Shown here piece after piece: positions 1 to 35,352 of a stretch of 35,352 nucleotides of DNA. The number at the start of each line of letters is the position of its first letter. Position 1 is the first letter of the stretch. Under the pieces are notes generated by a model. The model searched no databases, had not been told where the DNA came from, and worked only from the letters and a program-made list of their open reading frames with translations. Origin of the DNA: an uncultured Verrucomicrobiota bacterium. GTDB lineage: Bacteria > Verrucomicrobiota > Verrucomicrobiia > Opitutales > Intestinicryptomonadaceae. The stretch covers positions 1 through 35,352 of the forward strand of contig CASDUP010000016.1 in the NCBI GenBank assembly GCA_949283955.1, written 5' to 3'. A program made the translations under genes and the position numbers.

Positions 1-311
1 ATACGTTAGTTTCTGTAGTAGCATTATGTTTAACTAACAAATCTCAAATTTTAACTTATGCGGCCATGTTTGAAATATGGGATAATGCAAACGGATCTCG
101 ATAAGGTTATCGAAAGATCGCGATATATATTCTGTTTTATATTATACCAATATTTTTTGAGTGATACGACCATTTTTTTCTTTTGTTTTTAATGGTAAGA
201 TACATTCCTTAATTCATTCCATTGCTCGGTAAGAAAAACTCGAAAAATTTTATGATGTAATTTTCTGAGTCTCATTGTATGATAATTTTTTTTAAAAAAA
301 ATTAACTTTAC
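1..311. other. AT-rich non-coding leader
   Basis: No credible gene is visible here. The stretch is much richer in A and T than the rest of the window and runs up to the start of the first hydrolase gene. It holds a dyad: the arms at 98-103 and 108-113 pair perfectly over a 4-base loop, and the flanking GATC copies at 94-97 and 116-119 can extend the stem past a 2-base bulge. No T-run follows it, so it is not a clear intrinsic terminator. The promoter of the three-gene unit should lie here, but I cannot pick one hexamer pair with confidence. Confidence 0.5.
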
Positions 312-1238
312 ATGAGAATTTTGTTTCAATACATTGTTCTTGTGTTTAGATTATATGTTGCGGTTTGCGTTTGTTGGTTTGCTTGTTGCGGCGTTGTTGC
401 GCAGCAAATCGATTCGATTTCGGTAAAAACATTCTCCAAAGAAAACTCCAAGGCGAATTTTCATTACCGCATTCCCGCAGGGTACGACCATTCAACCAAA
501 ATCAAATATCGCGTACTTATTTATTTTGGCGGTAGAAACACCACTGGAAAAAGAGAAATAAAAGACGCGACTTGGTCCGATTGGTGCGATAAAAACGGCA
601 TTGTTCTCATAGTTCCTTCTTACAAGAACGACAACTATTGGGAACCTCAAAGGTGGTCGGGCATGGCATTATTGGAGGCGGTGGCGCGCCTAAAAAAGAT
701 GTATCCGAACATATGCGACGACAAATTTTTATACTACGGGTATTCGGCCGGAGCTCAATGTTCAAATCTTTTTCCCGCGTGGATGCCGCAAAAATCGAGG
801 GCTTATGTGTCGCACGCATGCGGGGTGTTTCACAAGCCCAACGTGCGCATGAAGAACGTGGCGGGGCTTTTGACTTGTGGCGATGCCGACAGGCGGAGGC
901 TTATAATAAACCATCGTTTTATCGGAACTTATCGCAATCTGGGGATAAATATTCTTTGGAAATCTTTTCCGAATCATCCTCACGATGTTCCGACGGGATC
1001 CATATATCTTGCTCAGGCTTTTTTGGAATATTACCACAGATTGTACGCTTGCGATTTGGACTCTTCGGCTTCGCGTCCGAAAGAGTCCAAAAAGATTATT
1101 TTCACGGGGGACGACGTCGACGGAGTCATATATCCGGCAGATTCTCCGAGCGCTAAGCAAATTTACGACGAAGACAAAGTTTATTTTTACTCCGAAGAAC
1201 TTGCCGAGGCGTGGGCAAAAAGCGCGAAAATGCCGTGA
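312..1238 (+). CDS. Secreted alpha/beta hydrolase (esterase-like), copy 1
   Basis: 308 residues with an N-terminal signal peptide (about residues 1-30, hydrophobic, ending near VVAQQ). The body reads as an alpha/beta hydrolase of the esterase/PHB-depolymerase-like kind. It has an oxyanion-loop-like FGGRN at 72-76, a nucleophile elbow GYSAG with Ser145, an acid candidate in TCGDAD (Asp191 or Asp193) and a histidine candidate in the NHPHD segment (His222 or His224). The substrate cannot be told; acyl esters on polysaccharide are possible. The next gene encodes a paralog that shares FGGRN, WEP..WSG, YGYSAG.QCSNLF, HACGV and a similar C-terminal tail, so the pair arose by tandem duplication. The TGA stop overlaps the next ATG by one base (TGATG), which suggests translational coupling. 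Confidence 0.8.
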   Translation: MRILFQYIVLVFRLYVAVCVCWFACCGVVAQQIDSISVKTFSKENSKANFHYRIPAGYDHSTKIKYRVLIYFGGRNTTGKREIKDATWSDWCDKNGIVLIVPSYKNDNYWEPQRWSGMALLEAVARLKKMYPNICDDKFLYYGYSAGAQCSNLFPAWMPQKSRAYVSHACGVFHKPNVRMKNVAGLLTCGDADRRRLIINHRFIGTYRNLGINILWKSFPNHPHDVPTGSIYLAQAFLEYYHRLYACDLDSSASRPKESKKIIFTGDDVDGVIYPADSPSAKQIYDEDKVYFYSEELAEAWAKSAKMP

Positions 1239-2020
1239 TGAAAAAATTTTTTGCCATGTTTTTATTTTTCCCGCTGTCGCTTTTTGCAGCGATTGAAACT
1301 TTCACGGTGGACGATATCGAATTTGCGTGCAGATTGCCGAAAAATCTCGGGTACAATTCGCGCATAATGGTTCTTTTTGGGGGAAGAAATTGGAAGGGGG
1401 AGAAGGCAATACGAATGTTTAAATTCGACGAGCTGGCGGATAAATACTCTCTCATATTGATTTCTCCGTCGTTCAAAGACAACGAATACTGGGAACCGGA
1501 GAAGTGGTCGGGAAAGGTTTTGAAATCTGCCGTAAAGACTATTGAAAAGAAGTATAGGTTGAAGCCCAAAAAGCTTTTATTTTACGGCTATTCTGCGGGA
1601 GGGCAATGTTCCAATCTTTTTTACAATTACATGCCTAGGCAGGTGGAGGCGTGGGGATTGCATGCATGCGGGGTATATCCTATCAATCCGGTAAAGAGGG
1701 GAGTTCGGGCTTTTATAACCTGCGGGGCAAAGGACGATATACGGGTTCGCATAAGCAAAGATTTCATTTACAGATACAGGGAGCGCGGAGGCAAACTAAT
1801 CTGGAAAGAGTATCAGGGCGGACACGAATTGAACAAGGAGGCGCTACAATTAGCCCATCAGTTTTTCGACGACGTTCTGTCGGATAGAAATAAAACTCTA
1901 TATGTGGGGGAAGATGATACTATGCGAATATTGTCTCCTGAAAAGGCTTCGCAAATAGACGTCGAATTCCGAAATTTTCTGACGAGCGAAGCATTGAAAA
2001 CTTTATGGGAGGCTCATTGA
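1238..2020 (+). CDS. Secreted alpha/beta hydrolase (esterase-like), copy 2
   Basis: 260 residues from the ATG at 1238, which shares one base with the preceding stop. A GTG at 1211 in the same frame would only add nine residues ahead of a good signal peptide (MKKFFAMFLFFPLSLFAA), so 1238 is preferred. It is the paralog of the upstream gene: FGGRN at 48-52, GYSAG with Ser119, TCGAKDD with Asp166/167 as acid candidates, and GGHE with His196. It is shorter at the N-terminus but keeps the short C-terminal tail shared with copy 1. Both are predicted to be exported. Its TGA overlaps the ATG of the membrane protein gene that follows, again as TGATG, so the three genes form a tight unit. The reaction is unknown beyond a probable serine hydrolase. 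Confidence 0.8.
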   Translation: MKKFFAMFLFFPLSLFAAIETFTVDDIEFACRLPKNLGYNSRIMVLFGGRNWKGEKAIRMFKFDELADKYSLILISPSFKDNEYWEPEKWSGKVLKSAVKTIEKKYRLKPKKLLFYGYSAGGQCSNLFYNYMPRQVEAWGLHACGVYPINPVKRGVRAFITCGAKDDIRVRISKDFIYRYRERGGKLIWKEYQGGHELNKEALQLAHQFFDDVLSDRNKTLYVGEDDTMRILSPEKASQIDVEFRNFLTSEALKTLWEAH

Positions 2021-3264
2021 TGGAGTTTACTTATGATGGTCTTGTTCGTTGCGGCTTCGGTTTTTACAATCCCAACCATGCGGCGGCTTTAATATGTGCG
2101 ATTCTTCCGTTTACATGGATCTTGTTTTTGTACGAGAAACTTTGGACGGTGGTTGTCGGGGGCGTACTTTCGGCGCTTTTGTTTGTCGCTTTATCTTATA
2201 CTTACTCAAGGAGCGGATTGCTCGTTTGCGCATTGGAGATAGTGTTATTTATCGCTTTGCGAGGGCGCAAATATTGGAAATTATTTCTCATATTGGGAGT
2301 GGTTTTGGTTATTGCGCTCCTTTTTTCCGAGGGCTGGAAGCGTCTGACGTTTGATTCATCGGCTTTAAACAGATTGGATATTTGGCGGGCGGGCATTTTG
2401 CTGTTTGCGGCCAATCCGATGGGGGTAGGACTTGGAAATTCCGGGGAAATTATTGGGGCTTTTACTCTTCCAGAAGGAATAGATTGTAGAACGCTAATTA
2501 ACAGCCATCTTACTTTGCTGTGTGAATTCGGATTTATAGCGGGTTTCGTTTGGATTGTTTTAATTCTTTACGCATTAGGAAGCGGAATGTCTTCCTTTAA
2601 GAGGTCGAAATTCAAAACTGCGGCTTTAATATCGTTCTGTTCGCTGTTGGTTTCGTCAAGCTTATCGACGGTATTCGACTGGGAGGTATTGATTAATCCG
2701 TCGAAGTTCGAATATTTGACGAATATGAACTTATTTTGTTCGTATATTGTCTTTTTCATATTTTGCGCGCTTGTTGTTTATCTTTCATGGGGAAGGTTTA
2801 GATCCAAAATTTTCATTCCGATTTTTGCGGCGTGTGTTTTTGCAACTATTTTGTCGACATCGTCGGGAAGGCGAATTTTCCCCAAGGTGGATAGAGAGAA
2901 AGAATATATTTTCGTCCGCGACAGCGACGCTTCGGAATATTGTACAGCTCTTTTTGACGACGATTTCGACTTGAAGTCGGCGGTGGGGCTTTTGAAAAAG
3001 CTTGGGCTTTTCGACGGAGTCCGAATTTGCAGCGCTTCCTGGCAGAGTGGATTTGGCCTGCCTCGGGTGGAAAAGTTTATTCTTATTGGTTCGTGTTCGG
3101 AATTTGCAAGCGGTGACAAAGGCCTCGACTTTATTTTGATAAATCCGCCGGTCTATTTTAGGGGGCGAAATAAAAATATTTCAAAAATATACGTTCCGAG
3201 ATGGGATTCGCGCTACGACAGGATTCGCGACAATTTTTCGGAGGAGATTGTCGAAAATTTTTAG
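2020..3264 (+). CDS. O-antigen ligase/polymerase-like membrane protein (Wzy_C core), short N-terminus
   Basis: 414 residues from the ATG at 2020, with a GGGAGG ribosome site at 2007-2012 and a one-base overlap with the upstream stop. About eight hydrophobic segments lie between residues 20 and 285. Features typical of the Wzy_C/WaaL family are present: GFYNPNHAA at residues 14-22, a YSRSGLL loop, and a conserved-looking His in the NSHLTLLCEFGF loop. Family members usually have several further membrane helices before the NPN motif. Here the protein starts almost at that motif, so it is either a shortened form or the core only. After the last helix a soluble tail of about 130 residues has no family I recognise. 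The likely job is moving a lipid-linked glycan or ligating it to an acceptor. The link to the two exported hydrolases suggests glycan decoration or trimming at the surface, which is inference. Confidence 0.7.
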   Translation: MEFTYDGLVRCGFGFYNPNHAAALICAILPFTWILFLYEKLWTVVVGGVLSALLFVALSYTYSRSGLLVCALEIVLFIALRGRKYWKLFLILGVVLVIALLFSEGWKRLTFDSSALNRLDIWRAGILLFAANPMGVGLGNSGEIIGAFTLPEGIDCRTLINSHLTLLCEFGFIAGFVWIVLILYALGSGMSSFKRSKFKTAALISFCSLLVSSSLSTVFDWEVLINPSKFEYLTNMNLFCSYIVFFIFCALVVYLSWGRFRSKIFIPIFAACVFATILSTSSGRRIFPKVDREKEYIFVRDSDASEYCTALFDDDFDLKSAVGLLKKLGLFDGVRICSASWQSGFGLPRVEKFILIGSCSEFASGDKGLDFILINPPVYFRGRNKNISKIYVPRWDSRYDRIRDNFSEEIVENF

Positions 3265-3395
3265 ATAAAAATTCGACATTGCAGAAGATGTTTAAGGGAT
3301 CCCTCATCGCCTGAGTGCATGTTTGCGTTTAGAAAGTCTGGTGGTCTATGAAGCTGAGTGCTCTGAAAGGTCTTTGTAGAAGCGGGCAGGTGGGC

Positions 3396-3419
3396 AAAAA
3401 AAACGGGCTTTGTTAAAGC
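3396..3419 (-). terminator. Weak intrinsic terminator downstream of the NifX-like gene
   Basis: On the minus strand GCTTT pairs with AAAGC over a 3-base loop, followed after three bases by eight Ts (3396-3403). The stem is only 5 bp, so efficiency is doubtful. The rest of the gene-free stretch 3265-3510 shows nothing further. Confidence 0.4.
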
Positions 3420-3510
3420 AAGTGGAATAAATAATAGGCGCGGAAATTTTTATGGGAAGCAACAGGCTCAAAAATTTTTTTGTGCGCATAAAAAGGTTTG
3501 CGTATTGCCG

Positions 3511-3885
3511 TTAGTGACAATGGCAATTTCCGTCATGGGAATCTCCGTGTTCGTGGTGTTTGCATGTAAAATCGAATGTAGGTTCGAGCCTATTCTCGGC
3601 TAAGGCTTGGGCGGCATCTCTCACGCTTCCCTCAATTCCGGCAATTACGGATATTCCCAGTGAGGAGAGGGCATTCATCGCTCCGCCTCCGATACCTCCG
3701 CATATCAAGGTGTTTATGTTGTTCTCTTTGAGAAGCACGGCGAGCGCTCCGTGAGCTGAGTCTCCGCTTGGCAACACGGATTCATCAATAATTTTTCCGC
3801 TTTCAATCTCAAATACGGCAAATTCCGGAGTGCGCCCAAAATGTTGAAAAATTTTTCCGTCTTCTGATGTTATCGCAACTTTCAT
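3511..3885 (-). CDS. NifX/NifB-C-terminal-like (dinitrogenase iron-molybdenum cofactor family) protein
   Basis: 124 residues. The N-terminal 105 or so match the small Nitro_FeMo-Co family (PF02579): MKVAITSEDGKI..HFGR..EFAVFEI at the start, then a Gly-rich CGGIGGGAMNAL stretch and the closing pattern V.DA..A. The last 20 residues are rich in His and Cys (CKHHEHG, HDGNCHCH), which looks like a metal-binding tail. No nif genes are in the window, and stand-alone members of this family occur in many anaerobes that do not fix nitrogen, so a role in iron-sulfur or other metal handling is more likely than nitrogenase assembly. It lies 141 bases downstream of the CNNM-like gene on the same strand and may share its transcript. 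Confidence 0.88.
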   Translation of the reverse strand: MKVAITSEDGKIFQHFGRTPEFAVFEIESGKIIDESVLPSGDSAHGALAVLLKENNINTLICGGIGGGAMNALSSLGISVIAGIEGSVRDAAQALAENRLEPTFDFTCKHHEHGDSHDGNCHCH

Positions 3886-4026
3886 ACTATAATTGTCCTA
3901 CTATTTACTTTTGCATTCAAGTTCAAACCTGTCCGCCTTGCCGGATAAAATATTTTCAGGAAAGGGCGGCGAGCTAATCTCAGTAAAATGACGGCGAAGA
4001 AATTTTAGAGGCGCAGGAAATATCTT

Positions 4027-5001
4027 TTATTGCGCTACGGCTTCGCTTTTGGGGAACAGATGCATGAAGAGATTGTTCGTGGTCAGAATTCCGCTTATTC
4101 GATCATTTTCGTCTTTAACAAAAAGTATTTTTGAATCGAACTTGCGGATATTTTCGGCGATGTGCAACAGCTTTTCATTGCCGTCTATTTTTGGAGCGGA
4201 GCTTATCTCGCTTTGCCAATTATCATTTTCGCAAAACATTATTTTGCGGAGTTCTATCACTCCTGCAAATTCATCGGAATCGGGGGAGATTTTTACGGGA
4301 TAGCGCGAGTGTTTATATTTTTTCATGATTTCCAACAGCTCGTCTTTTTGCATGTTTGCGTCGACGCAAATCGCTTTATCTATCGGAATCATTATGGTTG
4401 TCACATTGTCTTCTTGCAAATCCGGTATCTCATGTATGGCGTGTTCCTGAAGTTTGGTGATGGATTCTTCTTTGCGGGCAACGGTAGCAAGCGCGTCGAG
4501 CTCGTCGAGAGAGGCATTTTTTTCCTCTTGTGTTTTTGGGGATTCAAAAGGTTTGTTCATAAAATGCACGAACCATATTATCGGGCTTATAACTCCTATG
4601 GCAAACTTCAAAAATCCCGCCGTAAACTGCATTACGCGCAGATTGAACCGTACCCCGAGAGTTTTGGGAAGAATTTCCGTGTATTGAATCATCAGGATTG
4701 TGAATATTAGCGAGAAGAGCCAAATATAGCTGCTCCCGAACAGCTTGTCAAATTCCGCCCCCGCTATGGCGGCTCCGAAAGTGTGGGCAGCTGTGTTTAA
4801 GATGAGAATTACTGCAATCGGCTTTTCTATATTTTTTTTGAATTCGGAGCAGAGTTTTCCCGCCTTCGGGTTGCGCTGCTGCAACACGGCGAGCTTTCCG
4901 GGATTTAAACTCAAAATAGCAGCCTCCATGATTGAACAAAGAAAACTAACCCCCATAGCGATACAAATAGCAAGTATTAGCACAAACATAATGCGGCCCA
5001 T
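4027..5001 (-). CDS. CNNM/DUF21 transporter-like protein with CBS domains
   Basis: 324 residues. The first 150 or so form a DUF21/CNNM transmembrane domain with an early SIMEAAILSL motif and about four hydrophobic segments, including the conserved-looking TEILPKTLG. A CBS pair follows: an ATTIMIPID-like start near residue 195, SRYPV.I near 230 and a second repeat ending in GILTTNNLF. The C-terminal CorC_HlyC domain of longer hemolysin-type relatives is absent, as it is in many short members. CNNM proteins are linked to Mg2+ or other divalent cation export at the inner membrane; that role is assumed from the family. A second ATG at 4989 is possible. No good ribosome site is visible for either start. 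Confidence 0.88.
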   Translation of the reverse strand: MGRIMFVLILAICIAMGVSFLCSIMEAAILSLNPGKLAVLQQRNPKAGKLCSEFKKNIEKPIAVILILNTAAHTFGAAIAGAEFDKLFGSSYIWLFSLIFTILMIQYTEILPKTLGVRFNLRVMQFTAGFLKFAIGVISPIIWFVHFMNKPFESPKTQEEKNASLDELDALATVARKEESITKLQEHAIHEIPDLQEDNVTTIMIPIDKAICVDANMQKDELLEIMKKYKHSRYPVKISPDSDEFAGVIELRKIMFCENDNWQSEISSAPKIDGNEKLLHIAENIRKFDSKILFVKDENDRISGILTTNNLFMHLFPKSEAVAQ

Positions 5002-5343
5002 TATTTAGAAATTATTTTCGCCCATCAATCATTTTTTTTGAGGAGAAATTTTTTCTTGGAGGAGCTCGGAAAATTTCCCGCGGCTTTAAAATCAAGTTGT
5101 ACCAGGTAGCGTTTTTTATCGGAAAGGTTCGTTTGCAACAGAACTTGTTTTTTCGCGCAAATGGCGCGTTCGATAATGGTGGTGACGCGAATAAAAGGGA
5201 AAGCGCGGAGGATATTTGCTAGGGCATTTGCAGTTGGAGTAGGGCGTTTGCTAAGCAGAAGAAAGAGGATTCAAACGGAAGAAATCGCAGATCGTAAAAA
5301 TTCCGTGTGAGTATAGAAAAAGTAGATTGGCTGGTGTTTTGAT
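5002..5343. other. Gene-free stretch, nothing recognised
   Basis: This 342-base gap lies between the CNNM-like gene and the end of the protease gene, both on the minus strand. I see no gene, RNA fold, repeat or clear terminator in it. It must hold the promoter of the CNNM-like gene, but no convincing hexamers stand out. Confidence 0.5.
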
Positions 5344-6993
5344 TTAGCGCTTCAGGTATTGATAGACGCTCTTTTGGTAGGTTTCCAGTGCATCCGCAAC
5401 TTTATTTTTGCGCTTCTCGAAAGTTTCATAGACGCGCATCGACCGTATTCTTGCCGCGTCGTTTCTTGCTATCTGTGCGAGTCTCAGATAAAAATCCCTC
5501 ACAGAAGATCCGGACGAGGTGTACTCGTTGCGGGCTTTTTCCCATGCCCGAGCGATGTCTCTGTACGGCGGGTGGGGAACGCCTATTCCGCTCTTTAGGC
5601 ACTTGAGCATAAAGTCGAATTTCTTTTCGGCTTGCTCTAAAGTTTCGGTTTGTTGAAACGCGGTCTTGCAGTTTACGAACTCCCATTTGGGGACGTTGTC
5701 TATTCTGTATCCGAAATATCTGACGTTGTATTTTATTGCGGAATTTTTCTTGCCTATTGCATTTCTGATGTAATCCGGAGTGCTTTTTCCGATGTTTACC
5801 AGGTGAGATATCACTCCGATAACTTTTCCGCTTTTTACATGGAGTATCGGACTGCCGCTGTTTCCCGGAAAAATTTTGCAATCGGTTTCTATCATATCAG
5901 GCCCGATAGATGCGATTTTTCCGCAGGTTTCCGTCATGGTTCCCCCTCCGAGACTGTTCCCGCATATAACCACGTCGTCACCGATTTGAACTCTTTTGCT
6001 GGGATCATCGTCGAATGTCAGTGTGTGGCATCCCTCCGGAATTTTTTCCACGGGGAACAAGGCTATATCCCTGTCGTTTGCGGAAAAAACTTTGTCTATT
6101 ACCTGCGAGGATTCTCCCGTCATTGTTTTTGCCACCGCGTTTTGGATCCCGCACATTACGTGGACATTGGATACTATGAAAAATCTTCCCTGAAACTTCG
6201 CAAAAAATCCCGTTCCAGCCGCCGATTTGCCGTTGATGGCTACAATGGCGTTGCGCTGGTCGTTTGTCATGACTTGTTTCGTTTCTTTTGAGTCGCCCGA
6301 TTTTTTCGTTTTTGCGCTTTTGTTGGAAGCGGAGGTCTTGGAGTTAGAAGTCTTTTGCGTGGAGGTTTTCGGCGCGGAGTGTTCCTTGTCTGTAGGGGAA
6401 TCTACGCTTTCTATAGGAGGATTTTTTTGAATGTCTGGAGAGCCTTTCGGAACGCTTTTGGTCTCCGTTTCAACGAGAGGTTTTTCATCTTCGTCGGAAG
6501 CATCAATATTTTCGCCCGCGTTTTCGGAATGGGAATCGGAAGCAACCAACCCGCTTTGTTTGTCGCCTTTTTCGGGAGGGGACTCTTTCGGCTTTTGGGA
6601 AGGAACTTTTGTTGTTTTAACAGTTTCCGGAAGGGCAAGATTTGGTTTTTGCGTCGGCTTCTCCACCTTTACGGGGGAAACTGTTCCCGTTTTTTTGTCC
6701 GGCAAGCCGCCACTTTTGGGTATAGTCTCGTTGATTTTTTCTTCGGGGAATGCGGGAAAATTCAAATTTTCGGCGGGAATAGCGGGAACGGCAGAAGTAG
6801 CGGGAAGGGCGGAAACAGCGGGGACAGCGGAAGCAGCAGGGACAGTGGGAAGGGCGGAAACAGTAGGAGAATCCGCCGTTTGAACATCGAAATATTCGCG
6901 TGAAGTTCCAAAAATACTCTCTTTAAAAAGGTTTGCCACAAGCAATACGCTGACTAGCGCAAGCAGTACGATTATTAGAGTATTTTGTTTCAT
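5344..6993 (-). CDS. Membrane-anchored trypsin-like serine protease with long linker
   Basis: 549 residues from the ATG at 6993; a TTG at 7002 would add three. Residues 4-23 form a signal anchor. Residues 40-240 are a low-complexity Pro/Ala/Ser/Lys-rich spacer, beginning with an imperfect Ala-Val-Pro repeat. The chymotrypsin-fold domain follows at about 245-400 with a full triad: His278 in SNVHV, Asp309 in NDRDIAL and Ser379 in PGNSGSP. The last 150 residues are charged and helical with no recognised PDZ domain, unlike DegP. It probably sits in the inner membrane with the protease in the periplasm, or spans the periplasm by its linker. It lies 21 bases after a predicted outer-membrane barrel gene, so the two are probably co-expressed. 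Substrate unknown. Confidence 0.85.
   Translation of the reverse strand: MKQNTLIIVLLALVSVLLVANLFKESIFGTSREYFDVQTADSPTVSALPTVPAASAVPAVSALPATSAVPAIPAENLNFPAFPEEKINETIPKSGGLPDKKTGTVSPVKVEKPTQKPNLALPETVKTTKVPSQKPKESPPEKGDKQSGLVASDSHSENAGENIDASDEDEKPLVETETKSVPKGSPDIQKNPPIESVDSPTDKEHSAPKTSTQKTSNSKTSASNKSAKTKKSGDSKETKQVMTNDQRNAIVAINGKSAAGTGFFAKFQGRFFIVSNVHVMCGIQNAVAKTMTGESSQVIDKVFSANDRDIALFPVEKIPEGCHTLTFDDDPSKRVQIGDDVVICGNSLGGGTMTETCGKIASIGPDMIETDCKIFPGNSGSPILHVKSGKVIGVISHLVNIGKSTPDYIRNAIGKKNSAIKYNVRYFGYRIDNVPKWEFVNCKTAFQQTETLEQAEKKFDFMLKCLKSGIGVPHPPYRDIARAWEKARNEYTSSGSSVRDFYLRLAQIARNDAARIRSMRVYETFEKRKNKVADALETYQKSVYQYLKR
6772..6873 (-). repeat. Degenerate Ala/Val/Pro-coding minisatellite
   Basis: Within the protease gene, short units of about 9-15 bases coding variants of SAVPAV, SALPAT and SAVPAI recur about five times. 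The plus strand shows repeats of 'gcgggaa.agcgg' type. It forms the first part of the linker and could vary in unit number between strains. Confidence 0.7.
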
Positions 6994-7014
6994 GCGTTGC
7001 AAAAATTTGTCTTC

Positions 7015-7938
7015 TCAGAACACGTATCCAATCCCGCAAGTAAACCACATTGCATTGCTCGGGGAAAGATAGGCTCCGTTTGGAGCGTACTTGCCGTCGT
7101 TGTTGTACGACCAGCCAACTCCCACGTGGGTCTTTATGTGACCGTCGTAAAGATATACAAGATTTGCTTCGGCGTTCACATAGGAGTAGGAATTTCTCCA
7201 GCGCTTTCCGTCTATTAGATCGTCCGCGGCCCAGTTGTTGGCAGTTATATATCCGTAAAACACCTGTACTTCAAGGGAAAGCCCGTCGATTGTAGTCAGG
7301 TCTTTCAGATCAAAGGTAGGGGATATTCCGGCGGAAAATTTGCAGGCGTCATACGATGGTTCATACGCCCCGTACACGAAAGGGTTCAGGTACAATTCCC
7401 TCAACATCAAGCCGACATATATGTCGCCTCTCCACTGGCTTCCTCCAAAATCTGTAAATCCGGGGCCTGATATTTTTTTGTCGGAGTACACAATGTTTCC
7501 CCCTATATCTATGTCCACATATTTTAAAACGTCGTATCTCCATCCTCCCAGAAAGAAAACTTGCGAGGCATACTCCTTTCCAAACGGGGCAAATCCGTAG
7601 AGGTCCATATATCCTTCACCGCCAAAAAACGACCCCCTGTCCGATATGGACGCCAAAACGGTGGCATCTCCTACTTTTCTTCCCTCTATTACTGTTGAGG
7701 TGGAGAACTCCGTCTGAATTGTTGTAAGCCGCTTTTCCTTTGGGTCTCCCACAAAGATTTCTTCGGAGTCGAAACTGGTGAACACGTCCCAAGTTTCGGG
7801 ATTGATTTCGGTCCAATCGGCCTTTCTCTGTCCTATGCCGTAGTCGGCAGGAAGCGCGTAAACTCCTATTCTTGCCTGGGCAACCTGCGCCGAGCAAACC
7901 GCGGAGAGGACCGCTACAAAAAAAATTCTCACTATCAT
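7015..7938 (-). CDS. Predicted outer-membrane beta-barrel protein
   Basis: 307 residues with a signal peptide (about 1-22, ending AQVAQA). The rest has alternating hydrophobic/polar strands rich in Gly, Tyr and Trp, such as VFFLGGWRYDV, DIYVGLML and THVGVGWSY. It ends in the aromatic pattern GIGYVF*, the usual C-terminal signal for outer-membrane barrel insertion. No named family was recognised. The gene is the first of a two-gene minus-strand unit with the anchored protease 21 bases downstream. Transport, adhesion or a partner role for the protease are all open. The upstream region 7939-8109 is shared with the divergent purL gene. Confidence 0.7.
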   Translation of the reverse strand: MIVRIFFVAVLSAVCSAQVAQARIGVYALPADYGIGQRKADWTEINPETWDVFTSFDSEEIFVGDPKEKRLTTIQTEFSTSTVIEGRKVGDATVLASISDRGSFFGGEGYMDLYGFAPFGKEYASQVFFLGGWRYDVLKYVDIDIGGNIVYSDKKISGPGFTDFGGSQWRGDIYVGLMLRELYLNPFVYGAYEPSYDACKFSAGISPTFDLKDLTTIDGLSLEVQVFYGYITANNWAADDLIDGKRWRNSYSYVNAEANLVYLYDGHIKTHVGVGWSYNNDGKYAPNGAYLSPSNAMWFTCGIGYVF

Positions 7939-8109
7939 AGCATGAGGATCGTTAAGAATTTTTAAATTTTTAGCAATTCAATTTACTTTTTTGAAAAATA
8001 ATTTTTGGCAGGGAAAAAAGAATTGCGACTATTTATTTTTTGGTAGAGTATTTTTGCTTTGAGGTATGGGAAGCGGAGGCATCGAAATATTAGAATGGAA
8101 AATTGGCGC

Positions 8110-11100
8110 ATGATTAGGCGAGCATTTGTCGAAAATAGGGAGAACGCGGCAGGAAAGAGACTGCTGGCGGACCTCGTGTCGAATTTGGAATTGGGGAATT
8201 TGAAAAGAGTCAGAGTGCTTCAGCGCTACGACGTGGAAGGTTTGGATTCCGGAGAGTACGAAAAAATACGCGATCTCGTTTTTCGCGAAAAACCCATAGA
8301 AGACGTTTACGACGAAGAGTTTCCCATTTCAGATGGCCAAAGGGCGTTTGCTGTAGAGTTCCTTCCGGGGCAGTTCGACCAGAGGGCGGATTCGGCGGAA
8401 CAATGTTCGCAGATAGTTCTTTTAAAGAGGCCGAAAATAGCCTGCGCACGGGTTTTCGTTTTAGACGGTGGTGTTTCCGATTCGGACGTGGAGAGGATAA
8501 AGAAGTACCTGATAAACGCCGTCGACAGCAGGGAAGCTTCGATGGACAAGCCTAGCACTCTCGCAAAGGCTGCAAAATCTCCTTCGGACGTTGCTTCGAT
8601 AGCGGGTTTTTGCAAGATGGACGAATCCGCCTTGGTGGAATTGCATAAAAAGATGTCTTTGGCTATGTCCGTAGAGGACTTGTCGTTTTGCAGGGATTAC
8701 TTTTCGAAGGAGGAGGGCAGGGATCCGACTGTTTCGGAGATTAGGGTTTTGGACACGTATTGGAGCGATCATTGCCGCCACACAACTTTTCTTACCGAGC
8801 TAAAAGGGGTGGAAATAGAAGATTCTCTCCTAACGAAACCAATTTCTAAGGCGTGGGAAAAATATCTTGTGCTGAGGAATGAACTTGGATTGGAGAAGAA
8901 GGGCAAAAAAATATCCCTAATGGACGTAGCGCTGATTGGAATGAGGGCGCTGCGTTCGGAGGGCAAGATTCCCGATTTGGAGGAGAGCGACGAGATAAAC
9001 GCGGCTAGCATTGTAGTTCCAGTCGATGTAGATGGCCGGGTTGAGGAATGGCTTGTGATGTTCAAAAACGAGACGCACAACCACCCGACGGAGATTGAGC
9101 CTTTTGGGGGGGCTGCGACTTGTCTTGGGGGAGCGATAAGAGATCCCTTATCCGGCAGGAGCTACGTGTACCAGGCGATGAGGGTGACCGGGGCGGGAGA
9201 TCCCCGGAAGAGTTTTGCCGAGACTATGGAGGGGAAGCTGCCCCAGAGGAAGATAGTCACCGAAGCTGCCAACGGGTACAGCAGCTACGGGAACCAAATA
9301 GGTTTGGCGACGGGAAAAGTCGCCGAGATTTACCACGAGGGCTACGTCGCGAAACGAATGGAGATAGGAGCCGTTGTTGCGGCAGCGCCGAGAGCGAACG
9401 TAGTAAGGGGAGTTCCGAAGAAGGGAGACTTTATTCTTTTGGTGGGAGGGAGAACCGGCAGGGACGGAATCGGCGGAGCCACTGGTTCCTCCAAGGACCA
9501 CACGGAGCATGCTTTGGAGAATTCAGCCGAAGTCCAGAAGGGGGATCCGCCGATGGAGAGGAAATTGCAGAGGCTTTTCCGCAATCCCGAAGCTTCGAGA
9601 ATGATAAAGAGGTGCAACGATTTTGGAGCGGGGGGAGTTTCTGTCGCAATAGGAGAATTGGCTCCTTCGCTTGAGATAGACCTCGACTCGGTTCCGAAGA
9701 AATACGAAGGTTTGGACGGGACAGAGCTTGCCATATCGGAGTCGCAGGAGCGCATGGCGGTTGTGGTGTCTCCGGAGGACGCCGAAAAATTTTCGCGCTT
9801 TGCTTCGGAGGAGAATCTCGAATGCACGAAGGTGGCCGAAGTCACGGACAGCGGCCGTCTCGTGATGAAGTGGAGGGGAAAGAGAGTTGTGGATTTGTCG
9901 AGGGCTTTTCTCGACACAAACGGAACTACGGCTTCAGCCAAGGCTAAAATTGAATCTCCGAAATCGGAAAATCCCCTTACTTCGTCGTCGAAGTTGGACG
10001 GAGGCTCTTTGGAGGCGTGGAAGAAAAATTTGTCGAGTTTGAATTGCTGTTCCCAGAGGGGGCTTGTTGAGAGGTTCGATTCGTCCATAGGCGCTTCGGC
10101 GGTTCTTCATCCCTACGGGGGGAAAACCCACTCTACTCCCGAGGACGCGATGTGCTCTAAAATTCCGCTTTTAAGCGGCGAGACCGACACGGGAACCTTG
10201 TTTTCCTTTGGATTTAATCCGTACATATCTTCATGGAGTCCATTCCACGGAGCCGAGTGCGCGGTTTTGGAGTCGCTGGCGAGGTTGGCTGCGGCGGGAG
10301 GGGACGTTTCGAAAGTCCGTTTCACATTCCAAGAGTATTTCGAAAAATTGCGCGGGGATCCTGCTCGCTGGGGAAAACCTTTGGCGGCTTTGTTGGGAGC
10401 CCTCGATGCCCAGATTTCTCTCGGGCTTCCCTCGATAGGCGGGAAGGACTCGATGTCCGGATCTTTCAATAAAATAGATGTTCCGCCCACTCTCGTAAGC
10501 TTTGCGGTGGCTCCGTGTTCAGTCTCGAAAGTTATATCGTCGGAATTCAAGAAGCCAGGCAGCAGAGTCGGTGTCTTGAGAATAGAGAAAACTCCGGAGC
10601 TAGTTCCGGTATGGTCCGACGTTTTGAAAAAATACAAGGCTCTTTTTGAAGCGATACAAAAGGGCGGGGTTGTCTCGGCCAAGGCCGTGTCGTTCGGAGG
10701 AATTTCCGAGGCGGTGGCAAAAATGTGTTTCGGGAATTCTGTAGGATTTAGATTCGAATCGGATTTCGATTTGTTCTCTTTGGACGTCGGAGCGATAATC
10801 GTGGAGGTTTCAGATGCTTTCGACATGTCGGAGATAGGAGCGCTTCCGCTGGGGGTGACTATTTCCGAGCAGCGGGTGGAGGTTGGATCGTCCAAGATGG
10901 ATCTCTCCGAATTGAAGGAAGCGTGGGAAAGTCCGTTAGAGTCGGTGTTTCCCACCCGGGCCCGGAATGGTGAATTTTTCGGAGTGGAGGCTTCATATTT
11001 TCCGAATGAGAAAAGGGTTGGAATTTCCTTGGGGGCCAAGCCGAAGGTTTTCATACCGGTTTTCCCCGGAACCAACTGCGAATACGATTCGAAAAGGGCC

Positions 11101-11829
11101 TTCGAGAAGGCGGGGGCGGATGTTTCGACATTCGTGTTTAGAAACATGAATTCGAAGGATATTTCCGATTCGATATCCGAGATGCGCCGCATGATAGACG
11201 AGTCCCAAATCTTGATGATACCCGGAGGATTTAGCGCGGGAGACGAACCGGCGGGTTCCGGAAAATTTATAGCGGCGGTGTTTCGCAATCCGGAACTTTC
11301 GGACGCTGTCATGCGCCTCTTAAAAGATAGGAAGGGGCTGATATTGGGAATATGCAACGGATTCCAAGCTTTGATAAAGCTCGGACTTGTTCCGTTCGGA
11401 GAGATAAGGCCTCTATCTGAAGACAGCCCGACTTTAACTTACAACAATATAGCAAGGCACGTAAGCTGCTATGTCAGGACGAAAGTCGTAAGCAAACTTT
11501 CGCCGTGGTTTTCGGATTGCGACGGCATTTATTCCATACCTGTATCGCACGGAGAGGGAAGGTTTGTGGCCTCCAGGAGCGAGGTAGAGCTTCTTGCCAA
11601 GAACGGCCAGATAGCCACTCAATATGTCGACGACAAAGGCAATCCTTCCGCCGAAATTCCGTTTAATCCGAACGGATCTGTTGAGGCGATAGAAGGCATA
11701 ACGAGTCCATGCGGATTGGTGTTGGGAAAAATGGGACACACAGAGCGCTTCGGATTGAATGTAGGAAAGAATATTTGCGGAAACAAAATCCAGCCGATAT
11801 TCTCGTCCGGTGTGAAGTACTTCAAGTAA
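8110..11829 (+). CDS. purL: Phosphoribosylformylglycinamidine synthase, large single-chain form
   Basis: This enzyme makes FGAM from FGAR, glutamine and ATP in de novo purine synthesis. From the ATG at 8110 it is 1239 residues, which fits the large one-chain clade. That start puts MIRRAFVENRE in line with the usual N-terminus; an ATG at 8095 and a TTG at 8059 are also in frame, and no strong ribosome site decides. A PurS-like N-terminus comes first, then the synthetase core with DTYWSDHCRHTT and NETHNHPTEIEPFGGAATC, and then the glutaminase domain at about 980-1239. The glutaminase has PVFPGTNCE, a nucleophile Cys1082 in GICNGF and HGEGRF. The chain closes with MGHTER. It stands alone, with no other pur gene in the window, and meets the porin gene tail to tail 15 bases downstream. 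Confidence 0.97.
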   Translation: MIRRAFVENRENAAGKRLLADLVSNLELGNLKRVRVLQRYDVEGLDSGEYEKIRDLVFREKPIEDVYDEEFPISDGQRAFAVEFLPGQFDQRADSAEQCSQIVLLKRPKIACARVFVLDGGVSDSDVERIKKYLINAVDSREASMDKPSTLAKAAKSPSDVASIAGFCKMDESALVELHKKMSLAMSVEDLSFCRDYFSKEEGRDPTVSEIRVLDTYWSDHCRHTTFLTELKGVEIEDSLLTKPISKAWEKYLVLRNELGLEKKGKKISLMDVALIGMRALRSEGKIPDLEESDEINAASIVVPVDVDGRVEEWLVMFKNETHNHPTEIEPFGGAATCLGGAIRDPLSGRSYVYQAMRVTGAGDPRKSFAETMEGKLPQRKIVTEAANGYSSYGNQIGLATGKVAEIYHEGYVAKRMEIGAVVAAAPRANVVRGVPKKGDFILLVGGRTGRDGIGGATGSSKDHTEHALENSAEVQKGDPPMERKLQRLFRNPEASRMIKRCNDFGAGGVSVAIGELAPSLEIDLDSVPKKYEGLDGTELAISESQERMAVVVSPEDAEKFSRFASEENLECTKVAEVTDSGRLVMKWRGKRVVDLSRAFLDTNGTTASAKAKIESPKSENPLTSSSKLDGGSLEAWKKNLSSLNCCSQRGLVERFDSSIGASAVLHPYGGKTHSTPEDAMCSKIPLLSGETDTGTLFSFGFNPYISSWSPFHGAECAVLESLARLAAAGGDVSKVRFTFQEYFEKLRGDPARWGKPLAALLGALDAQISLGLPSIGGKDSMSGSFNKIDVPPTLVSFAVAPCSVSKVISSEFKKPGSRVGVLRIEKTPELVPVWSDVLKKYKALFEAIQKGGVVSAKAVSFGGISEAVAKMCFGNSVGFRFESDFDLFSLDVGAIIVEVSDAFDMSEIGALPLGVTISEQRVEVGSSKMDLSELKEAWESPLESVFPTRARNGEFFGVEASYFPNEKRVGISLGAKPKVFIPVFPGTNCEYDSKRAFEKAGADVSTFVFRNMNSKDISDSISEMRRMIDESQILMIPGGFSAGDEPAGSGKFIAAVFRNPELSDAVMRLLKDRKGLILGICNGFQALIKLGLVPFGEIRPLSEDSPTLTYNNIARHVSCYVRTKVVSKLSPWFSDCDGIYSIPVSHGEGRFVASRSEVELLAKNGQIATQYVDDKGNPSAEIPFNPNGSVEAIEGITSPCGLVLGKMGHTERFGLNVGKNICGNKIQPIFSSGVKYFK

Positions 11830-11844
11830 AGGCGGCCTCTGGGT

Positions 11845-13119
11845 TTAGAAGAGTATTTGGAGTTGAGCCCGCAAAGTGTCGGCTCTCAGCCTGTGACGCG
11901 GCGGTGAGCCGGCGGAGCTTGTTCCACCGGAGAATTCTGAATATTCATATCCCAGCTGAAATTTGATGCTTTCCCCTTCGAGATACCAGTTTGCTCCGAC
12001 ATATATAGAAAACGCCTCATTATAGGGGAAGTCTCCGCTCACATTGGCGCCCCATTTGATTACGTCCGAAGGCAGCACACCGTTTCCGTCCGTATATAGG
12101 TACGAAAACCTCGCCACCGGAGCTATCCTTCCGATGTTTTCACTTATATAAAAACTTTTTTCCAAGGTGAAATTTATTCCAAAAGGAAAAGTATTTTTTG
12201 AAAGCCCCGACAAATCCGAGCACGAGTCGTCTATTCCGGAAATCACGAATTCGGCAACCGATATCCAAGTTCCAAAGTTTACCGCCAGATATGGATTTAT
12301 TCCCCAAGTTGATGAGCATTCTGAGGAGTCGTTGATGTTGGCGTCCGCTCCGTATCCCATGTTTATTCCGGCTTTAAATCCGGAATCTTTTCCGATTTTT
12401 TTCGATAGCGAGGCGTTGAGCCAAAAATTTGGAATATCGCCTTTTGAGCCGTATAGGTTGTAGTTTTCGGTGTTGGAAACTGCTGCTCCGTATTCGAACC
12501 CTTCGATTTCCGGAATCTTTCCATTCCAAAAAACTCCCGTAGAAAAACTGCCAAATCCGGGTCTCCTCTCGCCTTTTTCGAGACACCAATACCTCGTGGC
12601 CAAGGATCTTTCCGCGCAGAGTTGCCTGAAGGCCGACGTATTTTCCTCAAACATAAATTTCACTTTGTCGTAGCCCATACGCAACTCTCCGCTGAGGTGT
12701 TCCGAGTCGATTTTTTTTGCTATGAATGTGCCCAAAAATTTGTTCGACAGGGAAAAATCCAGTGACATTTTGGCCCTCCAACTGTCGCTCAAATCTGCCT
12801 TTGCAGTGATTACGGCTCTCCTGAGAGCAAACCCCTTTCTTGCGGAGGATTTTCCGCTTAATTCCTCGGATTGAACTCCGGAGGCCATGAATTGGGCTTG
12901 GATCCCTCCGGAAAGCGATATGGATTTTGTTTCGGGATTTTTTATTTGAACGCTTTCGGACAATAGTTTTGCTGCGTTTGAAGCCTCCGAATAACTTATG
13001 GTTCCGTCGGCAAGCAGGGAGTCGAGCAGCATTTTGTCAGACGCCTCAGCGCAATGCGCAAGGACCGCGGACAATATAGCCAGCATTCGTTTCGCTTTTT
13101 TGACTGATAAAAATGCCAT
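11845..13119 (-). CDS. OprP/OprO-like outer-membrane porin
   Basis: About 424 residues from the ATG at 13119, chosen because a signal peptide follows (MAFLSVKKAKRMLAILSAVLAHCAEAS). An ATG at 13086 would give a shorter version. The mature start has a short helical stretch (LLDSLLADGTISYSEA), then ISLSGGIQAQF and FALRRAVITAKADLSDSWRAKMSLDF. This is the typical opening of the phosphate/pyrophosphate-selective porin family (PF07396). Barrel strands run to a C-terminal LQILF*, ending in Phe as expected. The solute is unknown. It lies 110 bases downstream of the second PEP-CTERM gene on the same strand, so it may be the last gene of the riboswitch-controlled unit. A T-run with a 4-5 bp stem near 13165-13195 could stop part of the transcription between them. 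Confidence 0.8.
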   Translation of the reverse strand: MAFLSVKKAKRMLAILSAVLAHCAEASDKMLLDSLLADGTISYSEASNAAKLLSESVQIKNPETKSISLSGGIQAQFMASGVQSEELSGKSSARKGFALRRAVITAKADLSDSWRAKMSLDFSLSNKFLGTFIAKKIDSEHLSGELRMGYDKVKFMFEENTSAFRQLCAERSLATRYWCLEKGERRPGFGSFSTGVFWNGKIPEIEGFEYGAAVSNTENYNLYGSKGDIPNFWLNASLSKKIGKDSGFKAGINMGYGADANINDSSECSSTWGINPYLAVNFGTWISVAEFVISGIDDSCSDLSGLSKNTFPFGINFTLEKSFYISENIGRIAPVARFSYLYTDGNGVLPSDVIKWGANVSGDFPYNEAFSIYVGANWYLEGESIKFQLGYEYSEFSGGTSSAGSPPRHRLRADTLRAQLQILF

Positions 13120-13229
13120 TCCCGTTCGCCGAATCAAAATTTGAAAACCGCAGAGAGAATTTTTACGCAAAAAAAAATCAAGCAAACTTTTCAGCTTACC
13201 CGATTTTTTTCTCGTTTTTTAGGGGAAAA

Positions 13230-14231
13230 TTACCGCCTCTTACGAAGCGCAAACAGGAGGGCGAACAGCCCGGCTGCTATGGAGAATATCGAAGCTTCCG
13301 GAATATTTGCATTTATTACGCCTACTGCATCGAGATCAAATCCGGAAGTTCCGGTGGTGGGATAGGCGTCGTAAATGGGGGATCCTGAACTGTCCAAAGT
13401 GTTTCCGTCGCCGACTATATCGACTATTCTTACATAGTTTATTTCGTCGGTATTGAGATAAGAGTAGTTCGATAGAAATTCGCTGACATACTCGTCGGAA
13501 AATATGCAGGTGTCGGAGGCTCCGCCGCCGTGGGAGGATATGTATTCGTAAACGTCGTCAAGCTCTCCGATGTCGTATCCCGTGCCGTATCCTATCCTAT
13601 ACTTGTCTCCAAGATTGTAAATTTTTACAGGATCGTTGTCTCCGGATTCCCCGTCGCTTCCGACGGGGGAATCCCCGAGATAAAAATTGGGAAACCGCAC
13701 AAAATGTTCTCCGTCGGTCGATACCTCCACGAAAGCCAATTCGAGGAAAGTGTCGTTGAGTGCGTTTTCGAAAACGACAAAGTCGTAGCCTTCTCCGTCG
13801 AAGATAGGGTTATCAAAAGTCAGAACTATGCTTCCTCCGTCGCCGAGAACCACAACCGCGGAGGTATCGCTTGCGGAGGCCTTTCCCAATGCGTTTTCAG
13901 GATTCATCCAGACATTTGCTGAGAAGTCCGTTCCGCTTCCCGTTATGCCGCTTCCGGGAAGGTAGTCTTTGTATCCTGACGCCCATCCCGAGAAGCTATA
14001 TTTGTCCTGCAGCTTTCCGTCTCGATAAATTTTTCCGCTTACGTGGATTGCGGCGTTTGTATTGCCGGCATCTCCGACGCAGTTTGCAAATCCGGTGACT
14101 ATTCCGAGAGTGGAATCGTAGGAGTAGTATTCGTTTTTTGGGAAAAACGGGTCCGGAATGCTTTGGGAAAAGGCGCTTGAGGCGCCGAGACAGAGCAGGA
14201 GAGCCAGAGTTTTTTTCATGCGTTTTTTCAT
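13230..14231 (-). CDS. PEP-CTERM-type surface protein in the cobalamin locus (second)
   Basis: 333 residues from the ATG at 14231, two bases after the receptor stop codon; an ATG at 14219 is also possible. The signal peptide covers about residues 5-22 (KTLALLLCLGASSAFS). The body is acidic and Gly/Asp/Ser-rich, with YDFVVFENAL followed by LAFVEVSTDGEHFVRFP near the middle. From memory this pattern occurs in surface proteins encoded beside BtuB-like receptors in other phyla; I could not check it. The end is a three-part sorting signal: IPEAS (from about residue 310), a hydrophobic helix and RKRR, as in PEP-CTERM proteins handled by an exosortase. Predicted to be sorted to the cell surface. It may bind cobalamin or a related ligand and hand it to the receptor, by inference from position. 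Confidence 0.82.
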   Translation of the reverse strand: MKKRMKKTLALLLCLGASSAFSQSIPDPFFPKNEYYSYDSTLGIVTGFANCVGDAGNTNAAIHVSGKIYRDGKLQDKYSFSGWASGYKDYLPGSGITGSGTDFSANVWMNPENALGKASASDTSAVVVLGDGGSIVLTFDNPIFDGEGYDFVVFENALNDTFLELAFVEVSTDGEHFVRFPNFYLGDSPVGSDGESGDNDPVKIYNLGDKYRIGYGTGYDIGELDDVYEYISSHGGGASDTCIFSDEYVSEFLSNYSYLNTDEINYVRIVDIVGDGNTLDSSGSPIYDAYPTTGTSGFDLDAVGVINANIPEASIFSIAAGLFALLFALRKRR

Positions 14232-14233
14232 TT

Positions 14234-16294
14234 TTAGAATCGTATATTTATTCCCGCGCGCATCATTCTTCCCATTCCGGGGTAATATCCCGATGACCAC
14301 GCGCACGATATGTACCGCTTGTCGAGGGCGTTGTCTATTGCCAGGAATATAGACGCTTCGCGGGTGATGTTGAAGTTGGCTTGGAAATCCAAAAGGGCGT
14401 ACGCGGGAATTTTTTCCACTTTGTTTTCGTAGTCGCTGCCGACGTACTGTTCTCCAAGAAAGCTAATTCTTGCCGATAATGTTATCCATTCGAGGGGCTT
14501 TACGTACGCCGAGGCGCTTCCGATTATATTCGGAACAAGGGGGACTTCGTTTCCATCGTTTGTTCCGGACGTGAAGTATGCCCTCACCGCCGACAGCATC
14601 ACTGATGCCCCCCATCTTTCCTCGTCGTAGCGCGCCTCAATATCGGCTCCGTAGCGACGGGTTGGCGGAAGATTGACATTTAGCCATTCCCCGTCGGAGT
14701 TTACGCTATAAGCGATTTCGTCGTTTAGCTCGGTTAGATAAACGCTGCCTGTGATGGTCCAATTTCCGGTCATGTATTTTGCGCCCACCTCGTAATTTTG
14801 ACCGGTTTCTGGCCTTAGATTGAAATTGAACATAGTGGGCAACACTGCTCCCTGGTATGCGGCTATCTCGTCCATTACCGGAGTGTGGTAAATCTGGTCG
14901 AACTTGAAAAACACCGAAGTGTCGTTGCGGAGTTTGTAATTGGCGCCGAAGTTTGCGCTCCAGCCGCTGTGCCTGATGGAGTTTCCATCGTACGAAGTGG
15001 AAGAGTTTTCCTTGGCGGGATAGTCGGGGTTTGGAACCGTGTACTTCTTGCCTCCGATGACGACCACGCGGTAAGGAAGAATAGTGCTGTCTATGTACTC
15101 CGTGTTCGATACGCAGGTTCTTTGCGTCTCAAATCTTCCCACGGCGCTAAGAGAAAGGTTTTCGAAAGGAGTCCAGTCTCCGCCGAAGTATGGAGCAAGA
15201 CTCGTTCTGTCGGCGAAGGCCTTGCTTTTTGTGTATTGGGTGTCGAGGTAGTACTTTTTAAAATCGAGATCGTCGTAGGTTCCGTCGAATCCCGCAACGA
15301 TGTGGGCCGATTCTCCCAAATTGAATCTATATCTTGGAGTGAAAGTAGCCGCCCATTGAAAATTTCTACTTCTACCCCCCAAGTTCCAATTTATGTCTCT
15401 GAAGTTCCAACCCAAGCCCACTTCGCCTTCTCCGAGCGGGGATTTATTTTTGAGCGTCGCGGTGCAAAGGCCGTCTTTTGACAGTGCTCTCGAATTGTTT
15501 CCGTCGCTTTGAGTGGGATCCTCGAGATATTGTTCGAGAGTAAGAGCACCCGGATAGTTGATGGAGGAATGGGTGAAATTTCCCGACAAAACGAAAGTAT
15601 TTTTATCGTCCAAGTCAACTCCGAGGGATAAATTGCCGCTTTGGGATTGGTTCTCGGAATTTTCCCTCCAGCCGTCGCTGGAAAAGTATCCGCCGTTTGC
15701 GGTAAAAAACCAATCGCCTTCCCGTCCAACAGCTCTCGCCGCAACATCAATCGTTTTGTACGATCCGTACGAAATCCTTCCCGAATATTTTAATCCATTT
15801 TCCTTGGGGGCAAGAGTGGTGATTTTTATTACTCCCGCCTCCGCGGACGATCCGTACATCGCGCTTTGAGCCCCGCGCAGTATTTCTATGCTTTCGACAT
15901 CGAACAGCGGTATTTGAAGCCAATTTATGGCGCCCATATCGGGCCTGTTGAATTTTTGCCCGTCAACTAATACAAGTATTCTCGTCTGGGAGTTTTCCCC
16001 GAATCCCCGCATGGAAAAATCCCCGGTAGCGGACGATCCAACAACGCTTCGGAAATTGATGTTTCCATAATTTTTTATGGCGTCGGCCACGTTGGAATAG
16101 GGAGACTGGTCGAGCTTTTCCGAATCTATGAAAGTCGAATTTATCGGAGTTTCGAGGGGCAGGGAGTCGAATCTGTAAGCGGTGACGCTCGTCTCCTCGA
16201 GAACTTTTATATCATCACCCTCTTCCAGCGCGAAAGCGGCGGCGCATACCGCTATCTGCGATATTGCCGCAAATTTTTTCGCGCAAATTTTCAT
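14234..16294 (-). CDS. btuB: TonB-dependent outer-membrane receptor, BtuB-like (cobalamin uptake)
   Basis: 686 residues with a signal peptide (about 1-22). A TonB-box-like EETSVTAYR sits at about 33-41 and resembles the DTLVVTANR box of E. coli BtuB. The plug domain follows with VADAIKNYGNINFR, RGFGENSQTRILVLVDGQ and VESIEILRGAQSAMYGSSAEAGVI. The 22-strand barrel ends in MRAGINIRF*. The receptor family is certain. Cobalamin as substrate rests on the cobalamin riboswitch upstream of the unit and on the TonB box, since cobamide receptors are the usual genes under this control. It needs TonB-ExbB-ExbD; ExbB/ExbD genes are at 31.1-32.8 kb. It is flanked on both sides by PEP-CTERM-type surface protein genes and separated from the first by a terminator-like hairpin. 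Confidence 0.88.
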   Translation of the reverse strand: MKICAKKFAAISQIAVCAAAFALEEGDDIKVLEETSVTAYRFDSLPLETPINSTFIDSEKLDQSPYSNVADAIKNYGNINFRSVVGSSATGDFSMRGFGENSQTRILVLVDGQKFNRPDMGAINWLQIPLFDVESIEILRGAQSAMYGSSAEAGVIKITTLAPKENGLKYSGRISYGSYKTIDVAARAVGREGDWFFTANGGYFSSDGWRENSENQSQSGNLSLGVDLDDKNTFVLSGNFTHSSINYPGALTLEQYLEDPTQSDGNNSRALSKDGLCTATLKNKSPLGEGEVGLGWNFRDINWNLGGRSRNFQWAATFTPRYRFNLGESAHIVAGFDGTYDDLDFKKYYLDTQYTKSKAFADRTSLAPYFGGDWTPFENLSLSAVGRFETQRTCVSNTEYIDSTILPYRVVVIGGKKYTVPNPDYPAKENSSTSYDGNSIRHSGWSANFGANYKLRNDTSVFFKFDQIYHTPVMDEIAAYQGAVLPTMFNFNLRPETGQNYEVGAKYMTGNWTITGSVYLTELNDEIAYSVNSDGEWLNVNLPPTRRYGADIEARYDEERWGASVMLSAVRAYFTSGTNDGNEVPLVPNIIGSASAYVKPLEWITLSARISFLGEQYVGSDYENKVEKIPAYALLDFQANFNITREASIFLAIDNALDKRYISCAWSSGYYPGMGRMMRAGINIRF

Positions 16295-16315
16295 GGTTTA
16301 AAAATGCTTGGAAAT

Positions 16316-16351
16316 AAAAAAATCTCCTTTCCTGCGTAAATAGCAGGAAAG
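16316..16351 (-). terminator. Terminator-like hairpin between the first PEP-CTERM gene and the receptor gene
   Basis: The plus-strand arms CTTTCCTGC (16327-16335) and GCAGGAAAG (16343-16351) pair over 9 bp with a 7-base loop. On the minus strand seven Ts follow after a 5-base gap (16322-16316). It begins four bases past the stop of the upstream gene. It could end most transcripts there, giving more surface protein than receptor, or protect the 3' end of the first message. Confidence 0.6.
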
Positions 16352-16355
16352 AAAT

Positions 16356-17219
16356 TTAGGATTTTCTTTTTAAAGCGATGGTTGCAAGCAGTGAGATTAT
16401 TCCCGCTATGGCCGCGAAAGTGGAAGCTTCGGGAATCGGTGTATAGACGACGTTGTCGAGCGCAAAATACGAGGGAGAGTTCGCGCCATAAGCGCCAAAG
16501 TCGTTTGTTTGGGTCATAAACGCCAGACCGAGAAGTCCCTCGTCGGTATTTAAGGAGCTCAAATCCGCAGTAATCCATTGGTCTTCTACTCCGCTTTCCG
16601 GGGAGGAGAGCGAAACTCTCACGGACGCTTCCGTAAGTTGGGCGTTGGCGTCGAGGCCGTAAATAATGACTTCATAGCTATAGTTGTTTCCGTCGGCGTC
16701 GAAGTAATTGTTCAAGTAGTAGCTAGTGACCAGGGTGTTTGCTATTTGCACGCTTTCGAAATTTACCATCTCGTTAAACACAATGTATCCGGACCCGTCC
16801 TCCGTTTTCGATATGCCGTCTGGGTAGGGGGCCCAAGAGGAATCGGTTGCTGATCCGTACCATACGGCGTAGTTGCCGCCGGAAACTCCGTCGCCGTCGG
16901 TTCCGGTTATGGAAGTGTAGGAGGCTTTTTCACCCGCATTTGGATAAACGCTGACGGAGGGATTTGCATTTAGGTCGTTTGCGGAGGACACATTGATTCC
17001 CGTCCAGTTATAGTAGGATCCATACTCGCTTGACGAATTGCTCCAGTTGAACCCGACTGTGGCAACGCTCGACAATCCGTCGTAGTAGTGGTATCCGGAA
17101 TTGTTTCCCTCAGCGCGGTACGAATCGTAAACCGGAACGGCCGACGAAAAGTCGAGAACAGCCGCCCCGAGGCGGCATGCCATAAATAGCGAGAGTGCTA
17201 TTAGATATTTGATTTTCAT
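16356..17219 (-). CDS. PEP-CTERM-type surface protein, DUF4465-like, first gene after the cobalamin riboswitch
   Basis: 287 residues from the ATG at 17219, placed by a ribosome site (AAAGGAAG) and a signal peptide (MKIKYLIALSLFMACRLGAA). The body looks like DUF4465: an early segment with WSNSSSEYGSYYNWTGINVS, then NYAVWYGSA, and near the end FGAYGANSPSYFALDNVVY. The tail is IPEAS (from residue 262), a hydrophobic helix and KRKS, a PEP-CTERM sorting signal. I recall DUF4465-type proteins beside B12 receptors in Bacteroidota (BtuH-type), where they are lipoproteins; this link is from memory. Here no lipobox is seen and the PEP-CTERM tail would do the anchoring. Probable role: surface capture of cobalamin. 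Translation is probably blocked by the hairpin over its ribosome site. Confidence 0.82.
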   Translation of the reverse strand: MKIKYLIALSLFMACRLGAAVLDFSSAVPVYDSYRAEGNNSGYHYYDGLSSVATVGFNWSNSSSEYGSYYNWTGINVSSANDLNANPSVSVYPNAGEKASYTSITGTDGDGVSGGNYAVWYGSATDSSWAPYPDGISKTEDGSGYIVFNEMVNFESVQIANTLVTSYYLNNYFDADGNNYSYEVIIYGLDANAQLTEASVRVSLSSPESGVEDQWITADLSSLNTDEGLLGLAFMTQTNDFGAYGANSPSYFALDNVVYTPIPEASTFAAIAGIISLLATIALKRKS

Positions 17220-17221
17220 TT

Positions 17222-17267
17222 GTCTTCCTTTCTTCATTCGAGATTGGATTCTCGAGAAAAGGAAGAC
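17222..17267 (-). promoter_or_regulatory. Hairpin sequestering the ribosome-binding site (riboswitch expression platform)
   Basis: The minus-strand segment GTCTTCCTTT (17267-17258) is the exact complement of AAAGGAAGAC (17231-17222), which contains the ribosome site two bases from the ATG at 17219. An inner 6-bp stem (17250-17255 with 17238-17243) with a 6-base loop stacks inside it. No T-run follows, so control of translation is the natural reading. Which state forms when cobalamin is bound cannot be seen, but repression by ligand is the rule for this class. Confidence 0.8.
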
Positions 17268-17373
17268 CAAACGTAGCAAGACCCGCGCGCAAAACGAGCG
17301 CGGCGCGACCGCCAACGGCAACCCGAACAAAAGCCGAGGGCGATTTTTGCGCAGTCCGGAATTCTTTACTCGA

Positions 17374-17545
17374 GAATTTTAAGCGGACGTTCGGCACACA
17401 CGTCTTCTGGCTTACTCCAAAGTCGAAAATTCGACACGCGCCCGACCTTCCCATTACAGTGGTTTTGGGGCGCTTCGGAGATTACAGCGGCGAGACCGCG
17501 CCCGATTTTCACGGGACTTCCGTTTGCGTACGAACATTTAAATTC
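17374..17545 (-). promoter_or_regulatory. Cobalamin (B12) riboswitch
   Basis: Read on the minus strand, the class landmarks occur in the right order: AAACGGAAGTCCCGTGAAAA, the GCGGTCTCGCCGCTGTAA core, CCACTGTAATGGGAAGG, and the B12 box AAGCCAGAAGACGTG. The closing helix is visible: GAATTT at 17545-17540 pairs with AAATTC at 17379-17374, and ATGTTCG pairs with CGAACGT next to it. Two extra hairpins lie just upstream, at 17546-17562 (6-bp stem) and near 17570-17588. The riboswitch sits between the end of thiE and the first PEP-CTERM gene. A TTGACA at 17638-17633 may be a -35 box, but I see no matching -10 box. Confidence 0.95.
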
Positions 17546-17671
17546 GGGCGAAGATATCGCCCAAAATCCGAAGCGGAGAATCCGCTCCGTATTTAAAAGA
17601 ACGGCGCGGATGCTCGTAGGCTTCGCGGTGCTTGTCAAGATTTTTTAACGGAATTTCTCTTGGAGGGGGAT

Positions 17672-18319
17672 TTATTCTGATTCTCCAAGGAACGACTTTG
17701 TCAGATTTAATATTGCTTTGCAGGTATCGTCGGGGGAGAGAACGTCTGATACGGCGACGATTCTTTTTGCTCCCGCACGCCAAACGTCTCGGGCCGTTCG
17801 GGAGTTTATTCCGCCTATGGCAAACCACGGAAGCTTTGGATTCATTGCAGCAACCTTTGAAACAAGTTCGAGCCCTACGGCGGGCCTTCCGGGCTTTGTT
17901 TGGGTGGCGTAAACCGGCCCCACCGCGAAATAGTCGAGCAATTCCGGAATGTTGTCGGCTTTTTTTGCTTGTTCTATCGAATGGGTTGAAAGTCCAAGAA
18001 TAGAGTCGTGGCCTATTAGTTTTCGAGCCTCTTCAGGGGACAAATCGTCCTGTCCTATGTGCAGGCCCAAATTCAATTCCGCCGCCAACAAAGCGTCGTC
18101 GTTTATGATAAGTTTTGCGTTCGATTCTTTAAAGAGGGGCAGAATTTCAAGCGCTATGCTTCTTCTCTCATCTCGGCTTTCCTTTTTTGCCCGAAGCTGG
18201 ACTATTCTAGTTCCGCTCTTCAAAATTTGGGAACATTTGCAAAACGCATCGCTCCTGGATACGTATCCCGTGTCCAATATAGCATAGAAGACTGCTCCGT
18301 AGAGGAACTGTTTTACCAT
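17672..18319 (-). CDS. thiE: Thiamine phosphate synthase
   Basis: 215 residues, the usual length. It joins HMP-pyrophosphate and the thiazole phosphate to give thiamine phosphate. Family motifs are in order: an N-terminal FYAILDTGY, IVQLRAKKESRDE, LIINDD, LHIGQDDLSPEEAR, ILGLSTHS, FAVGPVYATQTKPG (phosphate-binding Thr/Lys) and FAIGGI near the end. It follows the AmaP-like gene by 20 bases and is the last gene of a long minus-strand run that starts with mqnP. No TPP riboswitch is seen in front of it, and no other thi gene is in the window, so the rest of the pathway lies elsewhere. Downstream, about 125 bases on, begins the cobalamin riboswitch of the next unit. Confidence 0.95.
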   Translation of the reverse strand: MVKQFLYGAVFYAILDTGYVSRSDAFCKCSQILKSGTRIVQLRAKKESRDERRSIALEILPLFKESNAKLIINDDALLAAELNLGLHIGQDDLSPEEARKLIGHDSILGLSTHSIEQAKKADNIPELLDYFAVGPVYATQTKPGRPAVGLELVSKVAAMNPKLPWFAIGGINSRTARDVWRAGAKRIVAVSDVLSPDDTCKAILNLTKSFLGESE

Positions 18320-18339
18320 GTCCGTTCCGCAGTCCGATA

Positions 18340-18954
18340 TTAGGGCAAAATTCCTCCGGATTCTTCCGGATCCTTTTTGCCTTGCTTAGAATCGTCCAGA
18401 GCGTCGAAGGCTATATCGGACGATTCCTTTTCAAGCTCCGAGGAGGGTGGGAGAAATTTGTGCTCGGGCTTGTATATAAGCCCCTTAAACCCTACAACCC
18501 TCACATCTATTCTTCCGAGCTTTTCCACTCCCAGATATTCCCTGAAAGCCGTGGTCAGTGCTGTCTGTATGTACGCCGAAGCCTCTGTCAATTTTTGGCT
18601 CGATTCCAATTTTAGGGACACTCTCATGCAGAGCCTTCCAAAGTGCGTATAAATGTCGACTTCGGGGCGGTTTATAGCTCCCATGCTGTAGCAGACACTT
18701 TGAACGAGTTCGTCGAGCGCGCTCCTCGATACCTCAACGACCCCGACTCTATTGTCGAACAGCCTCATCGGGGCGTAGCGCTTTCTGATTTTTCTGTACA
18801 TTACCAGAACGCACAGGAGTATGAGCGCTATTCCCAACATATCGGGAGCGTACGGCTGGTTCCATGCGGTGCGGAACAGCTCCACAATCCACACTATCCA
18901 ATCCGAAATTCCCGCGTAAAAGTGGTCGATTTTTTCAAGCGTTTCGGGATCCAT
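18340..18954 (-). CDS. AmaP/Asp23-family-like membrane-anchored protein
   Basis: 204 residues from the ATG at 18954. A TTG at 18966 would add four residues and has an AGGG 11 bases before it, so that start is also possible. A single hydrophobic helix (MLGIALILLCVLVMYRKI) lies at about residues 38-55. A domain resembling the Asp23/AmaP (DUF322) fold follows, with VGVVEVSRSALDELVQSV, a two-strand middle and DVRVVGFKG. The C-terminus is acidic and probably disordered. Asp23/AmaP proteins are best known from Gram-positive cell-envelope stress. Here the protein is in a Gram-negative, between ubiD-like and thiE genes, and the reason for this placement is unclear. The family call is moderate and rests on pattern only. 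Confidence 0.65.
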   Translation of the reverse strand: MDPETLEKIDHFYAGISDWIVWIVELFRTAWNQPYAPDMLGIALILLCVLVMYRKIRKRYAPMRLFDNRVGVVEVSRSALDELVQSVCYSMGAINRPEVDIYTHFGRLCMRVSLKLESSQKLTEASAYIQTALTTAFREYLGVEKLGRIDVRVVGFKGLIYKPEHKFLPPSSELEKESSDIAFDALDDSKQGKKDPEESGGILP

Positions 18955-19030
18955 TTTTATAGCCAAATTTTTATTTGCCCTGCGACGGAAATAATCGCCA
19001 TTTTTCCCGCGCGTTCAACAAATTTTTTAA

Positions 19031-20809
19031 CTACTCGAAAGATAAATCATCGGGCCATTCTCTTCCGTATCCGTCGGAGGAGTTTTTTTTGCACGCGTCC
19101 AAAAGGAATGTTCCGGATTCAGTTTCCAGAAAATCTCTCGAAGGATCGCAATTATTAAAGATTTTCCACAGCATTTTCGAGACATTCGCAGGATCCGAAT
19201 CGAATATTGCAAGCGCCCTAATTCCAGATTCAAAAGGAGCTATTTTTTCGGAAATTTCCTTCAGAATATCCGATCCTTTCCTGTCGCCTTTTTCCAGGAA
19301 TATAGAAACAAACCCCTTGAGCACTTCGGCCTTCTTTAAGCCGGGAAATCCTTTTAGGGCATCGAGGATAGCTTTTTCGCATGCACCGGAAATTTTTCTT
19401 TTTGACGGGTTTCTCGGGGTCTCGCCGGATATTTTTTTCGTCAAATCCAAGCCGAGCTTTGAACCCATTAGAGGGGTGGGGGAGGAGTGGTCGAGCGCGT
19501 CGAGAATTCCGAATCCGCGAACTATATCTACGGAAGGGTCGAAAGATTCCAAAAGTAGATTCCACACGGAAGGCAAATCGCCCGGGTCGATATTTTCGTC
19601 GACTACCACCACGCACTTGCAAAATCCCATTTGATTTTGGCCCCATATTCCAGCCATCGCCTTTTGAGCGTGCGCCGGAAATTCTTTCTTTATGGATATT
19701 ATGGAAATATTGTGAAATACCCCCTCCCAAGGCATGAATATGTCGCGAATCTCGGGCATCACAGTTTTTAGGAGTGGCAAAAATATTCTTTCCGTGGCTT
19801 TGGCCATGTAGCAATCTTCCATGGGCGGAGGTCCTACAAGGGTGGCGCAATATATCGGATCTTTTCTGCGCGTGACTGCCGTGACGTGGAAAACCGGATA
19901 CATATCCGGCATGGAGTAATATCCCGTATGGTCTCCGAAGGGCCCCTCCAATCTTCTCTCAGATGGTTCCACATAGCCTTCGATTACGAATTCTGCGTTG
20001 GCGGGTACTTCCATGTCGATGGTTTTGCACTTTACCAGCTCTACTCCCCTCCCTCTAAAAAATCCGGAAAGGAGCAATTCGTCGACGTCGCGCGGCATGG
20101 GGGCCGTGGCGGCGTATATCGTGGCAGGATCCGAGCCTATCGCTACAGCCACGGGCATTCTTCGTCCTTTTTCCGAGTATTCTCCGAAATAATGCGAGGC
20201 GTCCTTGTGGGCGTGCCAGTGCATTCCCGTAGTGTTTTTATCGTACACTTGCAGCCGGTACATTCCGAGATTTCTGCGCTTTCCGTCCTCCGACTTCGTA
20301 AACACCAACGGCAGAGTGACAAACCTGCCTCCGTCTTTAGGCCAGCACTTCAGCACTGGAATTTCCGACAAATCGACCTCTTCTCCCAGGGCAACAACCT
20401 CCTGGCATGGCGCGGTCTTTCCCATTCTGCGGTATTTTCTCGGAAATATTTTTCGAAGCGGAAGAAGTTTTGAGGCGGTACTAAAAAACTCCGAGAAGTT
20501 TTTTGGCGGAGACAGTTTGACAATTTCCTCAATCTTTTTTTCCGCCTCCGAAAACGACCCTACTCCCAGAGCCATCGACATTCTTTTTTCGCTGCCGAAT
20601 AGGTTGGTAGCTATGGGAAACGAGCGCTTTCCTCCGTCGAACACGTTTTCGAACAGGAGAGCCTTTCCGCCTCCCGGTTTTTTCGATTCCGCGTCGGTTA
20701 TTTTGGAGACATCGATCTCGGGGGAGACTCGATCTTTGATGCGCAAAAGTTCCCCGCTTTCATCGAGCGCTTTTATGAAGTCGCGCAGGGAATCGAAAGG
20801 GTTATTCAT
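19031..20809 (-). CDS. mqnL: UbiD-family decarboxylase, menaquinone (futalosine) type
   Basis: 592 residues. UbiD enzymes use prenylated FMN made by UbiX to decarboxylate aromatic acids. In the futalosine pathway the homolog is thought to act on the prenylated 1,4-dihydroxy-6-naphthoate. Motifs seen: RDFIKALDESGELLRI at the N-terminus, RNLGMYRLQVYDKNTTGMHW with the following HKDASHYF (prFMN/metal region), RLEGPFGDHTGYYS (catalytic acid region) and PPPMEDCYMAKATERIFLPL. It overlaps the ubiX stop by eight bases and the prenyltransferase gene is just upstream, so this is one late-step unit. The symbol follows Streptomyces SCO4490 usage from memory; plain ubiD would also be fair. The C-terminal 150 residues are longer than in E. 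coli UbiD, as in the menaquinone subfamily. Confidence 0.9.
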   Translation of the reverse strand: MNNPFDSLRDFIKALDESGELLRIKDRVSPEIDVSKITDAESKKPGGGKALLFENVFDGGKRSFPIATNLFGSEKRMSMALGVGSFSEAEKKIEEIVKLSPPKNFSEFFSTASKLLPLRKIFPRKYRRMGKTAPCQEVVALGEEVDLSEIPVLKCWPKDGGRFVTLPLVFTKSEDGKRRNLGMYRLQVYDKNTTGMHWHAHKDASHYFGEYSEKGRRMPVAVAIGSDPATIYAATAPMPRDVDELLLSGFFRGRGVELVKCKTIDMEVPANAEFVIEGYVEPSERRLEGPFGDHTGYYSMPDMYPVFHVTAVTRRKDPIYCATLVGPPPMEDCYMAKATERIFLPLLKTVMPEIRDIFMPWEGVFHNISIISIKKEFPAHAQKAMAGIWGQNQMGFCKCVVVVDENIDPGDLPSVWNLLLESFDPSVDIVRGFGILDALDHSSPTPLMGSKLGLDLTKKISGETPRNPSKRKISGACEKAILDALKGFPGLKKAEVLKGFVSIFLEKGDRKGSDILKEISEKIAPFESGIRALAIFDSDPANVSKMLWKIFNNCDPSRDFLETESGTFLLDACKKNSSDGYGREWPDDLSFE

Positions 20810-21416
20810 CGCCCCATTCTCTCAAAAAATTTTGTTCCACGTCGATGGTCATGAGAGTCCGCGCGGTTATGAAGTCTACCAAATCCTCTATGGTTTTCGG
20901 ATCGTGGTAGAAACCGGGGCAGGCAGGAAGTATTATTCCGCCGGCTTCCGTTATCGACACCATGTTCCTCAGATGGGTAAGAGCAAGGGGTGTTTCGCGC
21001 GGGACCAAAACGAGCTTTCTTCTTTCTTTTAGCGCCACTTCTGAGGCCCGCACTACGAGGTTGTCCCCTATCGAATTTGCGATTTTTCCAAGGGTTTTCA
21101 TGGAACACGGAGAGACCACCATCGCTTCGAATTTGAACGAGCCGCTCGCGCACGGGGCGTGGAAATCGTCCTCTTTGTATATGAAGAAGTCGGGGTTTTT
21201 AGACTCGAATTTTCCGTCGCCCAGCCCTCCTATGAAAGAGTAGTTCTTCGACGATATCTCGTCCGACAAGATTGGCCGAGCCGTTTCTGTTATTATGCAG
21301 TGAACTTGAAATTCCTGCAGGAGCAGATGGCGTATCAGCTCGAGTCCGTAAACCACGCCGCTTGCTCCGGTGATTGCTACTACGAATCTCTTCTTGTATC
21401 TGTATAAAGTTTGCAT
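20802..21416 (-). CDS. ubiX: UbiX-like flavin prenyltransferase
   Basis: 204 residues from the ATG at 21416; a TTG at 21422 is weaker. UbiX makes prenylated FMN, the cofactor of UbiD. Motifs: VVAITGASGVVYGLELIRHL near the N-terminus (FMN-binding), VVSPCSMKTLGKIANSIGDNL, RASEVALKERRKLVLVPRETPL and GGIILPACPGFYHDPKTIEDLVDF, all typical and in order. It overlaps the downstream ubiD-like gene by eight bases and lies 39 bases after mqnP. In futalosine genomes this homolog is sometimes named mqnM. Its presence next to its partner and to the mqn genes argues that both serve menaquinone. Confidence 0.95.
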   Translation of the reverse strand: MQTLYRYKKRFVVAITGASGVVYGLELIRHLLLQEFQVHCIITETARPILSDEISSKNYSFIGGLGDGKFESKNPDFFIYKEDDFHAPCASGSFKFEAMVVSPCSMKTLGKIANSIGDNLVVRASEVALKERRKLVLVPRETPLALTHLRNMVSITEAGGIILPACPGFYHDPKTIEDLVDFITARTLMTIDVEQNFLREWGDE

Positions 21417-21455
21417 GTCCAAAAATTCCGTTAATTCGTTCTTACCCTGGCGAAG

Positions 21456-22319
21456 CTAAAGCAAAAGGGAGGCTCCGCCAAGCAAAATAAGGAGAGAAAT
21501 GGATATATTCATATAGAGAAAAACCAGGTCTATTTTTTTTATTCCGCTAATAAAAAACACGATTTGAGCCGCGATATAAATAGCTCCTATTGCCGCCACG
21601 CAGGCAAAGAAAGCCGGTCCTCCGCCGAATATTTTTGCCGTGGCAGCAAAGCATAGAAATGCGGCGGCCATAGACAGGGAAGATGCCGCGAAAGTTCCCT
21701 TCAATCCGAATTTTGCGGGAATGGAAAAGAGCCCGGTTTTTCTGTCGAAATCCATGTCTTGAACGGCGTAGAATATGTCGAAGGAGGCAATGTTGAATAG
21801 CAGTCCGAGCGACAAAGGCAATATTTTGGGGCTAAATGAGTCGGCCACGGCTATCCATGCCCCGATAGGGGCACATGCAAGGGAGGCTCCGAGAATAAAA
21901 TGGACAAACACCGTGAATCTTTTTCCATAGGAATATCCAGCCAGCAATGCAAGCGCCGGGAAGGATAGTATAAAGCACAGAAAGTTTATTGCGGCGGCGG
22001 AGGCCACTAGCACTAAGGCCGATAACGCCGTAAAAAGCGAGGCGGCCTTCAGGGATATTTCTCCCGTGCAGGTGGGTCTAGAGGAGGTTCTGGGATTTGC
22101 GGAATCAATTTTAACGTCGGCGATTCTGTTGAATCCCATCGCGAAGGATCTCGCGGAGGCGAAAGCCAGAGCAATGAAAATCAATTTGTACGCGGTAAGT
22201 CCGCAAGTTTCGGACTGCGCGATACACACAGCCGAAAGGGCGAACGGCAGCGCGAACAAAGTGTGCGGCAATTTTACTAATTCCGAATACGCCCTGACAT
22301 CGCTTAGAAATTTGACCAT
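21456..22319 (-). CDS. mqnP: UbiA-family prenyltransferase (menaquinone, MqnP type)
   Basis: 287 residues from the ATG at 22319. The frame stays open for another 770 bases upstream, but that part is antisense to mqnE and not a credible protein. An integral membrane aromatic prenyltransferase with about eight or nine helices. It carries the first Asp-rich type motif as NRIADVKIDSANPRTSSRP (residues 64-81) and the second as DIFYAVQDMDFDRKTGLFSIP (residues 181-201). KLPHTLFALPFAL at the N-terminus is typical of UbiA. It should attach the polyprenyl chain to 1,4-dihydroxy-6-naphthoate. First gene of the minus-strand unit mqnP-ubiX-mqnL-amaP-like-thiE, divergent from mqnE. Confidence 0.92.
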   Translation of the reverse strand: MVKFLSDVRAYSELVKLPHTLFALPFALSAVCIAQSETCGLTAYKLIFIALAFASARSFAMGFNRIADVKIDSANPRTSSRPTCTGEISLKAASLFTALSALVLVASAAAINFLCFILSFPALALLAGYSYGKRFTVFVHFILGASLACAPIGAWIAVADSFSPKILPLSLGLLFNIASFDIFYAVQDMDFDRKTGLFSIPAKFGLKGTFAASSLSMAAAFLCFAATAKIFGGGPAFFACVAAIGAIYIAAQIVFFISGIKKIDLVFLYMNISISLLILLGGASLLL

Positions 22320-22433
22320 AACTTTCAGTTTTCCGTTTTTGACCAAAAATTTTTTTTGGCAACTTTTTTTAGATGAAAAGTTGGAGTGGGAATGTATGTT
22401 GACATTAAAGTTTGCTGGTTCAACATGTGGGGA
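22320..22433. promoter_or_regulatory. Divergent promoter region between the two menaquinone units
   Basis: The AT-rich spacer between mqnP (-) and mqnE (+) must hold both promoters. A dyad CCAAAAA (22343-22349) and TTTTTGG (22353-22359) with a 3-base centre could be an operator. TTGACA at 22399-22404 is a good -35 match, but the -10 position 17 bases on (AACATG) is poor. If the mqnE start is further upstream (22392), part of this region is coding. Confidence 0.35.
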
Positions 22434-23462
22434 ATGGTAAAAGAAGGAAGAGAGAGAATGGGGGCGGAGGAGGCGCTCGAGATTCTTCGCGGGGACGATC
22501 CGCTCGCGGCGGGCAAGAGGGCGGATTCTTTGCGCCGTTCTCTCCACAAAAACAGGGCGTACTACGCCGTCAACGCCGCTATTTCCTATTCCAATATTTG
22601 CGACTCCATGTGTCCGATATGCTCCTTTGCCCGCAGGGAAGGGGAGCAAGGAGCTTATCTGCTCCGCCCAGAAGACATATATGCTAAAGTAAGGAACTAC
22701 GCGGAAAGAGGAGCGGAGGAAATACACATAATAGGCGGGGTGTACTCGAAATTGCCTCTGGACTACTATTTGGACGTTTGCAAGGCGGTGAAGGCGGCGG
22801 GAGATGTGAATCTTGTGGCGTTTACGGTTTCGGAATGCGTTTTGATGTCGGAGGTATCCGGTAAGAGACTTGAAGAGGTGATGAATCTTCTGAGGGAATC
22901 CGGGGTAGATGCGCTTCCCGGAGGGGGTGCGGAAATTTTCGATTCCTCCGTCAGGTCGAAAATAACCCCGAAAAAAATAAGCGGGGAACAGTGGATTTCC
23001 GCGATGAGGACGGCGCACAAATGCGGATTGAAGACAAACGCAACAATGCTTTACGGGCACATAGAAACTCCCGAATCCATAGTGTCCCATCTAGAAGCTC
23101 TTCGCTCTTTGCAAGACGAGACGGGAGGTTTTAAGGCGTTTGTTCCGCTTCCCTTCAGGCGCGGAGCCAGTCCAATTCCGTCGAGCGGAGGAGGGGTTTT
23201 GGATCTGAAGATTTGCTCTTTGGCGCGCATTTTTTTGGACAATTTTCCCCACGTTAGGGTTCCTCTTCCGCACTTTGGAGCGAGGTTCGCTCAGGTTCTG
23301 TTGAATTTTGGAGCGGACGACGTCGGAGGGACGCACTGGTTTGAAGAGGTTGCCTCGTCGGCGGGAGCCCCCCGCGAATTGAGAACGGAGGAGTTCGTTC
23401 GCAAGACCATAGAATCGGCGGGATTTGTTCCCGTAAAGACGAATTCAAATTATGCCATATAG
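22434..23462 (+). CDS. mqnE: Aminofutalosine synthase (radical SAM)
   Basis: 342 residues from the ATG at 22434. The enzyme joins 3-[(1-carboxyvinyl)oxy]benzoate and SAM to form aminofutalosine. The radical SAM cluster motif is Cys56, Cys60 and Cys63 in ICDSMCPICSF. Family markers: EEIHIIGGVY, LPGGGAEIFD, TNATMLYGHIE, LQDETGGFKAFVPLPF and, near the end, NFGADDVGGTHW. The start is uncertain. VKEGRERMGAEEAL resembles the family's 'V..GERL..E..L' opening, which supports 22434 or an earlier ATG (22425, or 22392 with GGAG five bases before). The ATG at 22458 has the neatest ribosome site (AAGGAAG, 7-base spacing) but would cut this part. First gene of the five-gene plus-strand unit; it overlaps mqnA by 11 bases. 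Confidence 0.93.
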   Translation: MVKEGRERMGAEEALEILRGDDPLAAGKRADSLRRSLHKNRAYYAVNAAISYSNICDSMCPICSFARREGEQGAYLLRPEDIYAKVRNYAERGAEEIHIIGGVYSKLPLDYYLDVCKAVKAAGDVNLVAFTVSECVLMSEVSGKRLEEVMNLLRESGVDALPGGGAEIFDSSVRSKITPKKISGEQWISAMRTAHKCGLKTNATMLYGHIETPESIVSHLEALRSLQDETGGFKAFVPLPFRRGASPIPSSGGGVLDLKICSLARIFLDNFPHVRVPLPHFGARFAQVLLNFGADDVGGTHWFEEVASSAGAPRELRTEEFVRKTIESAGFVPVKTNSNYAI

Positions 23463-24216
23463 CTTTGGCAGAGTTTCCTACGTGAACGTGGAACCGCTCT
23501 TCGCTTTGGGAGCATCTCCGGATTTTGATTTTTTTCCGGCAGTTCCTTCGGTTTTGAACGAGGCGGCTATCAACGGGAAGTTCGACGTTTCAATATTGTC
23601 GATGTGGGCTTATCCAAAATTTGCCGACAAGTACAAGCTGGTTCCCTGCTACGGAGTTTTCGGAGACGGAAAGATAATGTCGGTGAAGTTGTTTTCGCGC
23701 TTTCCAATAGAGAGCTTGGGCGGAAGGAAAATTTATTTGACTTCGGAGTCGGGATCTTCCGTCAGGGCGTTCGAGAAGCTGTGCTCCGAGGTTTACAGAT
23801 TTGTCCCGAATGTTTCCAAATCTGCCGAAGATGCGGACGCCGTATTTTTAATAGGAAACAGGGCGCTTCGTTTTTCGGCGGAGAGGGGGGGATTTTCGTT
23901 CGAGTACGACTTTGGCCAGCTATGGAAGTCGGCGTACGGAGTCCCGATGGCCTATGCGGGAGTGATTGCAAAAAGGGAAATATACGACGAGGTTCTTCCG
24001 AAAATTTCCTCCTATTTCGACTCGTCTTTAAAAAGATTTTTCTCGTCGAGAAAAGAGAGCGTGAAAAAGGCGGCTGTCGAGTTTTTTAAATCCGAGGGAG
24101 AAAAAATTTCCGAGTCGGAGCTCGACGAGTATTACGGCAGGCTCTCCTTCAAACTGCCGGAACGCGAATACGGAGAGTGCGTAGAAATTGCTCTAAATGG
24201 AAAAGATTTTAAATGA
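23452..24216 (+). CDS. mqnA: Chorismate dehydratase
   Basis: 254 residues, slightly short for the family. MqnA removes water from chorismate to give 3-[(1-carboxyvinyl)oxy]benzoate, the first committed step of the futalosine route. The fold is that of a periplasmic-binding-protein-like enzyme. Seen: GRVSYVNVEPLF at residues 6-17, FDVSILSMWAYPKF, LTSESGSSVRAFEKL (the Ser/Thr-rich substrate loop), DAVFLIGNRALRF and YDFGQLWKSAYGVPMAYAGVIAKRE. It has no signal peptide, in agreement with a cytosolic enzyme. It starts inside the end of mqnE (11-base overlap) and its own end overlaps mqnC by 20 bases, so the operon is compact and likely coupled in translation. Confidence 0.93.
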   Translation: MPYSFGRVSYVNVEPLFALGASPDFDFFPAVPSVLNEAAINGKFDVSILSMWAYPKFADKYKLVPCYGVFGDGKIMSVKLFSRFPIESLGGRKIYLTSESGSSVRAFEKLCSEVYRFVPNVSKSAEDADAVFLIGNRALRFSAERGGFSFEYDFGQLWKSAYGVPMAYAGVIAKREIYDEVLPKISSYFDSSLKRFFSSRKESVKKAAVEFFKSEGEKISESELDEYYGRLSFKLPEREYGECVEIALNGKDFK

Positions 24217-25261
24217 TTTGTCGCGATCGCTTAGGCGCGTAGAGTTTGAGGAGGCGGTTTCCCTTTTAGAGGGGGCGGGGCTTCACGAACTTGGAGCTTG
24301 CGCGCATTCGAGGCGCATGTTGGCGGATCCGGGCGGAACGGTCGGATATATAGTCAACAGAATGGTAAACTATTCCAACGTGTGCGCCGCTCAATGCGCA
24401 TTTTGCGCCTACCACGCAAAGGCTGGCAGGGTTGCTCCTTTCGTTCTCGATGACGGAGAAATATTCGAGATATGCTCCGAGGCGGTTTCGCGCGGGGCAA
24501 GGCAGATAATGCTTCAAGGAGGGCTTTCGCCGCGCTTTACCCTAGCTTGGGCCGAAGGTTTGGTCTCGAGAATAAAGTCGTCTTTTCCCGGTCTTTGGCT
24601 GCACGTGTTTTCTCCCTCCGAGATAGTGTGGTTTTCTCGAGCTTCAGGCTGCTCGATTGGCGAGTGCGTAGGCAGGCTTCGCGCGGCAGGTGCGGATTCT
24701 GTTCCTGGTGCGGCGGATTTGTTGGTTCCTGAAATAAGGAGGAGCCTTTGCGGGAACAAGTGCACGGTGGAGGAGTGGATATCGGTGATGAGGGCTCTTG
24801 CGAAAAATGGAATGAGTTCGTCGGCAACGATGACATTCGGAATGGGTGAGAGTTTGAGGCAGAGGATAGAGCATCTCGACGTGATAAGGAGGGTCCAGGA
24901 CGAGCTTGGAATTTTTAAGGCGTTTATCGCATGGCCCGTTGCTCCGGAAAACACTCGGATAGAGAAGGAGGTCAAGAGGGCGGGGGCGCCCGAATTTTTA
25001 AGGACTCTTGCCGTTAGCAGAATATATTTGGACAACGTCAAGTACGTTCAATCCGGCTGGCTAACCGAGGGATTGAAACTTGCCCAAGTGGCGTTGAGGT
25101 TTGGAGCCAACGATGTGGGAGGGGTTCTTATGGACGAAATGGTCGTAAGAGCAGCCGGAATAGACAACAAGGCTTCGTCCGCACAGATGGAGGGAGTGGT
25201 GAGGGGAGCGGGCTTTTCCCCTAGAGAGCGCGACGGAGAGTACGAGACAATTCGGAAATAA
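24197..25261 (+). CDS. mqnC: Cyclic dehypoxanthine futalosine synthase (radical SAM)
   Basis: 354 residues. It cyclises dehypoxanthine futalosine by radical SAM chemistry. The cluster cysteines are Cys63, Cys67 and Cys70 in NVCAAQCAFCAY. MqnC-specific features set it apart from MqnE: YIVNRMVNYSNVC before the cluster, IMLQGGLSP, LWLHVFSPSEI, SATMTFGMGES, FKAFIAWPVAPENT and RFGANDVGGVLMDE. The start lies within mqnA (20-base overlap) and the stop is one base before the mqnD start. Together with mqnE it gives two radical SAM enzymes in the same operon, the normal pair for the pathway. The IAWPV.P.NT stretch, where other members have IAWPFQP.NT, is a mild variant. Confidence 0.94.
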   Translation: MEKILNDLSRSLRRVEFEEAVSLLEGAGLHELGACAHSRRMLADPGGTVGYIVNRMVNYSNVCAAQCAFCAYHAKAGRVAPFVLDDGEIFEICSEAVSRGARQIMLQGGLSPRFTLAWAEGLVSRIKSSFPGLWLHVFSPSEIVWFSRASGCSIGECVGRLRAAGADSVPGAADLLVPEIRRSLCGNKCTVEEWISVMRALAKNGMSSSATMTFGMGESLRQRIEHLDVIRRVQDELGIFKAFIAWPVAPENTRIEKEVKRAGAPEFLRTLAVSRIYLDNVKYVQSGWLTEGLKLAQVALRFGANDVGGVLMDEMVVRAAGIDNKASSAQMEGVVRGAGFSPRERDGEYETIRK

Positions 25262-25262
25262 T

Positions 25263-26054
25263 ATGGGCGAGAAAAATATAAAATTCGGAATAACCCCGTG
25301 TCCCAACGACACGTTTTCATATAGGGCTCTCATGGAGGGCTTGATAGATTCTCCATTCGATTTTTGCTTCGAAGACATAGAGACGCTCAATCTTTGCGCC
25401 GACGAGGGAAAGTTTCCCGTGACGAAATTGTCGTTTCCTGCGTACATGAAAAACGCCGACAAGTACAGGATTTTGAATGCCGGAGCGGCTCTCGGATTGG
25501 GAACGGGCCCCGTGCTCGTAAAGAGGGGCGGGGAGCTAAAAAAAGACTCTTCCGTAATAGTACCAGGGCTCAACACCACTGCGGCTTTGCTTTTGAAATT
25601 TTACGCCCGCAAAAGGTTCGGAGATTCGGTTCGGCTGAGGCTTATCCCGAAGTATTTTCGAGAAATCATAGGAACCGTTTCCTCCGGGGAGGCGGAGTTT
25701 GGAGTTTTGATACACGAGGGTCGCTTTGTCTTTAAAGATTCTTCCCTCGCTCTCGAGGAGGATCTTGGCGAATTTTGGACCAAAGAGACGAAATTGCCCG
25801 TTCCTCTCGGTTGCATTTGCGTAAGGCGCGACTTTGAAAAGTCGGCGGAGAAGGTGGAAACTCTCATAAGAAAGAGCTTGGATTACGCCTTCCTTCACGA
25901 GGAGGAGACGTATCCGTTTGTGGCAAGATACGCCCAGTATCTGGCTCCGGAGGTTTTAAAGAAGCACATATACGCTTTCGTCAACGAATATTCCCGCGAT
26001 ATGTCGGGCATTTCCGACTCGCTAATTTCCAACTTGAAACTTGGCTTGAAGTGA
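25263..26054 (+). CDS. mqnD: 1,4-dihydroxy-6-naphthoate synthase
   Basis: 263 residues. MqnD cleaves cyclic dehypoxanthine futalosine to release 1,4-dihydroxy-6-naphthoate. It belongs to the same binding-protein-like superfamily as MqnA. Markers: FGITPCPNDTFSYRAL at residues 8-23, DIETLNLCADEGKFPVTKLS, GAALGLGTGPVLV, VPGLNTTAALLL, and GVLIHEGRFVFKD with the catalytic-type His. The C-terminus has the helical HEEETYPFVARYAQ region, also usual. Its TGA stop overlaps the GTG start of mqnB by four bases (GTGA). Confidence 0.95.
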   Translation: MGEKNIKFGITPCPNDTFSYRALMEGLIDSPFDFCFEDIETLNLCADEGKFPVTKLSFPAYMKNADKYRILNAGAALGLGTGPVLVKRGGELKKDSSVIVPGLNTTAALLLKFYARKRFGDSVRLRLIPKYFREIIGTVSSGEAEFGVLIHEGRFVFKDSSLALEEDLGEFWTKETKLPVPLGCICVRRDFEKSAEKVETLIRKSLDYAFLHEEETYPFVARYAQYLAPEVLKKHIYAFVNEYSRDMSGISDSLISNLKLGLK

Positions 26055-26656
26055 AAACCGCTGTTTTTTTAGCCACCAGACGCGAGGCGGACGAGGCTCT
26101 CGGTTGCCGCGAGTTTGGTTTTGTTCAAATTCGACCAGATGTATTCGCGGATTTTGAGGTGTGGGAAAACGACACCCGATATGTTTTTATAAGCGGAGTG
26201 GGTTTGGTGAACGCGGCGGCGTGTTTTGCGTGGGCGGCAAAGAACTACGATTTTGATTTTTCGATAAATGTAGGGGCTGCCGGCGACGTGGGGTCGGGAT
26301 TGAATTTTGGAGATTTTGCTTTGATTGAAAAGTCGGTTTGTCTCGAGCCTTACAACCCGAAAAAAATCGTTTTCGATATTTCCAAGTTCGGAGATTTCGG
26401 AGCTCTTGCGAAATTTAGGAAATCGCTCGGATCGGCCTCGAGGCCCGTGGTTTCCGAAAAGGCCAGGGCGGCGGCCGGAAGGGTGTGCGAGCTCGTCGAC
26501 ATGGAGGGATACGCATTTGCAAGAGCGGCGGAGGCGCTGGGAAAAAATATCGCCCTGCTAAAATTTGTCAGCGACTTCTCGCCTTCGTGCGATATTCCCA
26601 AGAATATAGAAGCTCTCCGCTCGAAAATGAACGACCTTAAAAGCCTTTGGATTTAG
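26051..26656 (+). CDS. mqnB: Futalosine hydrolase-like nucleosidase
   Basis: 201 residues from a GTG in the GTGA overlap with mqnD. It resembles the purine-nucleoside phosphorylase/MTAN family: VFISGVGLVNAAACFAWAA, SINVGAAGDVGSGLNFGDF, VDMEGYAFARAAE (Glu of the ribose site) and FVSDF (Asp of the base site). By position it should remove the base from the product of MqnE. That product is aminofutalosine. No deaminase (MqnX/adenosine deaminase-like) gene lies in the window, so the enzyme either acts directly on aminofutalosine or relies on a deaminase elsewhere. The last 20 bases overlap the end of the convergent GH5 gene. Confidence 0.88.
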   Translation: MKTAVFLATRREADEALGCREFGFVQIRPDVFADFEVWENDTRYVFISGVGLVNAAACFAWAAKNYDFDFSINVGAAGDVGSGLNFGDFALIEKSVCLEPYNPKKIVFDISKFGDFGALAKFRKSLGSASRPVVSEKARAAAGRVCELVDMEGYAFARAAEALGKNIALLKFVSDFSPSCDIPKNIEALRSKMNDLKSLWI

Positions 26657-28190
26657 GGGAATTTTTTTCAAAAGCTTTTAAGATAACTTTTTTTCTCGGG
26701 GAAATTTGTTTTGACGGTTCATTGTCTCCCATCGTTTCACCCATATCCAAGTCCCAGCCGTGCCATTCCCTGAAGGCGTGGTAGCTCCAGTCCCAGCCGT
26801 TCTTCTCGAATATGCCGATGCAATCGGAGATATATAGGTGGGCGTTGGGTGCCCATCTTATTGCGCTGAATTCTCCGACATATATCCGGGCTCCGTACTT
26901 TTTCTGGAAATCGGATACGGATTTTAAAATCTCCTCGAGCTTTTTCGAGTCGTAGAATGTTCCCTGTATTTCGCCCGGATAAGAGAATTCTGGGTCGTTT
27001 TTGTCGTGTACCTTTTGGTGCGTGTACGAATGGGGGACATACATGTGGACTTCGTAGATTATGTCCCTTAAGGGAATCGGCCGCATTCTCGAGAATCCCT
27101 CCGGAGAGTCCCAATCGGGCGCGGATACGACTATTGGAATATCGGGATCTACTTCCCTAATAGCCTTTGCGGCTTTGAATTGAAGTTCGTGCCAATTTTC
27201 AGATTCAGCCGGAAAATTCTGAACGGGTTCGTTTATCAGCCCGTAGGCGAATATAGCCCGATTTCCCTTCAATGAGCGCGCTATTGCTCTCCAAATATCG
27301 ACAAATGCCTCGGAATATTTCTTTTCGTGGAACATTCTCATTTCGTAATTTTCCGACCTTCCTCCCGCTGGGGAATGCATGTCCAATATTATTTTAACGC
27401 CCAGTTTTTCCGCCAATTTCGAAACGGATTTTACTTCGGCTATTTTTTCTCCCAGCCACAGCGCAAAGTCCGAAATATCCATATTTGAATTTTCCGCCTT
27501 CCAATTTCTGTTGAGTTGGATCCGAATCAGGTTTCCTCCCATGGCGGCTATTCCCTCTATGTCGGATTCACTTACTTTAGTGGGGCTCATGAAGCCTCTC
27601 AGAGGCGGAGTGTTTTTTACCTTGTCGGAATATTGGCATTTAAAATTTTCATCTACTTGGACGAAGGTGTCGCGTTTCATTATCCTCAAGTTTTCGAAGG
27701 AAGCCTTTCCAAACGCGTTTTGAAACCCGAGGAGCAGGGTGGGATTTTCCGCTTCTGGGGGAAGGTCGACAAAAATCGACAGTTTCTTTTTTTTGAAGAT
27801 TTTTTCGTTATTGTTGTGCGTGGCGTCTTTCCAGAAGGTCTTTTTACCGAGTTTGTAAGAAAGTTGAAATTTGAGCCCCTCGTAGGATTTGTTTCCCGAC
27901 TTGGATATTATGGCCTCCGCTTCAGACACGATATAAAATGGTTCTTTGTCTTTTAAATTGAGGGTTAAAACGGCGGCCTCGTTGGGATTTTCTCCAGATT
28001 TTAAAGTTATTCTTTCTATCCCGCTGGGCAAAATGTCTATTTTTGCGGATTCGGGCAGATGCCAGCGCTCGCCTTGGAAGCTTGAATAAAACGGGATTTT
28101 CAAGCATTGTTGCGGGAACCCAGCCGATGCCGAATCGAAAAGCGAAGCGGCAAGCAAAATGGAAAACAAAAAACGCGCACGATAGATCAT
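26637..28190 (-). CDS. Secreted GH5-family glycoside hydrolase
   Basis: 517 residues from the ATG at 28190. The frame is open further upstream but would run through the tRNA gene, so this start with its signal peptide (MIYRARFLFSILLAASLFDSASA) is chosen. Residues 30-175 look like a beta-sandwich accessory domain. The catalytic (beta/alpha)8 domain follows: GGNLIRIQL at 218-226, VKIILDMHSPAGG, the acid/base Glu321 in GLINEP, YEVHMYVPHSYTH, and the nucleophile Glu440 in YVGEFSA, all as in GH5. Substrate is not determined; beta-glucan and beta-mannan are both common for the family. No sorting tail is seen, so it may act in the periplasm or outside. It converges on mqnB with a 20-base overlap. 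Confidence 0.9.
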   Translation of the reverse strand: MIYRARFLFSILLAASLFDSASAGFPQQCLKIPFYSSFQGERWHLPESAKIDILPSGIERITLKSGENPNEAAVLTLNLKDKEPFYIVSEAEAIISKSGNKSYEGLKFQLSYKLGKKTFWKDATHNNNEKIFKKKKLSIFVDLPPEAENPTLLLGFQNAFGKASFENLRIMKRDTFVQVDENFKCQYSDKVKNTPPLRGFMSPTKVSESDIEGIAAMGGNLIRIQLNRNWKAENSNMDISDFALWLGEKIAEVKSVSKLAEKLGVKIILDMHSPAGGRSENYEMRMFHEKKYSEAFVDIWRAIARSLKGNRAIFAYGLINEPVQNFPAESENWHELQFKAAKAIREVDPDIPIVVSAPDWDSPEGFSRMRPIPLRDIIYEVHMYVPHSYTHQKVHDKNDPEFSYPGEIQGTFYDSKKLEEILKSVSDFQKKYGARIYVGEFSAIRWAPNAHLYISDCIGIFEKNGWDWSYHAFREWHGWDLDMGETMGDNEPSKQISPRKKVILKAFEKNSPKSKGF

Positions 28191-28260
28191 GGTGCGCCTT
28201 CTAAAAAAAAATCGAAATGTCCGCGAGCTAAATTTCGGCGAAAAGACCGAAGATTGTCGG

Positions 28261-28343
28261 TACCCGGGAAGGGACTTGAACCCATACTCTCTTGCGAGAA
28301 GCGGATTTTGAGTCCGCCGCGTCTGCCATTCCGCCACCCGGGC
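28261..28343 (-). tRNA. tRNA-Leu (anticodon CAA)
   Basis: The minus-strand gene folds as a class II tRNA of 83 bases. The acceptor arm is GCCCGGG with CCCGGGT (G-U at the first pair). The anticodon stem is GCGGA/TCCGC with loop CTCAAAA, anticodon CAA for UUG. A long variable arm (TTCTCGCAAGAGAG) and the T arm GGGTTCAAGTCCC follow. The CCA end is not encoded. Confidence 0.97.
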
Positions 28344-28357
28344 GAAGAAATAATCCC

Positions 28358-28388
28358 TCTACAATCCGTATTGGGCGCCGTTAGTCAA
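28358..28388 (-). promoter_or_regulatory. Possible promoter of tRNA-Leu
   Basis: On the minus strand TTGACT (28388-28383) and TGTAGA (28363-28358) lie 19 bases apart, 14 bases before the mature 5' end of the tRNA. The spacing is a little long and the -10 match is poor. Confidence 0.3.
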
Positions 28389-28432
28389 TATTTTATTTAT
28401 TTTTCCCCCGTTAAAAAACGCGCCGTTTTCCC

Positions 28433-29317
28433 TCAACGGGAATATTCCATCTCCTCCACCTCGATAAAGTTGTCCGAGCAGGCTATTTTTATTTTGGCTC
28501 CCGATTCCTTCGGAAATATTACCGTTCCCGGTTTCGTTCCCTTCGGAGTCTTTTCCCCTATGGAAGCCCTCCAAATTACGGCTTTTCCGTGGCCCAAAAC
28601 ATCGGTGAAAGCCCCGGGATAGGGTTTGCTTACGCCTCGTATCAAATTGTAAACGCTCCTGGCAGAAAGCTTAAAATCTATTCTGCCGTCTTCGGGGGTG
28701 CGCTTCCCGAAGTAGCTTGCTTGCGATTCGTCCTGCTTTGTGCGGGGGGCCTTGCCGGAAAGTAGCAGCGGCAATACTTTTGAAAGGGTTCTTACGGCAG
28801 CCTTTGTTATTCGAGGCTGTATTTCGCCAACATATTCGTCGTCGCCGAATTTTACCTTTTCCTGCGAAACTATGTCTCCGGAGTCGAATTTTTTTCCCAT
28901 GACGTGGAGCGTAGTTCCGCAGTAGTTTTCGCCGTTTATTATCGACCAGTTCAGGGGAGCTCTTCCCCTGTATGAGGGCAAATACGAGCCGTGCATGTTG
29001 TACGAGCCAAGGGGAGGGAAAGATATTACTTCTTCGGGAATAAAATTCCTGTAAAACATCGAGAGAATAAGATCCGGCTTCATGTAGCGGATCTTTCTAA
29101 TCCATTTGTCGGTGTTTACAGATGAGGGCTTATAGACTTTTATTCCAGCTTCCTTGGCGAGCTCTTCCACGCTTGGGAACCATTCGTTTTCACGGGGATC
29201 GCGGTCGTGGGTAAACACTGCGATAACCTTGCAAGCATTGTCGAGCAGCAGTTTCAGGCAGTTGTATCCGACGTCGCTAAAGCCGAAAAAAATTATTCTT
29301 TTGTCGCTATTTTCCAT
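28433..29317 (-). CDS. ArnA N-terminal-type formyltransferase
   Basis: 294 residues, the length of the stand-alone formyltransferase half of ArnA. N10-formyl-THF-dependent enzymes of this fold formylate amino sugars or Met-tRNA. Seen: IIFFGFSDVGYNCLKLLL at the N-terminus, YNMHGSYLPSYRGRAPLNW with the catalytic Asn and His, and KFDSGDIVSQE with the catalytic Asp, followed by an OB-like C-terminal domain (KAVIWRASI). The gene overlaps the ArnC-like gene by 11 bases. This points to formylation of UDP-4-amino-4-deoxy-L-arabinose or another UDP-4-amino sugar before transfer to undecaprenyl phosphate. The ArnA dehydrogenase half, ArnB, ArnD and ArnT are not in the window. Confidence 0.85.
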   Translation of the reverse strand: MENSDKRIIFFGFSDVGYNCLKLLLDNACKVIAVFTHDRDPRENEWFPSVEELAKEAGIKVYKPSSVNTDKWIRKIRYMKPDLILSMFYRNFIPEEVISFPPLGSYNMHGSYLPSYRGRAPLNWSIINGENYCGTTLHVMGKKFDSGDIVSQEKVKFGDDEYVGEIQPRITKAAVRTLSKVLPLLLSGKAPRTKQDESQASYFGKRTPEDGRIDFKLSARSVYNLIRGVSKPYPGAFTDVLGHGKAVIWRASIGEKTPKGTKPGTVIFPKESGAKIKIACSDNFIEVEEMEYSR

Positions 29318-30245
29318 TTTTGTCGAATCCGACGGTTTCGCGCAGAATATATCTCGGACGGGCCTGGCTTACTTGGTATATCCTTCCGACGTATTCTCCG
29401 ATGAGCCCTATTCCAACCATGGATAGGCTTATTAGGAAAAACAGCACCGCAAAAAGAGTGAATACTCCGTGTGTGTTGTCCTCGCAAAATATTCTCATGT
29501 AGAGGAGCACTATCACGAGTGCAAGCGAGCCTATGCTCGCCGCAAAACCGAACAGGGTGAAGAGTTGCAGCGGGACGAGTGTAAATCCCGTTATGAGGTC
29601 GAAATTTAGACGGATAAGCTTATAGTAGCTGTATTTGGATTCTCCAGCGTTTCTGGCGCTGTGTTCTACTTCCACGTCGGTGGGATTTGCCGCAAAGGTG
29701 TAGGCTAAAGCCGGTATAAACATCGAACGCTCCCTGCTTTTGACAATGGCATCGACGATATTTTTTTTGTATGCGCGGAGCATGCAGCCCTGGTCGAGCA
29801 TTTTTATGTCGGTCATTTTTTCGCGCATTAAGTTTACGAGTCTTGATGCGTATCTTCTGCCGGGAGTGTCGTTTCTTTCCTTTCTGTATCCTCCGACGCA
29901 GTCGTATCCTTCGTCGATTTTTTCCAGTAGCTTTACTATTTCCTCTGGAGGATTTTGAAGATCCGCATCCAGAGTGACGACCACGTTCCCCGAAGCCCTC
30001 TCGAACGCCGCTATTATTGCGGTGTGCTGCCCGAAATTTCCGTTGAAATCCACGATTTTCACCACGTCCGGCCTTTCCTCGTGGAATGCCTTTAGGAGTT
30101 TTAGGGAGTTGTCCTTGCTTCCGTCGTTCGTAAATATCAGCTCCCACGATTTTCCGAGCCCGTCCATCGTTTCGACTATTCTATCGAAGAGAGGGCGGAG
30201 ATTTTCCTCCTCGTTGTAAACCGGAACAACTATAGATATGTCCAT
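29307..30245 (-). CDS. ArnC-like undecaprenyl-phosphate glycosyltransferase
   Basis: 312 residues, GT2 family. The catalytic domain starts with DISIVVPVYNEEENL, then FTNDGSKDNSL, GNFGQHTAIIAAFERASGN, TLDADLQNPPEEI (the DXD-type metal site) and LDQGCMLRAYKK. Two membrane helices near residues 225-280 (FTLFGFAASIGSLALVIVLLY and VFTLFAVLFFLISLSMVGIGLIGEY) and EYVGRIYQV.QARPRY complete the ArnC/DPM-like pattern. It should move a sugar from a UDP donor to undecaprenyl phosphate at the inner membrane. Paired with the overlapping formyltransferase gene, the likely sugar is a formamido sugar such as L-Ara4FN, but this is inference. Confidence 0.85.
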   Translation of the reverse strand: MDISIVVPVYNEEENLRPLFDRIVETMDGLGKSWELIFTNDGSKDNSLKLLKAFHEERPDVVKIVDFNGNFGQHTAIIAAFERASGNVVVTLDADLQNPPEEIVKLLEKIDEGYDCVGGYRKERNDTPGRRYASRLVNLMREKMTDIKMLDQGCMLRAYKKNIVDAIVKSRERSMFIPALAYTFAANPTDVEVEHSARNAGESKYSYYKLIRLNFDLITGFTLVPLQLFTLFGFAASIGSLALVIVLLYMRIFCEDNTHGVFTLFAVLFFLISLSMVGIGLIGEYVGRIYQVSQARPRYILRETVGFDKNGK

Positions 30246-30278
30246 TGCTGCTAAAATATTTTGGGGTTAAAAAAACGT

Positions 30279-30977
30279 CTAAAATCCGAACCTGGGCAAT
30301 CTGCGCGCTTCCACCCGCTCTCCGGCGATAACGTTTGCCGGAAGGTATCCCGAGAATGCCATGCAGGAGAGAACTATGGCTTTTTTCATTAAAATCGATC
30401 CGGGTTGAAGTACGGCGTTGCACCCTGCCTCCGCGTGGTCGCCCAATATAGCGCCGAGCTTGCGCAGGTTGGAGTCGACCCGCCCGTCGGGAGTTGCAAC
30501 CATTACAGTTTTTTGGTCTAGCCTCAAGTTCGCGCATATCACTCCGGCTCCGAGATGGCTGTGGTTCCCGAGAATGGAGTCTCCGACGTAATTGTAGTGG
30601 GGGGTTGCTACGTCGTCCATCAATAGGCTGTTTTTGAATTCGCAGGAATTTCCCAAGACGCAGCCTTCTCCGGCTATCACGCTTCCCCTAACAAAGGCTC
30701 CGATTCTAATCTCCGTGTTGGCTCCTATCCAGGCAGGTCCGTTTATGGCAGCGTACGGGGGCAATTTGACGCTCTTGTGGATAAAAACGTTCTCTTCTAC
30801 CGCGACTCCCGCGGGAATCTCCTCCTTTTTCTTTGCGTCCGGCAGGGACGAGAAGTCCAATCCGGATAGGGCTTTCTTTATGCAGCCAACCCATTCCCAC
30901 GGGGCGGCCTCCGGATCGAAGAATTCCGAAAAAATTTGAAGGGATTTCGGCAGTTCGAAAAGTTCTTTTGCTTTCAT
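30279..30977 (-). CDS. GlmU-C-terminal-like left-handed beta-helix (hexapeptide) protein
   Basis: 232 residues. After a helical N-terminus (about 60 residues), the middle is built of hexapeptide repeats: VFIHKSVKLPPYAAINGPAW, IGANTEIRIGAFVRGSVIAG and so on, ending in a C-terminal stretch with ATPDGRVDSN. The NYVGDSILGNHSHLGAGVICAN segment is close to the acetyl-CoA site of the GlmU acetyltransferase domain. No pyrophosphorylase domain is present, so it cannot be a full GlmU. It may acetylate a nucleotide sugar. A ribosome site (GAGGG, 7-base spacing) supports the ATG at 30977. It lies 33 bases upstream of the ArnC-like gene on the same strand and may belong to that unit. Confidence 0.78.
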   Translation of the reverse strand: MKAKELFELPKSLQIFSEFFDPEAAPWEWVGCIKKALSGLDFSSLPDAKKKEEIPAGVAVEENVFIHKSVKLPPYAAINGPAWIGANTEIRIGAFVRGSVIAGEGCVLGNSCEFKNSLLMDDVATPHYNYVGDSILGNHSHLGAGVICANLRLDQKTVMVATPDGRVDSNLRKLGAILGDHAEAGCNAVLQPGSILMKKAIVLSCMAFSGYLPANVIAGERVEARRLPRFGF

Positions 30978-31058
30978 TTTAGACCCTCGGATTGTGTGTT
31001 AAAAATTTCCCCAGGGCAACACTTTCTTTAGGCTGAGGTTTTCAATTTTTGACCCGGC

Positions 31059-31088
31059 AAAAAAAGAGCCGCCTCTTGGCGAGGCGGC
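31059..31088 (-). terminator. Strong intrinsic terminator of the exbB-exbD-exbD unit
   Basis: On the minus strand GCCGCCTC pairs with GAGGCGGC over a 5-base loop (31088-31068), followed by TC and seven Ts (31065-31059). It begins 30 bases after the stop of the second exbD. Confidence 0.92.
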
Positions 31089-31118
31089 GCCTGAAATTTC
31101 TCCGATATGGGAACCTCG

Positions 31119-31583
31119 CTAATCTGCCTCCGCGAACGAAACCTGAGTTATGCCCGCCTTGGCGCACGCGTCGAGAACGGATATTGCGGCTTGGTGCGGG
31201 GAGTCTGCGTCGGGATATATCGAAACTATCGTTTGGACGCCGCTCTTAGAGGCGCTGGCGCGAAGTTTGGCGAGGGTGGAAGAAAGCTCCGTGAACTCTT
31301 TAAAATCCCTCCCTTGCGCGACTATCGCGTCGACGTCCATCGGGGCGGAATTTAGGAACACGTTTCCGTCGGGAGCAATTTCCACTATCTGTTCGCTCGG
31401 AAGTACCGCGTTGGGCTGTTGGGCCTTCACGTCGGCCGGAAGCGAAAAGGGAATATCGGCCTCCTGTTGAATGGGAAGGTACATGAAGTATATCAGGAGC
31501 AGGAACACGACGTCTATCATCGACGTCAAGTCGAAAGTGTCCGTGTCCGCCATGAAGGCGAGCGTGTCGCGTTTGGATGCCAT
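31119..31583 (-). CDS. exbD: ExbD/TolR-family protein (second of two)
   Basis: 154 residues. A short cytoplasmic N-terminus is followed by one membrane helix (SMIDVVFLLLIYFMYLPI, about residues 21-38) with the conserved Asp of the proton path in the MID motif, then a periplasmic domain. It works with ExbB/TolQ to convert proton flow into force on TonB or TolA. It starts 4 bases after the first exbD, and the two are only distantly alike, so the complex may use two different ExbD chains. Which receptor it serves is not shown; the BtuB-like receptor in this window is a candidate. Confidence 0.88.
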   Translation of the reverse strand: MASKRDTLAFMADTDTFDLTSMIDVVFLLLIYFMYLPIQQEADIPFSLPADVKAQQPNAVLPSEQIVEIAPDGNVFLNSAPMDVDAIVAQGRDFKEFTELSSTLAKLRASASKSGVQTIVSIYPDADSPHQAAISVLDACAKAGITQVSFAEAD

Positions 31584-31587
31584 TTTG

Positions 31588-31992
31588 CTATTCCTTCAAT
31601 GTTCCAAAGATTACGTTGTAAACGCCGGCTTCGGCGCACTTCTTCATAATTTCGCTTATGTAGCGGTGCGGGGTGGTGGCGTCGGCGCGCAAATAGATTC
31701 CCTTAAAATCCTTCTCGTTGGCCTTGTGGGTCAGCGTTGCGTAGATTTCATCGGGAGTGGATCTGTGCGCCCCGAGCCAATATTCGCCTTCGGCGGTAAT
31801 CGAGATGAATTGTCTGTTGCCCATCTCTTCCGGAACTTTAGCGTCGGGAGCGAGGGGCATGACGACCTGTATCATTTCGGCGTTGGCGAAACTGGTTACC
31901 GTCATAAAGAATGTAATGAGCAGGAACACGACGTCGATCATCGGCGTCATTTCGAATTTTTCGTTTTCCTGATCGGGCTGCCAGAGTTTCAT
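31588..31992 (-). CDS. exbD: ExbD/TolR-family protein (first of two)
   Basis: 134 residues. The N-terminal EKFEMTPMIDVVFLLITFFM carries the conserved Asp (about residue 19) in the single membrane helix. The periplasmic part ends with VYNVIFGTL. It lies 30 bases after exbB and 4 bases before the second exbD on the same strand. Having two ExbD proteins per ExbB gene is common in Verrucomicrobiota and Planctomycetota, to my recollection. Confidence 0.9.
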   Translation of the reverse strand: MKLWQPDQENEKFEMTPMIDVVFLLITFFMTVTSFANAEMIQVVMPLAPDAKVPEEMGNRQFISITAEGEYWLGAHRSTPDEIYATLTHKANEKDFKGIYLRADATTPHRYISEIMKKCAEAGVYNVIFGTLKE

Positions 31993-32022
31993 CTGTCGAT
32001 TTTTCCCTTAATTGAAAATCTC

Positions 32023-32832
32023 CTATTCGGCGGAGGGCTTTTCCTCGTCGAGCTCTACTATCTCCTGCGGGCCGAATTTTACGGCGCTCTTGAGGGTGAA
32101 TACCAAGTCACCGATGATTCGGCTGGTTCCGGAGGTGATGGTGCCGTATTTGTTTTTGAATAGGAAGTAGAAGAACATGGAGGGAATGCCGATTATCATA
32201 CCGGCTGCCGTCGTTATCAGGGCCTCGGAGATGTTGTCTGCGAGCTTTTGGGCGCTACCTGCTCCCTCTGCTGCTATGGTGTTGAAGGCCTTAACCATAC
32301 CGCTAACCGTTCCATACAGACCCAACATCGGGGAGAGCGAGGCAACCAGCGAGAGATAGTTGATATAGACATACGGTCCGGCGAGCTCTTCCACGGAAGC
32401 TTCTTCCATGGCCTGTTCGACCGATTCGAAGTCGATTTCCTTGTCGTTTGTGCGGGTGAGTCCGACGCCTATGATATTGGTTATGGGCGAGGGATTTTTT
32501 TCGCAGAACTGGACGGCGTCTTTGATTTTAAGGGCTCCCAACATCTTCTCGACGGTTTTAACTCCGGCGGGATTGAGGAACTTGTCCTTGCGGATTTTGA
32601 TAAAGTTGAAAATTACAAGCGTTATGCCCATAACGGCCATGAAGCCGAGGGGGTACATTGTTATTCCGCCCGCTTCCCACATATCTGCTATGGTTTTTTC
32701 CGTGGCGACCGTTGTGGGCTTGTCGGCCTTCGCGGCGGCGGGGGCTTCGGCGGCGTTGTCTTGCGCGGCCGCAAATTGAGTGAACGCGAGCGCGGAGGCC
32801 GCGATTGTAATTAGTGGGAGTATCTTCTTCAT
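32023..32832 (-). CDS. exbB: ExbB/TolQ/MotA-family proton channel protein
   Basis: 269 residues. It begins with a signal-peptide-like helix (ITIAASALAFTQFAAAQ) and an Ala/Lys-rich stretch that is not in the E. coli protein; longer ExbB forms with a leader exist in many phyla. Three membrane helices follow: about 58-80 (LGFMAVMGITLVIFNFIKI), about 155-175 (YINYLSLVASLSPMLGLYGTVSGMV, the conserved LL.TV.GM-type segment) and about 200-225 (EALITTAAGMIIGIPSMFFYFLF). It should form the proton channel with the two downstream ExbD proteins. No tonB is present nearby. Confidence 0.93.
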   Translation of the reverse strand: MKKILPLITIAASALAFTQFAAAQDNAAEAPAAAKADKPTTVATEKTIADMWEAGGITMYPLGFMAVMGITLVIFNFIKIRKDKFLNPAGVKTVEKMLGALKIKDAVQFCEKNPSPITNIIGVGLTRTNDKEIDFESVEQAMEEASVEELAGPYVYINYLSLVASLSPMLGLYGTVSGMVKAFNTIAAEGAGSAQKLADNISEALITTAAGMIIGIPSMFFYFLFKNKYGTITSGTSRIIGDLVFTLKSAVKFGPQEIVELDEEKPSAE

Positions 32833-32991
32833 TTTATTTGATTAAATGGAAAATAGAAAGTTGTTTCGCTGAATATTGCCGAAAAGCCTTGCAAGGTTCA
32901 AGACAAATTTTTTTGCGGAGGTTTGACGTTTGGAGGGGGGCTTTTAGGAGCGGATTTTCGGGAGTAGATTTTTTTCAAATTCGGGGGGGCA

Positions 32992-33024
32992 AAAAAATCC
33001 CCCGGGGAATCCGGGGGATTTTTT
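32992..33024. terminator. Bidirectional terminator downstream of clpP
   Basis: AAAAAATCCCCCGG (32992-33005) and its exact complement CCGGGGGATTTTTT (33011-33024) form a 14-bp stem around a 5-base loop, with the outer A/T arms serving as a T-run in both directions. It begins 6 bases past the clpP stop and separates the metX-metW-clpP unit from exbB, both on the minus strand. Confidence 0.95.
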
Positions 33025-33029
33025 CAAAA

Positions 33030-33617
33030 CTAAAGGGAATTCGTGATTGCGTCTGCCAGACCGTATTCTATGGCTTCCTCGGCTGTAAGGAAGAAGTCTC
33101 TGTCGGTGTCCTTGGTCACCTGCTCGAGCGATTTTCCCGAGGCTTCGGAGAGAATCTGGTTTAGTTCCGCACGCATTCTTTCCATTTCCATGGCCTGTAT
33201 GTGTATGTCGACGGCCGTTCCGCTCATTTCGCCCATTATGAGGGGTTGGTGTATCATCACTCTTGCATGCGGGAAAAGGAAGCGCTTTCCCTTGGGAGCC
33301 GCGCTCAGCAGAATGGAGCCCATGCTCATCGCTATTCCCATCACGACAACTTTCAGGGGGGATTTTATTAGCTTCATGGTGTCGTAGATGGCCATTCCGG
33401 CGCTTATGGAGCCTCCCGGGGAGCTCAAATAAACCGTTATCTCCTTCGTGGAATCTACCGAATCCAAGTAGAGCAGCTTTTGCACCGCTTCTGATGCGCT
33501 CTTGTCGGTTATTTCGTCCCAGAGGAAAATTTTTCTGTCTTCGAGAAATTTTTTTTGGATTTCGTTCGAGAGCGTCGAGGCTCCCTTCTTATCATCGTTG
33601 CACTCTTCGTTTTTCAT
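33030..33617 (-). CDS. clpP: ATP-dependent Clp protease proteolytic subunit
   Basis: 195 residues from the ATG at 33617; codons further upstream are open but run into metW and are not needed. ClpP motifs: VYLSSPGGSISAGMAIYDTM, Ser98 in GIAMSMGS, His123 in MIHQP and Asp172 in DTDRDFF, all at nearly the canonical numbers. The triad is complete. GIAMSMGS in place of the more usual GQAASMGA is a mild variant that may mark a second ClpP isoform. No clpX or clpA is beside it. The gene follows metW by 11 bases and is the last of the unit before the strong terminator. It could therefore be expressed with methionine genes, which is unusual. Confidence 0.94.
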   Translation of the reverse strand: MKNEECNDDKKGASTLSNEIQKKFLEDRKIFLWDEITDKSASEAVQKLLYLDSVDSTKEITVYLSSPGGSISAGMAIYDTMKLIKSPLKVVVMGIAMSMGSILLSAAPKGKRFLFPHARVMIHQPLIMGEMSGTAVDIHIQAMEMERMRAELNQILSEASGKSLEQVTKDTDRDFFLTAEEAIEYGLADAITNSL

Positions 33618-33628
33618 ACTTTGTTTGG

Positions 33629-34252
33629 TCAGTCTTTTTGAATTTCGAAAATCGCATATCCGGCAAAGAGAGAGGGAATTATTTTGCACGATCTTTCCCA
33701 ATCTCCGCGCAGGAAGTGGCTTCTTATTATTCTAATATCGTTCTTTTGGCAGAATTTTTTAAAGGATTTTACCGAGATGGGGTTTATTGGGCGAGAACTT
33801 TCCCATCTTGAGGGGAAGACCTCGTTGACGATTCTGTCACCGGTCAGGAGGGTGGCGAGCCTGTTTCTCCAGTAGGCGTGGTTGACGAAACCAACGGCGA
33901 CCCGCTTGCCGACTTTCAGGGCTCTTAGGAGAACTTCGCTGGCGTTTTCCAGTTCCGGCAGGGTTCGCGAGCACACTATCCAGTCGAAGGATTTTTCGGG
34001 GAATATGGACAGTGCGTCGAGTATGTCCCCGTGGTAGGAATTTATTCCGCGCTTTAGGCAGAGGGAGATTTTTTTGAAGTCCGAATCTACTCCGACGGCG
34101 TAGATGTGCCTGAGGCGCACGAGTTCCCCGAGCAGTATTCCGCGGCCGCAACCCAAGTCGAGCACGCTCGCGCCGTCCTCGACCCAGCTGCTTACTGCAT
34201 CGAGTTCAACTTTGCGTCTTGCGCGATTTTTCGAGCTGCCTTTTTTGTCCAT
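33629..34252 (-). CDS. metW: Methionine biosynthesis protein MetW
   Basis: 207 residues. A class I methyltransferase fold: VLDLGCGRGILLGELVR (SAM-binding), VGVDSD, then the MetW-specific core FDWIVCSRTLPELENASEVLLRALKVG and FVNHAYWRNR. Homologs work with MetX in acylation of homoserine, and are found next to metX in many bacteria. Here metW starts 3 bases after the metX stop. The biochemical role of MetW is not fully settled in the literature I recall. Confidence 0.94.
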   Translation of the reverse strand: MDKKGSSKNRARRKVELDAVSSWVEDGASVLDLGCGRGILLGELVRLRHIYAVGVDSDFKKISLCLKRGINSYHGDILDALSIFPEKSFDWIVCSRTLPELENASEVLLRALKVGKRVAVGFVNHAYWRNRLATLLTGDRIVNEVFPSRWESSRPINPISVKSFKKFCQKNDIRIIRSHFLRGDWERSCKIIPSLFAGYAIFEIQKD

Positions 34253-34255
34253 TTT

Positions 34256-35352
34256 TCAAAGCTCCAAAAAATAACGCACCAGGCTGTACAGCTTGGGCGA
34301 GTCTATCAGGAAGGAGTCGTGTCCTAGGTTGCTTTCTATTTCCACGTACGAGGCGGTTTTGTGGAGTTTTAGAAGCTCTTTTACTATTTCCCGGTTTTGT
34401 TCTGGGGGGAATAGCCAGTCGGAGGTGAATCCCACGCATAAGACTCTTGCCGAAATTTTTTCGAAGGCCTCGGCAAACGAGCCGTTGGCGTCTCTCAAAT
34501 CGAACACGTCGAGTGCCCTCGTGAAGTAAAGGTAGGTGTTGGCGTCGAATCTATTTACGAAAACCTGGCCTTGGTGGTGTAGGTAGTTTTCTATTTCGAA
34601 AGAGGGCTTGAAAAAGTCGTCCGGTGATCTTGCCACTCTGTGCCTCCCGAATTTTCCTTCCATTCCCTTGTCCGAAAGATAGGTTATGTGTGCCATCATT
34701 CTGGCTATTCCGAGACCCACGCTCGGGGTTCTGTCCAGGTTGTAGTTTCCGCCGTTCCAGACGGGATCCTGCATTATAGCCGACCTTCCAACCTCGTTGA
34801 AAGCTATAGCCTGCGCGTTTTGCCTCGATGTGGTTGCAAGGGCGCAAACTTTTTTGACCCTGTCCGAAAAGTCTATGGCCCAGCGCATGGCTTGCATTCC
34901 GCCCATGGAGCCTCCTATGACCATTTCGAGCTTTTCTATTCCGAGGTGCGATATAAGCCTCTCTTGTACGGCAACCATGTCTCTTATCGTGACCGCAGGG
35001 AAGGTGAGGTTGTAGCGGCCTCCCGTTTTCGGGTTTACGGACGAAGGACCCGTGGTTCCGCGGCATCCGCCTATGCAGTTCGAACAAATTACGAAGAATT
35101 TGTTTGTGTCGAGAGGTTTGTTTGGGCCTATGATGTTGTTCCACCAACCGGCTTTTCTGTCGCTAAGGGAGTAGACTCCCGCCGCGTGGTGGTCTCCGCT
35201 TAGGGCATGGCAGACCAGAATTGCGTTGGACTTGTCCTCGTTGATCCTGCCGTAGGTCTCGTATCTGACGTTGAAGGAGTCCAATTTTCCTCCCAGCTCA
35301 AATTCGAGCGGCTCCGAACATTCAAAGTCGGAATACTCCACCAGGCCGACTT
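34256..35352 (-). CDS. metX: Homoserine O-acyltransferase MetX (5' end outside the window)
   Basis: At least 364 residues. A GTG at 35341 could be taken as the start, but the codons before it (Val-Gly-Leu) fit the usual MetX opening of the type VGLVE, so the gene most likely continues past the right edge. Alpha/beta hydrolase fold: VRYETYGRINEDKSNAILVC, HALSGDHHAAG, the nucleophile Ser in GGSMGGMQAMRW, an Asp in TSDWLFPPEQ and the His in LGHDSFL, forming a complete triad. It acylates homoserine with acetyl- or succinyl-CoA in methionine synthesis. Operon with metW, and perhaps clpP. Confidence 0.95.
   Translation of the reverse strand, partial: VGLVEYSDFECSEPLEFELGGKLDSFNVRYETYGRINEDKSNAILVCHALSGDHHAAGVYSLSDRKAGWWNNIIGPNKPLDTNKFFVICSNCIGGCRGTTGPSSVNPKTGGRYNLTFPAVTIRDMVAVQERLISHLGIEKLEMVIGGSMGGMQAMRWAIDFSDRVKKVCALATTSRQNAQAIAFNEVGRSAIMQDPVWNGGNYNLDRTPSVGLGIARMMAHITYLSDKGMEGKFGRHRVARSPDDFFKPSFEIENYLHHQGQVFVNRFDANTYLYFTRALDVFDLRDANGSFAEAFEKISARVLCVGFTSDWLFPPEQNREIVKELLKLHKTASYVEIESNLGHDSFLIDSPKLYSLVRYFLEL

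Follow-up and report, generated by a model that had tools for sequence, protein, structure and literature searches.

The window spans a complete contig (35,352 bp) from a draft assembly of 1.65 Mb and carries a cobalamin riboswitch ahead of genes that, by their content, form a B12-uptake operon; all features of this locus lie on the minus strand. The first regulated gene (16356-17219) encodes a secreted 287-aa protein with a PEP-CTERM-like tail, which scored 45.7 bits against the DUF4465 model cut-off of 25 (PF14717, E=1.2e-11). B12 binding has been demonstrated for the DUF4465 family (PMC13398666). The second gene (14234-16294) encodes a TonB-dependent receptor (PF00593, 2.3e-34; PF07715, 3.1e-21), BtuB-like by context. 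The product of the third (13230-14243) is likewise secreted with a PEP-CTERM-like tail, had no match in a Pfam search, and may, given its place in the operon, be another surface protein that binds B12. A strong hairpin resembling a terminator, with TTTTTTT after it (16354-16324), separates the DUF4465 stop from the receptor start, and GC-rich hairpins 3' of the first gene also occur in several relatives, some with T-runs. Partial termination at this hairpin is a possible means of setting how much receptor is made relative to the DUF4465 protein. No promoter stood out for the riboswitch operon.

The aptamer (17383-17560) matched the full RF00174 model (1-189) at 56.7 bits against a gathering cut-off of 31.5 and was the sole RF00174 match in the assembly. 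An Rfam search of 17150-17700 at E values up to 5 returned only this aptamer, plus chance matches of miRNA precursors to the hairpin. The B12 box GCCAGAAGAC is present at 17411-17399. In the minimum-free-energy (MFE) fold, the P13 hairpin (17354-17388) consists of an outer stem GUCCG/CGGAC (17388-17384/17358-17354), an inner stem AAUUCU/AGAAUU (17378-17373/17365-17360) and the L13 loop CGAGUAA (17372-17366). The kissing bases CGAG of this loop (17372-17369) are complementary to CUCG in L5 of the aptamer (17491-17494), so that CUCG:CGAG links aptamer and expression platform. Model score, B12 box and L5-L13 kissing together indicate a corrinoid riboswitch, with corrinoid binding predicted.

Downstream, directly before the first gene, the sequestor 5' arm or anti-Shine-Dalgarno GTCTTCCTTT (17267-17258; as RNA, GUCUUCCUUU) pairs perfectly over 10 bp with the ribosome binding site (RBS) AAAGGAAGAC (17231-17222), which forms the 3' arm and is separated by AA from the ATG at 17219-17217. 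These exact coordinates confirm the hairpin that a sequence-only reading had described as masking the ribosome site of the first gene after the riboswitch, two bases before the ATG. Of 3000 dinucleotide shuffles, 4 gave a perfect stem of at least 10 bp over the RBS; when the RBS was held fixed, 7 of 3000 did. The 166-nt region folded at -57.4 kcal/mol compared with -44.0 ± 3.7 kcal/mol for shuffles (z = -3.6). The loop measures 26 nt (17257-17232) rather than the 27 bases originally given. It does hold the second, 6-bp stem of that reading, TCGAGA/TCTCGA (UCGAGA/UCUCGA in RNA; 17255-17250/17243-17238), which by inspection is not conserved as such in relatives. The MFE fold of the expression platform lengthens the sequestor by pairing CGTTTG (17273-17268) with CAAATG, and the start codon is therefore hidden as well. 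Some corrinoid riboswitches act through an intrinsic terminator (PMC10653944), and the hairpin could be read as one that controls transcription. However, as had been noted from the sequence, no U-run or T-run follows it, and the RBS, 2 nt ahead of the AUG, makes up its 3' arm. An intrinsic terminator was ruled out by the lack of a U-run, and we give transcriptional control a practically negligible chance.

The RF00174 search covered the genus (14 genomes), the family (19) and the order (132), and we assigned start codon and P13 by hand in 30 loci, 29 within the family and one (L052) elsewhere in the order. L052 was counted in the 30-locus tallies, the kissing count included, and excluded from the permutations of strand pairings, which cover family loci; order-level RF00174 matches L035-L051 were kept out of the statistics. 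Four loci had no safely assignable start codon (L003, L004, L015 and L026) and one had no assignable P13 (L002), and these were left out. Just 3' of the aptamer, each of the 30 loci has a small hairpin with a loop of CGAG, CGCG or similar, which we took as P13/L13. Computation showed covariation of the variable L5-L13 base in 30/30 loci without exception (U-A in 11, G-C in 18, A-U in 1). The 3-bp kissing core was intact in all 30, where 14.9 were expected and the maximum in 5000 permutations was 25; the L13 position of each locus was chosen by eye, which may slightly favor this count but not the arm pairings.

The RBS arms vary widely among loci (AAAGGAAGAC, GGAAAGAAAAC, UAAGGAGAU, GAGGAAAGAC, GGAAUCAA), and each finds its partner in its own upstream arm. 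Among the 29 family loci, arm and RBS paired at -12.6 kcal/mol, compared with -8.4 kcal/mol when arms were swapped (z = -10.2, 0/20000 permutations; z = -7.6 when each genome contributed a single locus). In single loci, this complementarity exceeded that of arm shuffles in 22/30 cases (p ≤ 0.05 each). Homologous loci that keep the aptamer do, then, show the RBS-complementary arm that the sequence-only reading led one to look for, in 22 of 30 and in a locus-specific manner. The computed covariation likewise bears out the hairpin, with arm-RBS pairing kept while the sequences change (z about -10). The sequestor is thus kept as a pairing and not as a sequence.

The sequestor arm has a second partner. 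The putative antisequestor, which consists of L13 and the 3' strand of P13 (CUCGAGUAAAGAAUUCCGGAC, 17354-17374), formed a computed duplex of 18 pairs with the arm at -19.8 kcal/mol. The arm common to the two competing helices spans 17251-17272, and antisequestor and sequestor pairings overlapped on it by 17 nt. Against arm shuffles, the antisequestor of this locus alone gave p = 0.037. Across the 29 family loci, antisequestor and arm paired at -19.5 kcal/mol compared with -15.7 kcal/mol when permuted (z = -6.3, 0/20000; z = -5.6 with one locus per genome), and in L013 the antisequestor formed 22 contiguous pairs with the arm. The strength of this support comes from the family rather than from this locus singly. 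Control pairings were flat in the permutation, both for the P13 5' strand with the arm (z = -0.7) and for the antisequestor with the RBS (z = +0.2). Both helices were individually significant in only 11/30 loci, and this search found no good antisequestor in L005, L016 and L021. The L13 motif CUCGAG (17374-17369) is repeated within the sequestor arm (17256-17251), and likewise in L018. The motif is self-complementary, and its second copy is accounted for by the pairing of the arm with L13 in the antisequestor helix.

The sequence-only reading had proposed a different alternative partner, a GC-rich hairpin at about 17280-17307 between the aptamer and the sequestor. This hairpin is present and stable in the MFE fold, with CCGCGC (17303-17298) paired to GCGCGG (17288-17283) as local spacer structure. 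However, it overlaps neither sequestor arm, pairs weakly here (-6.9 kcal/mol with the arm, -6.6 kcal/mol with the RBS) and has no locus-specific complementarity to either. Permutation over 21 loci ruled it out as the alternative partner (linker with RBS, z = +1.2; linker with arm, z = -1.5), and the control pairing of linker with antisequestor gave z = +0.7. We thus consider an RBS hairpin switching against the linker hairpin extremely unlikely. Given that the linker controls were flat and that the P13 3' strand was locus-specific, the comparison points to the 3' half of P13 together with loop L13 (17374-17354), and not the GC-rich hairpin, as the partner that would free the RBS. Fold and duplex calculations found the expected RBS-hiding hairpin and a competing helix, with the P13 3' strand as competitor in place of the GC-rich hairpin.

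The B12 box offers another candidate, which would capture the sequestor arm in the ligand-free state, as in some proposed models that use aptamer bases. The arm sequence GUCUUC does match AGAAGAC of the B12 box GCCAGAAGAC over 6 bp, at -8.5 kcal/mol in this locus. This pairing is nevertheless far weaker than that of the P13 3' strand (-8.5 vs -19.8 kcal/mol), and the B12 box is nearly invariant among relatives while the arms differ, so that it is unable to explain locus-specific complementarity. The B12 box was rejected as alternative partner on these two points, and capture by it seems very unlikely to us.

Folding of transcript prefixes of this locus showed that P13 forms first in the growing transcript. 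The antisequestor dominated in transcripts that stopped 9-33 nt short of the AUG, with the P13 strand paired far (0.71-0.81) and not locally (0.0). Once the RBS had emerged, the MFE fold flipped to P13 plus sequestor. For the full-length transcript without ligand, the model gave -62.7 kcal/mol for the OFF state and -55.8 kcal/mol for the ON state, about 7 kcal/mol in favor of OFF. Since OFF is favored without ligand, the ON state must be kinetic or aided by something outside the model, or else the model energy is off. The ligand-free full-length folds of L013, L020 and L023 stayed ON, with the RBS 0.78-0.99 unpaired. That the equilibrium fold hides the RBS here without ligand is what would be seen if the hairpin were a constitutive translation damper or a thermosensor unresponsive to the aptamer. 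However, a static hairpin has no need of an arm that is complementary to both RBS and P13 3' strand across loci, and several relatives fold ON by default. We hold such a damper or thermosensor to be highly improbable.

Taken together, we think it very probable that this is a cobalamin riboswitch whose expression platform represses the B12-uptake operon at the level of translation, by exchange of the P13 strand as antisequestor. With B12 bound, L5 (CUCG) of the aptamer would kiss L13 (CGAG), and this kissing would lock P13 and bar its 3' strand from pairing elsewhere. The arm (17272-17251), left free, would then pair with RBS and AUG, giving the OFF state. Without B12, P13 would be weak and the arm would be captured on transcription by L13 and the P13 3' strand, leaving the RBS open in the ON state. 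Given that the L13 kissing bases belong to the antisequestor, they can serve either the kissing or the antisequestor helix, but not both. Computation showed the helices, their locus-specific complementarity and exclusivity, the L5-L13 covariation and the folding order in prefixes; we infer that the exchange depends on ligand, that its direction is OFF, that translation is what it controls and that the choice in this locus is kinetic. A hairpin pairing the RBS, an antisequestor helix mutually exclusive with it and no intrinsic terminator are the features found here of a translational OFF switch. The translational switch proposed in the sequence-only reading is supported by the RBS-sequestering hairpin 3' of the cobalamin aptamer and by the arm-RBS pairing kept in relatives.

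We regard it as evenly balanced whether this is a lineage-wide type of translational corrinoid switch, in which the L13 kissing bases lie within the antisequestor, ligand-driven kissing blocks pairs of the ON helix, and the arm stays complementary to RBS and P13 while all three drift. First genes tested in relatives matched DUF4465 in five cases, a TonB plug domain in one and NrdD in one. In the same family, cobalamin riboswitches also precede genes resembling the anaerobic ribonucleotide reductase NrdD, with an ATP cone, in L005, L007, L008, L011, L027 and L033; the gene of L007 matched NRDD (7.4e-83) and the other NrdD-like genes were called by their similar N-termini. The riboswitches leading into ribonucleotide reductase genes in L005, L007 and L008 may have other platforms. 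In L028, the riboswitch precedes a 36-codon ORF followed by a transporter-like gene, and this short ORF has its own sequestor-like pairing (GGAGAUU/AAUCUCC) adjoining its AUG, about 105 nt 3' of the aptamer.

How an effector selects among alternative expression-platform structures had been unknown and was resolved for two transcriptional switches in 2023 (PMC10653944). In the Priestia megaterium metE corrinoid riboswitch, L5-L13 kissing stabilizes P13 (PMC10653944), as in the model proposed here. The regulatory hairpin of metE is an intrinsic terminator acting on transcription, whereas the hairpin in this locus hides RBS and AUG and would act on translation, and the pairing predicted here also takes in the L13 kissing bases. 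The Escherichia coli btuB riboswitch (L053; PMC11162775) resembles the present locus in its translational OFF control, P13 kissing hairpin and separate RBS hairpin, and its ON state, an anti-SD/anti-anti-SD helix (PMC11162775), may be likened to the ON helix here. In contrast, the calculated pairing between the btuB P13 3' strand and anti-SD arm is weak (-7.0 vs -19.8 kcal/mol here), and the btuB linker and sequences are unrelated. The env8 hydroxocobalamin riboswitch is also translational with L5-L13 kissing, but its RBS lies inside L13 (PMC10907184), whereas the present locus has its RBS in a separate hairpin some 140 nt further downstream. For the regulated genes, the Bacteroides thetaiotaomicron B12 loci provide a parallel, being riboswitch-regulated and encoding the B12-binding DUF4465 proteins BtuJ1/J2 near TonB-dependent uptake (PMC13398666, PMC12751083), in a different lineage and with a DUF4465 lipoprotein in place of the predicted PEP-CTERM-like tail.

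By analogy, the locus would do at the level of translation what the P. megaterium metE switch does at that of transcription; the logic is already known, the comparative evidence good and the surprise modest. The family is a comparative case in which an unrelated lineage would apply the same P13-exchange logic to translation, and its some thirty natural variants provide a basis for designing compensatory-mutant tests. These results also support the view that, outside Bacteroides too, DUF4465 proteins and TonB receptors make up uptake operons regulated by B12.
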